DNA from: Chloroflexota bacterium
GTDB taxonomy: Bacteria; Chloroflexota; Dehalococcoidia; Bin125
Direction: 5' to 3'
NCBI GenBank assembly: GCA_009838915.1
Contig: VXQT01000019.1
Span: 1-64,000, forward strand
Length of the DNA: 64,000 nt
Of the stretch, positions 1 through 64,000 are shown piece by piece. Position 1 is the stretch's first letter; the number at the start of each line of letters is the position of its first letter. The position numbers and the translations under genes were made by a program. The notes beneath the pieces are model-generated. The model saw only the letters and a program-made list of their open reading frames with translations, was not told the DNA's origin and did no database searches.

Positions 1-1
1 C

Positions 2-661
2 CGGGCGGCGCGGGCGCCGGCGCCCGAACGGACCGCGTCGGGGGGGCTGGGCTGGACCCACTGGCGGGCGGTGGAGCTGGGTTCCCCCGACGCGCCCGCC
101 CGCGGGGGCGGCGCGGCAGTGGAGGCGCTGGGAGGCCTCGACATCCTGATCAACAACATGGGCGTCTCGCTGCGCGGCGGGGGGGACGAGGTCTGGCAGG
201 ACATGTTCGACCTCAACCTGATGGCGGCGGTGCGCACGACGCGGGCGGCGCTGCCGCATTTGATTGAGTCGGCCTCCGGTGACGGCGCGGACAGCTCATC
301 GATCATCCACATCGGCTCGATTTTCGGCCGCGAGGCCGGCGGCTCGGCGCAGTACAACGCGATGAAGGCGGCGATGCACAGCCACGCCAAGTCGCTGGCG
401 CTGGAACTGGGCCCTGACAACATCCGTGCCAATGCCGTGGCACCTGGTTCGATTGCCTGGCCCGACTCTCGATGGCAGACGCGCTACGAGGACGACCCCG
501 AGGGCATCCAGCGCAGCGTGCTGGATACGATCGCGTTCAATCGGTTCGGTCGACCGGAGGAAGTCGCCGACGTCGTCGCGTTCCTCGCCTCGCCGCGGGC
601 AAGCTGGGTGACGGGCGCGTGTCTCAACGTCGACGGCGGACAAACGCGATCCAACATCTAG
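2..661 (+). CDS. Short-chain dehydrogenase/reductase (SDR), 5'-truncated by window edge
   Basis: The frame is open at the left edge, so the Rossmann N-terminus with the TGxxxGxG nucleotide motif lies outside. What remains shows an NNMG motif (the usual NNAG position), a Ser in HIGSIFG, the catalytic YxxxK pair as YNAMK, and the C-terminal [11 protein letters not shown] typical of classical SDRs. The family oxidises or reduces alcohol/keto groups with NAD(P)(H); the substrate cannot be told. A GTG at 71 looks like a start, but the residues before it continue the fold, so it is probably internal. The first 70 bases are very G-rich and may contain base-calling errors. Confidence 0.85.
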
Positions 662-689
662 ACTGGCTTCAACGCCGAGGAGACGCGCG

Positions 690-1163
690 ATGGACGAACA
701 CCGCTACGAACACAGCCGGACCACGCTGGGCGCGTTGCCGTCTCGCGCCTGGGAGGTGATGGGGCCGCGAGTGCTGCGGCCGTTGGTCGGTGGGATGGTA
801 GGCGCGGCGATCGTGGTGCTCTTCCTGGCCATTCGCGGCGGCACGGCGGTCGACCTGAACGAGCTGACCGGCACTGCCTGGGGCGGCTGGAGCCGTCATG
901 CGGACGTTCACCTGCTGATCGTGGTCAACTTCGCGGTTGTCGTGGCGATCGCGGTAAACTTCGCCGCCGAGTGGATTCACAATTGGCTGTACATCGGGCT
1001 GTGCGCGATGACTGCCGGAGTGATGATCGCGCTGCGCCAGCTTGCAGGAATCGAGGGCGGGGGAGGCAACATCCTGCTCGGCCTAATCGCCTTCTTCCTG
1101 GCGCTCGGCGTGGGAATCGGCGCCTGGGACGTGCGCAGCGTCGGTCGGCGGAGCGGGTACTAG
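690..1163 (+). CDS. Small four-helix integral membrane protein, unknown function
   Basis: A 157-residue protein with four predicted membrane segments at about residues 31-48, 72-92, 98-116 and 127-146, joined by short loops. The N-terminal 30 residues are charged and probably cytoplasmic. No catalytic or transporter motif is recognisable. It follows the SDR gene by 28 bases on the same strand, so cotranscription is possible, but nothing links their roles. I do not recognise the family. Confidence 0.6.
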   Translation: MDEHRYEHSRTTLGALPSRAWEVMGPRVLRPLVGGMVGAAIVVLFLAIRGGTAVDLNELTGTAWGGWSRHADVHLLIVVNFAVVVAIAVNFAAEWIHNWLYIGLCAMTAGVMIALRQLAGIEGGGGNILLGLIAFFLALGVGIGAWDVRSVGRRSGY

Positions 1164-1236
1164 TTACTAGCCGCTGCGCGAGGCCTTGATAAACTCGCCA
1201 CTGATTTACTGATACGCAGGCAAACGGAGACAGACG

Positions 1237-1662
1237 ATGCCGCAGTTCCCGTCCGTTGAATGGTTTGAGGCGCTCCGCGACACGGTGCAAGACGACCCGC
1301 ATTGGCGGGACTTCGGCATGATGGATTGCGCGATGGGCGTCAACGTCGGCGAAACCACGATCAAGCTGGTCTTCGACGGATACGAAATCCCGGAGATTGC
1401 CGACATCTCGTCATCGGCCGGCGACGAAGACCTTGATTTCACCCTGGTCATGCCCGAGGACCGCTGGCGAGAGATGATCGAGAACATCAAGAGCAATGGC
1501 CACGCTGACCTGCACCACACGCTGAACACGATCGACCTGGAGAGTCCGGAGGAGCTGGCCAAGGGCGAGGACTACAACCGCCGCGACCTCTTCTACCGCT
1601 TCAATCAAACGCTGCAGGACTTCTTCGACGCGTCCTCGTCAGTTGAAACGACGTTCGCATAG
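1237..1662 (+). CDS. Hypothetical protein, possibly SCP2-like sterol-carrier fold
   Basis: A soluble, acidic 141-residue protein. The pattern of a hydrophobic strand (TIKLVFDGYEI), a second strand (LDFTLVMPEDRW) and then a helix ending in NGHADLHHTLNTIDL resembles small SCP2-like lipid-binding domains, in which a beta-sheet closes over a hydrophobic tunnel. This is a fold-level impression only, without diagnostic residues. A GGAG Shine-Dalgarno lies just before the ATG. Neighbours give no pathway clue. Confidence 0.5.
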   Translation: MPQFPSVEWFEALRDTVQDDPHWRDFGMMDCAMGVNVGETTIKLVFDGYEIPEIADISSSAGDEDLDFTLVMPEDRWREMIENIKSNGHADLHHTLNTIDLESPEELAKGEDYNRRDLFYRFNQTLQDFFDASSSVETTFA

Positions 1663-1692
1663 GCGCCTGCCAGGCAGCGGCGCGCAGACATA

Positions 1693-2007
1693 ATGGTCCT
1701 CGCCGAACCGCGTCTCCGTGAAGTCCTACGTGCAGCCGGGTGGCCGCGGAACGAACTGGACAACGCCGTCACGATCGCCTTCCACGAAAGCCGCTGGAAT
1801 CCTCGCGCGTTCAACGGCGACGATCCCTCCGGCGGCAGCTACGGTCTGTTCCAAATCAATGCCTGGTGGCAGTACTTCGGCAAAGCGGAGATCGGCGAGC
1901 CGCTCGATCCGCTGTTAGCGATGCAACCGCTCTACAACGCCCGTTACGCACTGCGCATCTGGCGTAAATCCGGCTGGAAGCCATGGAACACAAAGCGGTT
2001 CATCTGA
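1693..2007 (+). CDS. Lysozyme-like / lytic transglycosylase domain protein (short)
   Basis: This 104-residue protein is essentially a bare lysozyme-fold domain. It has the catalytic glutamate in AFHESRWNP and the SYGLFQINAWW stretch (usual GLFQI/Q motif) that shapes the sugar-binding cleft in SLT-type transglycosylases and phage/resuscitation-factor lysozymes, then a C-terminal helix in the place of YNARYALRIW. Such enzymes cleave the MurNAc-GlcNAc bond of peptidoglycan. No signal peptide or membrane anchor is visible in the called start, which is odd for a cell-wall enzyme; the export signal may be missing or the protein may act differently. Start choice is by first ATG after the previous stop. 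Confidence 0.7.
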   Translation: MVLAEPRLREVLRAAGWPRNELDNAVTIAFHESRWNPRAFNGDDPSGGSYGLFQINAWWQYFGKAEIGEPLDPLLAMQPLYNARYALRIWRKSGWKPWNTKRFI

Positions 2008-2058
2008 GTCTCCGCTATTCTCGGTTGACATATCGGACAAGCACGACGAAGGATCGAC

Positions 2059-2892
2059 GTGGCCATCTCCGTCAAGTTGATTGACTACACCAAGGACCCG
2101 ATTCGCGCCCTCTACATGGCGTACCGCGTCTGTTACTCGGCGCTGACGCCGCAGCAGGTCCTCGACCGGATCGACGACGAGCGCATCCCGCAGGAGAAGA
2201 TGCTGGAGTTCGTCGAGGCGCGACTGCTCACCGGGCACATGTCGCCGTTGGAGCAGGTGCACTTCGAGTTCGGCATCTCCGGCGTCTCGCGCGCCTTTTC
2301 GCACCAGTTCGTGCGCCACCGTATCGGGATCAGCTTCGAGCAGCAGAGTCAGCGTTACGTCACCTACAAGGGCGGCTCATTCCCGTACACGGTGCCCAGA
2401 ACGGTCGAACGGGCCGGACTGGGCGACGACATGACGGCGCTCTTCGCCCAGGCGGGCGCGCTCTACGAAAAAATGGTCGAGGCCGGCGTGCCCGCCGAGG
2501 ACGCGCGCTTCCTGCTGCCCAACGCGACCAACACGAACTTCAAGATCACGGTCAATTTCGCGTCGCTGCTGCACATCTCCGACTTGCGGCTCTGCACACG
2601 CGCGCAGTGGGAGTTTCGCAAGGTCGTCTCCTTGATGCGGGCGGAGGTGGTCAGGGTCGCGCCTGAGCTAGGACGACAACTCCAGCCCAAGTGCGGCGAG
2701 CGACGGCTGGGCTATTGCGATGAGGACTACGAGGCCTGGGAGGAATGCCCGATCGGGCGCAAGCGGCCGCACAAAACCGAGCTGTTCAATCTCTACGATG
2801 CCTACCGCCAGGGCGAACTGGATGACCTCGACGCCGAGGACATGGCCATCATCGCCGCCGACGGCGACGAGGCCCCGGCGCACATTCGCTGA
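2059..2892 (+). CDS. thyX: FAD-dependent thymidylate synthase ThyX
   Basis: Makes dTMP from dUMP with methylene-tetrahydrofolate and FAD/NADPH, replacing ThyA. The ThyX signature is visible as FVRHRIGISFEQQSQRYV, the RHR-S loop that binds FAD and dUMP, followed by a C-terminal LRxxxRAQWE-type segment (LRLCTRAQWEFRKV). Length (277 residues) fits the longer ThyX group. GTG start with a GAAGGA-like ribosome site about 5 bases upstream. A TTGACA hexamer sits at 2025-2030, but no clear -10 follows. The last codon is only two bases from the convergent VOC gene. Confidence 0.95.
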   Translation: MAISVKLIDYTKDPIRALYMAYRVCYSALTPQQVLDRIDDERIPQEKMLEFVEARLLTGHMSPLEQVHFEFGISGVSRAFSHQFVRHRIGISFEQQSQRYVTYKGGSFPYTVPRTVERAGLGDDMTALFAQAGALYEKMVEAGVPAEDARFLLPNATNTNFKITVNFASLLHISDLRLCTRAQWEFRKVVSLMRAEVVRVAPELGRQLQPKCGERRLGYCDEDYEAWEECPIGRKRPHKTELFNLYDAYRQGELDDLDAEDMAIIAADGDEAPAHIR

Positions 2893-2893
2893 T

Positions 2894-3256
2894 CTACTCC
2901 ACCAGTTCCAGGAGCTGGACAAAATTTCCGTCGGGATCGAGCAGGGTGGCGACTTCGCCGCCCCAAGATTCCCGCTCCGGCTCACGATGCACCCGAATCT
3001 CCGGGTCGGTTGAGATCACACGCGAGAACTCGCTCGAGACGTCATCGACGAACAGGTTGATTTGCATCCGCTCAGGCTCCTGCGTTGGACCCGAGATCTC
3101 CGAGTGGTCGAGCAGGCGGATGAAGCCGCCCGCGGCGGCGAACACCGGATCGCGGAAACGCGCCATGCGCTCAAGCTCGAGCGTGTCACCATAGAAGCGG
3201 GTCATCGCATCGATCTGGTCGGTCCCGACCATGATCGTCAACTCGCGAACTTCCAT
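2894..3256 (-). CDS. VOC-superfamily (glyoxalase/bleomycin-resistance-like) protein
   Basis: A 120-residue single VOC unit with the paired beta-alpha-beta-beta-beta modules: first half MEVRELTIMVGTDQIDAMTRFYGD, second half ending ATLLDPDGNFVQLLEL, where DPDGN and the terminal Glu are the usual metal-site region. The expected first-half metal His is absent (TIMVGT), so metal binding or catalysis is uncertain. The start is placed at the Met opening the first VOC strand; an upstream in-frame Met would overlap the next gene. Lies 7 bases after the metallo-beta-lactamase fold gene and is probably cotranscribed with it. Confidence 0.75.
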   Translation of the reverse strand: MEVRELTIMVGTDQIDAMTRFYGDTLELERMARFRDPVFAAAGGFIRLLDHSEISGPTQEPERMQINLFVDDVSSEFSRVISTDPEIRVHREPERESWGGEVATLLDPDGNFVQLLELVE

Positions 3257-3263
3257 GCCGACC

Positions 3264-4088
3264 TCAGACCTCCAGTGAGAGCCCGTCGGCGGCGACGACG
3301 ATCGTCCCGTCGAAGGCCCGCCGCGCCTCCTCAACCAGCTCCCAGTCGCGTTCCAGGGACAAGATGTGGGTCAGGACGAGCGTGCTTGCGCCGGCGTCGC
3401 GAGCAACCCGCCCCGCCGACTCCGCTCTCGAGTGCGTGCCCTGCACGCCGCGATACAGTCCCGCGCGCGCCGACTCCGACAGGCCTTCGGCCATCCGCGC
3501 CAGGCAAGACTCCGTGTACGCCTCATGCACCAGCACGTCGACGCCGTCGGCCAGCGGGACCAGTGCGTCGGGCGCATACGTGGTGTCGCCTGTGTAGACC
3601 AACGAGCGGCCACCGGCCTCGAAGCGCCGCGCCAGGCACTCGAGGTAGGGCGCGTGCGGCACCTCGACCGAGCGCACGTCGATGCCGCAAATCTCGCGCT
3701 CGTCGCCGGGACGGGTCAATTCGACCGTGACGCCGTCCAACCACCTGTTGATGAAGTCGCTGGTGGCGTTGACGCGGGCGAAGCCGAGCGCCGCTTCGAT
3801 GTACGTGTCCGTATCGCGAGGTCCAAACACCGTCACCGGCGCTCCTCTACGCACTATCAGTCGAGTGAACAGCTCAATCACGCCCATCGCGTGGTCGAAG
3901 TGCAGATGAGACAGCACCACGTCAGATACCGAGTCCGCATCCAACCCCGAGTCAACCATCCGCTCCATGAAACCCGGTCCCGTATCCACCAGGAGCCGAG
4001 CATCGCCATGCGCCAGGTGGATCGACGCAGCCCCGCGCCGAGGGTTCACTGATCCCCCGGCCCCCGTCCCGCAGAAGGTGATGCGCAT
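3264..4088 (-). CDS. MBL-fold metallo-hydrolase (RNase Z / PhnP-like branch)
   Basis: A 274-residue metallo-beta-lactamase fold enzyme. The HxHxDH zinc motif is seen as SHLHFDHAMG; further ligands are the His in VEVPHAPYLE, the Asp in YTGDTTYAPD, and the His in LVLTHILSL. The N-terminal GTGAGGSVNPRRGAASI strand matches RNase Z/PhnP-type phosphodiesterases, so a phosphodiester or cyclic phosphate substrate is likely but not proven. The start is chosen because GGGGAG lies 9 bases upstream of this ATG, whereas the earlier in-frame ATG at 4127 has no ribosome site. Divergent from the DUF262 gene. Confidence 0.85.
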   Translation of the reverse strand: MRITFCGTGAGGSVNPRRGAASIHLAHGDARLLVDTGPGFMERMVDSGLDADSVSDVVLSHLHFDHAMGVIELFTRLIVRRGAPVTVFGPRDTDTYIEAALGFARVNATSDFINRWLDGVTVELTRPGDEREICGIDVRSVEVPHAPYLECLARRFEAGGRSLVYTGDTTYAPDALVPLADGVDVLVHEAYTESCLARMAEGLSESARAGLYRGVQGTHSRAESAGRVARDAGASTLVLTHILSLERDWELVEEARRAFDGTIVVAADGLSLEV

Positions 4089-4145
4089 GGTGTTGGTCTC
4101 CCCTAGTCCAATAGAATAGCCGGACATAGGAGGGTAGTCCTACAC

Positions 4146-5816
4146 ATGCGCAACCAACCGGAACCGAGAAGCTACGAGTTGCTCGACCTCATCCGACGGG
4201 CGCTCGACGGAACCCTAGTCTTGCCTGAATTTCAGAGAGACTTCGTCTGGAAACCTACTGCGGTCAAGCTCCTACTATCTTCCGTTGCTAAGGGGTGGCC
4301 GATCGGCTCTTTCATGCTCTGGAGACCCGACGACTTTACAATGGCCGTCAAGGACTTTGACGGCGTTGGCACGACTCATGGTGAAGGAGACGATACTCCT
4401 ACGTACCTATTGGATGGACAGCAGCGGCTAACAGCGCTGATCCACGCCTTCGACCATCAACGAACAACGGTCAAGTACGTTCTCAGTGGTGCTGGCGAGT
4501 ATCTATTGGCAGACCTAGAAGGAAACATCGAAGACCTAGTCGACCACAGGACCGAGAAGCAATTCGGGCGGGGCTTAACTACCACCAAAGGAAGAGCAAG
4601 AGAAGACATTGCACTCATCGAGGACATCGTTGATGACGGCAGATTCTCTCAGTGGGTAGAAGATTACTTCGACACCCACAAACTCGACTCAAGCAAGAAG
4701 CCAATACTGTTTGAACGACGCGCTGCACGACTCCCGGGCCTGAGGGCTTACTCTGTACCTGCAGTTGAGCTTGCGTCGACCCTAGACTTGGAAGCTGTAG
4801 CGAGGATTTTTGAGACTACGAACAAGACAGGAGTGAAGCTAAGCACAGTCGATCTTATGACAGCAAGGCTGTACCCGGCCGATTTCCGCCTTCGTGATGA
4901 GTGGACCGAGGTTCAAGAGCGGACCTACCCGATGGTCGGCCAGAACTTCTCTGACACTATCGATGCTGAGGATGTGCTTCGGATTCTTGCCTATTGGAGC
5001 ACTGATGGTGCTGGTGTGACCAGGGAACGAATACTCAAGTTGAGTCCAGATTTTGTCAAGATGCAGTGGGCAAGAGGAGTCAGCGCCCTCGGGGAAGCAA
5101 TGACACTACTTTCGGAGGTCATGGGCGTAGTGCAAGGCAGTTTGTTGCCCGCCCGGTTGATGGTGCTGCCTGTCGCGGTCGCACTGGATGCGGCGGGTGA
5201 GGGTGATGCCGCAAAGGCCGTTGACCGGGAAGACTTGCGGAACATGCTTGAGTCTTGGTTCTGGCGCGCGATCATTGATGAGACATTCGCTCGGTCAACC
5301 AACACGCGGGCGATAGGCCAGGCGAAGGAGCTAGTTCGGAGAGTAGAAGAACAGCAGTATTCGATGCAATCGGTGCTCAACGAAGAAGCTGCTAGCGGTC
5401 TCATTGATCGTCTGATTGATCCTAAGGCGTCCGATGGATTGCTAGAGGCCGCGGCACATGCCCTTGTGGTTGCTGCCGACGGTCAGGATTGGAAGGCAGA
5501 CGAGAAACCGCTTCGTGAGAAGGCTGGAACGCTGGAGAAGCACCACATCGTTCCAAGGGAAGGAGAGGGCGTGGAAGGATGGGAGAAGGTTAACTGCATC
5601 GCCAACATGACCCCGCAGTCGAAGGAGAGCAACATAGAGTTAGGAAAGAAGCTCCCTGGAGAGGCAGGAGTGGCTGGAAAACTGTTAGGTCCGCACTTTT
5701 GTGATGTGGGAGAACTTGGTCAAGTCGGCCATGACGGCTTCGACAGTTTCGTCTCGCGTCGTGCCAGGGAGATTGCAAGCGCTCTCATTGCGAAGGCCAA
5801 AAGGGATACGCCTTAG
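4146..5816 (+). CDS. DUF262 (GmrSD-type) protein with C-terminal HNH-like nuclease module
   Basis: A 556-residue protein. The N-terminal DUF262/ParB-like domain has PEFQRDFVW and DGQQRLTAL, the motifs that bind and hydrolyse nucleotide in GmrSD-type modification-dependent restriction enzymes. The C-terminus (about residues 465-500) has KHHIVPREG followed by NCIANMTPQSKESN, an HNH/DUF1524-like nuclease signature. This arrangement fits a single-chain type IV restriction or anti-phage enzyme cutting modified DNA. Base composition is foreign: sampled rows are about 50-52% G+C against about 70% in the next gene, so horizontal gain is likely. AGGAGG lies 12 bases before the ATG, inside a TAGGA/TCCTA inverted repeat. 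No partner methylase, integrase or second defence gene is next to it. Confidence 0.85.
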   Translation: MRNQPEPRSYELLDLIRRALDGTLVLPEFQRDFVWKPTAVKLLLSSVAKGWPIGSFMLWRPDDFTMAVKDFDGVGTTHGEGDDTPTYLLDGQQRLTALIHAFDHQRTTVKYVLSGAGEYLLADLEGNIEDLVDHRTEKQFGRGLTTTKGRAREDIALIEDIVDDGRFSQWVEDYFDTHKLDSSKKPILFERRAARLPGLRAYSVPAVELASTLDLEAVARIFETTNKTGVKLSTVDLMTARLYPADFRLRDEWTEVQERTYPMVGQNFSDTIDAEDVLRILAYWSTDGAGVTRERILKLSPDFVKMQWARGVSALGEAMTLLSEVMGVVQGSLLPARLMVLPVAVALDAAGEGDAAKAVDREDLRNMLESWFWRAIIDETFARSTNTRAIGQAKELVRRVEEQQYSMQSVLNEEAASGLIDRLIDPKASDGLLEAAAHALVVAADGQDWKADEKPLREKAGTLEKHHIVPREGEGVEGWEKVNCIANMTPQSKESNIELGKKLPGEAGVAGKLLGPHFCDVGELGQVGHDGFDSFVSRRAREIASALIAKAKRDTP

Positions 5817-5827
5817 ACTTCCAAGCC

Positions 5828-7066
5828 ATGCCACCCTTGACTGAACTCCGCGTCATTGACCATGGGCATGTGTGGGCGGGGCCCCTCCTCGGCATGTTCC
5901 TCGCCGATCTTGGAGCTGAGGTGATCAAGGTGGGGGCGCCTCACCGACGGTCGGGTGTATCGATTGGCGGGGCGCAGGCGCCGGTAGGGTCGATTGGCGG
6001 CGATCGCGGCTCGACCTCGGCGGACGATCCGCGGGCGTTTCATGGGCTCGACCGGGGCAAGAAGTCGATCTCGATTCACCTCGGCGACCCGCGCGGCAAA
6101 GCGCTGTACCTGCGGCTGGTTGAACAGTCGGACGTCGTGCTGGAGAACTTCTCGCCGCGCGTGATGCCCTCGCTGGGGCTGTCCTACGACGTGCTCTCCG
6201 AGGTCAACCCGCGGATCATCATGGTGGCGCTCTCGGCCTCAGGCGCGACCGAGGGTCCCTGGCGCAACCTGGTCACCTACGGACCGTCGCTGGCGGCGCT
6301 TTACGGGCTCAAGTCGCTGCTCGGATATCCTGACGATCCGCAGCCGCGCGAGGACACGGCCGACCTTGACCCGACCGCGGCCGGGCACGCGTTCGTGGCG
6401 CTGCTGGCCGCGCTTGAGTACCGCGATCGCACGGGTCGCGGGCAGTTCATCGACTTGGCGCAGGGCGAGGCGACCCTGCAGCGCGCCGCCGCGCCGCTGA
6501 TGGACTGGCTCTTGAACGGTCGTGACTCGAAGCCGCGCGGCAATCGCGGGTCGTCGATGGCGCCCCACGGCGTGTACCCGGCGGCGAACGACGACGCCTG
6601 GCTGGCCGTCGTGGTGCGCACAGATGCGGAGTGGTCGGCGCTCTGCGCGCTGTCCTTGCATCTCGACCGGACCGAGTGGCGGACGATGCGCGGGCGGCTG
6701 GCAGACCAGGATGCGCTGGACGAAGCAGTCTCGGCCTGGACGCGCAATCACGACGCGATGGAGCTGAGCATCGAGCTGCAGGGGCGCGGCGTACCGGCCT
6801 TCCCGCTGATGGATCCGACTTTGCTGCTGATCGACGAGGACTACGCGGCGCTCTCGTACGCCGGCCTGGATCTGCGCGCGGATGTCGCCGCCCCGCTGCG
6901 GGACGGGGCGCTCTACACGGGCGCGCCCTGGAAACTGTCCCGGACTCCGGCTGCGATTGCGGGGCCGGTGCCCAATCGGGGCGAGCATGACGACGAGATC
7001 TACGGCGACCTGCTCGGCCTCGACGAAGCAGCCCGCGTCGAGTTGCGCGAGGCCGGTGTCATCTAA
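5828..7066 (+). CDS. CaiB/BaiF family III CoA-transferase
   Basis: A 412-residue full-length class III CoA-transferase, which moves CoA between a CoA thioester and a free acid through Asp-bound intermediates. N-terminal RVIDHGHVWAGPLLGMFLADLGAEVIKV, the ENFSPRVM segment, and GRGQFIDLAQ are family landmarks. The likely catalytic Asp is in TADLDPTAAGHAF, immediately before the conserved GxxA helix. A Gly/Arg/Asp-rich insert (about residues 45-65) is longer than usual. Substrate unknown. It begins 11 bases after the foreign DUF262 gene. Confidence 0.9.
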   Translation: MPPLTELRVIDHGHVWAGPLLGMFLADLGAEVIKVGAPHRRSGVSIGGAQAPVGSIGGDRGSTSADDPRAFHGLDRGKKSISIHLGDPRGKALYLRLVEQSDVVLENFSPRVMPSLGLSYDVLSEVNPRIIMVALSASGATEGPWRNLVTYGPSLAALYGLKSLLGYPDDPQPREDTADLDPTAAGHAFVALLAALEYRDRTGRGQFIDLAQGEATLQRAAAPLMDWLLNGRDSKPRGNRGSSMAPHGVYPAANDDAWLAVVVRTDAEWSALCALSLHLDRTEWRTMRGRLADQDALDEAVSAWTRNHDAMELSIELQGRGVPAFPLMDPTLLLIDEDYAALSYAGLDLRADVAAPLRDGALYTGAPWKLSRTPAAIAGPVPNRGEHDDEIYGDLLGLDEAARVELREAGVI

Positions 7067-7075
7067 CCCCACCCA

Positions 7076-7125
7076 CTCTCCCCCCGCGGGGCGGGGGGAG
7101 ATGTCGCGTAGCGACAGAGGGGGCG
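7076..7125 (+). repeat. Dispersed two-hairpin palindromic repeat, copy 1
   Basis: An intergenic element made of a CTCCCCCCGC / GCGGGGGGAG hairpin followed by TGTCGC-GTA-GCGACA and ending CAGAGGGGGCG. A second copy in opposite orientation lies at 43899-43944, where the second hairpin has different bases but still pairs. It sits between a CoA-transferase gene and the dienelactone hydrolase gene. No coding potential is seen. It resembles REP-type palindromes of high-G+C genomes. Confidence 0.7.
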
Positions 7126-7183
7126 CCTCCACCGCCAGCGGTTATCCTCGCAAGGCTGATCGCATCCAGAGAGGACTCCCAAG

Positions 7184-7942
7184 ATGTGCCACCGATATGA
7201 TGCGCTGCCCGCGATCCCGCCGATCGCCGGGGCGGCGGTTGACGTTGAAGACCTGACCCTGACCGCGTCCGACGGGACCGACTTCGCCGCCTTTCACGCG
7301 CGGGCCGAATCGCCCACGGGACCGGGCATGGTGATCCTGCCTGACGTGCGCGGCCTGTTCCGCTTCTACGAGGAACTGGCGATCCGCTTCGCCGAGGTCG
7401 GCGTCGACGCCGTGGCGATTGACTACTTCGGCCGCACGGCCGGCAACTCGAAGCGTGACGCCGAGTTCGACTTCTGGCCCCACGTCCGCAGCACAACGGC
7501 CGACGGCATCGCCGCCGACACCGCGGCCGCCGTGGCCGTGCTGCGCGCCAACAATCCCGACCGTGCCGTCTTCACGGTCGGTTTCTGCTTCGGCGGCAGC
7601 AATAGCTGGCTGCAGGCCTCCTCCGGACACGGACTGGCGGGCGCGATCGGCTTCTACGGACGCCCGACCGCCGAGGGCCTCAACGGCGCGCCCGCACCCT
7701 CGGCCACTGTCTCCGAGATTACGTGCCCGATCCTGGGCCTGATGGGCGGCGCGGACGAGAGTATCCCGGCCGAAGCGGTCGCCGAGTGGGACTCCGCGCT
7801 TGCAGCAGGCGGCGTCACGCGTGAGATCGTCACCTACGACGGCGCTCCGCACAGCTTCTTCGATCGCACCTACGACGAGCACGTCGACGCCTGTAACGAC
7901 GCCTGGCAACGGATCCAGGCCTTCATCGCAGCCAACAGCTAG
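7184..7942 (+). CDS. Dienelactone hydrolase family protein
   Basis: A 252-residue alpha/beta hydrolase. The nucleophile elbow GFCFGG carries Cys135 instead of Ser, as in dienelactone hydrolases that open the enol-lactone in chlorocatechol or aromatic ring breakdown. The acid residue is probably Asp in GGADESIP and the base His in GAPHSFFDR. VILPDVRGL is the oxyanion-hole strand. AGAGGA ribosome site is 10 bases upstream. The cupin gene follows by 39 bases on the same strand. The true substrate may be other than dienelactone. Confidence 0.9.
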   Translation: MCHRYDALPAIPPIAGAAVDVEDLTLTASDGTDFAAFHARAESPTGPGMVILPDVRGLFRFYEELAIRFAEVGVDAVAIDYFGRTAGNSKRDAEFDFWPHVRSTTADGIAADTAAAVAVLRANNPDRAVFTVGFCFGGSNSWLQASSGHGLAGAIGFYGRPTAEGLNGAPAPSATVSEITCPILGLMGGADESIPAEAVAEWDSALAAGGVTREIVTYDGAPHSFFDRTYDEHVDACNDAWQRIQAFIAANS

Positions 7943-7981
7943 CGGCCCGCCCGCAGAGGAAGAACAGAGAGGCGAAGTCAC

Positions 7982-8368
7982 ATGCGAGTCACAAAGTCAT
8001 CCGACGGCGACACCAACCAGGCGAACGCGCCGATATTCACAGGCGGCAACGTCTGGGTGCGGGCGCTGGCCGGCTCGATCGGCGGCCAGAACGCCGCCGA
8101 CGACCAGGACTTCAACCTGGCTGTGGTGCAGTTCGGCGCCGGGGCCCGGACGAAGATGCATACGCACTCGTCCGAGCAGATGCTGTACGTGGTCTCGGGT
8201 ATCGGCAAGGTCGGCACGGCAGACGAAGAGCACACGATCTCGGTCGGCGACTTCGCGATCATCCCGCCGGGCGAGGAGCACTACCACGGCGCCGCCGACA
8301 CCGGCTCGCCGATGTCGCACCTGGCCATCACCCGCCGTGACTCGGTCACCGAGGTGACTGAAGACTGA
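7982..8368 (+). CDS. Single-domain cupin protein
   Basis: A 128-residue protein with cupin motif 1 as GARTKMHTHSSEQMLYVVSG (G-x5-H-x-H-x3-4-E-x6-G, metal ligands His, His, Glu) and motif 2 as GDFAIIPPGEEHYHGA (G-x5-P-x-G-x2-H). All four metal ligands are therefore present. Small cupins of this type act as dioxygenases, isomerases or sensors; the neighbouring dienelactone hydrolase makes a catabolic role plausible but this is inference. Confidence 0.85.
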   Translation: MRVTKSSDGDTNQANAPIFTGGNVWVRALAGSIGGQNAADDQDFNLAVVQFGAGARTKMHTHSSEQMLYVVSGIGKVGTADEEHTISVGDFAIIPPGEEHYHGAADTGSPMSHLAITRRDSVTEVTED

Positions 8369-8421
8369 TCACGGGACGGGAGCCGAGCGGGTCCCTGCGT
8401 GAAGCAGGGACTGTGGCATCG

Positions 8422-9333
8422 TCAGTCATTGTCGGACCCGGGCGGACGGAAGAGATCGCTGATCGCGATCACGCCGACCGCCGTCAGGGCCAGCACGCCC
8501 AGTGACTTCAGGTGCAGCCGGCGAGCCCGGCGAATGTCCTTGACCTCAGGCGGAGGCCGCTGCCAGCCGACCGAGCGGCCGTTCCAGGAGGCGCGCCGGT
8601 CGAGCGCGACCGACATCGCGGTGACGGGAATCGGCGTCTCGGAGCCGAGCGCAAGCTCCTCGAGTTCGGGCGCCTGGAGATCGGAGCGGCCGCGCGCGGC
8701 GAGCGTTGCCGCGGCGGCGATGGCGTCTCGGCCGCGGCGCACGGAGACCAGCCGCCGGGCCGGATCGAGCATTGCGGCGAGCGGTCCGTCGGAGCCGGGT
8801 CCGGCCATGGGTCCGCCCAGGGACTCGACCGCGGCATAGGCGACCGCGCCAGAGAGATCGAACGCCGCGTAGGCGGCCCAGGGACCTACCACGCTTTCGC
8901 TGGGCGCGTTGGCGAGGCGACCGATTTCCGCCTCGACCCGCTCGGCGTCCAGCGCGGCGGTAGGCCGACCCTGATCGTCGACCGGCGCATCACGGAGCTG
9001 GCCTTCTACCGTCGCCGAGGCGCGCAGCCCGCGAAAGGCGTCGAAGGTGGCCGCGAGCAGGATGGCCTGGAGCACGATTGACGCGATCCGTGAGGGTCCG
9101 CCGGGCCTGGTCTGCTCAATCAGCGAGGCGGCGCGAATCGCGGCGAGCGATGCGGCGAACGGAGCGAACACACGCAATCGGGGCGGCAGCGAGGCGAGTT
9201 GCCTGGTGTGCGATAGCGCCCAGGCCAGCCAGGTCGGCCGACCGTCGGGCGGCGCGCCGAGCAGGTAGTCGGCAGCGGCCTGGATGGCCATGGCAAGGCC
9301 GAACACGGAGAGACGATCGGTGGTGCGTCGCAT
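8422..9333 (-). CDS. Membrane protein resembling a diverged CbiB/CobD (adenosylcobinamide-phosphate synthase)
   Basis: A 303-residue hydrophobic protein. The N-terminal AIQAAADYLLGAPPDGRPTWL recalls the LDLLLGDP..HPV opening of CbiB, and the segment EAEIGRLANAPSESVVGPW followed by SGAVAYAAVESLGG recalls the CbiB block (xxxSxAENxSDGVVAPLF...PGAxAYRAxNTLDSM). The usual polar residues of that block are largely replaced, so it may be a non-catalytic or repurposed homologue. Several helices and a C-terminal anchor (LGVLALTAVGVIAIS) are visible. Start set at the Met before the first helix; an upstream in-frame extension has no membrane or CbiB character. The family call is tentative. Confidence 0.5.
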   Translation of the reverse strand: MRRTTDRLSVFGLAMAIQAAADYLLGAPPDGRPTWLAWALSHTRQLASLPPRLRVFAPFAASLAAIRAASLIEQTRPGGPSRIASIVLQAILLAATFDAFRGLRASATVEGQLRDAPVDDQGRPTAALDAERVEAEIGRLANAPSESVVGPWAAYAAFDLSGAVAYAAVESLGGPMAGPGSDGPLAAMLDPARRLVSVRRGRDAIAAAATLAARGRSDLQAPELEELALGSETPIPVTAMSVALDRRASWNGRSVGWQRPPPEVKDIRRARRLHLKSLGVLALTAVGVIAISDLFRPPGSDND

Positions 9334-9478
9334 TGGCCTTGAGCATATCTGCCCATGGCATAGGTCCCAGACTGGGATCGTTCTGTGTCGACGTACACAC
9401 TCAAGCCGCTGCGGGCCTCGTTCGTCCGTGCACCGAGCAGTCATTCACGGGGATTCGAGGACTTGGTTCGTGAAAAAG

Positions 9479-9508
9479 TTGACAAGCGCCGTCCGAACCG
9501 CTCATAAT
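9479..9508 (+). promoter_or_regulatory. Sigma70-type promoter upstream of the zinc-ribbon gene
   Basis: A perfect -35 box TTGACA (9479-9484) is separated by 18 bases from CATAAT (9503-9508), one mismatch from the consensus -10. The zinc-ribbon start codon is 88 bases further on. Two direct TTCACAA heptamers (9518-9524 and 9545-9551) lie in the leader and could be regulator half-sites. Confidence 0.6.
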
Positions 9509-9595
9509 GTGCATCGTTTCACAAACTCCCAGTTCGTGCGGAACTTCACAATCACTCCCCGCGCAGCTGGTCGAGTGGGAAGGCGAGATGGCCCA

Positions 9596-9805
9596 ATGCC
9601 TGTTACTCCTCCGTCGAAGTGCCCGCGCTGTTCGGGAATGATGCTGGTTGAGTCGGACGCGCACAGCGTCTATTCCAGTTGTCTGTCCTGCGGGTATGTC
9701 TACGAGAACAACATCATCTCGGTCTTCGAGCTCGAGCGCGAGCAGGCCGTCGAGGAAGGCCGGCAACGCCGCCGCCAGCCCTCGCACGGCAAGCTCCGTC
9801 TCTAG
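9596..9805 (+). CDS. Small zinc-ribbon protein
   Basis: A 69-residue protein with two CxxC knuckles, CPRC and CLSC, spaced 18 residues apart as in one zinc ribbon, followed by a charged Glu/Arg helix. Such proteins bind nucleic acid or partner proteins; the exact role is unknown. The ATG is chosen because it opens just ahead of the zinc ribbon and is preceded by GGGAAGGCGAG; the upstream in-frame sequence overlaps a promoter and has no protein-like character. Confidence 0.7.
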   Translation: MPVTPPSKCPRCSGMMLVESDAHSVYSSCLSCGYVYENNIISVFELEREQAVEEGRQRRRQPSHGKLRL

Positions 9806-9944
9806 TACGCGTCCTACACGTCACAGACCTCTCACACTCTCTTTCCGTTCACTTGACCGGTGGTTGCCGGTCCACATCCCGTTAGCCTGAGCCCGGAGCG
9901 GGCCGTTGTCGTCGGTGCGGCCCTTCACGGCGAGGGTTGTCCGC

Positions 9945-10370
9945 GTGGAGATCCGCGAGTACCGCAAGGCGACCCGTTGCGATCATCGCGGCCGACTGCG
10001 ACGATGCGCAGGCTCGCTGATCGGCCAGTGCCAGTACTGCGCCCGCGGTTTCTGCGGGCGCCACGGCAATATCCTCGAGGACGGTCAGGAAATCTGCGTC
10101 GAACCCCGCTGCGAACGGTTGCGCGACGACGTGGCGGCGCACCTCGTGTTCAAGACGGAGGCGCGGGTCCGCAACCAGGAGCATCGCTGCGGCGAGGATG
10201 GCTGTCCCCAGGAGCACACCATGCGTTGCGATCGCTGCGGCTGCCGCTTCTGTGAAGACCACCTGCGCCAGGTGATCATGACCGTCACGCGCGGCGGCGA
10301 GGTGCAGAGCGAGGCAGCCGCGATCTGCGACCACTGTCGCGCACGGTTACCGCTCTGGGCCGAGGAATGA
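9945..10370 (+). CDS. Cys/His-rich zinc-binding protein, unknown function
   Basis: About 141 residues with at least fourteen cysteines and several histidines in two similar modules: CDHRGRLRRC..CQYCARGFCGRH..CVEPRC and CGEDGC..MRCDRCGCRFCEDH..CDHC. The CxxC..FCxxH spacing resembles AN1/B-box-like zinc knuckles, suggesting two stacked modules each holding two zinc ions. Function is probably protein or nucleic-acid binding. The start is uncertain: GTG 9945 is chosen, but TTG 9906 (with a GGAG site) and GTG 9915 are in frame. The 3' end overlaps the convergent Nudix gene by 24 bases. Confidence 0.65.
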   Translation: MEIREYRKATRCDHRGRLRRCAGSLIGQCQYCARGFCGRHGNILEDGQEICVEPRCERLRDDVAAHLVFKTEARVRNQEHRCGEDGCPQEHTMRCDRCGCRFCEDHLRQVIMTVTRGGEVQSEAAAICDHCRARLPLWAEE

Positions 10371-10829
10371 GCGCAGAACTGCGGCGTCGTGTGGGAAGAC
10401 GGTCCGCGGTCGGCGCGACTCCGGCTGGAGCGGATGCCAGGCCGCGGCCAGCGCTTCGCTCCCCGGTCTGAGCGCTCCCGCGACCGCTCGGGCTCGATAG
10501 GCGATCAGCACAACTTGCTCGCCGGTCGCCGACCAGACGCCCAGCAACTCTTCGACCTCGACTTCGACGCCCGTCTCTTCGCGAACCTCGCGGACGGCGG
10601 CGTCCTCGACTCGTTCGCCGGCGTCGACGAAGCCGGACGGCCAGGCCCACTCGTACATGGCCGGCTCATGATTGCGTCGCACGTAGAGCAGCCGACCATG
10701 TTCGTCCGTCGCGAGCACGACGACCGCAACCTTGGGATCGAAGTAGTGAATCCAGCCACAGCGCTTGCAACCTGTCACGGACGCGAGCGGCTCGGCGCAC
10801 TGGGGACAGAATCTCGGTGGCGGCGGCAT
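10347..10829 (-). CDS. Nudix hydrolase with N-terminal zinc ribbon
   Basis: A 160-residue Nudix enzyme. A zinc ribbon (CPQC, CKRC) at residues 8-24 precedes the Nudix fold, and the Nudix box is complete as GFVDAGERVEDAAVREVREETGV (Gx5Ex7REUxEExGU), which binds the metal for pyrophosphate hydrolysis. The ribbon plus Nudix order recalls NudC-like NADH/ADP-ribose pyrophosphatases, but it is shorter than NudC and lacks its SQPWPFPxS motif, so the substrate is open. Lies 32 bases after the LmbE-type gene, same strand. Confidence 0.9.
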   Translation of the reverse strand: MPPPPRFCPQCAEPLASVTGCKRCGWIHYFDPKVAVVVLATDEHGRLLYVRRNHEPAMYEWAWPSGFVDAGERVEDAAVREVREETGVEVEVEELLGVWSATGEQVVLIAYRARAVAGALRPGSEALAAAWHPLQPESRRPRTVFPHDAAVLRSFLGPER

Positions 10830-10861
10830 AGCTTCGGCTGCGTTCGCAGCGGCGCCGGTCC

Positions 10862-11614
10862 TTAGAAGACCGGCAGGGAGACGCGCTCGAAGTGTTCGTA
10901 GTAGCGGCCGTCGGCTGAGCTCCAGCGCTTCTCGACGTTGGCGATGAAGTCCTCACCGCGGTCGCCGAACTGCGAGGTGTGCCGGGTCAGCGCTCGAATC
11001 TTGGTCTGGATCACGTCAGTGATATCGACGTCGTAGTTGGCCTGCTGGCTGCCCCAGATGAAGAGCTCAGCGACCTTGTGGCACTCCAACCCGGCGTCGA
11101 GGTGTTCGGGAAAGTTCAGGCGGTCGCGCGCGGTTGGATAGACGGCATCGAGCGTCATCTCGCCGGTGCAGCGGTGATCTCGGTGATTGATGAAGCCGCG
11201 CCACTCGGAAAGTGGATCCGACGGATCGGCTTCGAGTGCGCGTCGGTGGATGTAATCGGTCGAATGGGTGAAGACGGCATGCGGCTTGAGGCGTCGAATC
11301 GCCTCGACGATCCCACCCAGGTACTCGCGCGTGTACTCCAGTTCTCCATCCTCGCCGCCGAGGAAGGTGCAAGTCAGGACGCCGAGCTCCTCGGCGGCGT
11401 TGCGCTGTTCGACTTCGCGCATCGGCACCAGTCGCTCCGAGGTCATCTCCGGATCGGCCGTGCCCTTGGCCCCGTTGGTGACGACCAGGTAGTGCATCTC
11501 CCAGCCGAGCGTGGTCCAGAGGGCCGCCGTACCGCCGGCGCCGAAGTCCGGATCATCGGGATGAGCGGCGACGACCAGACCGATCTTGTTGTCGGTGTCG
11601 GGGGGTGTGGTCAT
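10862..11614 (-). CDS. PIG-L/LmbE family deacetylase
   Basis: A 250-residue zinc-dependent deacetylase. The metal motif AHPDDPDFGAGG is near the N-terminus; the third ligand is in the NHRDHRCTG stretch (HxxHxx at about residue 145). Relatives de-N-acetylate GlcNAc-conjugates, for example in bacillithiol, mycothiol or GPI pathways, and others act on small amides. No glycosyltransferase or ligase of a thiol pathway is adjacent, so the substrate is unknown. Likely first gene of a two-gene unit with the Nudix hydrolase. Confidence 0.88.
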   Translation of the reverse strand: MTTPPDTDNKIGLVVAAHPDDPDFGAGGTAALWTTLGWEMHYLVVTNGAKGTADPEMTSERLVPMREVEQRNAAEELGVLTCTFLGGEDGELEYTREYLGGIVEAIRRLKPHAVFTHSTDYIHRRALEADPSDPLSEWRGFINHRDHRCTGEMTLDAVYPTARDRLNFPEHLDAGLECHKVAELFIWGSQQANYDVDITDVIQTKIRALTRHTSQFGDRGEDFIANVEKRWSSADGRYYEHFERVSLPVF

Positions 11615-11753
11615 GGGCGGGTCCAGTTCGATTGGCAGTGCTGGTACAACACCTGCAAATTCTCACGCACGACGGTGGGTCCAAGCAATAGCACGGAGCG
11701 CAGGCAACTTGACAGCACCAGCGTATCGGTGCAAACTACCGGCACGGGAGCTC

Positions 11754-11807
11754 GTACGAATGTTCCGCACACGTGCGCTGAGACTGTGCTATCCTGACAT
11801 TATGTCA
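11754..11807 (+). promoter_or_regulatory. Candidate LexA operator and nearby palindrome upstream of lexA
   Basis: GTACGAATGTTC (11754-11765) differs by one base from GAAC-N4-GTTC, the box bound by LexA in Gram-positive bacteria and reported for some Chloroflexota. Thirty bases on, TGACAT-T-ATGTCA (11795-11807) is a perfect 6-bp inverted repeat. Both lie 80-135 bases before the lexA start. A possible promoter is TTGACA (11709-11714) with CAAACT 17 bases later. Autoregulation of lexA is typical, so these are reasonable operator candidates, not proof. Confidence 0.4.
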
Positions 11808-11887
11808 TGTCTCGAGGTCAGGCGCGCCGCGCAGGCTTGCGGAGCATCGTAGGTCGCGGCCTCGGCCGATGAACGGGAGTATGGATC

Positions 11888-12619
11888 ATGTCAGAACCGA
11901 GTTCAGTTCAGGCAACGCCGGATGAGTTGCCGCCGCGGCGCGGCAAGCGGGGGCCACGTTCAGACAAGCCCGAACGCATCCTGGAGTTTCTGCGCAAGTA
12001 CTTCGCCGAGTACTCGTATCCGCCCTCGGTCCGCGACATAGTCGAGGGCTGCAAGCTCTCGTCCACGTCGGTGGCCGACTACAACCTCAAGATCCTTGAG
12101 CGCGAGGGGCACATCCGTCGTGACCGAGAACGCGCGCGGACGATCTCGCTGACGCAGCCCGTTGAACCGACCGAGCCGACGCGGATCGAGTCCAGTCCGC
12201 TTTCGGTGGGGATTCCGCTGCTCGGGACCATCGCCGCCGGCACGCGTTCGCTGGTACCCGAGGGTGTCGATGTCGCACATGCGGAGAGCCGGATCAGCGT
12301 GACGCCAGACATGCTGGCCGGGCGCGACCCGGAACGGGTCTTCGCGCTGACAGTCCGGGGCGACTCGATGATCGACGCGCTGATAGCGGACAGCGACACG
12401 GTGATCCTGGAAGAAGCGACGAGCGTCAACAACGGCCAGATGGCGGCCGTCTGGCTGCGCGACGACAGCGACAACTACTGCACGCTCAAGCGGGTGTACT
12501 ACGAACAGGGACAGGTCCGCCTGCAGCCCGAGAATCCGACGATGGACCCGATATACACCGACGAGTCGAACATGCAGATCCAGGGCCGCGTGGTCTCCGT
12601 GATCCGGCATCCTCGCTGA
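11888..12619 (+). CDS. lexA: SOS transcriptional repressor LexA
   Basis: A 243-residue repressor of DNA-damage genes that self-cleaves when RecA is activated. The N-terminal winged helix spans about residues 28-90 (ILEFLRKYFAEYSYPPSVRD and the SSTSVADYNLKIL recognition helix). The self-cleavage bond is Ala117-Gly118 in LLGTIAAGTR. The catalytic dyad is Ser160 in VRGDSMID and Lys201 in CTLKRVYY. It is longer than usual because of a basic 27-residue N-terminal tail. GGGAG lies 8 bases before the ATG. Replication and repair genes (holA, addAB, dnaN) lie just downstream on the opposite strand. Confidence 0.96.
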   Translation: MSEPSSVQATPDELPPRRGKRGPRSDKPERILEFLRKYFAEYSYPPSVRDIVEGCKLSSTSVADYNLKILEREGHIRRDRERARTISLTQPVEPTEPTRIESSPLSVGIPLLGTIAAGTRSLVPEGVDVAHAESRISVTPDMLAGRDPERVFALTVRGDSMIDALIADSDTVILEEATSVNNGQMAAVWLRDDSDNYCTLKRVYYEQGQVRLQPENPTMDPIYTDESNMQIQGRVVSVIRHPR

Positions 12620-12659
12620 TCGAGGGGTTGCCGACGGACCCCTTGCCTACACTGAATCG

Positions 12660-13649
12660 GTGCCGCCTGTTCTGACCCTTGATGATGTAAGCATCGAGTA
12701 CCGCACGCGCGAGGCGCCGGTGCGCGCGGTGCGCAACGCCTCGTTGACTCTCGAACGCGGCCAGATCATGGCGTTGGTGGGTGAGAGCGGCTCGGGCAAG
12801 ACCACGCTCGGGCTCGCGGTACTGCGCATCCTGCCTCGCAATGCGAGGCAGACGTCGGGCACGATCCGGTATGAGCGCCGAGACGTGGGCGAGATGGATC
12901 GCGCCGAGCTGCAGCGCATCCGCGGCGATCAGATCTCGATGATCTTCCAGGACCCGATCGCCGGTCTCAATCCGATCATTCCGGTAGGCCGGCAAGTCGA
13001 GGAAGTAATCACGTCGCACCGCGAGGTGAGCAAGCAGGAGGCGCGGGAGCGGGCGCTGGAAGCGCTCAACGCAATGCAACTGGCCGACCCGATGCGCATC
13101 TCCAAGTCGTTCCCCGGCGAACTCTCGGGCGGGATGTGCCAGCGGATCATGATTGCGATCGCGACCGCGCTCGATCCGCAAGTGCTGATCGCGGATGAAC
13201 CGACCGCATCGCTCGATGTCACGGTGCAGGCGCAAATCCTGTACGAGCTGCAGCGCCTGCGCGAGGAACGGGGCACGGCGATTCTCCTGATCACGCACGA
13301 CATGGGCGTTGTCGCACAGGTCGCCGAACGGGTGGCGATCATCTACGCCGGACGGCTGATGGAGGTCGACGACATCGTCCCGCTCTATCAGCAGCCGAAA
13401 CATCCCTACACGTGGGCACTGCTGGACACGCTGCCGCGCCTGGACCGGCGACGCGCACGGCTGCGCCAGATTCCCGGCGGCCTGCCCGACCTGACGGACG
13501 AGGAGCTGGGCAAGCATTGCGCCTACATGGCGCGATGCCCCAAGGCCCTGACGATCTGCCGCACCGAACCGGAGCCGGAGCTGTCCGAGGTTGTGGGCGG
13601 CCGCATCGGCCACCGCGTCGCCTGCTACAACCCGGTCGAGTCGGTCTGA
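12660..13649 (+). CDS. Oligopeptide/dipeptide-type ABC transporter ATP-binding protein (DppD/OppD family)
   Basis: A 329-residue ATPase subunit. Walker A is GESGSGKTT, the signature is LSGGMCQR, Walker B is VLIADEPTASLD, and the H-loop is ITHDMG. The C-terminal extension with CAYMARCPKALTICRTEPEPEL is the oligopeptide/nickel-type tail (usually three to four Cys, GCxFxxRCP-like) that may hold an iron-sulfur cluster. Such subunits work with a second ATPase, two permeases and a binding protein, none of which is nearby, so it is an orphan here. GTG start, 40 bases after lexA. Confidence 0.92.
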   Translation: MPPVLTLDDVSIEYRTREAPVRAVRNASLTLERGQIMALVGESGSGKTTLGLAVLRILPRNARQTSGTIRYERRDVGEMDRAELQRIRGDQISMIFQDPIAGLNPIIPVGRQVEEVITSHREVSKQEARERALEALNAMQLADPMRISKSFPGELSGGMCQRIMIAIATALDPQVLIADEPTASLDVTVQAQILYELQRLREERGTAILLITHDMGVVAQVAERVAIIYAGRLMEVDDIVPLYQQPKHPYTWALLDTLPRLDRRRARLRQIPGGLPDLTDEELGKHCAYMARCPKALTICRTEPEPELSEVVGGRIGHRVACYNPVESV

Positions 13650-13677
13650 CCGCGGCGTTCCGACGCCGGAGATCCCG

Positions 13678-14679
13678 CTAGCGCCGGCCGGCGCCGGCGA
13701 GTTCGGCGACCAGCAATTCAATGGCCAGGTCCTCCGGCAGCCCGCCTTCGTCACGCCGGTACTCGATGATTGAAACCTCGGCGTCGAGGATGCGAGCGAG
13801 GGCCGCGTCCGCCGTTTCCTGCGTGTAGCGCTGGGCCTGGCGACGCAGTCGCCGGGCCAACCAATCGAAGCGCAGACCGGCGGTCTCCTGGATGTCCTGG
13901 TCCGAACCGCCGCGGTCCATTACTTCGCGCACGACGACTAGTTGCCGGTACGTACGGGCCAGCATCGACAGGATCTGTCGATCATCAACGCCGTCGGCGC
14001 GGACGCCGTCCAGCGCCTGCATCGCATCGGCCAGCCGGCGCTCAGCAACCGCGTCGACCAGGTTGAAGATCGTGAACGAGCGCGAGGCCGGCACCATTGC
14101 TTCGACGATCGTCTCGTCGACATTCGACTCGCCGGCGTAGAGCGAAAGCTTGTCGACGGCCTGGGTCAGGACTCCGCGATCTCCGCCGGCACGCTCGACC
14201 AAGGCCTGTGCGGCGTTACGAGTCAGGTGCAGATTGCGCTGCCTGACCTCGCCTCGCAACCAGCCGAGCGCTTCCTCCGGCTTCAGGCGGGCAAACTCGC
14301 GCACGTCGGCGTGCGGGCGGATCAGTTCCAACAACTGATTGTTGCGACGCAGCTCGTCCTCGACGAATACGAGCACCGTCGAGGCAGGTATCAGTTGCAG
14401 CAGTTCGGGCAGACCGTCCCACTCGCCGAATTGACGCCGGCGGCCGGTCTGATTGGCTTCGAATCGGGCGCAGAGTCCGTCGACCCTGACCCAGCGCACG
14501 CCGCCAAGGAATGGCGCGGCTGAGGCGGCGGCGCCGAGCTCGCCGAGCGAAACGCGTGCGCCGTCGAACAACACCGAGTTGTTGACCAGCGCGCCGTCGT
14601 CATCGTGCTCGCGGCGCAAGGCCGCCACGGCCTCCAACCGCGCAAACCGGTCCTCGCCGTGAAAGAGAAACACAGCCAT
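13678..14679 (-). CDS. holA: DNA polymerase III delta subunit (clamp-loader)
   Basis: A 333-residue protein with the HolA layout: N-terminal FLFHGEDRFARLEAVAAL (the degenerate P-loop region that contacts the clamp), a middle AAA+ lid with VFVEDELRRNNQLLELI, and a C-terminal helical collar domain (FTIFNLVDAVAERRLADAMQALD). The subunit opens the beta clamp within the clamp-loader complex. It is the last gene of a minus-strand run dnaN - addB - addA - holA, so clamp and clamp opener lie in the same cluster. Convergent with the ABC ATPase gene, 28 bases apart. Confidence 0.93.
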   Translation of the reverse strand: MAVFLFHGEDRFARLEAVAALRREHDDDGALVNNSVLFDGARVSLGELGAAASAAPFLGGVRWVRVDGLCARFEANQTGRRRQFGEWDGLPELLQLIPASTVLVFVEDELRRNNQLLELIRPHADVREFARLKPEEALGWLRGEVRQRNLHLTRNAAQALVERAGGDRGVLTQAVDKLSLYAGESNVDETIVEAMVPASRSFTIFNLVDAVAERRLADAMQALDGVRADGVDDRQILSMLARTYRQLVVVREVMDRGGSDQDIQETAGLRFDWLARRLRRQAQRYTQETADAALARILDAEVSIIEYRRDEGGLPEDLAIELLVAELAGAGRR

Positions 14680-14772
14680 GGCCTGAGCCTAACGAGACAT
14701 CGTCAGGCAACATGGTCTTGCCGATCGCAGGGCGCCCGTTATCAACAGCCGATTGCTCGACACTGCTCAGGC

Positions 14773-17700
14773 TCACTCGGGACTGCGCAGGGCCTCCCGC
14801 ACCTCGCGGATCGCGCCGGGCAGATCGTCGACCTCGCGCTCCTCATCTGGGTGAAGGAGGAGCAGGATGCAGCGCGCAACGGGACGATCGAGGGTCTGTT
14901 CCAGCATCAGCGCGTAGCTGGCGGTCTGCAGCCGATATCGCGAGACGGCTGCGTCGACCGCCTCGCCCTCGCGGAGGGCGTCGGTCTTGTAGTCGACGAC
15001 GACCAGCTCGCCGTCCTCCGTTTCGTAGAGCAGGTCGATGAATCCATCGAGCAGGACGCCATCGACTTCGACCGCAGCGTAGAGCTCGCGCCAGTAGCGA
15101 TTGGCCGATATCGCCTCCCGCACGGTCGCGCTGTCCAGCGCCGTCCGGACGAGCCGGGTCACCTCGGCGGCCTGCTGGCGATTCAGCGATTCGGCGGCGC
15201 TCTGTGCGGCGGAGTCCTGTTCAATCTCCTCCTCCGTCCAGTCGGCGAGATCAAGGATCTGAAGCACACCGTGCGTGGCGCGGCCGATTGCTGTGCCGGC
15301 GCGGCCTCGCCGCCATGGCGGTAGCTCGTCGTCCGGTTCGTCGTTCGGCGTCGTTCGCACGTGGTCTTCGAACGCGCCTGCGCGCCTGGCGAGACCGGTC
15401 GCCGACTCGCGCGGCAGCGAGGCGAGCCGCTGCACAGCCTCTTGGCGTCGTGCAAGCCACTCTGCCCGCTGTTCGGCGCTGCCCGCGACCGAATCTCCCT
15501 CAACTGCCGGTGTGCGATCGGGCGGATCTGGCAGCGTTTCGAGATCTCGGAAGAGATAGCGGTCCGGGACTTCGGTGAGCAGTTCGGCAATCGCGTGCGC
15601 GTCGGTGTCGCCCTTCTCACGACGGTAGACGCTGAGCACGAGGTGGTCGCGGGCGCGGGTCGCGCCGACGTAGTTGCGGCGCACAACCTCTTCCTCGTCC
15701 AGTTTCTTGTCCAGCTCCTGGAGCGCGCCGAAGCCGGGCGTCTCGAGGCCATTGCCGAATCGGACTTCGGGTCGATTGTCGTCGTGCCAGAGCAGCGTCG
15801 GAGGTTCCGTGCGCCGTAGGACATTGAGGCCGAGAAACACGACGATCGGGAACTCGAGCCCCTTGGCCGCATGGATCGTCATGATCCGCACGGCGTCGTG
15901 GTCTTCCTCGGGGACGACCGACTCAATCACTCGTGTGTCCTGTTCGGACTGATGCTGCGCCCAGAGCAGGAACTCGTTGAGCGTGGCGCCGCCGCGATCG
16001 CTGAAGGCGCGCGCCTGGTCGATCATGAATCGGTAGCGCTGCCAGTGCTCACGCGGCTGACGCTCGACCACCGCGAGCTCCAACAGCCGGCGCTCACGGA
16101 CCGCGAATCCGACCAACTCGCTGACCGACATTGCCCAGCGCCGCTCGGCCGTTTGTTCGAGCCAGCGCATCGACTCGGCCACCGGATCGTCGGGCGGGAG
16201 ATCCGCAGGCGCTGGACGACGGTAGTCCCAGCGGCCGCCGGCGAGTGACCAGCGGTAGAGGTCGTCGTCGGCACACGCGAAGGCAGGTGACCTGAGCGCC
16301 GCGACCAGCGCGATCTGGTCGGTGGGGTCGTCGATCGCGCGCAGCAGATTGAGCAGCAGCCGGACTTCGCTTGAGTGGTAGACCAGCGAGCGACTCTCCA
16401 ACCGGTAGGGGATTCCACGCTCGTCGAGCTCAGGCAACAGATGAGTGAGGCCAGTGCGCGTCGGGACCAGTACGGCGGTGTCGGCGAAGCGGGCGTCGCG
16501 AGTCCTGCCGAGCGCCTTGTCGAAGACCTGCCAGGGTGCATCGGTGATCTCATGGATCAACTGCGCCAATCCGTCGGCCTCGATGGCGCGGACATTACGC
16601 GCCTTCAGATCGTACGCGCCTCCGACGACGGTGACGGGGTGATCGACTTCGTCGAGCGGTGGACGAAAGGCGCGCAGATCGTCCCATTCGGCCTGTTGAC
16701 TGCCTGCCCGCATCATGGGTTCAAAGATCGCGTTGACGAACTCGGTAACGGCCGGCGCTGAGCGGAAGTTCTGCGAGAGCCGGACGAGCCCCTTCTCGCG
16801 CCGTGCTTTGACCGAGTTGAACTGCCTGATGTCGGCGCGGCGAAAACGATAGATCGATTGCTTCGGATCGCCGACAAAGAAGAGCCGCCCCTCCTCGCCC
16901 CCGGCGATCGCATCCGCGATCTGCGTCTGGAGCGGATCGTTGTCCTGGAACTCGTCGATCAGCAGACGCCTGAACCGGGCGCGCACCGAGGCGGCGACCG
17001 ACTCGTTGTCGTTCAGCAACCTGCTGGCGCGAACCAGCAAATCCTGGAACTCGAGCTCGCCATGCTTGCGGCGTTCATCCGCGTAGTCGATCACGAAGCC
17101 GCGCAGCCGCAGGTAGATGGGAACGAGGAAGCGAGACGCAATCTCGAGCCGCAGCGCATCGCGCTGCTCTTCAAGCGCAGTCATGCGGTTGCGCACTTCG
17201 TCGAGGATGTCAGGCGGCCAGTTGCCTTTCTGCCCGGTGGTTCTGACCTTGAACGAAGGGCGCGGGTTACGGAGTAGCGCGACCAACCGCCCGGGCTCGT
17301 CGGCACGCTCCTGCAACCGCTGCAGGAGCGGCGTCAGGTCGGTCAGACGCTGAAACAACCTGTCGCGCTCGTCGTAGCAGTGATGCCGAAGCTCGATCAC
17401 TCCCTCGAGTTCGTCGATGAAGTCCTGTGGGTTGGCGTCGGCCACGCTGAGCTGTGCCGACTCCAATTCGGCGCGGTCCCAGTCCCCGTGCAGCGCCTGG
17501 GCGACCGAGCGCAGGCCGTCGAGTCGGACTCCGGCGTCGAACGCGGCGAGCAGATGGCCGCCCATCGATTCGTCTTCGAGCAGCTCATCCAGGAACTGCG
17601 ACCAGCGCTCGGTGAACTTGATCGACGCTTCGCTCTCGTCGATCACGCTGTAGCCGGGCGGCAGCCCGCCCTCAATCGGGTGCATGCGCAGGATTCGAGC

Positions 17701-18027
17701 GGCGAACGCGTGGAGCGTCTCGATCGCGGCAGCATCGAGATCTTCGGCGGCCTGGGCAAACCGCTCACGGAGCAGCGCATCGGTCTCCGATTCACGGCGC
17801 TCGTCGAGTCGTTCGAGGATGCGGTCACTGAGTTCGGCCGCCGCCTTTTCGGTGAACGTGATCGCCGCGATCTGATCGGCGGTGACTTCGCCGCTCGCGA
17901 TTGAGTTGACGATCCGGCCAACCAACGCCTCGGTCTTACCCGTGCCGGCGCCGGCCTCGACGAACAGCGTCTGATCGAGGGAATCTCTGATGCGATCTCG
18001 CTCGTCCTGATCGATGACGGCGGCCAC
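14773..18027 (-). CDS. UvrD/Rep-type helicase-nuclease, AddA-like subunit
   Basis: A 1084-residue superfamily 1 helicase fused to a C-terminal PD-(D/E)xK nuclease. Walker A is EAGAGTGKT (residues 24-32), motif Ia ITFTEKAAAEL, motif II LIDEFQDNDPLQ, motif III VGDPKQSIYRFRRAD, motif V/VI TIHAAKGLEFPIV and VGATRARDHLVL. The nuclease motif is VVVDYKTD (catalytic Asp about residue 1012). This is the AddA plan: it unwinds and trims double-strand breaks for RecA loading. Begins 2 bases after the AddB-like gene stops, so translational coupling is likely. Confidence 0.92.
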   Translation of the reverse strand: MAAVIDQDERDRIRDSLDQTLFVEAGAGTGKTEALVGRIVNSIASGEVTADQIAAITFTEKAAAELSDRILERLDERRESETDALLRERFAQAAEDLDAAAIETLHAFAARILRMHPIEGGLPPGYSVIDESEASIKFTERWSQFLDELLEDESMGGHLLAAFDAGVRLDGLRSVAQALHGDWDRAELESAQLSVADANPQDFIDELEGVIELRHHCYDERDRLFQRLTDLTPLLQRLQERADEPGRLVALLRNPRPSFKVRTTGQKGNWPPDILDEVRNRMTALEEQRDALRLEIASRFLVPIYLRLRGFVIDYADERRKHGELEFQDLLVRASRLLNDNESVAASVRARFRRLLIDEFQDNDPLQTQIADAIAGGEEGRLFFVGDPKQSIYRFRRADIRQFNSVKARREKGLVRLSQNFRSAPAVTEFVNAIFEPMMRAGSQQAEWDDLRAFRPPLDEVDHPVTVVGGAYDLKARNVRAIEADGLAQLIHEITDAPWQVFDKALGRTRDARFADTAVLVPTRTGLTHLLPELDERGIPYRLESRSLVYHSSEVRLLLNLLRAIDDPTDQIALVAALRSPAFACADDDLYRWSLAGGRWDYRRPAPADLPPDDPVAESMRWLEQTAERRWAMSVSELVGFAVRERRLLELAVVERQPREHWQRYRFMIDQARAFSDRGGATLNEFLLWAQHQSEQDTRVIESVVPEEDHDAVRIMTIHAAKGLEFPIVVFLGLNVLRRTEPPTLLWHDDNRPEVRFGNGLETPGFGALQELDKKLDEEEVVRRNYVGATRARDHLVLSVYRREKGDTDAHAIAELLTEVPDRYLFRDLETLPDPPDRTPAVEGDSVAGSAEQRAEWLARRQEAVQRLASLPRESATGLARRAGAFEDHVRTTPNDEPDDELPPWRRGRAGTAIGRATHGVLQILDLADWTEEEIEQDSAAQSAAESLNRQQAAEVTRLVRTALDSATVREAISANRYWRELYAAVEVDGVLLDGFIDLLYETEDGELVVVDYKTDALREGEAVDAAVSRYRLQTASYALMLEQTLDRPVARCILLLLHPDEEREVDDLPGAIREVREALRSPE

Positions 18028-18029
18028 GG

Positions 18030-21000
18030 TTACCCGTCCGTCTGAACGTTGCTGAGCGCGACGTAGTCGGCGAGGCGCGGATCGTCCCTGATCTTCCGCC
18101 AGCGCGCCCGACGATCGACGGGGCAGATCGGATCGAAGCTGCAGAAGCGGCAGTTGTTGTCGCGCGTGCGATCGTCGCTGCCCGGTCGGGCGGTGAACAG
18201 ACCGTCTCGGATGTAGCGCATAATCAAGCCAATTGTGTCGCGCACTCGTTCGTCACTCGGTGCGTCCCAGGTCAGCCCGTTGAATGCAAACTCAGCGCGC
18301 TCGGAGATGAACCAGTAGGCCGACTGCACGGTCACCGAGTCGTCAAGCTGGTAGATCTGCCGCACCGCGTGGGCGTAGACCGGGAGCTGCAGGGCAGTGC
18401 CGCGCAGCACAGGATCCTGATCAAGCTGGAACTGCGATGGATAGGCGCCGCCGGTCTTGTAGTCGATCACCAGAATGAGCCGTTCGTCCTCCGAGCGGTC
18501 GACGCGATCGATCACGCCTCTCAGTTGCAGCACGGTTCCGTCGTCGAGCGGCAGCTCCAACATCTCGCGGCTCTCGCCCGGCATGCCGAAGGCGAGTTCG
18601 CTCTCCACCTGGCGAGTCTTGCTCAGAGCCCGTCTCTGCTCGTCGAGCGCCAACAGGGTGTCGAGGTCGGCGAGTATGTTGCGCCGGTCTCGCCGCCAGA
18701 GCAGCGAACGACCGGTCAGTCCAAGCTGCTCGGCCCGATCGAGTTCCTCCTCAGCGACCGCTCGCAGCCGCGAACGATCCGCATCCGTCCATCGCTGGCC
18801 GGGTACCAGCTGGTCCTCCGAGTCGCGGAAGAAGCGGTCAAGGATGCCGTGGATGTACGATCCCTTGTCGATCGGCGCGATCTGCAGGTCGTCGCGGAGT
18901 TCGGCGCGTTCCTCCAGCCGTAGGACGCGACCCAGGAAGTAGCGGTACGGGCAGACTGCCCAGTCCTGCAACGCTCCTGCAGAATGCGGCCTCGATGCGA
19001 CCTCGGCCGCGCCGCCTTCGATCACTCCGTCCCAGCGAGACAGCGCCCGCGTTCGCCTCCCGATCTGCTGTGCCAACCCTCGACCGAGCGCAGGTGAGTC
19101 GGAGGCGAGGAAGTGATCCAGCGGATGGCGGACGGCATGAATGCTGCGCAGGTCGTACTCCTGTCGGTCGGCCGCGGACGCGGACGCCGCCACGGCGCGC
19201 TCAAAAGATGGGGTGGCGGCAACGACATCGGCAGGGACCTCGGCGATCTTGGAGGCGTAGACCCGCGCGCCTTCGTTGAGCTGCGTCGCCGACTCGAGCA
19301 ACCAGCGGCTGGGCAGGCGTGCCTGCTGATTACGCACATCAGCGCGCGGATAGCTGATCACGCGTCGCTCTGCCGTGTGCATGGCGGCCAGAAAGCTGTT
19401 GCGTTCGCGCCGCAATCGATCGCCGCTGACCGGTAGCGAAGCGCGTGCCCGGACCTCGTCCGAGAGCAACGGATCTTCACCGCGAATCATGGGCAGCGAG
19501 CGCTCGGCCGCGCCGACCAGGTAGATAGTGTCCCAGCTCATCCCCGCGGCGCTCGACAAGTCGCCGACGTAGACTCCCTCGCCTTGCCGCCCGTGGTGGC
19601 CGCTCGGTCGTTCGAGACCGCCGCGCAGTACGCCGGCGACACGGACCGGCGTGGTCGGCCCCAGCTCGTCCAGCGCTTCGATCGAGTTGAGCAAGGCAAT
19701 GACGTCGTCCCAGCGGGCGAGCTCGAGGTCGTCATCACCGCCCACGCCGGCACTGGCGAACCGCGTGCGATCTCCAAGAAGGCGCAGGAACGCGCCTCGC
19801 AGCGCGCCCGAGTAACCCGACCACGAACCTTGATCCGGCAAGCTCTCGATCAGCCCGACAAACAGGAGCACGAACTCTCGGTAAGCGTCGATCTGGCGGA
19901 GTTCTTCCTGGATCCATGGCCGATGACCGGGATGCTCCTCGTCGCTCGACCGATCGAGTCGGCGGACATCTTCAAGTCGCGCGGCGCGGTACTTCGTGAG
20001 CCGGTCCAGCCAGAAGGACGGGTTTCGGCGGAGGTTGGCGCTGCGCGACAACTGATTCCAGCGCGAAGTTGGCGCGAGTTCGCCGTATTGGTCCAGAATC
20101 GGACCCGCAGAGAGCCAGGGAGCGATGTCTGCCTGCCAGTCCGGTACAGGCGACTCGAGCAGATTGAGCAGTCCGCCGAGCACGCGACCGGCGATGCTCT
20201 GGCCGAGAGTCTGGGTGTTGGGACCATGCCAGGGAATCTCCGCGGCATCGAGTTGTTCGGCGCAGATGCGTGCGTAGGGCTGGACCTCGCGAAACAGGAT
20301 CGCGGTTCGGTGCAGCGGGATCGGCCGCTCGGAGAACATCGACTCCGCGACGTTGCGGATCGCGGAACGGACTTCTTCTTCGGCATCCGGCGACTGGACG
20401 ACTCGCTGCGCGAACGGCGGCCTTGCGCTTGTGTGGGCCTCAGGATCGAGTCCCCAGCGCTCAAGGACGTGGCGATCGACTGTCTCAGCGTCGCCGCTGA
20501 GACCGATGATGACCTCTACCTCCTGTCTCTCGGCCAGGCTGTCCAGGAACCGAGTCTGGGCCGAGGTCCAGTCGAGCGGCAGATACACGATCACCGAGCC
20601 GATGTCTCGCAGGACGGCATTGCCGTCTTCGAGCGCGTTGGTCGCCGAGTGTGCCAGGTCGCGCGTCGTGTAGAACTTCTCCGTGCTGGAGAGATAGTCC
20701 CGGTAGCGCTCGATCAGATACCTCGGCAGTTCACCGGCCGCGCCGATCGCGTCCAGTTGCTCGTCCTCGCAGTCGTCGAACTCGCGAAAGGCGCGCTCAA
20801 GCGTGCGCAGCACCGAGCCTTCGATTGGCAGGTCGCCGAATTGTCTTGGTCCCGCCTCGGCCACTGTTCGGATCACTTCGCTGCGGTAAGCCTCGTGCAG
20901 TGGGCGTCGTCCCGCATTGGCCAGCGAACCCGCGCCGAGCAGCTCCAGCAGGGCCTTGAGCGGCTTGGCCTGCACGTTGACGATGCCCGCTCCTCGCCGG

Positions 21001-21164
21001 CCGAGCAACTGCCTCAAATGCAGTCCTGCCTGGAAGGAAGGCGCCACGATCGTGACCGGCGCCAGGCGATCGCCACTGTTCAAGCGCTTGGCGCGCGCAA
21101 CGGCATCCTTGAGCGCGCGCTCTGCGTCTGCGCCGTACGCATGGGCGGAGATTCGGAGCGACAT
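18030..21164 (-). CDS. PD-(D/E)xK nuclease family protein, AddB-like subunit
   Basis: A 1044-residue partner of AddA. The C-terminal nuclease has LVIDYKTGGAYPSQF. An iron-sulfur staple is visible: Cys738 in WAVCPYRYF, then Cys1005, Cys1008 and Cys1014 in NNCRFCSFDPIC, the four-Cys pattern of AddB/Cas4-type nucleases. The helicase half looks inactive: no clear Walker A, the N-terminus having VTIVAPSFQAGLHLRQLL instead. Functions with AddA in end resection of double-strand breaks. Followed almost without gap by the AddA gene. Confidence 0.9.
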   Translation of the reverse strand: MSLRISAHAYGADAERALKDAVARAKRLNSGDRLAPVTIVAPSFQAGLHLRQLLGRRGAGIVNVQAKPLKALLELLGAGSLANAGRRPLHEAYRSEVIRTVAEAGPRQFGDLPIEGSVLRTLERAFREFDDCEDEQLDAIGAAGELPRYLIERYRDYLSSTEKFYTTRDLAHSATNALEDGNAVLRDIGSVIVYLPLDWTSAQTRFLDSLAERQEVEVIIGLSGDAETVDRHVLERWGLDPEAHTSARPPFAQRVVQSPDAEEEVRSAIRNVAESMFSERPIPLHRTAILFREVQPYARICAEQLDAAEIPWHGPNTQTLGQSIAGRVLGGLLNLLESPVPDWQADIAPWLSAGPILDQYGELAPTSRWNQLSRSANLRRNPSFWLDRLTKYRAARLEDVRRLDRSSDEEHPGHRPWIQEELRQIDAYREFVLLFVGLIESLPDQGSWSGYSGALRGAFLRLLGDRTRFASAGVGGDDDLELARWDDVIALLNSIEALDELGPTTPVRVAGVLRGGLERPSGHHGRQGEGVYVGDLSSAAGMSWDTIYLVGAAERSLPMIRGEDPLLSDEVRARASLPVSGDRLRRERNSFLAAMHTAERRVISYPRADVRNQQARLPSRWLLESATQLNEGARVYASKIAEVPADVVAATPSFERAVAASASAADRQEYDLRSIHAVRHPLDHFLASDSPALGRGLAQQIGRRTRALSRWDGVIEGGAAEVASRPHSAGALQDWAVCPYRYFLGRVLRLEERAELRDDLQIAPIDKGSYIHGILDRFFRDSEDQLVPGQRWTDADRSRLRAVAEEELDRAEQLGLTGRSLLWRRDRRNILADLDTLLALDEQRRALSKTRQVESELAFGMPGESREMLELPLDDGTVLQLRGVIDRVDRSEDERLILVIDYKTGGAYPSQFQLDQDPVLRGTALQLPVYAHAVRQIYQLDDSVTVQSAYWFISERAEFAFNGLTWDAPSDERVRDTIGLIMRYIRDGLFTARPGSDDRTRDNNCRFCSFDPICPVDRRARWRKIRDDPRLADYVALSNVQTDG

Positions 21165-21191
21165 GCAACACGCCTATCTGGGTGTGATCAA

Positions 21192-21452
21192 TCAACAGCG
21201 GGGAAGCCGCGAGACGAGATCAGGACCCGCGTCGGGATGCGTGCGGACGATCTTACCTTCGCCGGTGAGGGAAGCAACCACGTCGACCCGCGCGCCGGAC
21301 GGACCGCTCACGTAGTAGGTGTGCCTGCCGCCCTCAATGTCGTCGATCAGATCATGCACCCAGACCGTCCAGCCGAAGGGCTCGTCGCCGCAATAGGCGA
21401 GGATGCTCCCGCTCGGATCTCGCGAGACCGCCTTGATCTCCCAATCGGCCAT
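21192..21452 (-). CDS. Small conserved protein, possibly DUF3892-like
   Basis: An 86-residue protein opening MADWEIKAVSRDPSGSIL and containing the DDIEGGRHTYYV core; this Trp-x-Ile-x-Ala-V and D-I-x-G-x-H-x-Y-Y-V pattern resembles DUF3892, a short domain of unknown function. No enzyme motif. It lies between dnaN and addB on the same strand with gaps of 22 and 27 bases, so it is probably cotranscribed with the replication/repair genes. Confidence 0.6.
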   Translation of the reverse strand: MADWEIKAVSRDPSGSILAYCGDEPFGWTVWVHDLIDDIEGGRHTYYVSGPSGARVDVVASLTGEGKIVRTHPDAGPDLVSRLPRC

Positions 21453-21474
21453 GCCCGCGGCCAGCTCCAGTGTC

Positions 21475-22623
21475 TTATGCGTCCTCCCACTGGACGAACA
21501 TCGGCATCAGGACGTGAACGTAGTTGTCGCGGCCGACGACGCGGAAGACGCCCGGATTGCTGGGGCCGCTGGTCTCCATGGCAATCTCGCTCACCGTCGG
21601 TCCGCTCGCGACCTGAAGCACGTCCTGCAGGTAGCGGACGTTGTAGGCGATCCGTGAGTTCTCGCCCTCGATCGCAGCGTCGACGCGGCCGCGGTGATTG
21701 CCCAGTTCCTCGGCGCGGGCCGTGAGGGTGATGTTCTGGTCGTCGGACTCGCCATTGAAGATCAGGCGGATGATGCCGCTCGACTCGCGAGCGAACACAG
21801 CGGCAGAGCGCACGCCGCCCTGCAGCACGGCGCCGGGCAGAATCGCGCGGGTCTGGTACTCCGACGGAATGAGCTGGTCGTAGCTCGGATAGTTGCCCTG
21901 AATCAACTGAGCGGTCATCTGCACGGCGCGAACGTGGAATCGCACGTAAGTGCGGTCAGCGTGGATGTACATCTCGACGGCGGAGTCATCGTCGGTCAAG
22001 AGGCGTTCGAGTTCGGTCAACGCGCGCGCCGGGACGGTGATCTCCAGCCGCTCGCTCAACTCCGAGGCGACGTTCATGTCGTAGACCGCCAGGCGGAAGC
22101 CGTCCGCTGCGGCGAGCGTCATCTTGTCGCCTTCGAAGCGGAAGTGGACCCCGGTCAACACCGGCCGGCCGTCATCGGTGGCGGCGGCGAAGACGACGTG
22201 GCGGAGCGCGTCGCGCAAGTCGCGAGCGACGATCTTAATCCAGTCACCCTCGCCGATTCCAGGAATGTTGGGATAGGTCGTCGGAGACATGCCATTGATT
22301 GAGGATTCGTTCGCGTCCGAAGCGCGAATCTGAGCCACGAGCGAGTTCTCGGCCACGTCGATTGTGATCTCCGACGACGACAGCGCCGACACCAGATCGT
22401 TGATGAACCGGTGCGGGATCGTGATCGCGCCCGGCTCGGAGACCACGGCGTCGATCGAGCAGATCATGGCGATCTCGGTGTCGGTCGCCGTGAGCCGCAC
22501 GCCGTCGTCGTCCGCCTCGAGATGAACATGGCGCAGTTGGTCGAGCGAGTGCCGCGCGGCCACTGCCCGCGACACGACGCCGAGCCCGTGCTGCAGGGCT
22601 GCCTGTGAAGTCTGGATTCGCAT
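21475..22623 (-). CDS. dnaN: DNA polymerase III beta subunit (sliding clamp)
   Basis: A 382-residue clamp of three repeated domains (about 1-120, 125-250, 255-382). Landmarks are MRIQTSQAALQHGLGVVSRAV at the start, VLTGVHFRFEG in domain 2, and the C-terminal VHVLMPMFV, the hydrophobic cleft end (usual MPMR/L). It encircles DNA and tethers polymerases. Start chosen at the Met before RIQTSQ because AGGAG lies 8 bases upstream; the 24-codon upstream extension is not family-like. dnaA and recF are not beside it, unlike the common arrangement. Confidence 0.95.
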   Translation of the reverse strand: MRIQTSQAALQHGLGVVSRAVAARHSLDQLRHVHLEADDDGVRLTATDTEIAMICSIDAVVSEPGAITIPHRFINDLVSALSSSEITIDVAENSLVAQIRASDANESSINGMSPTTYPNIPGIGEGDWIKIVARDLRDALRHVVFAAATDDGRPVLTGVHFRFEGDKMTLAAADGFRLAVYDMNVASELSERLEITVPARALTELERLLTDDDSAVEMYIHADRTYVRFHVRAVQMTAQLIQGNYPSYDQLIPSEYQTRAILPGAVLQGGVRSAAVFARESSGIIRLIFNGESDDQNITLTARAEELGNHRGRVDAAIEGENSRIAYNVRYLQDVLQVASGPTVSEIAMETSGPSNPGVFRVVGRDNYVHVLMPMFVQWEDA

Positions 22624-22693
22624 CGCACCGCTCCTGATCGAACGTTGTGAGCCGCTACCCAAGTATTGATCACTTGGCTTAGCGATGTATCTC

Positions 22694-22757
22694 ATTGTAT
22701 CTGATGCTGTGGAGTCTTCCGCCCGTCCCAGTGACCTGGTGGACAGTCTGTGGACAA
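22694..22757 (-). promoter_or_regulatory. dnaN upstream region with TACAAT -10 and DnaA-box-like sites
   Basis: Read on the minus strand, TACAAT (22699-22694) makes a good -10 for dnaN. TGTGGACAA (22749-22757 on the plus strand) differs by one base from the DnaA box complement TGTGGATAA, and TGTGGAGTC (22708-22716) by more. With only one close match this is a weak hint of DnaA control of dnaN or of an origin-like remnant. Confidence 0.3.
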
Positions 22758-22797
22758 CAGGGAAGCCGGGGAGCGGAGATGCCGGCGATTTTGGTGG

Positions 22798-23604
22798 TCA
22801 GGCGGGCGCGGAGGGCGGGAGGGCCTCGAGTATGCCGGTCAGGTCGGGGCCGCTCCAGGTCGGTGTGGCCCGCATCATGTTCTCGCGGTCAGGATCGGGG
22901 TAGCGCGAAACCCAGAAGACGGGCAAGCCGGCGTGGTTGGCTCCGGTGACGTCGGCCCAGGGGCTGTCGCCTACATAGAGCACCTCGCAGGGCTCAAGCT
23001 GCAACCGTGCGCAGAGCTGCTCGAAGAACGGTTTGCGCGGCTTGTACGACTGCGCCTCCTCCGACGAAAGCACCAGTTCGACATCAATGCCGGCCAGATC
23101 GAGCGCGTGGACTAGGTGGTCGTCATCGGCATTGCTGCCGATCGCAATTCGGTAGCCGCGCGCCTGCAACTCGGCGAAGACCGGCGCGACCTCGGGATAT
23201 GCGGGCGCCACGGACAGCACGTCCCAGAGATGTTGGAACGCGGTCATCGGCGGAATCGTCTCGACAGAGTGGCGCTGGAACGCCTCGCCGAAAAAGATCG
23301 GCCAGGTCTCGGAGAACGGTCGGAACGGTGGCTCGGGGCCCTCAAGCGGTCGCTCGGGATTGCGGCCATCGCGCCTGACCATCTCCCGAGAAGCCTCGAG
23401 CCAGGCCTCCCAGACATCCTCACCGCTCGCGTGGTGGACGCCGTGTTCGTGCAACATCTCCTGGATCAGGGAAGCGAACTCCCGCTCTTCCAACTTGAGC
23501 AGCGTGCCGTAGCAGTCGAATGCGACGGCGCGAACGCTGCCGACCGCTTCGTTCGCACCGACCGTCGGCGGCGTCGGCGTGGGCTCCGAGATGGCATCGC
23601 TCAT
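22798..23604 (-). CDS. HAD-superfamily hydrolase
   Basis: A 268-residue haloacid-dehalogenase-like phosphatase. Motif I is AFDCYGTLL (nucleophile Asp in DxYGT), motif II GSNADDDH, motif III Lys in SYKPRKPFF, motif IV VGDSPWADVTGA. The helical cap between residues 45 and 125 marks a C1-type enzyme acting on a small phosphorylated metabolite or halo-acid. Substrate unknown. Located between dnaN and hemB on the minus strand, with a gap of 53 bases from hemB. Confidence 0.88.
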   Translation of the reverse strand: MSDAISEPTPTPPTVGANEAVGSVRAVAFDCYGTLLKLEEREFASLIQEMLHEHGVHHASGEDVWEAWLEASREMVRRDGRNPERPLEGPEPPFRPFSETWPIFFGEAFQRHSVETIPPMTAFQHLWDVLSVAPAYPEVAPVFAELQARGYRIAIGSNADDDHLVHALDLAGIDVELVLSSEEAQSYKPRKPFFEQLCARLQLEPCEVLYVGDSPWADVTGANHAGLPVFWVSRYPDPDRENMMRATPTWSGPDLTGILEALPPSAPA

Positions 23605-23657
23605 GCGCAGTCCTCAGGCACAGTCGAGCGCGGCAATCGGCTCGGCTGGTTGAACGC

Positions 23658-24680
23658 TTAGCCGCTGCGCCGCGCGAGCCAGCGCGCGGCCTCCTTGGCG
23701 TGGTAGGTCAGGATCAGGTCGGCGCCGGCCCTTCTGATTCCCGTGAGAGTCTCAAGGACGACGCGTTCCTCGTCGATCCAGCCGTTGGCGGCGGCCGCCT
23801 TGAGCATCGCATACTCGCCGCTGACGTTGTATGCCGCGAGCGGCGCGTCGAAACGCTGGCGCGCCTCCCGGACGAGGTCGAGATAGGCCAGCGCCGGCTT
23901 GACCATGACCATGTCCGCCCCCTCGGCCAGGTCGCGCGCGATGGCGCGCATCGCCTCGCGCCCATTGGCCGGATCCATCTGGTAGCCGCGCCGATCGCCG
24001 AACTGCGGGGCCGAGTCGGCCGCGTCGCGGAAGGGTCCATAGAAGCCCGAAGCGAACTTGGCCGAGTAGGCCAGCAGTGTTCGATCCTCAAACCCGCCGT
24101 GGTCCAACGACCGGCGGATCGCGCCGACACGGCCGTCCATCATGTCGGAAGGCGCGATCACATCCGCGCCGGCCGCGGCCTGGGACAGCGCCGTTTGAGC
24201 CAAGAGCTCAACCGACTCGTCGTTGGCCACCGAACCGTCGTCGTTGAGCACCCCGCAGTGTCCGTGGTCCGTGTACTCACAGAGACACACGTCGGTGATC
24301 ACGACCAGCTCCGGCTGCGCATCTTTGAGCGCCTGCACGGCCTGCTGCACGATTCCATCCGTCTGCCACGCTCCCGAGCCGACTGCGTCTTTGGTTTCCG
24401 GTAGCCCGAAGAGCAGGATCGCGGGGATGTCGAGTGAGCGCAGCTCGGACGCTTCCCGGGGGAGTTGATCGACGGACAGGCGAGACTGTCCCGGCATCGA
24501 GGGGATCGGCTGGCGCTCGCCTCGGCCTCCGGTCACGAAGACGGGATAGATGAAGTCGGATGGCGAGAGCGGCGTCTCGCGGACCATGCGGCGCAGACCT
24601 TCGCTGCGCCGCAGTCGGCGCATTCGATGCGCGCTGGCGATCTCGCTGCCCACGTTGGCTGACGACGGAACACTGCTCAC
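23658..24680 (-). CDS. hemB: Delta-aminolevulinic acid dehydratase (porphobilinogen synthase)
   Basis: Joins two 5-aminolevulinate molecules into porphobilinogen, the first pyrrole of heme, siroheme and B12. The zinc-binding Cys cluster is seen in [14 protein letters not shown]; the two Schiff-base lysines are in [13 protein letters not shown] and [12 protein letters not shown]. Length 340 is normal with a short extra N-terminus; an alternative Met at codon 20 would give the family-typical start MRRLRR. The GTG start overlaps the stop of the cobA-hemD gene by 4 bases, indicating translational coupling. Confidence 0.96.
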
Positions 24681-26209
24681 GGTGAGTCCGCGCTTTCCGG
24701 TTCGGCCGGCGGAAGGCTGGACAGATAGCGTCCGACCGCCTCCGCGAGACCGCTAATCGTGTGGCACTGAGCGACCCCGACGACCGGGAAACCTAGCCGG
24801 GCTGCGGCCTCCGCGGTCACCGGGCCGATACAGACCACCTGGAGTGAGTCTAAGTCGACACGCCCGCGCACGAGTTTGGCCAATCCATCGGCGGTCGACG
24901 GTGATGTCAACGTCACGACATCGAGTCCGGACTCAAGCTCACGCAGCGCCTCGCGGTCGGCGCTCGGTGTGACCACGTCGTAGAGCGCCAGGTCCTCGAC
25001 GTCTGCTCCCGCCTTGCGCAATCGTTCAGCGAGCAGCGGGTTGCCGCGCGCCGCTCTGGCCAGCAGAACCGGGCGGCCCCGCAGATCTCGCCCAGTCAAC
25101 TCGTTGGCAAGCGCTTGCGACGTGAACGTCTCGGGGACCAGGTCGGGCGTGATACCCCGCTCCTCCAGTGCTCGGGCCGTTTCCGAACCAATCGCGGCGA
25201 CCTGCGCAGCAGAGAAGATGCGCGCATCCAACTCGTTGCGCCGCAGCGCTTCCCACAGGGCCTGCACGCCATTGACACTGGTCAGGCAGACGATGTCGTA
25301 CGAGCCCGCCGCGAGGCGGCCCACCGCCGCATCGATCGGGGCCGGATCGACCGGCTTGATCTCAATCGTGGGTAGTTCGATTACCTCTGCATTGAAGGCT
25401 CGCAGGCGCTCCACCAGCGGCGGCATCTGGGCTCGGGGGCGGGTGACCAGGATGCGGCGTCCCGGGATGGTCCAGGACACCTCGGGCGTCGCCAGACGCG
25501 CCGTCTCGCCGATCACGACCGTGACCGGCGGCGACATCTCTCCGGCCTGCCCGCGCAGCTCGCCCAGCGGCGCGAAGACGGCACGCTGCGAGCCGGTCCA
25601 GGCCTGTTCGATGGCGGCGGCCGGCGTCGTCGGCGAGAGGCCGGCCTCGGTCAGCCGCACCACGATCTCGTCGAAGTTGCGCCAGCCCATCATCAGCACG
25701 ATGGTTCCGCCGACCGCCGCGACTGCGTCCCAGCTGATCGGCGGCGCCTCACCGTCTCCCTCGGAGCCGGTGACAACGGTGACCGCAGAGGCGGCTCGGC
25801 GATCGGTGACGGCGATCCCAACTGCGGCGGCGGCTGCGAGTGCGCTCGACAAGCCAGGCACCAACTGCATCGGGATGCCAGCGGCTGCGAGCGCCGAGGC
25901 TTCCTCGCCGCCGCGCCCGAAGACGAAGGGATCGCCGCCTTTGAGTCGAACCACGCGGCGACCGCCGCGCGAGTGCTCGATCATCAGCGCATTGATCTGT
26001 TGCTGAGAGATCGAGGGTGCGCCCGGCGTCTTGCCGACATCGATCAGCTCGGCGTTCTCGGCCAACTTGAGCAACGCGGGCGCAATGAGCCGATCGTGCA
26101 ACACCACGTCGGCCGTCTGCAGCGCCTCCGCGCCGGCCAGCGTGATCAGCCGTGGATCGCCGGGGCCTGCGCCGACGATGTAGACCGTGCGAGGCTCGTC
26201 CGTGGACAC
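24677..26209 (-). CDS. Fused uroporphyrinogen-III C-methyltransferase / uroporphyrinogen-III synthase
   Basis: A 510-residue bifunctional protein. Residues 1-245 are SUMT (CobA): [18 protein letters not shown] (SAM-binding GAGPGDP), [24 protein letters not shown] and the GIAVTDR segment; it makes precorrin-2 from uroporphyrinogen III. Residues about 250-500 are HemD, with [12 protein letters not shown] and [13 protein letters not shown] and [13 protein letters not shown]; it closes hydroxymethylbilane into uroporphyrinogen III. The fusion passes the branch-point intermediate straight from synthase to methylase. Three bases separate it from hemC. Confidence 0.95.
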
Positions 26210-26211
26210 GT

Positions 26212-27108
26212 CTACGGCTCTCCCTGTTGCAAGAGCGCCGCACCGCCGCGCTCGAGCAGCGTCTCGCCGACCTCGCGACCGACCGCTTCGGGGTCCAGAC
26301 CGGTGCGCTGTAACTCAATTCTCTCTTGACCGTCAACGCTCAGCAGCCGCCCGGCAAGCACGACCTCGCCGCCGCGCACGCCGCCGAGGGCAGCGAGCGG
26401 CAATGAACAGCCGGCGCCGAGCGCGCGCAACATCGCTCGCTCGGCGGTCACGGCCAGCGATGTGGGGCGGTGATCGGCGCGGCTGATCTGATCTTCATCC
26501 TCTTCGCGGCACTGCAACACCAGCGCGCCCTGACCTGGCGACGGCATCACCAGGTCGATCGGCAACAGCTCCGACGCCTCGCGCCCCAGCCGCTGCAACG
26601 CTGCCGCGGCGACGATCACCGCGTCGTACTGACCCCTACCTACTCTCTCGATCCGCGTATCAACATTGCCGCGAATATCGACGACTTTCAGATCGGGATT
26701 CAGGTGCAGCGCCTGCGCTGCCCGACGGCGCGAGCCGGTCCCGACCCGAGCGCCGGAAGGTAGCACGGCGAGCGTCAGATTGTCTCGGCTGACCAGCGCG
26801 TCGCGGACATCGGCACGTGGCAGATAGGCGGCCAGCGCGGTGCCTTCGGCGATTGCGGGCGGCACGTCCTTGGCCGAGTGCACGGCGATGTCGATTTCGC
26901 CTTCGAGCAGCGCCTCCTCGACCGCGCGGACGAAGACGCCCTGACCGCCGATCAGGCGCAGGCTGGAGTCTCGGTCTCGATCACCCTGGGTGGTGATCGG
27001 GATGAACTGGACCTCGATCTTCAGCGCCGCGAGCGCTTCGATCGCGTACTCCGCCTGGATCCGCGATAGCGCGCTGCCGCGACCGCCCAGCCGGAGCGTG
27101 CGGCTCAT
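26212..27108 (-). CDS. hemC: Hydroxymethylbilane synthase (porphobilinogen deaminase)
   Basis: Polymerises four porphobilinogens into hydroxymethylbilane. The family opening LRLGGRGSALSRIQAE, the AVHSAKDVP catalytic loop (Asp), and LGAGCSLPLAAL with the Cys that carries the dipyrromethane cofactor are all present. Length 298 is normal. The ATG overlaps the upstream precorrin-2 dehydrogenase stop by 4 bases, so the four tetrapyrrole genes form one coupled unit. Confidence 0.96.
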   Translation of the reverse strand: MSRTLRLGGRGSALSRIQAEYAIEALAALKIEVQFIPITTQGDRDRDSSLRLIGGQGVFVRAVEEALLEGEIDIAVHSAKDVPPAIAEGTALAAYLPRADVRDALVSRDNLTLAVLPSGARVGTGSRRRAAQALHLNPDLKVVDIRGNVDTRIERVGRGQYDAVIVAAAALQRLGREASELLPIDLVMPSPGQGALVLQCREEDEDQISRADHRPTSLAVTAERAMLRALGAGCSLPLAALGGVRGGEVVLAGRLLSVDGQERIELQRTGLDPEAVGREVGETLLERGGAALLQQGEP

Positions 27109-27767
27109 GACGCCTCATCCGTGGCGCGGATGGGTGCGCCAAGTCGAGCGAGCAGAAGTGCCTTCGCCTGGCCTCGGCGACGCTGGGCGAGCAGGATGCG
27201 CACCTGCCCGTCCATGGCCGACTGCCACGCTTCAGACGGGATCGCGCGAAATGCGTGCAATCGGCGCAGATCGGCCCGCACTTCAGCCACCAGCTCTGCC
27301 ATAGAGCTGGTATCGGCGTCAAGGTAGTCGGTCAGTTCCTCGCGGACCCGCCGGGCGACGGCCGGGCTGCCGCCGCCGGTCGAGATCGCCAGCGTCAGCG
27401 GCGGCCGGCGCACGACCGCCGGCAGAATGAAGTCGCAGTGCCCGGGATCGTCGGCGGCGTTCAGCGGAACTCCCAGCGCTCGAGCATCATCCTGCAGCTC
27501 CCGGTTGCTTGAGGCATCCTCGCAGGCGGCCATCACGATCGTCATCCCGCGCATATCGCCGCGTTCGTACTCTTTGGCGATGTGCGCAATCCGTCCTTCG
27601 TCCGCGAGTGAACGTAGCGCCCTGCTCAGCGCAGGCGCGACCACAGTGACGCAGGCTTCCGCCGCCAACAAGCCTTCGACTTTCTCCAGCGCCAGTCGGC
27701 CGCCGCCGATTACCAGCACCGGCCGGTCGCGCAGGTCGAAGTAGACGGGGTAGTAGGGTCGGGTCAC
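27105..27767 (-). CDS. Precorrin-2 dehydrogenase / sirohydrochlorin ferrochelatase (CysG N-terminal, Met8-like)
   Basis: A 220-residue protein that oxidises precorrin-2 with NAD+ and may insert iron to form siroheme. YPVYFDLRDRPVLVIGGGRLALEKVEGLL is the Rossmann NAD-binding start, and VNAADDPGHCDFILPAVVRRPPLTLAISTGGGSPA is the catalytic and dimer region with the Asp used in both activities. GTG start chosen at the first codon that begins this fold; the frame continues upstream without homology into the preceding gene. It completes a route from porphobilinogen to siroheme. Confidence 0.9.
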   Translation of the reverse strand: MTRPYYPVYFDLRDRPVLVIGGGRLALEKVEGLLAAEACVTVVAPALSRALRSLADEGRIAHIAKEYERGDMRGMTIVMAACEDASSNRELQDDARALGVPLNAADDPGHCDFILPAVVRRPPLTLAISTGGGSPAVARRVREELTDYLDADTSSMAELVAEVRADLRRLHAFRAIPSEAWQSAMDGQVRILLAQRRRGQAKALLLARLGAPIRATDEAS

Positions 27768-27786
27768 GTGGTTGCGGGGACCTCGT

Positions 27787-28731
27787 TCAGCACTGGTCGA
27801 TCTGGTCCAGCAGCGCGACCGCGATGCCGCGCTCGCCCTGCACGGTGTACAGCAAGTAGGCCTGTCCGTCGTCCTCGAAGACGGCGGGATCGCGCAGCTC
27901 GTGGACCGGCTGGGGAGCGAAGCCGCGCATGCTCGGCGCGATCGGTAGATGTGCGCCCTCCCAGTCATAGACGGGCCGCAGCAACTCCTGCCGCTCCCCA
28001 GCCGTCCACGAGCGCCAGTCGCCATCGAGCGCAATCGGCGAGACGTAAATCCGCTCCGGAGCATCGCCGGCGATCGTCCAGAACACGTACAGCGTCTCGC
28101 CGCGGCGCAGCAGCGCGCAGTGGCGCATCGTGTCGGGGAACACTTGCGGTCCGCGCTCGAATCCGCAGAGGCCGTCGTCGGAGCGGTAGAGGATGCCCGG
28201 CATCGACATCCCGTACCAACCCGGTTCGGCGACGTCGGGAAGTTCGATCACTCGCAGATAGCTGGTCGAGAGCACTTCGTTGCGGGCCTCGAAGTGGATG
28301 CCGTCGGGCGAAGCGGCCACACGCGAGACCTGCGGCCCCTCGTGGAGTTGGCCATGGAAGTAGAGGCGGATGTGACGCGCGTCGTGATCGACGACCGCGT
28401 CGGGCGAGGCGATATGGGGATAAACCCAACCCTGCTGCATTGCGTGCGTGAGCTTGGTGTCGAAGTCATCCGCGGAATGCGGAAACGCGGTCTGCTGCAG
28501 TTGCAGGGCGCCGGGCTCGTGCGTCCGCCAGGGGCCGAGCACGTCGTCGGCGTAGGCCAGGCGAATGTACGTCCCCTTGTGATCGGCGAAGTAGAGGTAG
28601 AACTCACCGAGTCGATTCGGCAGCCATTCGGGCGCGCGGATCAGCGAGGGGCCGTTGATGTTCGCGCCCATCCGCTCGTCCATGTCGGGACGGATGATCG
28701 GGCCGTCGGTCGACAACCGAATCGCTCGCAT
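27787..28731 (-). CDS. Five-bladed beta-propeller protein (GH43/GH32-like)
   Basis: A 314-residue protein whose repeated Asp/Trp-rich blades (FYLYFADHKGTYIRLAYADDVLGPW, HIRLYFHGQ, LYVFWTIAGDAPERIYVS, AYLLYTVQG) are typical of GH43/GH117/GH130-like glycosidase propellers. INGPSLIRAP and HELRDPAVFED would be the acid-residue-bearing first and last blades. No signal peptide, so cytoplasmic if the start is right. The Met start follows a region divergent to lepB. It precedes the tetrapyrrole genes by 19 bases, an unexpected partner. Confidence 0.7.
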   Translation of the reverse strand: MRAIRLSTDGPIIRPDMDERMGANINGPSLIRAPEWLPNRLGEFYLYFADHKGTYIRLAYADDVLGPWRTHEPGALQLQQTAFPHSADDFDTKLTHAMQQGWVYPHIASPDAVVDHDARHIRLYFHGQLHEGPQVSRVAASPDGIHFEARNEVLSTSYLRVIELPDVAEPGWYGMSMPGILYRSDDGLCGFERGPQVFPDTMRHCALLRRGETLYVFWTIAGDAPERIYVSPIALDGDWRSWTAGERQELLRPVYDWEGAHLPIAPSMRGFAPQPVHELRDPAVFEDDGQAYLLYTVQGERGIAVALLDQIDQC

Positions 28732-28789
28732 CGTTAACTCCGTCCCGTTGCCCGTCGCCGTCATGGTAGAGCGGGCTAAGCTCGCTCGT

Positions 28790-29404
28790 ATGAGCCTGCA
28801 ATACGGAGCCCTGCGGGAGATCATCGAGACTGCAATCCTTGGGCTGATCGTCTTCTTGCTCGCCCGCGAGGCGGTCCAGAACTTCCAGGTCGAGGGGCGC
28901 TCGATGCAGCCCACGCTGGCCAGCTCGGAGCTGGTCCTGGTCAACAAGATCGGCTACTGGGAGGTCGACCTTGGCCCCTTCGACGCCCTGCTTCCCGGCC
29001 GCAGCAACGGCGACTTCCTGCTCTCCGGCCCGCACCGCGGCTCGGTGATCATCTTTCACCCGCCCTACCAGAGCGCGCATGACTTCGTGAAGCGCGTCAT
29101 CGGTCTGCCCGGCGACACGGTCGAGATTGCCGCCGGACGGGTGTTCGTCAACGGCGTCGAGCTGAACGAGTACGGATACATCTTCGAACCGCCCGGCTAT
29201 CAGTGGGGACCGGCGGTGATCCCGCCCGAGCACTACTTCGTGCTCGGCGACAACCGCAACAGCAGCCAGGACTCGCACGCATTCGGGCCGATACACGAGG
29301 ACCAGATCGTCGGCGAGGTGATGTTCCGCTGGTTCCCGTTCAACAAGATCAGCAGCGACATCTCCCGGCAGGCGATCGATTATGAGGGGAACATCGTGCC
29401 ATGA
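28790..29404 (+). CDS. lepB: Signal peptidase I
   Basis: Cuts signal peptides from exported proteins on the outer face of the membrane. A single N-terminal membrane segment (residues 11-28) is followed by the catalytic Ser38 in VEGRSMQPTL and Lys101 in HDFVKRVIGLPGDTVEI; GDNRNSSQDSHAFGPI is the conserved box E. Length 204 fits a single-anchor Gram-positive-like enzyme. The start is placed at the Met before the anchor; ATG 28763 would add nine residues. The stop overlaps the pyrE start by 4 bases. Confidence 0.95.
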   Translation: MSLQYGALREIIETAILGLIVFLLAREAVQNFQVEGRSMQPTLASSELVLVNKIGYWEVDLGPFDALLPGRSNGDFLLSGPHRGSVIIFHPPYQSAHDFVKRVIGLPGDTVEIAAGRVFVNGVELNEYGYIFEPPGYQWGPAVIPPEHYFVLGDNRNSSQDSHAFGPIHEDQIVGEVMFRWFPFNKISSDISRQAIDYEGNIVP

Positions 29405-29988
29405 GCGACCTCGACAGAGCTGGGCAGGGCGAGGCGATGCGAATGCTGGAAGATGCCGGTGCGGTGTTGCGCGGACACTTCCAGTATGCCTCAGGACGGC
29501 ACGGCGACACGTACATCGAAAAGTTTCGCCTGCTGGAGAAACCGCACGTGACCGAGGCGCTGTGCCGCCGCATCTCCGATCACTTTCTCCCGCTCGCGCC
29601 AGAGCTCGTCGTCGGTCCGACCACCGGTGGCATCCTGCTGGCCCACGAGACGGCGAAGCATCTGGGCGAAGGCATCAACGCCTACTTCGCCGAACGGGCC
29701 GACAAGGGGGGGCGCTATCTCGGACGCGGATTCTCGGTCGCGGCCGGACAACGGGTGCTGGTGGTCGACGATGTGCTCACAACCGGCGGATCGGTGCGGG
29801 ACACGCTCGACGCGGTGCAGGCAGTCGGGGGGCTGCCGATCGGCGTCGGCCTGGTGGTGGACAGGACCAACGGCGCGACCGACTTTGGCGGTCTCGACCT
29901 GTTTGCCTGCCTGTCGATCGACGTGGCCAGTTACCAGCCGTCAACTTGCGCCCTCTGCGCAGACGGCGTCGACTTAACAATCACCTAA
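29401..29988 (+). CDS. pyrE: Orotate phosphoribosyltransferase
   Basis: Transfers ribose-5-phosphate from PRPP to orotate, giving OMP in pyrimidine synthesis. The PRPP-binding loop is VLVVDDVLTTGGSVRDTL, and GHFQYASGRHGDTYIEKF is the orotate/N-terminal substrate segment. Length 195 is typical. ATGA overlap with lepB shows coupling although the functions are unrelated. Other pyrimidine genes are absent from the window apart from thyX. Confidence 0.93.
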   Translation: MSDLDRAGQGEAMRMLEDAGAVLRGHFQYASGRHGDTYIEKFRLLEKPHVTEALCRRISDHFLPLAPELVVGPTTGGILLAHETAKHLGEGINAYFAERADKGGRYLGRGFSVAAGQRVLVVDDVLTTGGSVRDTLDAVQAVGGLPIGVGLVVDRTNGATDFGGLDLFACLSIDVASYQPSTCALCADGVDLTIT

Positions 29989-30668
29989 CCGAGGGCGTGG
30001 ACGAAGATTCCGGAACCGACGCCAGCCAGGTCTGCGAGCATCGACAACGCCAACGCGTAGATCGCGAAGCCCATACCGACGCTGATCACCGCGGCGCGGT
30101 CGTCGGCGTCCGGGGCGGCGGCGCGTACCGCGAGGATCGCGAGCAACAGGGCGGCCAGGGTCGTTACCAGTCCAACCGCGAAGCCTGCGGGACCGGCGAT
30201 CATAAAGAACTGCCAGACGAAGAAGCCGCCGGCCACCGCCATCGTGCGGGCGAGGGCGCGAAGCTCGACCTTGACCTGGAACACGACGCCCAGCGCCCGC
30301 CAGGTGAGAACCGTCCACAAGCCCCATGCCACCAGTGAGGCGAGAGAGCCAAGCAGCATCACACGCAGTGCAGAGTCACCGACCACCGCGCCGCGGCTCT
30401 CGATCACCAGCCAGAGCCAGGCGCCCAGGCTTGCGGCCAGCACGCCCAGCACCAGCACCATCGCCGCCGGTCCATTGTCCGACTCGGTGCGCGCCGCGTC
30501 GCGCAGCACGCTCAGATCTCCGGCCAGCAGGCGGCGATGCAAGGCGACGGCCCGTCGCCAGTCGATTGGCGCGTCGAGTCGTTCCAAGTAGGTCGCAACC
30601 GACACACGAGTGCCGCGACCCTGGGGTCGAGGCAGTGCGGCGGATGGATGGGTCTTGAGCTGAGTCAT
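29985..30668 (-). CDS. Integral membrane protein, Yip1-like
   Basis: A 227-residue protein with a hydrophilic N-terminus (about 65 residues) and five membrane segments: near residues 70-90, 98-120, 140-160, 165-188 and 200-222. The overall plan (soluble head, five helices, FFxWQFFMIAG-type segment) recalls Yip1-domain proteins, whose bacterial role is unknown. GAGGAG ribosome site 2-3 bases upstream of the ATG. Its stop overlaps the pyrE stop by three bases in convergent orientation. Confidence 0.65.
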   Translation of the reverse strand: MTQLKTHPSAALPRPQGRGTRVSVATYLERLDAPIDWRRAVALHRRLLAGDLSVLRDAARTESDNGPAAMVLVLGVLAASLGAWLWLVIESRGAVVGDSALRVMLLGSLASLVAWGLWTVLTWRALGVVFQVKVELRALARTMAVAGGFFVWQFFMIAGPAGFAVGLVTTLAALLLAILAVRAAAPDADDRAAVISVGMGFAIYALALSMLADLAGVGSGIFVHALG

Positions 30669-30761
30669 AACTCCTCGCCTACATACGGCGTGCGCGTACG
30701 CTCACTATGCATCGGTGTTCATCAGCGCCCGCCAGTGATTCGTAAACTCGGATTCTGCAAC

Positions 30762-31457
30762 GTGAACTCTGCAACGAACGCACGGGAGCTCGCCGCGCTA
30801 GACCGCGAAGTGTCCGTTTGTCGACAGTGCCCACGCCTGGTGGCCTGGCGCGAGCAGGCGGCAACCGAGAAGCGCGCGGCATACCGTGACCAGGATTACT
30901 GGGGCCGCGCGGTGCCCTCGTTCGGACCTGCGGATGCGCGCATTCTGGTCGTCGGACTGGCGCCGGCGGCCCACGGCGCCAACCGCACGGGACGGATGTT
31001 CACCGGCGACCGCTCGGGCGACTGGTTGTACCGAGCGATGTGGCAAGCAGGACTCGCGAGTCAGCCCGAATCCACCTCAATCGACGACGGTCTAGAGCTG
31101 CGCGGGACGCGAATCACTTCGATCGTCCGCTGCGCTCCGCCGGAGAACAGACCGTCGACCGACGAGCGCGACCTCTGTTTGCCTTACCTGCGGCGTGAGT
31201 TCGACTTGCTCTCGGAGCTGCGAATCATCCTCTGCCTCGGTTCGTTTGCGTGGGAAAACTGCGCGCGCGAACTGGGAGTGCGACCGCGTCCGAAGTTCGC
31301 ACACGGCTTGGAGCACAGGATCAATGACCGCACCTTGATCTGTTCGTATCACCCCAGCCAGCGCAACACCTTCACCGGTCTGCTGACCGAAGAGATGCTC
31401 GGCGATGTGTTCCTGCGTGCCGCGCAGTTGGCTCAGGGTGGCTCGGTCGACTCGTAG
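30762..31457 (+). CDS. Type 5 uracil-DNA glycosylase (UdgB-like, iron-sulfur)
   Basis: Removes uracil and other deaminated bases from DNA. Features of the family 4/5 enzymes: CRQCPRLVAWRE at the N-terminus with two cluster cysteines, motif A VGLAPAAHGANRTGRMFTGD, further cluster cysteines in IVRCAPPENRP and LCLPYLR, and motif 3 YHPSQRNTFTG. Motif A has Ala-Ala-His in the place of the Glu-Asp water-activating pair, which is the type 5 form. GTG 30762 is chosen; GTG 30735 is also possible and neither has a strong ribosome site. Confidence 0.92.
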   Translation: MNSATNARELAALDREVSVCRQCPRLVAWREQAATEKRAAYRDQDYWGRAVPSFGPADARILVVGLAPAAHGANRTGRMFTGDRSGDWLYRAMWQAGLASQPESTSIDDGLELRGTRITSIVRCAPPENRPSTDERDLCLPYLRREFDLLSELRIILCLGSFAWENCARELGVRPRPKFAHGLEHRINDRTLICSYHPSQRNTFTGLLTEEMLGDVFLRAAQLAQGGSVDS

Positions 31458-33655
31458 ACCGTGTCCCTGACCCCAGGAATCGCGAGGTTTTGAATGCGGC
31501 GATCTTCGCTCGGCGGCGTCTCGGCTAGATCGAACGGCGTCGTTGAAAAGTAGTGGGCGAGATACTCGGCCAGCGCATCCTGCTCCGTGCCCGGCGCGGC
31601 GAAATCGTACAGACCCGGATCCAGGCTGATCGGCGGATCAATCAGGCCGTTGCCGTTGGTGTCCGGAAACTCGGGCGAGGGCGGGTTGTATTGGCCAGCT
31701 TCTCCGGCCAGGTCAATCCGTCCGGGCGCAGGCTGCGGAAAGGGATAGCCGTCCCCGCCGTTGGCAGTGAAGTTGAGTACGGCCAACCGCACGGTGCGAT
31801 TGGGATTGCCGACCAGGGCGCCCTCAACGATCACTGGATCGACAATCCGACCCGCGTCATCGACGATTGCCAGCGAGCGAACTCTTGAGCCCGGCGGTCT
31901 GGTCGGATCGAAGCTGAAGCGCATGCCTGCGATCTGCGGGAAGCGTCCGTCCGGCGCCACCCCGACGCCGTCGAAGCCGACCGCGTGCTCAAGCAACTCG
32001 GCAAGCTGGCGCGCGGTGAGCGGAACGATTACCAGCGCGTTATTGAAACGCAGCACGCTCTCGATGTCGAAGCGTGTGATCTCGCCCTCGCGCTTGCCGC
32101 TGTCCAGATTGGCGGCCGGCGGCGAATAGACGACCTGTTCCGCGTGGTTCGTGCCCGGCGGCTGCCAGACACGGCCAATCTGGTCGCGGATGCCGCCGGC
32201 ATTCTTGAGCGCCACCGCGACCCGGGGATCGACCTGGCGCGCCGTCCAGAGAAAGGCGTCAGCGACCAGGTTCCCGAGATTGGTCTCCTGCGTGCGCACA
32301 TCGAGTCGGCGGCCAGCGAGATAGACGTTGCTGCGTGCTACGACCTCGCCATCGCGCTCGCGGATCACGGTCTGCAGCGCTTCCTTGATCCGGCTGACCG
32401 CCGGGATCGGCTCGGCTGCGGTCGCCGAGCGGCCCGCGTCGTCGGTCGCGTATGCGCCGCTGACGACCGGATCGACGCTCGCCGGGTCAACGACGCCACG
32501 GTCGTCGAAGCGCACAACCAGGCGGCCCAGGTAGCGATAATCGGCGTCGGTGTTGACCAGCAGAATCGGTTCGCCGACGGCGGAGGTGATGTGCAGCGGG
32601 TAACTGCCGACGGCGCGATCACCCGGACGCAGGCGATCGGTGTGGTCGCCCAGGATCGTGTTTGAGCCGCCGGCCACGATGATGTCCACCTCGCGCAGCC
32701 GCCCAGCGAGTTGCCGTTCGACTTCGATCTGTTGCATGTGCGCGAGCAGGATGACTTTATCGATGCCTTGCGCCGTCAACTCGTCGACCGCTTCCTGGAT
32801 GATTGCCGCCAACGCATCGAGATCGAACCCATCGACAGGCCGGACGGTCACGTCGCCGACTCCCGCAATCGAGGCGAGGTGCGGCGTAGTCGCGCCGACG
32901 ACGCCGACTTGCTCTCCGTCCACTACCAGAATCACGCTGCCGGCCAAGCTGCCGGCGGCCAACGGTGCGGACTGGGCGTCGGCCACGACCAGCGGCAGCA
33001 GGTCGCCGTCGTCAGCCAACTGCAGGTTTGCCGACAGGTACGGGAACGCAGCGCCTGCATAGAGGCCATCCTCGCTCTGCTCGGGCGCGATGATTGCGGC
33101 CAGCGTGCGCGGTCCGAGGTCGAACTCGTGATTACCCAGGGCGGAAGCCTGGAAGCCCATCGCGTTGAGCAAGGCGATGTCGCCGCGCCCGATTCCCGGC
33201 AGGCCAAGCTGTCTCGCCGTTGACGCGTCTGCAGCGGCGTAGAAGCGAGGACCAGGCACGAAGTTGTCGCCCGCGCTGAGCACGAGCGTCCGTCGCGGCA
33301 TCTGCGCGCGGAATCCGTCCAAGAGAGCGGAAAACGTCTCCACGTTCTGGAGCGCGCCGGCCGCGCCGTCCATGTCGGCCGCGTGAAGGATTTGCAGCAC
33401 GAATCCGCCGCGCGCACTCGTTGACGAAGATTGGGCGGTCTCCGACTGAGCAGCCGTCTGCTGCTCCGGTTCCTGAGTCGGCTGAGCCGAGTCCGCCTGG
33501 CCGCTCCGAGTCACATCGGAATCGTCGCGAGAGTCGCAGGCCGCAATCAGGCACAGCGCCGCGGCCAGTGCGACGGCCGACAGCGCCGTCGACCAGCGAA
33601 TGCGACCTCTCAGTCGCGGCGTTAGCCGACGCAAAGGCCGCCATCGGCGCAGCAA
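31433..33655 (-). CDS. Secreted 5'-nucleotidase / UshA-like metallophosphoesterase lipoprotein
   Basis: A 740-residue surface enzyme that dephosphorylates nucleotides. A signal peptide ends in the lipobox LIAAC with Cys40 as the lipid site, then a Ser/Gln/Thr linker. The metallophosphoesterase domain has LHAADMDGAA, SAGDNFVPGP, GNHEFDLG and LLAHMQQIEV as metal-ligand motifs; the C-terminal 5'-nucleotidase domain begins near residue 460 with TNLGNLVADAFLW and VALKNAGGIRD and ends NFTANGGDGYPF. A calcium-loop-like stretch DTNGNGLID sits near residue 670. Its first 34 bases overlap the end of the ArsI-like gene; its 3' end overlaps the UDG gene by 25 bases. Confidence 0.92.
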   Translation of the reverse strand: MLRRWRPLRRLTPRLRGRIRWSTALSAVALAAALCLIAACDSRDDSDVTRSGQADSAQPTQEPEQQTAAQSETAQSSSTSARGGFVLQILHAADMDGAAGALQNVETFSALLDGFRAQMPRRTLVLSAGDNFVPGPRFYAAADASTARQLGLPGIGRGDIALLNAMGFQASALGNHEFDLGPRTLAAIIAPEQSEDGLYAGAAFPYLSANLQLADDGDLLPLVVADAQSAPLAAGSLAGSVILVVDGEQVGVVGATTPHLASIAGVGDVTVRPVDGFDLDALAAIIQEAVDELTAQGIDKVILLAHMQQIEVERQLAGRLREVDIIVAGGSNTILGDHTDRLRPGDRAVGSYPLHITSAVGEPILLVNTDADYRYLGRLVVRFDDRGVVDPASVDPVVSGAYATDDAGRSATAAEPIPAVSRIKEALQTVIRERDGEVVARSNVYLAGRRLDVRTQETNLGNLVADAFLWTARQVDPRVAVALKNAGGIRDQIGRVWQPPGTNHAEQVVYSPPAANLDSGKREGEITRFDIESVLRFNNALVIVPLTARQLAELLEHAVGFDGVGVAPDGRFPQIAGMRFSFDPTRPPGSRVRSLAIVDDAGRIVDPVIVEGALVGNPNRTVRLAVLNFTANGGDGYPFPQPAPGRIDLAGEAGQYNPPSPEFPDTNGNGLIDPPISLDPGLYDFAAPGTEQDALAEYLAHYFSTTPFDLAETPPSEDRRIQNLAIPGVRDTVYESTEPP

Positions 33656-34098
33656 TCTTCGATCGCTGTCGCCCCTGCCGACACGTCGGTCAGGGCAATC
33701 AGGTTCTGCGCTCGGGATGCATACGAGGCTTCCGGCAAGTCATCGGTAATCGTGTACACCTCCCAGCGCGTGCCGGAGGGATCCGAGACCCAGACCTTGT
33801 CCTGTTCCGCATGGCAGCAGACAACGCCGTCTTCGATCTCCGTGTCGAGTCCCAGTTGACCGAATCGCTGGGTCTCGGCGACCACTTCGCCCGCCGTCTC
33901 GACCTCGACGCCCAGATGGTTGAGCGGCGCAGCCGCACTCGGGTTCTCAATCAGCACCAGCTTGAGCGGCGGGTCGTCGACCTCGAAGTTGGCATAGCCG
34001 GGCCTGACCTTGTGCGGCTCGGTGCGGAACATCCGCGTGTAGAAATCTACTGCCGAGTCGAGTTCCGCAACGTTCAACGCCAGTTGCACTCGTGACAT
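33622..34098 (-). CDS. VOC protein of the ArsI/CadI type (candidate C-As lyase)
   Basis: A 158-residue VOC protein. The vicinal Cys94-Cys95 followed by HAEQDKVWVSDPSGTRWEVYT is the hallmark of ArsI, which breaks the carbon-arsenic bond of trivalent organoarsenicals, and of the related CadI. The metal triad fits Gln5, His61 and Glu113; Lys101 matches the conserved catalytic-loop Lys. A further C-terminal CC..GGLC adds thiols. No arsR, arsM, arsP or arsC is nearby, so it is an orphan. The start is placed at the Met before SRVQLALNV. Confidence 0.8.
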   Translation of the reverse strand: MSRVQLALNVAELDSAVDFYTRMFRTEPHKVRPGYANFEVDDPPLKLVLIENPSAAAPLNHLGVEVETAGEVVAETQRFGQLGLDTEIEDGVVCCHAEQDKVWVSDPSGTRWEVYTITDDLPEASYASRAQNLIALTDVSAGATAIEDCCADGGLCVG

Positions 34099-34118
34099 GT
34101 GGGGTCTCCTCAACAGCC

Positions 34119-35237
34119 TCAATCCGCGACAGCCAGGGCCGGCTCGTCACTCGTCACACTCAGCCTATTGCGTTCCTGGACGATCGGCATCACCCATTCG
34201 CCAAAGCGGGTGGCCTCCTCGTCGTGCGGATATCCCGACAGGCAGAACTCGGTGCAGCCGATATCGACGAACTCCTGCAGGGTGTCCGCAACCTGATGCG
34301 GATTACCGACCACGGCCAGCCCGGCACCGCCGCGCACCGTGCTCAATCCGCTCCACAGGTGCGGCGCAATGCGGTGATCGTTGTCTTTCGATTCGTCGGC
34401 GAGCTGCCACATCCGGCTGTCCGCCTCCGACTCGCCGCGCCAGTTCTTGCGCAGCTCGCGCTGCCGGTCAGTTGTGCCCTCGATCAAGCTGTGGGCCGCC
34501 GCCCAGGCTTCCTCCTCCGTTTGCCGCACGCAGACCTGAAGCCGCATACCAAAGGTGATTTCGGGGCGCCCGAAACCATCGGCGCGACGCTTGACGTCGG
34601 CGACCTTGACGGCTGTCGCCTCAGGCGTGTCACCCCAGAAGAAATAGCAATCGGCGTGCTTGGCTCCAACCTCGCGGGCCGCGTCCGACTCGCCGCCGAT
34701 GTAGAAGCGCGGCCAGGGGTCTTGGTACGGCTTGGGATGGGCGTGCGCGCCGCTGAGCTGATAGTGCTTGCCGTCCCAGTCGATCCGCTCCTGCGAGGAC
34801 CACAGCGCCTTCATCACCTGGACCGATTCGTCCATCACCTCGTAGCGCTCGTCGTGGCTGTAGGTGATCCCGTCGCCCGCCAATTCGCGCGCGTTGCCGC
34901 CGGCGATCAGGTTGACGTACACGCGACCCTCGGAAAGCTGGTCGAACGCGGCGATCATCCGCGCCATCTGCGTCGGCAGGATGTAGCCGGGACGGGCGGC
35001 AACCAGCATTTTCAGCTTGGTCGTCCTGGCCGACATCATCGCCGTCGAGATCCAGGCTTCCCAGCAGGTCGGCGTCACGGGAACCAGCGCGTACTCGAAA
35101 CCGGCTGCCTCCGCCGCCAGCGCGACCCGATCGAACATCTCCATCGAGGCGGGGATGAACTGGTCAGGATCGGCGAAGTTGGTCAGGTCGCCGTGCGTCG
35201 GGATATACCATCCGAATCGGATCGGGGAGTCAGTCAT
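34119..35237 (-). CDS. LLM-class flavin monooxygenase, SsuD-like
   Basis: A 372-residue bacterial-luciferase-fold enzyme. FGWYIPTHGD, TPTCWEAWISTAMMSARTTKLKMLVAARPG and PRFYIGGESDAAREVGAKHADCYFFWGD closely follow the alkanesulfonate monooxygenase pattern (SsuD), in which reduced FMN and oxygen release sulfite from sulfonates; the active-site Cys/Trp/Arg region and the mobile loop before RGGAGLAVVGNP are present. Dimethylsulfone or other substrates are possible. No ssuABC transporter or flavin reductase is adjacent. Followed 20 bases later by the ArsI-like gene. Confidence 0.9.
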   Translation of the reverse strand: MTDSPIRFGWYIPTHGDLTNFADPDQFIPASMEMFDRVALAAEAAGFEYALVPVTPTCWEAWISTAMMSARTTKLKMLVAARPGYILPTQMARMIAAFDQLSEGRVYVNLIAGGNARELAGDGITYSHDERYEVMDESVQVMKALWSSQERIDWDGKHYQLSGAHAHPKPYQDPWPRFYIGGESDAAREVGAKHADCYFFWGDTPEATAVKVADVKRRADGFGRPEITFGMRLQVCVRQTEEEAWAAAHSLIEGTTDRQRELRKNWRGESEADSRMWQLADESKDNDHRIAPHLWSGLSTVRGGAGLAVVGNPHQVADTLQEFVDIGCTEFCLSGYPHDEEATRFGEWVMPIVQERNRLSVTSDEPALAVAD

Positions 35238-35245
35238 GCGCGATT

Positions 35246-35275
35246 CTCAATCTTGGCCAACTCAATCTTGGCTAA
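35246..35275. repeat. Tandem 15-bp direct repeat between divergent genes
   Basis: Two adjacent 15-base units, CTCAATCTTGGCCAA and CTCAATCTTGGCTAA, differ at one base. The first contains the palindrome TTGGCCAA. They start 9 bases ahead of the SsuD-like start codon and lie 84 bases from the VOC gene on the other strand, a suitable place for a regulator site. Confidence 0.55.
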
Positions 35276-35358
35276 TGTAGTGAGGTTAGTGCGGAATTGC
35301 GCGCCATGCCAACGCCGCGGCGGAGCGAACGACGATGGTTTCCTGAGGAGTGCCGACC

Positions 35359-35784
35359 ATGACATTGAACACCTATCTCACCTTTCGGGACACCTGTCGC
35401 GAGGCGTTCGAGTTCTATCGTTCCGTCTTCGGCGGCGAGTTCTCGACGCTGCAGACCTTCGGCGACGGCCCGCCCGACATGGGCGTGCCCGACGAGGCCA
35501 AGGACCTGATCATGCACGTCTCGCTGCCCGTCGGCGACAGCATCCTGATGGGCAGCGACGCCAATCCTGCAGCCGACTCCAGACCAATCGTGGGCAACAA
35601 CTTCTCGATCTCATACTCACCGCCCGATCGCGATGTCGCCGACCGGGCCTTTGCCGCGCTGTCCGATGGCGGCGAAGTCGCAATGCCGATGGCCGAGATG
35701 TTCTGGGGCGCGTACTTCGGTTCCTGCACGGATCGCTTCGGGATCGCCTGGATGATCAACGTCGAGCCGCCGCTATCTGACTGA
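35359..35784 (+). CDS. PhnB/YjdN-like VOC protein
   Basis: A 141-residue protein of the PhnB branch of the VOC superfamily: YLTFRDTCREAFEFYRSVFGGEF at the start and MFWGAYFGSCTDRFGIAWMIN at the end are the family marks (the usual D.FG..W). Function of PhnB-like proteins is not settled; the name 3-demethylubiquinone methyltransferase-like is historical. The ATG is preferred over GTG 35350 because GAGGAG would overlap that GTG and sits 8 bases before the ATG. Confidence 0.85.
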   Translation: MTLNTYLTFRDTCREAFEFYRSVFGGEFSTLQTFGDGPPDMGVPDEAKDLIMHVSLPVGDSILMGSDANPAADSRPIVGNNFSISYSPPDRDVADRAFAALSDGGEVAMPMAEMFWGAYFGSCTDRFGIAWMINVEPPLSD

Positions 35785-35837
35785 GCGGCGCCCTCGCGTA
35801 CGATGACGACGCAACAGGCGCCGCACTGGAGGCACTC

Positions 35838-36638
35838 ATGGGCAAGCTCGACGGCAAGGTGGCGATCATCACCGGCGGCAACAGCGGAATCGGGGCGGAG
35901 ACGGGCCGCCTGTTCGCCTCCGAGGGCGCGAAGGTCATCCTCATGGCGCGACGCGTGGCGGAGGGCGAAGCGATCGTCGCCGAGATCAACGAATCCGGTG
36001 GAGAAGCGACATTCATTGCCTGTGACGTGGGCGACAACGACTCGGTCGTCGCAGCGGTCGAGCAGGCGGCCGGCACCTACGGACAGATCGACCTGCTGTT
36101 CAACAACGCCGGCGGCGGCGGCCCCGGAACGTTCCCCAATGAACCCAACGAGGACTGGCTCCGGGTGATCAACGTCAACCTGACCGGCACCTTCTATGTC
36201 AGCCAGGCAGTCTGGCCGCACATCGCGGCGCAGGGCGGCGGGGCCATTGTGAATATGTCCTCGCTCGCCGCTCAGCGCGGATTCTCCTCACGCATGCAGG
36301 ACGAGTTCGGCACCGCCTCGGCCTCCTATTACGCGGCCAAGGCAGGTGTCGACGCGCTCACGCGATACATGGCGGGGGCCGGAGGCCGGGACCACATCCG
36401 CGTCAACTGCGTCAGACCGGGTCAGATCATCACGCCGGGAGCGACGCGCGGCACGTACAACGATCCGGACGGCGGGCATCACGTCTTTGAGAAGATGTTC
36501 GACTTCGCGCAGATCGTGCAGGGGCCCGGCTACTCAATTGATGTCGCCAACCTGGTCCTCTTCCTGTCCTGCGACGATTCCCGCTTCATCACGGGAGAGA
36601 TCATCAACATCGACGGCGGCGTCGCGGCGAAGATCTAG
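35838..36638 (+). CDS. SDR-family oxidoreductase
   Basis: A 266-residue complete classical SDR. TGGNSGIG nucleotide motif, CDVGD, NNAGG, the Ser in NMSSLAAQ, YYAAK as the catalytic YxxxK, and ITGEIINIDGG at the end. The acidic/basic residue after strand 2 is Arg (MARR), suggesting NADP preference. A 14-residue insertion (RGFSSRMQDEFGTA) lies between the catalytic Ser and Tyr, longer than in most SDRs and probably shapes the substrate pocket. Substrate unknown. Confidence 0.92.
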   Translation: MGKLDGKVAIITGGNSGIGAETGRLFASEGAKVILMARRVAEGEAIVAEINESGGEATFIACDVGDNDSVVAAVEQAAGTYGQIDLLFNNAGGGGPGTFPNEPNEDWLRVINVNLTGTFYVSQAVWPHIAAQGGGAIVNMSSLAAQRGFSSRMQDEFGTASASYYAAKAGVDALTRYMAGAGGRDHIRVNCVRPGQIITPGATRGTYNDPDGGHHVFEKMFDFAQIVQGPGYSIDVANLVLFLSCDDSRFITGEIINIDGGVAAKI

Positions 36639-36653
36639 GGCGCGTCGTCAGGT

Positions 36654-37406
36654 TCAGCCCTCGTACTGCGGGTCGCGGCGCTCGGCAAAGGCGCGCGTGC
36701 CCTCGCGGGCGTCGTCGGAGCTGAAGGCGAGGCGCGAGTACTCCTGGTAGAGACGCAGGCCGTCGGCCAGGGACATATCGCGGCCGCGGCGGGCCAGTTC
36801 CTTGGTCAGGCGAATGGCCAGCGGGCTGTTGACTGCAATCTTCTCGGCCATGTCGTTGACTGCGCGAATCAGCTCCGACGGCTCCACCACCTGACTGACG
36901 AGGCCAATCCGCAGCGCCTCTTTCGCATCGATGAACTCACCGGTCAGCAGCAGGCGCATCGCGTCGGACGAGCCGACCAGTCCCGGCGTGCGCAGCGCCC
37001 CGTAGCCGTGCAAGATGCCCCAGCGCGGCTCGGGACAGCCGAACTGGGCGGTCGTGTCGCAGATGCGGATATCGCAATAGAGGGCGAGCTCCAGTCCGCC
37101 TGCGAGACAGTATCCAGTGATTGCGGCGATGGTCGGCTTGGCCGTCTCCAGCCCGTTGTCGAAGCGCTCGCCCGACCACGGCATCCAGGATTGTCGGTCG
37201 CCGAACTCCGTCAGGTCGTGCCCCGACGTAAACGCGCGGCCCGACCCGCTGATCACCACGCAGCGCACCTGCGGGTCGGCGTCCGCCTCGCGCAGGTGCT
37301 CGCCGATCGCCTGGTACATCTCGTCCGTCATCGCGTTGAGTTTTTCGGGACGCAGCAGCCGGATCGAAGCCGTGCGTCCCTCGACCGAGTATCCGATCTC
37401 TTCCAT
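36654..37406 (-). CDS. Enoyl-CoA hydratase/isomerase family protein
   Basis: A 250-residue crotonase-fold enzyme. The oxyanion-hole strands are GSGRAFTSGHDL and AAITGYCLAGGLELALYCDIRI; the region of the two catalytic glutamates reads AQFGCPEPRWGILHG, with one Glu conserved. Members add water to or isomerise 2-enoyl-CoA in beta-oxidation and aromatic breakdown. Start chosen at the Met after GGAGGGAACCTC, 6 bases downstream of the ribosome site; the upstream extension is non-family. Convergent with the SDR gene. Confidence 0.9.
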   Translation of the reverse strand: MEEIGYSVEGRTASIRLLRPEKLNAMTDEMYQAIGEHLREADADPQVRCVVISGSGRAFTSGHDLTEFGDRQSWMPWSGERFDNGLETAKPTIAAITGYCLAGGLELALYCDIRICDTTAQFGCPEPRWGILHGYGALRTPGLVGSSDAMRLLLTGEFIDAKEALRIGLVSQVVEPSELIRAVNDMAEKIAVNSPLAIRLTKELARRGRDMSLADGLRLYQEYSRLAFSSDDAREGTRAFAERRDPQYEG

Positions 37407-37555
37407 GAGGTTCCCTCCGCATTGACCCCAGGGGCCATCGGTGTTGTAGGTCAAGATAAGAAATCGCCCAGGCTGCGGGGCTGGGTGCAACCTGCATAGA
37501 ATGGTCCGCAGCAAGCAACCGCTCAGACGCCGCGCAGGAAGCGAAGGAGAGACCG

Positions 37556-37996
37556 ATGCAGGTTCGAGAACTCGGTCACGCAGTCATCAAGGTTCGCAAC
37601 CGCGAGCGCTCCGAACAGTTCTACGGCGAGGTGCTGGGCATGAAACTGGCAGCCCGCCACGAGCAGATGCCGATGACGTTCTACACGCTCGGCAACCACC
37701 ACGATCTGGCGCTGCTGGAGGTCGGCGAAGACGGACCCGAGACCGCCGACCCCAAGGCGCCCGGCCTCTACCACCTGGCCTTCTGCATCGGCGACACGCT
37801 GGAGGAATTGAAGTCCGCGCGCGACGAACTCGAAGCCGCCGGCGTCAAGGTCTACGCCACCATCGACCACACCGTCTCGCAATCGCTCTACCTCAACGAC
37901 CCCGACGGCAACGGCGTCGAGCTCTACGTCGACGGCTCCGACGTCTGGAAAACCGATCCGCAAGCCGTCGCCGGCGGAGTCCCGCTGGAGCTGTAA
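37556..37996 (+). CDS. Extradiol-type VOC protein
   Basis: A 146-residue VOC protein with candidate metal ligands His8 (LGHAVIKV), the His in YHLAFCIGD, and the Glu in DPDGNGVELYVD. This triad is the arrangement in one-domain extradiol dioxygenases and fosfomycin/glyoxalase-like enzymes, so unlike the other VOC genes here a catalytic role is credible. AAGGAGA ribosome site. The flavin-monooxygenase-like gene follows by 46 bases, through a CCGCGC-TTC-GCGCGG hairpin. Confidence 0.85.
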   Translation: MQVRELGHAVIKVRNRERSEQFYGEVLGMKLAARHEQMPMTFYTLGNHHDLALLEVGEDGPETADPKAPGLYHLAFCIGDTLEELKSARDELEAAGVKVYATIDHTVSQSLYLNDPDGNGVELYVDGSDVWKTDPQAVAGGVPLEL

Positions 37997-38042
37997 GGCG
38001 AACTCGTATCCATCATGTCCGCGCTTCGCGCGGGGGAGCCTG

Positions 38043-39209
38043 ATGACCCAGATCTTCGGCGCGACGCTCGAGGAACGCGAAGCGTTGCTCGCGGATGCCC
38101 GACGGATTGCGCCGGCGATCGGCGCGGCGGCGGATGAGATCGAGGCGGCCCGGCAGTTGCCGAAGCACGTGGTCAACCTGCTCAGGAGCGTCGGCGCGTT
38201 TCGGCTGATTCAACCGCGATGGCTGGGTGGACACGCAGCTGATCCGGTCACGCAGATCCTGTTCATCGCCGAGATTGCGAAGGCCGACGCGTCGGCGGGA
38301 TGGTGCGTGATGATCGGCTGCGTCAGCGGCTTTGTCTCGCGCGGCGTGGACCGCGACCTGGCGATGCGGATGTTCGCCGACCGCGATGCGGCATCGTGCG
38401 GCGGCGCCTTCCCGCCGGGCGTCGCGCGGCGCGTCGAAGCCGGCTACGTCGCCAACGGACGCTGGCCCTACATGAGCGGCATCACCCACTCGACCTGGGC
38501 GCAGTTCGCCTGTCGGCTGGTCGACGACGGCGGCGCGCCCGTCTCGCCCGCGCAGATCCTGCGCTTCGTTGTCCCTGTCGGCGATCTGATAGTGCACGAC
38601 ACCTGGCACACGTCCGGGATGTGCGGCACCGGCAGCCACGACGCCGAGGCCGTCGAGCTGTTCATCCCCGAAGAGCGCGTCCTGCCCGAGCGGGACCTGG
38701 GCCGCTCGGGTCTGGACGACCCGCTCAGCCATCTGTCCTGGCTGCTGCCCAAGCACATGGGCGTGCCGCTGGGCCTGACGCAGGGCGCGTACGAGGAAGT
38801 GCTGGCGATTGCCCAGGGGCGCGTCGCGATGCGCGGGGCGCTGCGCGACGATCCGCTGATGCAGTCCACCCTGGGCGAGACTGCCGCGCGGATCGCGTCC
38901 TGCCGCGCCTATACGCTGTCGGCGGCCGACGACGCCTGGCGGGAGTGCTGCGACACAGGCGAGCTCTCGGAAGTCACCCGCGCCCGCCTGCGGCTGGCGA
39001 TCACGCACGTGCACCAGGAGTCGGCCCGGGTGATGGAGCAGCTCTACTCGGTCGCGGGCTCCGCCGCGCTGTACACGGCACGTTCAACACTCGGTCGACG
39101 CCTGCGCGACATGCAGGCGATGAATCAGCACGTCGTGCTGGGCGCATCGAACTATGCCGCCGCCGCCCGAGTCCTGCTGGGCCTCAAGCCTTCCGCGCCA
39201 TTCTGGTAG
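38043..39209 (+). CDS. Acyl-CoA dehydrogenase-fold flavin monooxygenase (HpaB/HsaA/DszC-like)
   Basis: A 388-residue acyl-CoA dehydrogenase-fold protein of the group D flavin monooxygenases. LLRSVGAFRLIQPRWLGG, SAGWCVMIG, VNGRWPYMSGITHSTW (NGxWxxxSG FAD/substrate segment) and GTGSHDAEAVELFIPEERV match two-component aromatic hydroxylases rather than true dehydrogenases, which have a catalytic Glu absent here. It would need reduced flavin from a separate reductase, not seen nearby. A perfect hairpin (38019-38033) sits directly against the GGGGGAG ribosome site and could hinder initiation. Confidence 0.85.
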   Translation: MTQIFGATLEEREALLADARRIAPAIGAAADEIEAARQLPKHVVNLLRSVGAFRLIQPRWLGGHAADPVTQILFIAEIAKADASAGWCVMIGCVSGFVSRGVDRDLAMRMFADRDAASCGGAFPPGVARRVEAGYVANGRWPYMSGITHSTWAQFACRLVDDGGAPVSPAQILRFVVPVGDLIVHDTWHTSGMCGTGSHDAEAVELFIPEERVLPERDLGRSGLDDPLSHLSWLLPKHMGVPLGLTQGAYEEVLAIAQGRVAMRGALRDDPLMQSTLGETAARIASCRAYTLSAADDAWRECCDTGELSEVTRARLRLAITHVHQESARVMEQLYSVAGSAALYTARSTLGRRLRDMQAMNQHVVLGASNYAAAARVLLGLKPSAPFW

Positions 39210-39275
39210 CGGAGCCGGTTGCTGCATAGGAGGCGGCGCTACACTTCAGCGGCGGGTTGGGTGTGGGAAGCTCCG

Positions 39276-40949
39276 ATGTCCAAGTCAGCGGCAGTTCTGC
39301 GACCGCGCGTGATCGTGCGCGATTGTGCCGCGCTCCACAGCCGGTTTCGGTTGTGGCTCGCGTTACTGGCCGTTGCCTCTGTTTTCTGGATTCCTGCCGC
39401 TGAAGGCGCCCAACTCGAGCCCTCGCCGCCATCTATCATCACGGACCATGCCGAGCCGCTCTCAGAGTCGGCGTCGACACCGCGAACCGCGCGCGTCGTC
39501 GCCGCGCATTGGGCGGCGATCACCGACCAGCGTCGCGACGTGCTCGACATCAGCCGCGCGGATGTGATCCGCATCCTCCAAGGCCGCACGCTCGACTGGT
39601 CGGAGCTTGGCGGGACGGCATTGCCGATACGCGTGTACCTGCCCCGATCGCAGGTCCGTCCCGTCGCCCGCGCGCTCGGAGTCGGGCTGGGCGAACTTCG
39701 AGTCGAGCTGGTTGCCGACCATCGAGTCGTGCAGCAGGTAGCAGCGACGCCCGGAGCATTCGCCTTGATCAGCCCTGAGCATCTCGCCTTGGGCGTTCTG
39801 GCCCTGACTGTAGACGGCCACGACCCCTACCGCGATCCCGGGCGAGCGTCGCCGCTGAAGCTCTGGCGTTGGCTCCCTGCACCGCGAACGCTCGCCGAAC
39901 TGCAGAGGCTCACCACCGCACTGGCCAGTCATGCGCGGCAGTTCGATCCTGTCGGTATGGCGGTCACCGGCGAACTGATCCCCGTGCGCTGCGCCAATCA
40001 CGTGCTGGCACTGCTCGACGACTACGACGCGATGTTCAGTGGCGTGCGCGACTCGCTGCTGGCTGCCGACCTCACCGTCGCGCCGCTTGAACATCCACTC
40101 ACCGCGAACGCCGAGTTGACGCCCTGCGTCGAGACCGTGATCTTCACCGGCAGCCACCGCGTCGCGCCGGCGATGGCCAACGCGGGGATCGATGTGGTGT
40201 TCACGATCGGCAATCACATGATGGACTGCTGGGGCGGCTGCAACGGCGTCGCGGCGCTCTACGAGACCTTGGACCGCTTGCACGCCGCGGGCATGGTCAC
40301 GGTTGGCGCGGGCGAGAGCCTTGAGGCCGCCCGAATCCCCGGACTGGTCAGCGTGCAAACGAGGTCAGGACCGGTCAGCTTCGCCTTCCTCGGCTACGAC
40401 TTCATCGCGCCGTGGTATCACGCCGAGGACGATCAGCCGGGAACGGCCCCGCTCGAAGCCAGGCATCTGCGCGAGGACATCGGCGCAGCAAGAGAGCTGG
40501 CCGATCACGTGATCGTGGGCGCGAACTGGGGCATCGAGTACGTCTCGAATCCGGTCCTCTACCAGCGCGACCTGGCCGGCATCGCCATGGAGGCCGGTGC
40601 CAGCCTGCTGGTTGGCAATCATCCCCACTGGGTGCAGGCGATCGAGCATTTCGACAATGCGTTGGTCGCCTACTCGTTTGGCAACTTCATCTTCGACCAG
40701 AGTTGGTCGGTCCAGGTCACCCAGGGCATGTTGATGGAGCTCGGCTTCACCAACGAGCGGCTGCTTGGCTACCGGGTCCGACCCGTCATCATCCGCGCCC
40801 ATAGCCGCAATCTGCCCTGGCGCTACCGGCCCGAGTTCGTTGATCCGGCCGGCGCCGGACGGCCGGTCATGGAGCGCATCTGGAACGCGACCGATCGGCT
40901 GCCCAACCGCCCGCCAACAGCAGCTACCATCCCTGAGAACCGCAACTAG
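39276..40949 (+). CDS. CapA-family metallophosphatase-fold protein with N-terminal binding-protein-like domain
   Basis: A 557-residue exported protein. A signal/anchor segment (about residues 24-46, LWLALLAVASVFWIPAAEGA) leads into a domain at about 65-190 with ISRADVIRILQGRTLDWSEL and GTALPIRVYLP, which resembles PstS/PBP-like-2 solute-binding domains. From about residue 230 comes the CapA core: VTGELIPVR, TIGNHMMDCWGG (metal-ligand GNHxxD), GANWGIEYV, VGNHPHWVQ and YSFGNFIFD. CapA proteins take part in poly-gamma-glutamate or other surface polymer handling. The ATG start is chosen ahead of the signal. SMP-30 gene follows by 14 bases. Confidence 0.88.
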   Translation: MSKSAAVLRPRVIVRDCAALHSRFRLWLALLAVASVFWIPAAEGAQLEPSPPSIITDHAEPLSESASTPRTARVVAAHWAAITDQRRDVLDISRADVIRILQGRTLDWSELGGTALPIRVYLPRSQVRPVARALGVGLGELRVELVADHRVVQQVAATPGAFALISPEHLALGVLALTVDGHDPYRDPGRASPLKLWRWLPAPRTLAELQRLTTALASHARQFDPVGMAVTGELIPVRCANHVLALLDDYDAMFSGVRDSLLAADLTVAPLEHPLTANAELTPCVETVIFTGSHRVAPAMANAGIDVVFTIGNHMMDCWGGCNGVAALYETLDRLHAAGMVTVGAGESLEAARIPGLVSVQTRSGPVSFAFLGYDFIAPWYHAEDDQPGTAPLEARHLREDIGAARELADHVIVGANWGIEYVSNPVLYQRDLAGIAMEAGASLLVGNHPHWVQAIEHFDNALVAYSFGNFIFDQSWSVQVTQGMLMELGFTNERLLGYRVRPVIIRAHSRNLPWRYRPEFVDPAGAGRPVMERIWNATDRLPNRPPTAATIPENRN

Positions 40950-40963
40950 ATGAGGCATTCATC

Positions 40964-41875
40964 GTGAGAATCGAAGACGACAATGGCATTTCCGGACTGC
41001 TGATCGGTGAGGAGACCCGCCTCTGCGGCGGGTTCGGATTCATCGAGGGGCCGATCTGGATTGCGTCCGATCAGGCACTCGTGTTCAGCGACATTCCCGG
41101 CAATCGCCAGCACATCTGGCGGCCGGGCGACGCCGAGGCGGCCGTCTACCGCGAGCCCTCCGGCTGGTCCAACGGGCTGACGTTGGACGCCGACGGCAAC
41201 CTGCTCGCCTGCGAGCACGGCGGCCGGCGCGTGTCCAGCGCGCCGTACGGCTCGCCCGGCGGCGAGACATCGCTGGCCGACACCTGGGACGGCAAGCAGC
41301 TCAACAGCCCCAACGACCTGGTCGTCCACTCGTCGGGCGCGATCTTCTTCACGGACCCGATCTACGGCATGGATTCGGGCCGCACGCCGCGCTTCGGCCA
41401 GGAAGGGCAGACGCAGGAGCTTGATTTCCAGGGCGTCTATCGGATCGATCCCGACGGGTCGCTGCACTGCGTCGCGCCGACCGGCTTCTCCAATCCCAAC
41501 GGGCTCGCCTTCACTCCGGACGAGTCGCAGCTCTACATCGGTGATTCGCAGGAGGGCTTGATCTGGCGCTACGAGGTGAACGCCGACCTCACGCTCGGCG
41601 ACCGCGTGCTGTTCGTCGACCAGTCCAACGACGACCGCCGCGGCGCGCCCGACGGGATGAAAGTCGACAGGGACGGCCGCCTCTGGACCACGGGCGCGGG
41701 CGGCGTCTCGGCGCACGCCGCCGACGGAGCCTACCTCGGCGTATTCGAGATGGACGAGCACGCCGCCAACTTGACCTTCGGCGGCGACGAATTCTCCACC
41801 CTCTACATGACCGCCGGCACCACCCTGTTCAGTATCGAGACGGCAGTGCGCGGGATCGTCCCGGGGTCGCGGTAG
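40964..41875 (+). CDS. SMP-30/gluconolactonase-like hydrolase
   Basis: A 303-residue six-bladed propeller. FIEGPIWIASDQALVFSDIPGNR supplies the metal Glu, SGWSNGLTLDADGNLLACEHGGRRV and LNSPNDLVVHSSGAIFFTDPIYG are blade motifs with the Asn ligand, and NPNGLAFTPDESQLYIGDS ends in the Asp region. Members open sugar lactones such as gluconolactone, or other lactones. GTG start. With the upstream dienelactone hydrolase this is the second lactonase-type gene in the window. The Rieske gene follows by 38 bases. Confidence 0.9.
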   Translation: MRIEDDNGISGLLIGEETRLCGGFGFIEGPIWIASDQALVFSDIPGNRQHIWRPGDAEAAVYREPSGWSNGLTLDADGNLLACEHGGRRVSSAPYGSPGGETSLADTWDGKQLNSPNDLVVHSSGAIFFTDPIYGMDSGRTPRFGQEGQTQELDFQGVYRIDPDGSLHCVAPTGFSNPNGLAFTPDESQLYIGDSQEGLIWRYEVNADLTLGDRVLFVDQSNDDRRGAPDGMKVDRDGRLWTTGAGGVSAHAADGAYLGVFEMDEHAANLTFGGDEFSTLYMTAGTTLFSIETAVRGIVPGSR

Positions 41876-41913
41876 TAGAGCGCTTCGACGAGTCCAGAGG
41901 GGGCGCGACACTG

Positions 41914-43074
41914 ATGGTCGTCACCAATCCGCTCGACTTGCTCGATTACGCCATGGCGCCGTTGCGCTCGGCCAGAGCGCTGCCCTTCGCTGCCTATCGC
42001 GATCCGGCGCTCTTCAACCTGGAGATGGAGCAGCTCTTCCGCGGCGACTGGGTGGCGGTCTGCCCGGCCAACGCACTGTCGGGGCCCGGCGACTACATCG
42101 CGCTCCACGTCGGCGGCGAACCGCTTGCCATCGTTCGCGGCGAAGACGGTGAGTTGCGCGCGCTCTCCAACGTCTGCCGACACCGCGGCACGCTGATGCT
42201 TGATTCGGGCGTCGATTGCCTCGAGGGCGGCACGATCGTCTGCCCCTATCACGCCTGGAGTTACGACGACTCCGGCGTGTTTCGGGGAGCGCCCTACGCA
42301 CAGGGACTCAAGATCAATCCGCAAGAACACAGCCTGCCGCAGTTCCGGGTCGAAGTCTGGATGGGCGTCGTCTTCGTCTGTCTCAATCCCGACGCGCCGC
42401 CGCTGACGGAGCGGTTGGCCGGCATCGCGCCGCGCCTGGCCGAGTTCGACATGCCGTCCTATCACGTGGCAGGACCGCTGGCGGCACCCGAAGTCTGGGA
42501 CGCCAACTGGAAGCTGATCCTCGAGAACGGGATGGAGAGCTATCACCTGTTCAAGGTGCACAAGGACACGCTGGAACAGATCACGCCCACGCGCGGCGCC
42601 TACTACATCGAGGGTTCCGCCGCCTGGACGCTGACCGGCGGCGCGATCGTCGAGGATTCCGGCTCTGGCATTGTCGGCCAGCTCCTCAACCGCCTGTTCT
42701 GGAGCAGCAGTGGCGGCGACCACTACACCCTGGTCTCGATTCCGCCGTCGTTCGTCGGCGTGGTCACGGACGAGTCCTGGGACTGGATCGTAGTCCACCC
42801 GATCAGTCCGACATCGACCAGCGTGTTTCAGGGGTCGCTGACGAAGCAGTCGGTCGATCGGGTGAGCCAGCGGATCGCGGACGGCTACGCGTCGGCGTTT
42901 CTCGAAGAAGACCGGGCAATCTGCGAGCGAGCGCAGGCCGGGATGGCGTCACGCCACTCGCAGGGCGGGCGGCTGGTCCCGCTCGAGCGCGTCGTGGTCG
43001 ACTTTCACCACTATCTGGGCTGGCGCCTGACCGGCCAACAGCCGCCGGCGCCGCACGTGGAGGTGTCACGATGA
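41914..43074 (+). CDS. Rieske non-heme iron oxygenase, alpha subunit
   Basis: A 386-residue terminal oxygenase. The Rieske 2Fe-2S ligands are Cys88 and His90 (CRHRG) and Cys110 and His113 (CPYHAW). The mononuclear iron site lies in ENGMESYHLFKVH, giving the two histidines of the facial triad. Such enzymes add oxygen to aromatic rings or demethylate quaternary amines using electrons from a reductase that is not encoded here. The ribosome site is the purine run CAGAGGGGGCGC, which also matches the tail of the dispersed repeat. Overlaps the next gene by 4 bases. Confidence 0.92.
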   Translation: MVVTNPLDLLDYAMAPLRSARALPFAAYRDPALFNLEMEQLFRGDWVAVCPANALSGPGDYIALHVGGEPLAIVRGEDGELRALSNVCRHRGTLMLDSGVDCLEGGTIVCPYHAWSYDDSGVFRGAPYAQGLKINPQEHSLPQFRVEVWMGVVFVCLNPDAPPLTERLAGIAPRLAEFDMPSYHVAGPLAAPEVWDANWKLILENGMESYHLFKVHKDTLEQITPTRGAYYIEGSAAWTLTGGAIVEDSGSGIVGQLLNRLFWSSSGGDHYTLVSIPPSFVGVVTDESWDWIVVHPISPTSTSVFQGSLTKQSVDRVSQRIADGYASAFLEEDRAICERAQAGMASRHSQGGRLVPLERVVVDFHHYLGWRLTGQQPPAPHVEVSR

Positions 43075-43370
43075 GCTTCGATCGACGCGGTGAAGGGGGG
43101 CTGCTGCAGAGCAAGAACAGCCAGTGGCTCAATCTGGTTGTGCTGGCAATCCTGATTGTCGCGATCGGGCTGGATTTCACACCTGTATGGGGTTGGCTGT
43201 TCCTCGTCTGGGCGCTGCTTGCCGTGGTCAACGGCGCGACCTTCGTGCTTGAGCCGATCTATCGCAGCGAACACCCTCGGCTGTTCTGGTTCGTGACGTT
43301 GTTCTGGTTCGTCCTCAGCCTGGTCGTGATCGCCAACGACTTCGGCGCATTCGGCTCGAGCTACTACTAG
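43071..43370 (+). CDS. Small three-helix membrane protein coupled to the Rieske oxygenase gene
   Basis: A 99-residue protein in a different frame from the Rieske gene, starting at the ATGA overlap. After a short polar N-terminus (MSFDRRGEGG) it has three membrane segments: about residues 20-37 (LNLVVLAILIVAIGLDF), 40-58 (WGWLFLVWALLAVVNGAT) and 72-90 (LFWFVTLFWFVLSLVVI). No known motif. The overlap suggests coupled translation, so it may anchor or assist the oxygenase; that is inference. It is easily missed because a long out-of-frame reading runs across its start. Confidence 0.7.
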   Translation: MSFDRRGEGGLLQSKNSQWLNLVVLAILIVAIGLDFTPVWGWLFLVWALLAVVNGATFVLEPIYRSEHPRLFWFVTLFWFVLSLVVIANDFGAFGSSYY

Positions 43371-43855
43371 CCCGCTTGGCGCAGGACGGACTCGAACACC
43401 TCCAGCGTTCGCTTTGTGAACAGCCACATGTTCTCTTCGCGATCCTCGATGCCGGTCTCCAGCGTCTCGACGTATTCGGACGGCCCGGCGATGGCGATGC
43501 AGGTGTGGCCGGAGGCGTCTCCGTAGACGTTGCCGCCCGGTCCGGCGGCGCCGGTCTCGCCGATGCCCCAGGTCGCGCCCAGGCGCCCGCGGATCGTCTC
43601 GGCGATGATCCGCGCGTAGGGTTCGCTGCTGGAGCGGACGCCGGGATAATCGTCGAGGTCGATGCCAAGGAATTCGGTGCGCGCGACCAGCGTGTAGGTG
43701 ACGGCCGCGCCCCGGTAGTAGCGCGATGCGCCGGGGATCGACAGCAGCGCGGCCGAGACCATGCCGCCGGCGGTCGTCTCGCAGATCGCGACTGTCTCGC
43801 CTCGCTCGCGCAGCAGTGCGGCGATGCTCTTGGCCATCGGTTGCAGTGGTTGCAT
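43367..43855 (-). CDS. CinA-family C-terminal domain protein (PncC-like NMN amidohydrolase)
   Basis: A 162-residue stand-alone CinA C-terminal domain, which deamidates nicotinamide mononucleotide in NAD recycling. AICETTAGGMVSAALLSIPGASRYYRGAAVTY is the usual AESxTGGxxxxxLtxxPGaSxxfxGgvvtY block, with Thr in place of Ser, and GIGETGAAGPGG is the conserved GxxGPGG motif. Convergent with the small membrane gene, overlapping 4 bases. Confidence 0.88.
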   Translation of the reverse strand: MQPLQPMAKSIAALLRERGETVAICETTAGGMVSAALLSIPGASRYYRGAAVTYTLVARTEFLGIDLDDYPGVRSSSEPYARIIAETIRGRLGATWGIGETGAAGPGGNVYGDASGHTCIAIAGPSEYVETLETGIEDREENMWLFTKRTLEVFESVLRQAG

Positions 43856-43898
43856 GTTGTTCCTCCTCGTCCGACACGCAGGCTAGTCGGCTGAAGCC

Positions 43899-43944
43899 TG
43901 CCCCCTCTGCCTGCGGCAGCTCCCCCCGCTCTGCGGGGGGAGAG
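43899..43944 (-). repeat. Dispersed two-hairpin palindromic repeat, copy 2
   Basis: Read on the minus strand: CTCTCCCCCCGC-AGA-style turn-GCGGGGGGAG, then CTGCC-GCA-GGCAG, ending CAGAGGGGGCA. It matches copy 1 at 7076-7125 with the first hairpin almost identical and the second hairpin changed on both arms so that pairing is kept. It lies between the CinA-like start and the ThuA gene. Confidence 0.7.
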
Positions 43945-43994
43945 AATCGAGCGGCTAGCATCGGAGCAAGTTCGAGAAGCCGGAAGGATCCGCC

Positions 43995-44807
43995 ATGAGC
44001 ACACCGATTCGCGTCCACGTTGTCGCCGGGGGATTTCCTCCAGGGCAGCACGCCGGTCACGACATCGACTACGCGCGCATGCGCATCTTGACCGCGCTGC
44101 AGGCGAACGAGAACGTCCACACGACGGTCAGCGGCGATTTCACCGACTGCCACAAGTGGATCCGCGACGCACACCTGATGATCTGCTACGTCGCGGGGCC
44201 GTTCGCCGACGAGTACCAGACCGGCGTGATCCGCGACTGGCTCGGCGAGGGCGGCCGCTGGCTGGCGCTGCACGGATCCTCGGGCGGCAAGGCGGAGCGG
44301 ATCGGCCGCGAGGACGGCCGCCGGCGCTGGGTCAAGACCGACTACCACGAGGCGTTGGGCGGCTTCTTCCTCACTCATCCGCCGATCCAGGAGATGAACG
44401 TCGCGGTGGCCGACGCCAACCATCCGCTGACCCACAATCTGCCGTCATCGTTCCCGGTCCAGGACGAGCCTTACATGGTCGAGATCATGCATCCCGACAC
44501 GCAGGTGCTGCTGACGACCGAGGACATCACCTCGCCGCCCTACGTTGACGAAATCTACGGCGGCGACTCTGCGTTGCTGCCCGACGGCAGATCGCACGCG
44601 CTCGGTTTCGCGCGCAAGGTCGGCGAAGGCGAGGTCGCCTACATCGCGCCGGGACACTGTCACACGCCCTTGACCAACGTGCAGTCGTCGGTGCACGAGA
44701 GCATCTCGGCAGACGGCGTCCCCCCGCTCCGCTTCCGAGGCCCCTGGGAGACCGACGCCTACGAGCAACTGCTCCGCAACGCGATCGACTGGGGCACCGG
44801 CGCCTAG
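43995..44807 (+). CDS. ThuA-domain protein
   Basis: A 270-residue protein with the class I glutamine-amidotransferase-like fold of ThuA. VVAGGFPPGQHAGHDIDY replaces the usual G-x-x-x-H-x(D) opening, LMICYVAGPFADEYQTGVIRDWLGEGGRWLALHGSS is the core, and the C-terminal GEGEVAYIAPGHCHTPLTN contains the conserved GH(T). ThuA is linked to trehalose and other sugar use, but its chemistry is not settled. Its stop overlaps the convergent amidase stop by 4 bases. Confidence 0.85.
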   Translation: MSTPIRVHVVAGGFPPGQHAGHDIDYARMRILTALQANENVHTTVSGDFTDCHKWIRDAHLMICYVAGPFADEYQTGVIRDWLGEGGRWLALHGSSGGKAERIGREDGRRRWVKTDYHEALGGFFLTHPPIQEMNVAVADANHPLTHNLPSSFPVQDEPYMVEIMHPDTQVLLTTEDITSPPYVDEIYGGDSALLPDGRSHALGFARKVGEGEVAYIAPGHCHTPLTNVQSSVHESISADGVPPLRFRGPWETDAYEQLLRNAIDWGTGA

Positions 44808-46201
44808 AGCGCCGGATTGCGCATGAAGTCAGTCGCCTGCTCGAAGGCGTAGCCGACCTGGCAGAGGGCGGCCTCGCTGCCCAGCGGTCCGACAAGTTGC
44901 AGGGCGATCGGCAGACCCTCCTCGCTCCAGCCGTTGGGCAGCGTCAGCGTGGGCGCTCGGTTCATGTCCCACGGCGCGGTGTACTGCAGCCTTGACCACT
45001 GAAACTCGCCGGGTGTGTCGTCGTACATCATGTCCTCGGTCACCTGGTGCGGCAGCGTGCCCTGCGCCGGGCAGGCGAGCATGTCGATGTCGGCGAAGCA
45101 GCGGACCAGCAGCCCGCGCAACTCTTCTCGCCGGATGCAGGCGGCGGCGTAGTCGGTCGCGCCGACCGACGACCCCAACTCCAACCAGGCGCCGAACCAG
45201 TTGCCGTAGTCGGCGGCTCGGCTCGGGTAGTGATCGAGGTGCGCGTAGAGCGCCTCGACCGAGCACAGCGTCGGCCAGTCGGGCATGTACGGTCCGAAGT
45301 CGGGCAGCGTCACGTCGACGATCTCCGCACCCAGCGAAGCCAGCGTCTCCACCGAGGCCGCCACGGCCTCGGCGATCGGCGCGCTCACAGCCTCGGTCGC
45401 GTAGCGCCGGTCGTAGCCGACCCGCATCCCCTCGACGCCGCCGGTGATGCGCTCGATCATCGCTGGAGCTGGTTCGGGCAGCGTGGTCGGGTCGTTTGGG
45501 TCGTCCCCGGCGATCACTTCAAGCGTCACGGCGCAGTCCCAGGTCGAGCGGCACATCGGTCCGACGTGATCCAGCGACTGGGCCAGATCGAGCACGCCGT
45601 AGCGGCTGACGCGGCCCCAGGTCGGCTTCAGGCCGACGATGCCGCAGGACGCCGACGGTCCGCGAATTGAGCCGCCGGTGTCGCTGCCCAGCGAGGCGTT
45701 GCAGAGCCCGGCCGCGGTGGCCACGCCTGAGCCGCTGGAAGAGACACCGGTCCAACGGTCGGAGGCCCAGGGATTGACCGGCACCTGGCGTGCTCGGTTG
45801 TAGCCGGCCATTGCGCCCTCGGTCAGGTTGAGCTTGCCCAGCAGCACCGCCCCGGCCTCACGGAACCGGGCGACGACGGTCGAGTCGAACTCGGGGACGA
45901 AGTCCTCCAGCACTTTCGTCCCGCCCATCGTGCGCACGCCGGTCGTGTAGCAGAGATCTTTGACCGCGATCGGGATGCCGTGCAGCGGACCGCGATAGTC
46001 GCCGGCGGCGATCTCGTCGGCAGCCCGCTGCGCTTCGGCCAGGGCCGACTCGGCCATCACCGTCGCGTAGCTCTTGAGCCGGCCGTCGTGCGCGTCGATG
46101 CGATCGAGCTGCGCCTCCGTCAGTTCAACCGGCGACAGGTCGCCGGACGCGATCCGGGGCGCAAGCTCTTCGATCGTGGCGTAAGCGAGATCATCGGTCA
46201 T
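44804..46201 (-). CDS. Amidase-signature family hydrolase
   Basis: A 465-residue enzyme hydrolysing an amide bond. The Ser-cisSer-Lys triad is visible: Lys in IAVKDLCYTTGV, the cis-Ser in SSSGSGVATAAG, and the nucleophile Ser in GSDTGGSIRGPSASCG, followed by GLKPTWGRVSRYGV. The usual SGGSSGG is SSSGSGV, a mild variation. Relatives include GatA, aryl-amidases and indoleacetamide hydrolase; absence of gatB/gatC argues against GatA. Followed upstream by the EthD gene on the same strand with a 45-base gap. Confidence 0.92.
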   Translation of the reverse strand: MTDDLAYATIEELAPRIASGDLSPVELTEAQLDRIDAHDGRLKSYATVMAESALAEAQRAADEIAAGDYRGPLHGIPIAVKDLCYTTGVRTMGGTKVLEDFVPEFDSTVVARFREAGAVLLGKLNLTEGAMAGYNRARQVPVNPWASDRWTGVSSSGSGVATAAGLCNASLGSDTGGSIRGPSASCGIVGLKPTWGRVSRYGVLDLAQSLDHVGPMCRSTWDCAVTLEVIAGDDPNDPTTLPEPAPAMIERITGGVEGMRVGYDRRYATEAVSAPIAEAVAASVETLASLGAEIVDVTLPDFGPYMPDWPTLCSVEALYAHLDHYPSRAADYGNWFGAWLELGSSVGATDYAAACIRREELRGLLVRCFADIDMLACPAQGTLPHQVTEDMMYDDTPGEFQWSRLQYTAPWDMNRAPTLTLPNGWSEEGLPIALQLVGPLGSEAALCQVGYAFEQATDFMRNPAL

Positions 46202-46246
46202 GGTTCAACTCCGCTTGCTGGTTGTGCCGGGATTGGGATTCGGAGC

Positions 46247-46993
46247 TCAGGGAATCCCGATCAGCTCCGTGTCGGCGCCAAACCAGATGGTCGCTCCTCC
46301 GTCGACCATCGGCCCGAATGAGTCGGGCTTGATCGTCTCGCCATAGCGAGCCCAGCCGGATGGATCGCGGAAGTACAGCTCGGCCATGCCTGCGTAAGGC
46401 TCGTCATCCGGATCCATGCTGTGGCTGACCACGTAGCGCAGCCCGCCAACCTGGCGCATGGTCTGCTTGACGTTGGGCGCGTGGTCTTCCAGCCAGACGC
46501 GGAAAAACTCATCCCAGTCAACGCCCTTCTTCGCCTTGACGAGGAACGAGACTTTGAACAGGTTGCTGCGAGTTGTCGGGAATGGCTCATTCAGCGTCAA
46601 CGGCACGACAGGCAGATCGTCGGCCCCGTCGATCACGACGTGTTCGCTGGTCGCCCAGGGCACGAATGGTTCGACCTTCTGATCGAAGGTATCTCGCGGT
46701 TCGGTAAACATCGGGCCGGTGGGCTTGCGCAACGGCCGGTCAAACCAGAGCTGGGCCATGCCGTCAAACGTCGGCCGAGCCCTCTGCTCCCCTTGTTCAG
46801 CGTTGAACAGCGTGACCAGACATTTGCGAGCCGGCTTGCGGCCTGCCGCGACCGCTTCCTCCTGCGCTCGGAGCACGCCAGGCATGTGATTCTTGTACCA
46901 GTGCGCGATCATCTCGTCGCGCGACGCGGCCTCGCGTCGGCGGATCATGAACATCATCTTCGCGCCAGGCGTCGTTGAGATTGCATTGCTCAC
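46247..46993 (-). CDS. Tandem EthD-domain protein (dimeric alpha-beta barrel)
   Basis: A 248-residue protein with two EthD-like ferredoxin folds. The first opens KMMFMIRRREAASRDEMIAHWYKNHMPGV (about residues 12-40), the second FKVSFLVKAKKGVDWDEFFRVWLEDHAPNVK (about 143-173); each has the HW/H..P helix start and a closing F.S..Y/F.D segment. EthD was found in ether (ETBE) breakdown and may help oxygenases or decompose small acids. The tandem form makes a pseudo-dimer within one chain. Confidence 0.85.
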   Translation of the reverse strand: MSNAISTTPGAKMMFMIRRREAASRDEMIAHWYKNHMPGVLRAQEEAVAAGRKPARKCLVTLFNAEQGEQRARPTFDGMAQLWFDRPLRKPTGPMFTEPRDTFDQKVEPFVPWATSEHVVIDGADDLPVVPLTLNEPFPTTRSNLFKVSFLVKAKKGVDWDEFFRVWLEDHAPNVKQTMRQVGGLRYVVSHSMDPDDEPYAGMAELYFRDPSGWARYGETIKPDSFGPMVDGGATIWFGADTELIGIP

Positions 46994-47087
46994 AGTCGGT
47001 TCCCTTCGGCGGGCAGCGCTCTGCGATTTGGGCCGAGTCTACGCGCCAGAGGTTGCAACCGTCGGGCGCAGCGCTGACAATCGCCAC

Positions 47088-48371
47088 ATGACAACTGAGA
47101 CGACTCAAGACCTGCTCGAGCGCCGCGCGCGGTTGCTGGGAGCGGGCATCGCCACCTTCTACGACGATCCGGTGCACATCGTGCGCGGCGAGGGCGCCTG
47201 GCTCTTCGACGCCGACGGAAGGCGCTACCTCGACCTCTACAACAACGTGCCCTGCGTCGGCCATGCGCACCCGCGCGTGGTCGAGGCGATGCAGCGGCAG
47301 ACCGAGACGCTCAACGTGCACTCGCGCTACTTGCATGAGGGCATCCTCGACTACGCCGAGCACCTCACCTCACTGCACGCCGACCACCTGACGACCGCCG
47401 TCTTCACCTGCAGCGGCACCGAGGCGAACGAGGTCGCCATCCTGATGGCTCGCGCCGCGACCGGGGGCCGCGGACTGATCTACACGCAGGCCGCCTACCA
47501 CGGCAACTCGACCGAAGTGCGCAAGCTCTCGCGTCTGCGCGGCGAGCACGAGCCGCAGTTCCGCTCTATTCCGGTGCCGCAGCGTTATCGGCCGATTGCA
47601 GAGGATCTCGACGACGAGGCGTTGACCGAGGCCTACCTGGCTCGACTGCGCGCCGAGATCGACGGCTTCGCCGAAGACGGCGTGCCCTTCGCGGGCATGA
47701 TGGTCTGCTCGATCCTGGCCAACGAGGGCCTGCCCGACATCCCGCCCGGTTTCATGTCTCGGGCAGCGGAGATGGTCCGCAACGCGGGCGGGTTGTTCAT
47801 CTGCGATGAGGTCCAGGCCGGGTTCGCCCGTTCGGGCAACTGGTGGGGCTACGAGACCACGGGCATCAGACCCGACATCGTCAGCATGGGCAAGCCGATG
47901 GGCAATGGGCTGCCTCTGGCCGGCGTCGTCGCCTCGCGCGAACTGGTGGAAACGTTCCGTGACAGGACGCGCTACTTCAACACCTTCGCCTCCAGCCCGC
48001 TACAGGCGGCCGTCGGCGAGGCCGTGTTGAGCGTGATCGAGGACGAGGGGCTGGTCCAGAGCGTCGCCGACATCGGCGGCTACCTGATCGAGAACCTGCG
48101 CTCGCTGCAAGAAGGCTGCGAGCCGATGTCCGATGTACGCGGTCACGGCCTGTTCATTGGCATGGAGTGGGTCTCCGATCGAGCCGCCAGGACGCCCGAT
48201 CCGGACGGTGCGGACGTCATCGTCAATCGGTTGCGCCGGGCCGGGTTCCTGATGGGTCGCGCGGGCGAGTTCGGCAATGTGCTCAAGGTGCGACCTCCGT
48301 TGGTGCTCCAGCGGGAGCAGGCGGACATGTTCCTCGAAGCGTTCGAGGCCGCCATCGCCGAGCCGGTCTGA
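47088..48371 (+). CDS. Class III aminotransferase-fold protein, AGXT2L/PHYKPL-like (candidate phospho-lyase)
   Basis: A 427-residue PLP enzyme with Lys269 in SMGKPMGNGLPL and ICDEVQAGF. The stretch GRRYLDLYNNVPCVGHAHPRVVEAM and TLNVHSRYLHEGILDYAEHL follows human AGXT2L1/AGXT2L2 (YLDCINNVAHVGHCHP...LNTNSRFLHD), which are not transaminases but release ammonia and phosphate from phosphoethanolamine or 5-phosphohydroxylysine. The next gene, 4 bases on, is an APH-type kinase, the partner class in that pathway. A lyase role is therefore likely, substrate inferred. Start at the Met after a region divergent from the EthD gene. Confidence 0.88.
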   Translation: MTTETTQDLLERRARLLGAGIATFYDDPVHIVRGEGAWLFDADGRRYLDLYNNVPCVGHAHPRVVEAMQRQTETLNVHSRYLHEGILDYAEHLTSLHADHLTTAVFTCSGTEANEVAILMARAATGGRGLIYTQAAYHGNSTEVRKLSRLRGEHEPQFRSIPVPQRYRPIAEDLDDEALTEAYLARLRAEIDGFAEDGVPFAGMMVCSILANEGLPDIPPGFMSRAAEMVRNAGGLFICDEVQAGFARSGNWWGYETTGIRPDIVSMGKPMGNGLPLAGVVASRELVETFRDRTRYFNTFASSPLQAAVGEAVLSVIEDEGLVQSVADIGGYLIENLRSLQEGCEPMSDVRGHGLFIGMEWVSDRAARTPDPDGADVIVNRLRRAGFLMGRAGEFGNVLKVRPPLVLQREQADMFLEAFEAAIAEPV

Positions 48372-48375
48372 TTCG

Positions 48376-49377
48376 ATGCTCGAGCCCAACAACCTGAGCA
48401 ACGATGAGTTGCGAGACGTTGCCGAGCGCGCGTTGCCGCACTGGGATCTCGCTGCGGACGCCATCGAGCTGGTCTCGCGCAGCGAGAACACGGTCTTCAA
48501 GCTCACAGTCCGCGAGGGACGCGCGTTCGCGTTGCGGATTCACCGTCCGGGCTATCACACGCTGGCGGAACTCGAGTCGGAGCTGGTCTGGACCGAGGCG
48601 CTGAACGCGGCCGGGATTCACGTGCCCGTCGGCGTGCGCACGCTGGACGGACCCGGCTACGCCACGGTCACCACGTCCGATGGCTTGTCGTCGCGGGCAG
48701 TCGGATTGGTCGAGTGGATGGAGGGCGAACTGCTCAGCAGCGTGATTGAGCGCGAGTCCGACCCGAAGCGCGTTGCCGCTCACTTCGCCGAGATGGGCCG
48801 GATCCTGGCCGCCTGTCACAACCAGGCGAGCGACTGGACGACGCCGGTGGGGTTCACTCGTCATGCCTTCGATCTCCCGGGGTACGTCGGCGATGCGCCG
48901 TTCTGGGGTCGATTCTGGGACATTCCGATCCTCACTCCCGATCAGCGTGCCATCCTCGGTCGCGCGCGTCAGGCCATCGCCAAGCAGCTGGACGAACTGG
49001 CGGCGGAGCAGCAAGCCTTCTCAATGATCCACGCCGACCTGCATGCTCACAATGTCCTCGTCCGCCCGGACGGCGCACTGCAGATCTTCGACTTCGACGA
49101 CGCCGGCTGGGGCTGGCACCAGTACGACCTCGCGGTTGCGCTGTTCAGGCTCCAGCAACGCCCCGACTACGACCGCATCTACCAGGCGATGCTGGCCGGC
49201 TACCGCGAAGCGCGACCCTTCAGCAGCCAGTCGGAAGAGTGGTTACCCCTGTTCCTGCTGCTCCGCCATCTCGTCGTGATCAGTTGGCAATGGGATCGGC
49301 CGGAGCTCGGCAGACGCGAGGGCTTGGAGGAGTGGGTCGAGGAGGGCTGTCGGCAGGTCGAAGCCTTCGGCATCTGA
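48376..49377 (+). CDS. APH/hydroxylysine-kinase-like small-molecule kinase
   Basis: A 333-residue protein-kinase-fold phosphotransferase of the aminoglycoside/choline kinase family. SENTVFKL is the nucleotide loop with the following Arg/Lys strand FALRIHRPG, the catalytic loop is MIHADLHAHNVLV (HxDxxxxN), and the metal Asp is in IFDFDDAGWG. Adjacency to the AGXT2L-like lyase mirrors animal hydroxylysine kinase (HYKK) with PHYKPL, and known bacterial fusions of these two domains, so it may phosphorylate the amino alcohol the neighbour then cleaves. Antibiotic resistance is less likely. Confidence 0.85.
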   Translation: MLEPNNLSNDELRDVAERALPHWDLAADAIELVSRSENTVFKLTVREGRAFALRIHRPGYHTLAELESELVWTEALNAAGIHVPVGVRTLDGPGYATVTTSDGLSSRAVGLVEWMEGELLSSVIERESDPKRVAAHFAEMGRILAACHNQASDWTTPVGFTRHAFDLPGYVGDAPFWGRFWDIPILTPDQRAILGRARQAIAKQLDELAAEQQAFSMIHADLHAHNVLVRPDGALQIFDFDDAGWGWHQYDLAVALFRLQQRPDYDRIYQAMLAGYREARPFSSQSEEWLPLFLLLRHLVVISWQWDRPELGRREGLEEWVEEGCRQVEAFGI

Positions 49378-49418
49378 GCGCCCATGCAGCAGCGCCTGTC
49401 ATTTCAACGCGCACGTGG

Positions 49419-51752
49419 CTATCGCGGACTGATCGGGCGCGGCGCGGGCTCTCCGGGGACGCGCCTGTCGGTCAGGCCGGCGATCACCTCGTCGGCAAGC
49501 AGCCGCTCGATGCGCTCAGCCTCGTAGCCGAGCGTCTCCGACAGGATCTCAACGGTGTGCTCACCCAGTCTTGGCGCCGGCCGATCACATGTCGCCGGCC
49601 GTCGCCGAAGCCGCCAGGGGAATCCCTGGTACTGGCGTGTGCCCGTGTCGGGGTGCGCCAGGTACAACCACCAGTTGCGCGCGGCCAGGTGGGGGTCTCG
49701 CAGGTGAGTCAACGTTGAGTGCACTGCTGCCGCCGGCACGCCGATGCGCTGCAACCGGTGCTGCAATGTATGCGCGTTCCAGTTCCGCGTCCACGCCGTC
49801 AACTCCTGTTCAAGCGCGGCTTCGCAGTCCTTCCGACCGGCCGAGGTGCGCCACTCCGGGCGATCCAGGTCGGCAAACCCGGCCAACCGAAGCCAGGTCG
49901 CGTCGTCGGGGACGGAAATCGCGATCCACTCGTCGCGCCCGTCGACGGCGTCGGCGCAGCGGAAACACTCGTGCGGCGCGGCGCCCGGGACGCGGTTCCC
50001 GTTGCGCTCGGGCATCTGCTCACCGGCCGAGGCGGCCAGCAGGTACTCGTCGATGTAGGCGACGGCGGACTCGAACATCGAGCCCTCGACATGAATCGAA
50101 GCCCGCCCGTTCTGCGCAGCGAGCACCGCCGCCAGCGCCGCCGCCGCCATTTGCGCACCGACGATCGGATCGGCCTGCATCGTGCCCAGCATCAGCGGCG
50201 CTTCGCCTGCGTAGCCGTAGAGCAGGTCCCAGCCGGCGTTGCCCTCGGTCGTCCCGCCATTGGCGCGGAAGTTGTCGTAGGGACCTCCGGTGCCGAATCC
50301 CGAGAACGAGACCAGCGCAATTTGCGGATTCACCTCGCGCATGTGCGCGTGCGTGAGGCGCAGATTCTCCAGCACCCGCGGACGGAAGTTCTCCAGCACG
50401 ACATCGGCGCGCGCGACCAGGTCGAGCGCGATCTCGCGTCCCTGATCGGTGTCAAGCGCGACTGATACCGTGCGCTTGCCTCGATTGGCCATGTTGAAGT
50501 TGGGCCGCACGTTGAGCGGATGCGCGTCCGGCGACACGACACGCATCGGCTCGGCCGCGTCGTAGCGCCAGAGGTCGGGACGCTTCGGTCCCTCGACCTT
50601 GATCACCTCCGCGCCAAGATCGCTCAAGAGCGTCGTCGCATACGGACCCAGCCATGCGTGGGTGAAGTCAACCACCCGCAGACCGTCCAACGGACCTGTG
50701 CTCGACTGCGGACGCGCCCGCTGTGCGAATCGGTCAGCCCGAGGCACATCGTCCTCGTGCTTCGTCACCCGCATCGCCCGACCGGCGCCGGTCAGCTCTT
50801 GCTCCTCGTGGAAGAATCTGATCGCATTGAGCTGCGGATCCTCCATCAACTGACGCGCCGAGCGATGCATCGCCATCACCGAGCCCAGCTCGGACAGTTT
50901 GGTCCAGATCGCCGCGGCGTCCAGCGACTCGACAATCGGCTGCACGTATGCCTTCGACGGCTCCTGCTCGGCGAACCTGGTCTCCCCTTCCAGCAGTTCG
51001 GCCGGCGGCGGCTCGACGCCGAAGGCGATTGGCAGATTGCGCAGCGTCTCCTTGGACCAGGGTGAGAGCGTGATGTAGCCGTCGGCGGTTTGGATCACTT
51101 CCGCCCAGCCCGGGGTGCCGCCGACCCGGGGCAACGCTTCGCCCGAGAACTCCGAGCGCAGCGACATGATCAGCGTCGAGCAAGCTTCCAGCGAGGACAA
51201 CTCGATCCACTCGCCGCGGCCCGAGTGCAGCCGATCGAGCAGCGCCGCCAGCGCGGCGACCGCGCCAAGGATGCCGACCGCGCGCGGGATGATCGCGGCC
51301 GGCGCGGCCAGCGGCTCACGTCCCGCCAGTCCATTGGTACCCATGAATCCCGCCAGCGCCTGCACGATCAGGTCGTCAGCCAGGAAGTCCGCATAGGGCC
51401 CGTCCGTGCCGAACGGGGATGCGTGGACGACGATGAGCGCCGGAGATTCCTCGGCAATGCCGCCAAGCTCGTCGAGCGGCGCGTCGCTGATCAGCACATC
51501 GGCATCCAACAGTTCCGAGCGCCAGTCGCCGGCACCCATCGTCTTGCCGATCATCAGCGAGTGACGCAGCAGCGAATACGGCTCGCCGTCACGCTCGATG
51601 AGCGGCGGCGCGGCGCGCAGGCGGGAGTCCGGCGCTTCAAAGCAATGCACGTCCGCGCCCCAGCGGGCGAACTCGCGGGCGCAGGCGGCTGCCGGGATGT
51701 CGCGGCTGTATTCGACGACCCGCAGGCCCCGGAGCAGGTCCCCCTCGCTCAC
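49419..51752 (-). CDS. Double-domain CaiB/BaiF CoA-transferase
   Basis: A 777-residue chain with two class III CoA-transferase domains. The first (about 8-350) begins LLRGLRVVEYSRDIPAAACAREFARWGADV, the second (about 365-777) begins PLDGLRVVDFTHAWLGPYATTLLSDLGAEVIKVEGP. The Asp expected before the GxxA helix is present in the second (ADPIVGAQMA) but replaced in the first (IIPRAVGILGA), so only one half may be catalytic. The real start is the GTG after the hydratase gene; the same frame continues upstream only as a shadow. Fourteen bases follow the enoyl-CoA hydratase gene. Confidence 0.88.
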   Translation of the reverse strand: MSEGDLLRGLRVVEYSRDIPAAACAREFARWGADVHCFEAPDSRLRAAPPLIERDGEPYSLLRHSLMIGKTMGAGDWRSELLDADVLISDAPLDELGGIAEESPALIVVHASPFGTDGPYADFLADDLIVQALAGFMGTNGLAGREPLAAPAAIIPRAVGILGAVAALAALLDRLHSGRGEWIELSSLEACSTLIMSLRSEFSGEALPRVGGTPGWAEVIQTADGYITLSPWSKETLRNLPIAFGVEPPPAELLEGETRFAEQEPSKAYVQPIVESLDAAAIWTKLSELGSVMAMHRSARQLMEDPQLNAIRFFHEEQELTGAGRAMRVTKHEDDVPRADRFAQRARPQSSTGPLDGLRVVDFTHAWLGPYATTLLSDLGAEVIKVEGPKRPDLWRYDAAEPMRVVSPDAHPLNVRPNFNMANRGKRTVSVALDTDQGREIALDLVARADVVLENFRPRVLENLRLTHAHMREVNPQIALVSFSGFGTGGPYDNFRANGGTTEGNAGWDLLYGYAGEAPLMLGTMQADPIVGAQMAAAALAAVLAAQNGRASIHVEGSMFESAVAYIDEYLLAASAGEQMPERNGNRVPGAAPHECFRCADAVDGRDEWIAISVPDDATWLRLAGFADLDRPEWRTSAGRKDCEAALEQELTAWTRNWNAHTLQHRLQRIGVPAAAVHSTLTHLRDPHLAARNWWLYLAHPDTGTRQYQGFPWRLRRRPATCDRPAPRLGEHTVEILSETLGYEAERIERLLADEVIAGLTDRRVPGEPAPRPISPR

Positions 51753-51766
51753 CGCCGCCGACTCCG

Positions 51767-52594
51767 TCAGTCCTGGCGCGGACGCGGCCAGGGCTTGAGC
51801 TTGGCCAGCGCCTGGGCGACCGGGGAGAGCTGGCGCTTGCCCTTGACCATGCGCGGGTCGGGCTGTCCAAAGCGCGCGCCCACGGCATAAGTCATGAAAC
51901 TGGCGTTGATGTGCGTGGTGAAGCCCTGGCCGTCCTGCATGTTGTTGATCGAGTGCTTGATCTGGCGCAGCACCATCGGCGTGCGCTCGGCCACTTCGCG
52001 GGCGTACTCCAGCGTCTTCCGCTCCAGCACGTCGGCCGGATAGACCTGGTTGACGAAGCCCAGCTCCTTCGCCTCCTGCGCCGGAATAAACCGGTTCTGG
52101 AACAGGATCTCCTTCGCCTTGCGCACGCCCAGGTCCCAGGGCGCGGAGAAGTACTGCGTGTGCGAGGGCAGGAACAGCGCGTCGTCGGAGGCGAAGATCA
52201 GGTCCATCGAGGCAGCCACCATCCAGCCGCCGAAGATGCACTTGCCGTGGACCATCGCGATCGTCGGCTTGGGAATGTTGCGCCAGCGCATCGTGTTCGT
52301 GATCCGCGTGTCGCGCTGGCGGTCGTAGACGCCGACGAAGTCCTCGTCCCAGCCGCGAATCTCGCGGTCGGCCAACTCGGGCGGCGAGCCAAGGTCGTGC
52401 CCGGCGGAGAAGTCGGGTCCGTTGCCCGAGAGCACGATCACCAGCACCTCGGGATCGTCAACCGCCTCCTGGAAGGCGGCATCGATCTCCTCCAGCAACA
52501 ACCGCGACTGGGCATTGCGGTACTCGGGCCGATTCATGATCACCCGGGCCACCGGACCCGGTTCGTAGATCACCTCGTGGTAGGTCACTGGCAT
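51767..52594 (-). CDS. Enoyl-CoA hydratase/isomerase family protein
   Basis: A 275-residue crotonase-fold enzyme: SGNGPDFSAGHDLG and TIAMVHGKCIFGGWMVAASMDLIFAS are the oxyanion-hole strands. The usual active-site Glu positions are replaced in DALFLPSHTQYFSAPWDLG, so it may act as a different crotonase type (decarboxylase, hydrolase) rather than a hydratase. Transcribed with the double CoA-transferase 14 bases downstream; together they could activate and modify an acyl-CoA. Confidence 0.88.
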   Translation of the reverse strand: MPVTYHEVIYEPGPVARVIMNRPEYRNAQSRLLLEEIDAAFQEAVDDPEVLVIVLSGNGPDFSAGHDLGSPPELADREIRGWDEDFVGVYDRQRDTRITNTMRWRNIPKPTIAMVHGKCIFGGWMVAASMDLIFASDDALFLPSHTQYFSAPWDLGVRKAKEILFQNRFIPAQEAKELGFVNQVYPADVLERKTLEYAREVAERTPMVLRQIKHSINNMQDGQGFTTHINASFMTYAVGARFGQPDPRMVKGKRQLSPVAQALAKLKPWPRPRQD

Positions 52595-52641
52595 CCTCGT
52601 CTCAAGCTCGCGGGAACTGCTCCGAGGCTACCAGTGCTCGG

Positions 52642-53433
52642 CTAGGCAAAGGACTCCGCCAGGAGCGCGTCGAGGATGCGATTGAAGTCGTCGGGCTGCT
52701 CCCAGTAGACGCTGTGTCCGGCCTCGGGCACCTGGAAGTACTGCGCGCCGGGCACCATCTCGGCGGCGCGTTCGATCAGCTCCGCAGGGATGATCGCGTC
52801 CTCGGCCCCGGCGAGGAAGATGACCGGCATCGTCAATGCGCCCAACTCGTCCTTCGAGACCGCGCCGTCCTCTTGTCCGAACGACAGCGGTTGGTTGGGG
52901 TCAAGCGGAGGATTGAGTCCGCGAATCTGGTTGTAGAGGAAGACGCCGTGGGGCTCCTGTTCGAGATACGCGGGACCGACCATCCTGGTCAGGCCGCCGC
53001 CCTCCTGGTTCTCCTGCGCCGACTGCACTGCCCTGCGCATCTCCTCGATCAGCTCCGGCGCGTCGATGCCGAGGAAAGTGTCGGCCATCAGCAGGCCGCG
53101 CACGCGCTGCGGATTGCGTACGGCGAAGGGCAGGATTGTGAATCCGCCCATCGACTGGCCGACCAACACCGCCTCAGGGATGTCGAGCGCGTCCATCAGT
53201 TCGCCCAGATCGCGCGCGAATGCCTTGCGCCCCTCGCCCGAGTCGTCGCGGCTGCGGCCCCAGCCGCGCACCTCGTAGGTCACGCAGCGGTAGCGGTCTC
53301 GGTAGGCCGGGATTTGCTGCCACCAGCTCAGGTGATTGCCGCCCGCGCCGTGGACGAAGACGATCGTCTCCGGACCCTCGCCGAACTCGTCGTAGACCAA
53401 CTGTCCGCCTGTCACATCCAGCGTCTCGGCCAT
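52642..53433 (-). CDS. Alpha/beta-hydrolase fold protein
   Basis: A 263-residue hydrolase. The oxyanion strand VFVHGAGGNHLSWW, nucleophile elbow LVGQSMGGF (Ser), acid in LAGAEDAIIPAE (Asp) and base in EAGHSVYWEQP (His) form a complete triad. The cap domain lies at about residues 120-190. Substrate unknown; candidates are esters, lactones or C-C bonds in ring-cleavage products. Last gene before the divergent AhpD-like pair. Confidence 0.9.
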   Translation of the reverse strand: MAETLDVTGGQLVYDEFGEGPETIVFVHGAGGNHLSWWQQIPAYRDRYRCVTYEVRGWGRSRDDSGEGRKAFARDLGELMDALDIPEAVLVGQSMGGFTILPFAVRNPQRVRGLLMADTFLGIDAPELIEEMRRAVQSAQENQEGGGLTRMVGPAYLEQEPHGVFLYNQIRGLNPPLDPNQPLSFGQEDGAVSKDELGALTMPVIFLAGAEDAIIPAELIERAAEMVPGAQYFQVPEAGHSVYWEQPDDFNRILDALLAESFA

Positions 53434-53509
53434 CTTGCGCGCTCCTGCTCTGCTCTCGGAGGTCTGAACGGCTAAACGCTACTCTTTTCCCAGTCTGCGA
53501 GGTGTAGAG

Positions 53510-54568
53510 ATGGCGTTCGAGTACGCGGGCATCGACTTGCCGATTCGAGAGAAGACGATCGCGTCCCAGCGAATGAGTTGGGAGATGATCGCCCGTCCGG
53601 GCCGCTGGTGGACCGGCGCGGAGCGGGTCGAAATCGCCCGAATCGGTCGCGCCGCCCGAGAGCTCGAGGCCGTTGGCAGCGAGCTGCTTCCTGAAGCGGC
53701 CGTCTACGCGATCCAGAAGCTGGTAGTCGACAACGCCAATCTCAATCGCGAGTTCTACGCGGAGGTCGTCGCCGCCGAGGGCATGACCGAGGATCGCTAC
53801 GTCGAGCTGGTCGCGGTGGTCGTGCACTCGCTCTCGATCGACGAGTTTCATCGCGCCCTGGGAATCGAACCGGAACCGCTGCCGGAACCGATCGCCGGCG
53901 AGCCGAGCAGGCAGCGGCCCGCGCTGGCCGAACAGCGCGACTCCTGGCCGCCGCTCGTGCCCAGGCAGGGTCTCAACCGGGGCGATGACGTGTTCTACGG
54001 ACCACTCGAGTGGGGCGCCAACGTGATCTCGGCGCTCTCGCTCGTGCCCGAGAACGTGCGTTGGCTGCACGATCTCTCCGAGGGTCACTACCTGTCCTTT
54101 GCAGAGATGCGGCAGCCCGACCCGCTGCGCGCGATCTCGCGGCCGCAGATCGAGTTGATCGCGTCACGTGTCTCGGCGCTCAACGAGTGCTTCTATTGAA
54201 CTGCCTCGCATGTACGCATGCTCCGTGAGAGCAGCAAACGCAACGGCAGCCTGGACAGCCTCAATCTGCAAGGCGCGGTCGGCCCCGAGGCCGATTCCGG
54301 CGTGCCGCACGGCGACCTGCTGACCGCCTTTGCCGAGGCTGCCGTCCGCCGGACTGACGCGCTGCCCGGTCTGCGCGAGCGGATCGCAGCGGAACTCGGT
54401 GTGCAGGAATTGGTCGATGCTGCGGGAGTTGTGGCCAACTTTCAACGCATGGTCCGCATCGCAGACGGCTGCGGCATCCCGCTCGACGAGCTCACCAGGG
54501 ACGCCACCGACGACGTGCGCGATGAACTCGGCCTGCATGAGTATGCTTCGGCTGCGAACACCGCATAA
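53510..54568 (+). CDS. AhpD-like alkylhydroperoxidase with in-frame TGA (selenoprotein candidate), copy 1
   Basis: One frame of 352 codons is interrupted only by TGA at 54197-54199 (codon 230) and ends with TAA. Around it the sequence reads ELIASRVSALNECFY-U-TASHVRMLRESS: Glu215, Cys227, Sec230 and His234 have exactly the spacing of AhpD Glu118, Cys130, Cys133 and His137, so the TGA stands at the peroxidatic Cys. Downstream residues (VANFQRMVRIADGCGIPLD) are typical carboxymuconolactone-decarboxylase/AhpD family sequence. The N-terminal half (about 1-150) looks like a second AhpD-like domain without CxxC. Role inferred: thiol/selenol-dependent peroxide reduction. Thirty-five bases before its paralogue. 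Confidence 0.82.
54219..54233 (+). promoter_or_regulatory. Candidate bacterial SECIS hairpin, copy 1
   Basis: TGCTC-CGTGA-GAGCA forms a 5-bp stem with a five-base loop whose second and third bases are G and T. The loop begins after exactly 24 bases following the TGA. In the bacterial SECIS model as I recall it, a stem of at least four pairs and a G in the first two loop bases lie about 16-37 bases after the UGA; this fits. Confidence 0.6.
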
Positions 54569-54603
54569 CCGCACAGGGCAACGAGCACCGACAGGAGCCA
54601 GCC

Positions 54604-55692
54604 ATGACGACGACGACCTTCCCGTTCGCCTACGCCACGACCGACTGGCCCGTGCTGGAGCGCATGGCCGAGGCGCATCGCCGCAGTTGGGCCATGCTGG
54701 CCGCCCCGGGCGAATGGTGGACGGGCGCTCAGCGAGTCAGCATCGCGGCCGAGTGCCGCCGCGCATCGGCTCTGGTCGACGGCCTGCCCGATCCCGGGCC
54801 TGGTCCGGCCGCATTGTCCGAGGCTGCCCTATTCGCTGTTCACAAGCTGATCGGCGATCTGCCAAACGTCACCCGAGAGTGGTACGACGAGACGATCAGC
54901 GCCGAAGGCATGTCCGACACCCACTACATCGAGCTGTTGGGCGTCGTCGTGCATATTTGGTCAGTGGACGAGTTTCATCGCGCACTGGACATCGAACTGG
55001 AACCGTTGCCGGCTCCCATCCCGGGCGAGCCGACGCGCATTCGTCCCCTGGGCGCGAAGCCGCACGGCAGTTGGCCGGCCACCATCCGCCCGGGAGATCT
55101 GGGCGAAACTGAAGCCGATATCTACGGCGGCGCAGAGTACGCGGCCAACGTCCGCGCCGCGATGAGCCTGCATCCCGACAGTGTGCGCTGGCTGAGCGAT
55201 CTGTTCGACGCTCACTACCTGAGCTGGATCGAAATCGGAGGAGAGCAAGAGCCCTTCCGAGTGCTCACGCGTCCGCAGCGCGAACTGGTCGCGGCGCGGG
55301 TCTCGGCCCTGAACGAGTGCTTCTATTGAACGATTTCCCACGTGATGCTGCTCGGTCGGAGCAGCGAAGAGCACAGCGCGTTGAACCTGAATGGCACCGT
55401 ACGTAACGACATCGATAGCGGCGTCGAGCACGGAGACGTGCTGTTGCGATACGCCGACGCCGCTGTCGGCCACACGCCCGATCTCGCTTCTTCGCGCGAG
55501 GCGCTCAACTCTTCGATGGGTCCGGACGCCGTCGTCGATTGCGCCGCGACGATCGCCAACTTCCAGCGCATGGTGCGCATTGCCGACGGTTGCGGCATCC
55601 CCCTGGACTCATTCTCCAGGCAAGAGTCCGCCAAGTGGAGAGACGACCTCGGCATCGATGGCTTCCGCAGCCGAGGCAACACCTTCGGCTAA
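54604..55692 (+). CDS. AhpD-like alkylhydroperoxidase with in-frame TGA (selenoprotein candidate), copy 2
   Basis: A 362-codon paralogue of the gene before it, again interrupted only by one TGA (55327-55329, codon 242) and ending in TAA. ELVAARVSALNECFY-U-TISHVMLLGRSS gives Glu227, Cys239, Sec242 and His246, the AhpD set. After the TGA the copies share SLNLxG/ALNLNG, SGVxHGD and an identical 17-residue NFQRMVRIADGCGIPLD, showing that the region is translated and under selection. CAGGAG ribosome site. The duplication is old, since the N-terminal halves differ at most positions outside WWTGA, EFHRAL and PGEP-type motifs. Seven bases from the convergent ribH. Confidence 0.82.
55347..55365 (+). 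promoter_or_regulatory. Candidate bacterial SECIS hairpin, copy 2
   Basis: GCTGCTC-GGTCG-GAGCAGC is a perfect 7-bp stem with loop GGTCG. The loop again starts after 24 bases following the TGA, the same as in copy 1. GGTC in the loop is what E. coli fdhF has in its SelB-binding hairpin, as I recall. The 3' arm GAGCAGC is identical in both copies. Confidence 0.65.
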
Positions 55693-55699
55693 TCGCGGT

Positions 55700-56188
55700 T
55701 CAGTTAATCGTCCGCAGGAGGCGGGCAATCTCGATCGCGGCCTGGGCGGCTTCTTCGCCCTTGTTGCCGGCGGAACCTCCGGCGCGAGCTAGGGCCAGCG
55801 CGACGGTCTGCGTGGCCAGGACCTCGAAAATCACCGGCACGCCGGTGTCCAGCCCGATCCGGGCAATGCCCTGCATCGCGCCGTCGACGACCAGACGATA
55901 GTGATCAGTCTCTCCCTCGATCACGGCCCCGAGGCAGATGACCGCGTCGAAGCGGCCGGCTTGCGCACACTTCTGTGCGGCAATCGGAATCTCGAACGCG
56001 CCGGGTACCCAGTAGATGTCAATCTCGTCGCTGTCCGCGCCGTGCTCTTCAAGATGGTCGATGCAGCCGTCCAGCAGCTTGCTGGTGACGAAGTCGTTGA
56101 AGCGGCTGACTACCACGGCGAAGCGCAGGCCGGCGGCTGGGCCGTGTTCCGGATCGGGATTCGCCGCGCCGTCGTGGACCCTCGGCAT
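55700..56188 (-). CDS. ribH: 6,7-dimethyl-8-ribityllumazine synthase
   Basis: Condenses 3,4-dihydroxybutanone phosphate with the ribityl-aminopyrimidine to give lumazine, the precursor of riboflavin. VVVSRFNDFVTSKLLDG, WVPGAFEIPIAAQ, CLGAVIEGETDHYRLV (with the catalytic His in TDHY) and GNKGEEAAQAAIEI are the family marks. Length 162 is normal with a slightly longer N-terminus. Last gene of the minus-strand riboflavin run, 17 bases after ribBA. Confidence 0.95.
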   Translation of the reverse strand: MPRVHDGAANPDPEHGPAAGLRFAVVVSRFNDFVTSKLLDGCIDHLEEHGADSDEIDIYWVPGAFEIPIAAQKCAQAGRFDAVICLGAVIEGETDHYRLVVDGAMQGIARIGLDTGVPVIFEVLATQTVALALARAGGSAGNKGEEAAQAAIEIARLLRTIN

Positions 56189-56205
56189 CGGCCTCTGCGC
56201 CCCCC

Positions 56206-57582
56206 CTAGCCGATCGCCGCGCGGCGCGTCGGAGTCTGTCCATCCTCGTCCGACGACGTCATATCGATCGCGTCCGAATCGAGCAGGTGGCCCATCTTCT
56301 CCTGCTTGGCGGAGAGGTAACGCACATTGTGCGGATTGGCCGGCGCGATGACCGGCACCCGCTCGACAACTTCGAGCCCGTAACCGGCCAGGCCGTGCCG
56401 TTTGGCCGGATTGTTGGTCATCAGCCGGATGCGCTGGACGCCAAGGTCGCGCAGGATCTGCATGCCGATCCCGTAGTCGCGGCGGTCGGCGGAGAAGCCC
56501 AGCGCCAGGTTCGCCTCGACCGTGTCCATGCCCTGGTCCTGGAGCGCGTAGGCCGCGATCTTGTTATGCAGGCCGATCCCGCGTCCCTCCTGCGCCATGT
56601 AGACGATTACGCCGCGGCGCTCTTCGGCGACACGGCGCATGGCGATATCGAGCTGCTCGCCGCAGTCGCAACGCTGTGAGCTAAACACATCCCCGGTCAG
56701 GCACTGCGAGTGCACGCGGACGAGGATCGGCTCGCTGCCCTCGACGTGGCCCATCGCCAGCGCGACGTGCTCTTCGGCGTGGTCCTTGGTCCGATAGCCG
56801 ACCAGGCGCCAGGTTCCCAGCGGCGTAGGCAGCTTCGCTTCGGAGACCCGCTCAACCAGCATCTCCGTGCGCAGGCGGTACTGGATGATCTGTTCGACCG
56901 AAACGATCTTGATCTTGTGTCGCCTCGAGAAGCGCACCAGGTCGGGCAGGCGGGCCATTTCGCCGTTGCGCTTCATCACCTCGCAGATCACCGCGCCCGG
57001 CTGCAAGCCGGCCAGGCGGCAGAGGTCGACCGATGCCTCCGTCTGCCCGGCGCGAACGAGCGTGCCGCCGTCGCGTGCGCGCAGGGGGAACATGTGGCCG
57101 GGCGAGACCAGGTCTTCGGCCGTGGCGTGCGGATCCATCAGCACCTGCACCGTGCGCGCACGGTCCGAGGCGGAGATGCCCGTCGTTACGCCCGAGCGCG
57201 CCTCGACCGAGACAGTGAACGCCGTACCCAGCGGGGCCGTGTTTGCGCCCTGATCGACCATCAGCCGCAGCCCGAGCCGATCCAGGATCTTGCCGTCCAT
57301 TGCCACGCAGATCAGTCCGCGTCCGTTGACGGCCATGAAGTTGATCGTCTCGGCCGTGACGAACTGGGCAGGCAGGGCCAGGTCGCCTTCGTTCTCGCGA
57401 TCCTCGTCGTCGGTGATAATCAATGGCTCGCCGTTGGCGAAGGCCTGGATTGCCTCTTCCACGGAGCAGAACGGCGACTTGCGGCGCCGCGTCGTGGTCC
57501 GCCGTGCGCGCCGCGGTTTCTCTGCCGGATCAGCCACGGCGGCGTCGGCAGCGGGCTCGGCGGTCGGGTGCAACTCGGTCAT
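56206..57582 (-). CDS. ribBA: Bifunctional 3,4-dihydroxy-2-butanone-4-phosphate synthase / GTP cyclohydrolase II
   Basis: A 458-residue fusion. The N-terminal RibB domain has IITDDEDRENEGDLALPAQFVT (metal Glu/Asp) and GHMFPLRARDGG; the C-terminal RibA domain has the zinc cysteines in HSQCLTGDVFSSQRCDCGEQL and QEGRGIGLHNKIAAY. It supplies both starting branches of riboflavin synthesis. A basic, Ala/Arg/Lys-rich N-terminal tail of about 38 residues is not part of the usual enzyme. Its start overlaps the ribE stop by 4 bases. Confidence 0.95.
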   Translation of the reverse strand: MTELHPTAEPAADAAVADPAEKPRRARRTTTRRRKSPFCSVEEAIQAFANGEPLIITDDEDRENEGDLALPAQFVTAETINFMAVNGRGLICVAMDGKILDRLGLRLMVDQGANTAPLGTAFTVSVEARSGVTTGISASDRARTVQVLMDPHATAEDLVSPGHMFPLRARDGGTLVRAGQTEASVDLCRLAGLQPGAVICEVMKRNGEMARLPDLVRFSRRHKIKIVSVEQIIQYRLRTEMLVERVSEAKLPTPLGTWRLVGYRTKDHAEEHVALAMGHVEGSEPILVRVHSQCLTGDVFSSQRCDCGEQLDIAMRRVAEERRGVIVYMAQEGRGIGLHNKIAAYALQDQGMDTVEANLALGFSADRRDYGIGMQILRDLGVQRIRLMTNNPAKRHGLAGYGLEVVERVPVIAPANPHNVRYLSAKQEKMGHLLDSDAIDMTSSDEDGQTPTRRAAIG

Positions 57583-58217
57583 CGCGCATCGCCTTCGTTC
57601 GACCCGCGCGCGGCGAGCCGTTCGTTCAACAACTGATCGAGCTTCATCTCCAGCAGCTCGTCCACGTAGCGGGCCAAGATGTCCGTCTCCAGGTTGACGG
57701 CATCGCCCGGCCGGCGGTCAAGGAGGTTGGTGTGCTCCTGAGTGTACTGAACCAACGAGACGGCAAAGCCGCGCTCGTCCTTCTCGATAATCGTCAGCGA
57801 GACCCCATCAATGCAGATTGGACCTTTGACGATCATGTGGCGGAGCAGGTCTTTGGGCGCGTCGTAGGTGACGACCAACGCGTCTGATTCTGGACGGCTG
57901 CTGCGAAACGCGCCGCGTCCTTCGACCACCCCGCGCACGATGTGACCCGACAACCGATCAAGCGGTCGCACCGAGCGTTCGAGATTGACTCGGTCCCCAA
58001 TTTTCAGTTCACCCAGGTTGGAGCGGCGGTAGGTCTCAGGCATCAAGTTGGCGAGAAACTCGCCGCCCTGAATCAGCGTGACGGTGAGGTCGACGCCGTT
58101 GATGGCGATGCTGTCACCAAGTTGCGCGTCTTCCAGGATCGTTGGCGCGGCGATCCGCAGCAGGCCTTCTTCGGCCTCAACGATTTCGCCGACCTCTTCG
58201 ATGATCCCGGTGAACAT
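57579..58217 (-). CDS. ribE: Riboflavin synthase, alpha chain
   Basis: A 212-residue enzyme that dismutates two lumazines to riboflavin. MFTGIIEEVGEI and SIAINGVDLTVT open lumazine-binding barrel 1 and KGPICIDGVSLTII the second barrel; both barrel repeats are present, with GHIVRGVVEGRG between. Also called ribC in some species. A GC-rich hairpin lies just before its start. Confidence 0.94.
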   Translation of the reverse strand: MFTGIIEEVGEIVEAEEGLLRIAAPTILEDAQLGDSIAINGVDLTVTLIQGGEFLANLMPETYRRSNLGELKIGDRVNLERSVRPLDRLSGHIVRGVVEGRGAFRSSRPESDALVVTYDAPKDLLRHMIVKGPICIDGVSLTIIEKDERGFAVSLVQYTQEHTNLLDRRPGDAVNLETDILARYVDELLEMKLDQLLNERLAARGSNEGDAR

Positions 58218-58235
58218 CTCGGTCCTCTCAGGCAG

Positions 58236-58255
58236 AAGGCCGCCGTGGCGGCCTT
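58236..58255 (-). promoter_or_regulatory. Perfect hairpin in the ribE leader
   Basis: AAGGCCGCC-AC-GGCGGCCTT (minus strand) is a 9-bp perfect stem 18 bases before the ribE ATG, within the 141-base ribD-ribE gap. There is no T-run after it, so it is not a standard terminator; it may limit or modulate ribE translation. The conserved FMN-riboswitch blocks are not recognisable around it. Confidence 0.45.
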
Positions 58256-58358
58256 GCGGCTCATGCTACCCGCAGGCATGGGTCGGCCCCACATAATCCC
58301 GAACTTCACACGCAGCAATCCACCCGCTCACCCGCTCAACACGTGCAGCGACGGCTGC

Positions 58359-59969
58359 TCACAGGCGCTTGATCAACACGTCGCCCGTCTCGAGATTGCG
58401 GCGGTAGTAGCGATAGCCGACCAGCTTGAGCTGTTCGTCGCTCAGTCCGGGAGCCTGGTCGAGGGTGCAGGTCAGCCACTCCGCTTCGCGCCCCGCGGCC
58501 GATGCTTCGCACGACTCGCGCAACCGGTCGGCCGCGCTCTGCGGAGCGTCGGTTTGAATTGCCAGGCAGATGATCGCCGCCAGGCGCGAGTCCGCGGCTT
58601 CCCCACCGACGGCGATCGCGGCGACCCCGAGCACTTCCTCGCCGTCCGCGGAAACAGTCCCGGTCTCGATGCCCCCCGCCGGCGCGACTGCCACCCAAAC
58701 GACCGCTTCCCCGAGTCGTGCTGCCGCGAGCAGCTCCTCCGCTCCCGGTGCCTGTGCACCGAGATGCGACGCGATGAGCAGGTCTATGTCTTCTTCGTCG
58801 TCCGGTCCCGCGGGCCGCACACGAACCTGCAACTCACGCTCAGGATCTACGGGGTAACCCGTGATCAGCAGGTCTGATCCCAGTCGCTCGGTTGTCATCC
58901 TATTCAGTCGCAAGACGTCTCTCATTCGCTCGGCTCCGCCGCCGCGCACCGCGGCCTGGGCGTCGCCGCCGATGATCATTGGCGCGACGACGGCGGTCAC
59001 CTTGTTGATCAAGCGTTGATCGAAGAAGGAACCGAGCACTTCGCCGCCGCCTTCGACCAGCAGGCTCACGACTCCATGCACCTGGCCGAGCAACTCCAAC
59101 ACCGCCGGCAGCGAGACACGACCGCCGCGTTCGGCATCCACCGGCAACACTGCGATGTCAACACCGCCTTGTGCGATGCTCGTTCGCCAGTCGACGTCGG
59201 CCGCATCGGTCGTGGTGATCAGAGTGGGCGACTGATCCGTGCCCTGCAACACTCGGCTATCGAGTGGCGTGCGGCCGCGGCTGTCGAGCACAACGCGCAG
59301 CGGCTGCGGGATTGGACCACGCCAGTCTTCGGGCCTGGCGGTGAGCTGAGGATTATCGACAATGATCGTCTCGACGCCGACAAGGATCGCGTCGAACAAC
59401 GGGCGGTTCCGGTGCGCCCAAACCAGGGTCTGGGGACCGGAGATCCAGCGTGAATCGCCGCTGGTCGACGCGATCCGGCCGTCCAGCGAGGCCGCGAACT
59501 TGGCAGTGACAAACGGCCGACCTGTGCGTCGATGATGGGCGTACGCCTCATAGTGATCAGCACCCAGCGCGGCGCCGTCGCCCAGGCTGACCTCGACTCC
59601 CGCATCGCGAAGCTGCGCTAACCCGCGGCCCGACACCCGCCGGTCGGGGTCGCCGACGGCGACCACCACCCGATCGATTCCTGTCTCGATGATCGCTTCA
59701 GTGCAGGGAGGCGTTCGCCCGACATGCGCACAGGGCTCGAGCGTTACGTACATCGTCGCGCCGCTCGCCTGGTCGCCGGCCTGGCGCAGCGCCATCACCT
59801 CGGCGTGCGGCATGCCCGGCGGTTGCGTAGAGCCTTCGCCAACAATCCGGGAACCGTGCGCGATCACCGCGCCTACAGCCGGGTTAGGACTGGTCGTGCC
59901 TCGCACCGCGCGGGCCAGCTCGAAAGCGCGCGCCATGTGTCGCGAGGCGCGCGCGGGGCGGACGCTCAT
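58359..59969 (-). CDS. ribD: RibD deaminase-reductase with C-terminal acetyltransferase-like extension
   Basis: A 536-residue protein; ordinary RibD has about 370. Residues 1-145 are the deaminase (PHAEVMAL with His55/Glu57, zinc Cys80 and Cys89 in PCAHVGRTPPC); 150-374 the reductase (TAKFAASLDGRIA, VGVETIIVDNPQLTAR, LLVEGGGEVLGSFF). Residues about 378-536 form an extra domain whose VWVAVA, EEVLGVAAIAV and ending LKLVGYRYYRRNLETGDVLIKRL look like a GNAT acetyltransferase fold. Together RibD makes the 5-amino-6-ribitylamino precursor. ATGA overlap with the anti-sigma gene. Confidence 0.9.
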   Translation of the reverse strand: MSVRPARASRHMARAFELARAVRGTTSPNPAVGAVIAHGSRIVGEGSTQPPGMPHAEVMALRQAGDQASGATMYVTLEPCAHVGRTPPCTEAIIETGIDRVVVAVGDPDRRVSGRGLAQLRDAGVEVSLGDGAALGADHYEAYAHHRRTGRPFVTAKFAASLDGRIASTSGDSRWISGPQTLVWAHRNRPLFDAILVGVETIIVDNPQLTARPEDWRGPIPQPLRVVLDSRGRTPLDSRVLQGTDQSPTLITTTDAADVDWRTSIAQGGVDIAVLPVDAERGGRVSLPAVLELLGQVHGVVSLLVEGGGEVLGSFFDQRLINKVTAVVAPMIIGGDAQAAVRGGGAERMRDVLRLNRMTTERLGSDLLITGYPVDPERELQVRVRPAGPDDEEDIDLLIASHLGAQAPGAEELLAAARLGEAVVWVAVAPAGGIETGTVSADGEEVLGVAAIAVGGEAADSRLAAIICLAIQTDAPQSAADRLRESCEASAAGREAEWLTCTLDQAPGLSDEQLKLVGYRYYRRNLETGDVLIKRL

Positions 59970-61213
59970 GTCTGTCGGCGACGATCCATGACGGTCAGCA
60001 GGATCCAAGCCAAGAGCGACCCGAACGCCACAATCGCCAACGCAATCTGGAGCGGCACTTCCCAGGCGGGATCGGATGCCAGGCGCACACTGCTCGACTG
60101 TGGTCGCTGCGGCAGCGGCCACTCGGACTCGACGACCCGCGCCGACGACGTCACGGACTGGGACTGGGAGGCGGTCCCGGTGTCGGCCACCGCCTGGTCC
60201 TGTGGCGATTGGCCGGCACCGTCATCGGAACCGGCGGACTCAACAGTCTCAGTCGTCTCGGTTGCTTCTGCGGCGTCGGTGGACTCGACCACAGGCGCTT
60301 CCCCGTCCTGCTGCGCAGCATCGGCGGGCGTGGTCGCCTGGTCTGTTGGTTCCTCCTGCTTCGCGATCACGTCCTCGGCGTTGACCTCTTGCTGCTCGCG
60401 CTGGCCGCTGGAACTGCCGGCATTGAGGGCGCGCCGCGACGGATCGGCGGCGGCCTGCTGGTGCGCTGCCCGGGCGGACTCCGCCTCTTCCTGCGCCGAT
60501 TGCTGCCACTCCGCTTCCTCTGCCTGCTGCTGGGCCTGCGCTTGCTCCTGGGCGGCCTGCTCCTGGCTCGTCTGCTCGTCCGACTCCGCGCGGTATGCCG
60601 CTGCGGTCGCCTGCTCGGCAGGTTCGGGCTGCTCGGCCTGCGCGGCCTGCGCGACCTGCTCGGCCGCTTCTGCCTGTCCCGCGGACTGCGCCTGCTGTGG
60701 TTCGGACGACGCGATCGACACGACGGCGACCGCCGTGCCGTCCGCGTCTGTGGCCGCTTCCTGGCGAGGCGCTCGTTCGGCGGCGACCTGTGCCGTGGCG
60801 GCGCCCGTCTGTACATCGCCGGCGGCCGTGGTGGTGAAGGTCACAGTCGGACGGTCGACTGCGTCGAAGATCAGTACGGCGCTAAACGTAGCGACGCCGA
60901 TAGCTGCGGTCGTCATCGAGAGTCGGAGCGCGCGCTCGAGGTTGCTCGCGGGCAGCGGCTCAGCTGTCTGCGAGGCGAGCATTTCGGGTGTGATCTGGAA
61001 CGGCGCGCGGGACGGTTCGGCGGCGAACCCACGCAGCGCCGCCCGCATTTGCCGCAGCTCATCGAGATAGGCCTGCATATCGTCCGAGCGCGCCAGCCGG
61101 GCTTCGACTCGCTCCCGCTGGCGCGGAGTCAGCTCGTCGTCGAGGTAGGCGGAGACGTCGGCGCGCCAGTCGCGGCGTCCGAGCAGTTGCCAGAGCTGCC
61201 GACCAAACATCAC
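59966..61213 (-). CDS. Anti-sigma-factor-like membrane protein with long Gln/Ala/Glu linker
   Basis: A 415-residue protein. The N-terminal domain (about 17-66: DVSAYLDDELTPRQRERVEARLARSDDMQAYLDELRQM) has the shape of the zf-HC2 anti-sigma domain but lacks the HxxxCxxC zinc site. A membrane segment follows (about 97-117), then about 250 residues rich in Gln, Ala, Glu, Thr and Ser that are probably extracytoplasmic or disordered/coiled, and a second membrane segment near 387-407 (PLQIALAIVAFGSLLAWILL) with a basic end. It lies 124 bases after the ECF sigma gene, its expected partner, and overlaps ribD by 4 bases. Confidence 0.8.
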   Translation of the reverse strand: MMFGRQLWQLLGRRDWRADVSAYLDDELTPRQRERVEARLARSDDMQAYLDELRQMRAALRGFAAEPSRAPFQITPEMLASQTAEPLPASNLERALRLSMTTAAIGVATFSAVLIFDAVDRPTVTFTTTAAGDVQTGAATAQVAAERAPRQEAATDADGTAVAVVSIASSEPQQAQSAGQAEAAEQVAQAAQAEQPEPAEQATAAAYRAESDEQTSQEQAAQEQAQAQQQAEEAEWQQSAQEEAESARAAHQQAAADPSRRALNAGSSSGQREQQEVNAEDVIAKQEEPTDQATTPADAAQQDGEAPVVESTDAAEATETTETVESAGSDDGAGQSPQDQAVADTGTASQSQSVTSSARVVESEWPLPQRPQSSSVRLASDPAWEVPLQIALAIVAFGSLLAWILLTVMDRRRQT

Positions 61214-61272
61214 GTCAACCCGGTTCCAGCATCGCTGCGTCCTAGCGAGACGGAGCGATTGCCGGTTGCTTC

Positions 61273-61322
61273 GTCTACAAATTTAGACGTACGAACGACG
61301 AGATAGGTTCCCGTCGTTTTTT
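61273..61322 (+). promoter_or_regulatory. Inverted repeat and T-tailed hairpin between sigma and anti-sigma genes
   Basis: GTCTA-CAAATT-TAGAC (61273-61288) is a 5-bp inverted repeat. Just beyond, AACGACG (61294-61300) pairs with CGTCGTT (61312-61318) and is followed by a run of T, a terminator-like shape for plus-strand transcription although no plus-strand gene ends here. On the minus strand, the direction of the sigma/anti-sigma genes, it would be an A-rich-then-hairpin leader of the anti-sigma gene, which might set the sigma to anti-sigma ratio. Confidence 0.4.
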
Positions 61323-61337
61323 CAGCGGCGACGCGGA

Positions 61338-61958
61338 TCATGTTCCCGCCTGTTCCCTGTGTTGCTGGATGAAGTCGCGCATGGCCGATCGACCGCGGCT
61401 GATGCGTGACTTCACGGTGCCCATTGACCATCCCGTCGCGTCGGCGATCTCGGCGTACTCCATGTCCATCACATCGCGATAGAAAACCGCGCGGCGTTGC
61501 TCGTCCGGGAGCGAGTCGAGGGCCTCGCGCAGGGCAGCGCTGAGTTCGAGATTGAGCATGTGCTCGTCGAGCGTGCGGTCTCCCGCTTCGGGCGCGAACT
61601 GGTCGCCGAGCAGACCGGTCAGCCGATCCAGCGATGTCGCCGGTCGGCGTTGCCGCTGACGCAGATAGTCGAAGCACGAGCGCCGCGCGATCACGCCCAA
61701 CCAGGCCGGGAACTTGCCCCGCTGCTTGTAGGTGCTCAATCGATCCCAGGCCTTGATGAATGTCTCCTGCATGAGATCGTCGGCGTCTGCCATGCCCACG
61801 ATGCCCCGGCAGGTCGCCCTCACGCGACCTTGGTGACGAAGCACCAGGACATTGAACGCATCCAGTCGGCCGTCCAACGAGATGGTGACGAGCACGTCGT
61901 CCTCAAGCGTCGCCAACTCGCCGTGACCACCGAACCGTCCCACGCAGTCGCTCCACAC
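61338..61958 (-). CDS. RNA polymerase ECF-type sigma factor (sigma-70 family)
   Basis: A 206-residue sigma factor with region 2 (FNVLVLRHQGRVRATCRGIVG, then DADDLMQETFIKAWDRLSTYKQRGKFPAWLGVIARRSCFDYLR) and region 4 (ALDSLPDEQRRAVFYRDVMDMEYAEIADATGWSMGTVKSRISRGRSAM, helix-turn-helix). It would direct RNA polymerase to a small stress regulon. GTG start; the true start may be a few codons later. The putative anti-sigma partner and riboflavin genes follow on the same strand. Confidence 0.93.
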   Translation of the reverse strand: MWSDCVGRFGGHGELATLEDDVLVTISLDGRLDAFNVLVLRHQGRVRATCRGIVGMADADDLMQETFIKAWDRLSTYKQRGKFPAWLGVIARRSCFDYLRQRQRRPATSLDRLTGLLGDQFAPEAGDRTLDEHMLNLELSAALREALDSLPDEQRRAVFYRDVMDMEYAEIADATGWSMGTVKSRISRGRSAMRDFIQQHREQAGT

Positions 61959-62027
61959 TCACCGCTGACCTGCTGAGCCTTCAGAGAGTAACAATCCGCT
62001 CAACGCCGGCTGTGGGACACTACGGCC

Positions 62028-62864
62028 ATGCCAATCGTCGAGCCTGGTCCACTCGTCGCGCGCGCCCTTTCCGAGGGTCGAGCGGTGGTCGGAGCCAACG
62101 TCTCCACGATCCAGATGGTACGCGGGGTCGTTCGCGCCGCCGAGCAGACTGGGCGACCGCTGCTGGTGCAGTTCAACAGATCGGGCCTCACTTTGATCGG
62201 CGGTGTGGATCTGGCCGCGCGAGTCGTCCGCCAAGCCGCGGAAGACTCGGAGGCCGAGGTCGGTCTTCACCTCGATCACGCCGACACGCTGGACGAACTC
62301 AGTGCCGCGATCAACGCCGGGTTCGGCTCGGTGATGATCGACGGCTCGACCCTGGCATTCGACCAGCACCTCACGCTCGCTCGCGAAGCCAAGGGCCTGG
62401 TCCAGTGGTCGCGTCTACCGCTGGAGGCCGAACTGGGGCACGTCGCCGGCGACGAGGCCGGCGTGACAATCGGTGATGCGTCGTGGACGGACCCCGAGCA
62501 AGCGGTCCGGTTCGTCGCTGAGACGGGCGTCGACTGGCTCGCCGTAGCGGTCGGCAACACGCACGGCGGTCCACCGCTCGGCGGGCTGCAGATCGATCGC
62601 CTGCACGCCATCCGCGACCGCGTGCCAATCCCACTTGTCCTGCATGGCGCCAGCGGATTGACTGCAGACGAGCTCGGCGTCGCAGTCGAATCGGGCGTAG
62701 CCAAGATCAATGTCGGTACCTCGCTGCACCAAGCCGCAGCGAAAGGACTGACCGAGGCGCTGGAGAGGCATCCGGGCAGCCTACGCAGCGCGCTGCTGGA
62801 GTCTGAGCGCGCCGTCGAGTCGGAGGCGAGGCGGCTGCTCACCTCGCCGTGGGCACTGGGCTGA
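62028..62864 (+). CDS. Class II fructose-bisphosphate/tagatose-bisphosphate aldolase (KbaY/GatY-like)
   Basis: A 278-residue zinc aldolase. HLDHADTLDEL (zinc His and catalytic Asp), LEAELGHVAGDE, VGNTHGGPP (zinc His), LVLHGASGLTADEL (zinc His) and KINVGTSLHQA (phosphate loop) are all present. It joins or splits a sugar bisphosphate and dihydroxyacetone phosphate; whether the partner is glyceraldehyde-3-phosphate or another aldehyde is uncertain. Divergent from the sigma factor gene with a 69-base gap. Confidence 0.92.
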   Translation: MPIVEPGPLVARALSEGRAVVGANVSTIQMVRGVVRAAEQTGRPLLVQFNRSGLTLIGGVDLAARVVRQAAEDSEAEVGLHLDHADTLDELSAAINAGFGSVMIDGSTLAFDQHLTLAREAKGLVQWSRLPLEAELGHVAGDEAGVTIGDASWTDPEQAVRFVAETGVDWLAVAVGNTHGGPPLGGLQIDRLHAIRDRVPIPLVLHGASGLTADELGVAVESGVAKINVGTSLHQAAAKGLTEALERHPGSLRSALLESERAVESEARRLLTSPWALG

Positions 62865-62957
62865 CTCGCGCGCGGTCATCGACCTGCCTTGCTCCACGAT
62901 GCCCTGACGCTTCGCTAGTCTCCGCATAACCGACGGCTTCACGGAAGGAGGCGAGGC

Positions 62958-64000
62958 GTGCTCAGCGACGTTCGAGTTCTTGACCTGACCGACGACCGCG
63001 GCCTCATCGGCGGGATGATCCTGGCCGACCTCGGCGCGGACGTGATCGCAATCGAGCCAACCTCCGGCAACACCGCCCGCCGGCGCGGACCATTCGCCGA
63101 CGGCTCCAACACCGGAGGCATCGAAGATTCCCTGACATGGCAGTCCTACTCGCGGGGCAAGCGATCGGTGGTGTTGGACCTCGAGTCGTACACCGGCCGC
63201 GAACACTTCCTCGAGCTGGCCCGCAGCGCCGACGCCGTGATCGAGTCTTCCGATGTGGGCGTGATGGACGCGCTCGGCATCGGCTACGACGCACTCTCCG
63301 AGGTCAATCCCGGTCTGATCTACGCGGCGATCACCCCGTTCGGCTCTACCGGACCCAAGGCCGGCTGGGCTGCCACCGACATCACCGTGGCCGCCGCGGC
63401 CGGACCGATGATCCAGAGCGGAGACCGCGACCGCCCGCCGCTCCGGGTCGGATTGCCGCAGACGGCGCTCCACGCCGGCGCGGAAGCCGCGCTCGGCGTG
63501 CTGATGGGACTGCACGAGCGCAGTCGCTCGGGACGAGGACAGTTCATCGACGTCTCGGCCCAGGCCGCGTACGCCCAGGCGACGCAGTCGGGCATCGTCG
63601 CCGCCGCGAACAACTCGGGGCAGTTTGAGCGATCCGCCGTGGGAGCGGCGCTGGGTCCGCTCGAGATCCGCCTGTTCTGGCCCTGCAAGGACGGCCATGT
63701 CGCGATCACCTACCTGTTCGGCGCGGCGATCGGGCCGTTCACCGACCGTCTCATGCAGTACGCGCTGGAAGAGGGCTACTGCGACCAGGAGACCCGCGAC
63801 AAGGACTGGCTCAACTACACCAACCTGATCCTCTCCGGACAGGAGCCGATCACGGAGTACTTGCGCTGCTGCGACGTGGTCGGGGCGCTTTGCGCCGACA
63901 AGACCAAGGCCGAACTCTTCCAGGTAGCGCAGGAGCGCCGTCTGCTGCTCGTCCCCGTCTCGACGATGGACGACCTCGACGCCAACGAGCATCTCGCCGC
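62958..64000 (+). CDS. CaiB/BaiF family III CoA-transferase, cut by right edge
   Basis: GTG start with AAGGAGG seven bases before; the frame stays open to the edge (about 347 codons). DVRVLDLTDDRGLIGGMILADLGADVIAIEP, SYSRGKRSVVLDLESYTGR and RSGRGQFIDVSAQA are class III CoA-transferase landmarks. The position of the catalytic Asp before the GxxA helix reads LPQTALHAGAEAALG, with no Asp, so activity may differ from classical members. Third CoA-transferase gene of the window, after 5828 and the double-domain one. Confidence 0.88.
   Translation, partial: MLSDVRVLDLTDDRGLIGGMILADLGADVIAIEPTSGNTARRRGPFADGSNTGGIEDSLTWQSYSRGKRSVVLDLESYTGREHFLELARSADAVIESSDVGVMDALGIGYDALSEVNPGLIYAAITPFGSTGPKAGWAATDITVAAAAGPMIQSGDRDRPPLRVGLPQTALHAGAEAALGVLMGLHERSRSGRGQFIDVSAQAAYAQATQSGIVAAANNSGQFERSAVGAALGPLEIRLFWPCKDGHVAITYLFGAAIGPFTDRLMQYALEEGYCDQETRDKDWLNYTNLILSGQEPITEYLRCCDVVGALCADKTKAELFQVAQERRLLLVPVSTMDDLDANEHLA

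Follow-up and report, generated by a model that had tools for sequence, protein, structure and literature searches.

A tandem pair of AhpD-related genes of the NF041238 family in a Dehalococcoidia genome, with in-frame TGA codons very likely read as selenocysteine

The NCBIfam family NF041238 bears the name AhpD_rel_CFYUT, alkylhydroperoxidase-related (seleno)protein, and is equated in a recent review with the AhpD-related selenoprotein originally named "hypothetical protein 1" (PMC13188914, 2026), which was reported from a survey of the Sargasso Sea as a selenoprotein with a CxxU motif (Zhang 2005, PMC1088965). Among the AhpD-like proteins, whose substrates are mostly unknown, PA0269 is a Cys protein with the active site Glu36-Cys48-Tyr50-Cys51-His55 that reduces H2O2 measurably (PMC3141380). 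Sestrins are fusions of two AhpD-like domains, and two-domain bacterial analogues have been reported (PMC11429811, PMC4674687), including fused AhpD dimers in Corynebacterium and Comamonas (PMC11429811); the two-domain architecture is thus known in principle. Our literature search found no paper linking NF041238 to the two-AhpD-domain architecture of the sestrins.

We analyzed a stretch of 64,000 nucleotides ("the window": contig VXQT01000019.1, positions 1 to 64,000) from a Dehalococcoidia metagenome assembly of 2.87 Mb in 38 contigs, estimated to be 95% complete. Two genes, denoted here A and B, lie in tandem in the window (Table 1), with the start of gene B 35 nt past the stop of gene A and preceded by AGGAG. 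The initial annotation, made from the sequence alone, had proposed that both frames continue past a single TGA and end in TAA, that both show the E-x11-C-x-x-[TGA]-x3-H spacing, and that ordinary gene calling would report four short genes; all of this holds. The motif is E-x11-C-F-Y-[TGA]-T-x2-H in both genes, with TGA at the second Cys position of a CxxC-type motif, and standard ORF calling splits A into 229+116 aa and B into 241+116 aa. The two proteins are 50% identical, and GC3 is high both before and after the TGA. The description of the locus as a tandem two-domain pair was right as to the tandem arrangement, but each gene alone encodes a two-domain protein.

Table 1. Coordinates of genes A and B, their in-frame TGA codons, and candidate bSECIS hairpins in the window
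Feature	Start	End	Strand	Description
Gene A, AhpD-related probable selenoprotein (CFYUT)	53510	54568	+	352 aa, predicted Sec at residue 230; ATG 53510, TAA 54568, one in-frame TGA
Predicted Sec-TGA, gene A	54197	54199	+	TGA in 13/13 A orthologues
Candidate bSECIS hairpin, gene A	54216	54235	+	core stem UGCUC/GAGCA 54219-54233, loop CGUGA, bulged A, -8.5 kcal/mol
Gene B, AhpD-related probable selenoprotein (CFYUT)	54604	55692	+	362 aa, predicted Sec at residue 242; ATG 54604, TAA 55692, one in-frame TGA
Predicted Sec-TGA, gene B	55327	55329	+	TGA in 13/13 B orthologues
Candidate bSECIS hairpin, gene B	55347	55365	+	7 bp GCUGCUC/GAGCAGC, loop GGUCG, -13.7 kcal/mol, z -3.2

Gene A matches NF041238 with 350.6 bits (1e-104, model positions 1-356 of 357) and gene B with 337.6 bits (9e-101, positions 3-357 of 357), the curated cut-off being 175 bits. 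Both proteins score above this cut-off over the full model and carry CFYUT with TGA at U, and on these grounds are assigned as further members of a selenoprotein family that is already catalogued. They also belong to the AhpD/CMD superfamily (PF02627), as indicated by the CMD domain with E-x11-CxxC/U-x3-H and by fold matches with Z up to 14.2, although the Pfam match is weak and located around the motif (28.9 bits for A and 23.8 for B, with a cut-off of 23). Neither is a canonical AhpD as represented by TIGR00777, against which A scores 12.5 bits (cut-off 191.95) and B gives no match. Elsewhere in the same genome (G000:C28:562936-563583), a single frame of 271 aa without TGA contains two CMD domains. 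A separate observation concerns another family of the class, where one locus (L086, G239:C22:15000-23702, positions 4248-7527, minus strand) carries four consecutive AhpD-like genes of TIGR01926, each 230-244 aa long and with one in-frame TGA (CRYUT, CRFUT, CRFUA, and CRYUT), that is, a four-gene selenoprotein array.

The initial annotation had made its selenoprotein proposal depend on selA, selB, selC, and selD, treating selB and selC as decisive. All four are present in the genome: tRNA-Sec (selC; 70.8 bits, UCA anticodon), selA (426 bits), selB (348 bits including neighbouring stretches), and selD (350 bits; G000:C24:22895-23836), the last of which is itself a Sec gene, with TGA in CGGUGSK. 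We also considered recoding of TGA throughout the genome, which is ruled out: TGA is the ordinary stop of ECH, ribH, ribE, and ribD adjoining the pair, and the code is therefore not altered as a whole.

Published limits for bSECIS hairpins are a loop of 3-9 nt with a G at one of its first two positions, a stem of 4-16 bp, a distance of 16-37 nt from the UGA, and an MFE of at most -7.5 (PMC13188914). The hairpins of A and B both lie within these limits, with 5-nt loops, stems of 5 bp (A) and 7 bp (B), and a distance of 24 nt from the UGA; the loop G occupies position 2 in A and position 1 in B. Taken alone, the gene A hairpin is marginally more stable than shuffled sequences (z -1.2), and codon-preserving shuffling gives a weak signal for the A types and a clear one for most B types. 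A hairpin with a GCUC/GAGC core and a 5-nt loop is shared by 63 distinct sequences drawn from three phyla, the departures from the core being rare G-U and two A-for-G replacements, and the loop G is invariant in all of them at position 29, counting from the U of UGA. In a set of 40 sequences, covariation exceeds the controls, with 16 double-change cells compared with 4.4 +/- 1.6 in shuffles and a score of 0.243 compared with 0.145, above both shuffles and slid controls; the clearest case is pair 22-38, which is CG in 29 sequences and AU in 5. Synonymous diversity reaches the gene minimum over each hairpin: 0.000 against a mean of 0.385 in A (0/20000 permutations) and 0.110 against 0.426 in B (p 0.0003). 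Rfam searches of the whole window and of the locus produced no match to the hairpin or to anything else.

In the class, NF041238 was found above the cut-off in 16/294 genomes, always with one in-frame TGA, and tRNA-Sec was detected in 15 of these 16 genomes compared with 10 of 18 family-negative ones; the single family-positive genome without tRNA-Sec is 88% complete and consists of 290 contigs. In a sample of Pseudomonadota (the phylum of G294), 57 of 379 genomes contain the family, with 93 matches that each have exactly one TGA, and in Myxococcota (the phylum of G296) the family occurs in 4/297 genomes, all with TGA; the codon is kept in 36/36 checked members from these two phyla. The residues E, C, Y, and H, together with the TGA, are invariant in 33 extracted members (A and B included). 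The TGA is thus kept in every sampled family member, across three phyla. Sec families usually include Cys forms. For NF041238, our four surveys yielded no Cys form among the matches above the cut-off, so that the argument from Sec/Cys pairing rests on the wider AhpD superfamily; the initial annotation had proposed to look for relatives with Cys at the TGA, and none was met inside the family in these surveys. In two genomes of the same genus as A and B (G161 and G223), no full-length NF041238 member was found.

These data bear on the possibility that the TGAs are real stops, in which case both proteins would be truncated and the downstream ORFs would be separate genes or decaying remnants, as the four called ORFs and the start codons past the TGA might suggest. 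Termination at these codons would cut the AhpD catalytic helix within the motif. Moreover, past the TGA, median dN and dS are 0.093 and 0.84 among 13 A orthologues and 0.133 and 0.95 among 13 B orthologues, near the values before the TGA; purifying selection acts on this part of both genes, and decay of the sequence after the TGA is ruled out because dN is well under dS there. The retention of TGA in all members met, without a Cys form, and the presence of the hairpin and of the Sec machinery also speak against real stops. At the level of sequence this reading is already refuted, and we assign it only a minimal probability. Insertion of Sec at the TGAs of A and B is very likely.

In the tree, the A sequences form one clade and the B sequences another, with 100/100 support for each, and the two clades differ in their N-termini. 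Within the genus, the pair is flanked by ribH/ribBA/ribE/ribD and by genes for an alpha/beta hydrolase, an enoyl-CoA hydratase, and a CoA transferase. Tree and gene order indicate that A and B are paralogues from an old duplication, at a locus conserved in this Dehalococcoidia genus. The TGAs of A and B are accordingly not independent, having been inherited by paralogous copies and then retained, so the initial argument that independent decay to TGA in two copies is very unlikely is weaker than stated. A tandem pair occurs in the sister genus G151 as well, with the first copy starting MAFEY like A and the second MTT like B; a clade of A with the first G151 copy is not rejected (p-AU 0.24), and the duplication is probably common to both genera by these sequence comparisons. 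Separate duplications in the two genera were considered as well, and a topology that unites the G151 copies is rejected by a narrow margin (p-AU 0.045). In two genomes (G054 and G215; loci L079 and L081), the C-terminal ends of A and B are almost identical (..QLGLHQYASAANT), which is not so in other pairs and suggests gene conversion within the tandem. One 782-aa frame at positions 49419-51767 of the window contains two copies of the CoA transferase family III domain. A phage origin was considered and rejected, with no match among phage records. The nearest relatives are Dehalococcoidia/Chloroflexi MAGs, several of which we take to be sponge-derived; the bacterium that carries A and B is probably sponge-associated too.

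The conservation of the arrangement raises the question of whether A and B are subunits of a heteromer, the tandem order reflecting a subunit pair and not simple redundancy. Most genomes of the genus keep the pair together at one locus, a pair is present in G151 too, A and B are distinct clades with different N-termini, and in another family of the class (G283) a second tandem copy begins after a Sec copy. On the other hand, B lies on another contig, apart from A, in one genome (G117), A was found and B was not in a second (G194), a third (G183) has an additional unlinked B copy, and the other NF041238 members in the Pseudomonadota sample are not same-strand neighbours. On this balance of sequence data, a heteromer is a tentative suggestion that we hold at less than even probability. 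Three adjacent NF041238 pairs on opposite strands were seen in the Pseudomonadota sample (G658:C80, G896:C267, and G856:C12), so that pairing of the genes recurs in another layout.

An AlphaFold2 model of A (pLDDT 92.5, pTM 0.92) predicts two AhpD domains in a sestrin-like, pseudo-twofold arrangement. The C-terminal half matches single-domain AhpD structures (6k40, 2oyo, and 2prr) with Z of about 14. Over the full length, human Sestrin2 is the top match (Z 17.7 over 236 residues at 3.2 A, residues 1-324); a model of a Pseudomonadota member gives the same order of matches, with Sestrin2 at Z 16.7. At the sequence level, no sestrin Pfam match was obtained for any of 24 members with E allowed up to 10, a search in which HMMER filters limit weak matches, and profile search of the PDB produced no sestrin match. 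The two halves are weakly similar by hhalign (local E 0.01; a global alignment, itself not significant, sets CALC against CFYC), so that the internal duplication is supported mainly by the fold. An N-terminal CxxC is present in 36/36 Pseudomonadota and Myxococcota members checked, and in the Pseudomonadota model it sits in the turn that joins helices 34-49 and 51-58, just as CFYU sits in the turn that joins helices 226-239 and 243-259. This CxxC is missing in both A and B but is kept in the second copies of G151 and G283. A speculative scenario, which as a whole we consider rather unlikely, is that NF041238 is a near-obligate Sec branch of fused AhpD dimers of sestrin type, with an N-domain CxxC and a C-domain CxxU at equivalent helix-turn-helix positions as the ancestral state, and that the Chloroflexota tandem duplicates both lost the N-site, becoming a two-subunit Sec enzyme in need of a new reductant.

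The C-terminal site of A and B equals that of PA0269 with Sec in place of the second Cys and retains the full AhpD proton-relay set of E, C, Y, U, and H. We consider it highly probable that A and B are paralogous NF041238 selenoproteins in which Sec insertion is driven by SelB and the hairpin and which would follow an AhpD-type selenenylsulfide cycle. The two genes would probably be transcribed on a joint mRNA, given the gap between them; SelB with Sec-tRNA would bind the hairpin ~24 nt past each UGA, so that Sec is inserted without a stop. In the C-terminal domain, Sec would be the hydroperoxide-reacting position of the E-x11-C-x-Y-U-x3-H proton-relay site. In the most likely cycle, Sec would attack a hydroperoxide or a disulfide, the Cys three residues ahead would resolve the intermediate into a selenenylsulfide, and a cellular dithiol would re-reduce it. 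Members that have the N-terminal CxxC could conceivably use an internal relay; in A and B, whose N-terminal domain lacks it, re-reduction would be external or performed by a partner subunit.

Homology to AhpD somewhat favors hydroperoxide reduction, the activity that the initial annotation had considered likely, as the reaction. The proteins might instead be selenoproteins but not peroxidases, namely thiol-disulfide oxidoreductases, adaptors serving to reduce a second enzyme (in the way AhpD serves AhpC), or catalysts of another CMD-fold reaction, of which the debromination carried out reductively by Bmp8 is an example. The fold matches include the Bmp8 debrominase (Z 13.5), the genes next to the pair include no peroxiredoxin, and the scarcity of established substrates among AhpD-like proteins (PMC3141380) leaves room for such activities; the complete proton-relay set and the measurable H2O2 reduction by PA0269, with the same Tyr variant and Cys (PMC3141380), weigh against them, and we regard a non-peroxidase function as possible but not the expected outcome. 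By analogy, A and B are best read as selenenylsulfide-cycling hydroperoxide or thiol oxidoreductases.

With high confidence, the analysis supports two selenoprotein genes, each of them split by standard annotation. The scarcely described NF041238 is Sec-only in all members sampled, which is unusual among Sec families, and its link to the two-AhpD-domain sestrin architecture bears on the question of bacterial sestrin precursors; a conserved locus with adjacent Sec paralogues offers a clean system for asking why Sec is kept.

Compared with known systems, A and B agree with NF041238 and the Sargasso Sea "hypothetical protein 1" in the full-length match, the CFYUT motif, the Sec position, and the length of ~350 aa. 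They differ in being two same-strand tandem paralogues and in lacking the N-terminal CxxC of the 36 Pseudomonadota and Myxococcota members checked, which is no bar to membership since it is not known as part of the family definition. With Mycobacterium tuberculosis AhpD and P. aeruginosa PA0269 they share the E-x11-C-x-x-C/U-x3-H helix-turn-helix site, including the Tyr of PA0269, but carry Sec for the second Cys and an additional N-terminal domain. CxxU selenoforms are known among the AhpD-like 1/TIGR01926 peroxidase-related proteins, and 2oyo, 2prr, and 6k40 are the nearest solved relatives of the C-terminal domain in both sequence and fold; those proteins, however, are single-domain and ~190 aa long, and A and B score below the TIGR01926 cut-off. 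Like Sestrin2 and the bacterial fused AhpD dimers (PMC11429811), A is predicted to combine two AhpD domains in one chain, at ~10% identity to Sestrin2. In Sestrin the catalytic Cys is in the N-terminal domain and the C-terminal helix-turn-helix is replaced by an acidic hinge, whereas in the model of A the C-terminal helices 211-224/228-244 are intact with CFYU and Sec in the site, and the N-terminal domain of both A and B is without CxxC. What is added here to the known family is the tandem pair, the Sec-only distribution in the sample, and a predicted sestrin-like fold with a lost N-terminal site.
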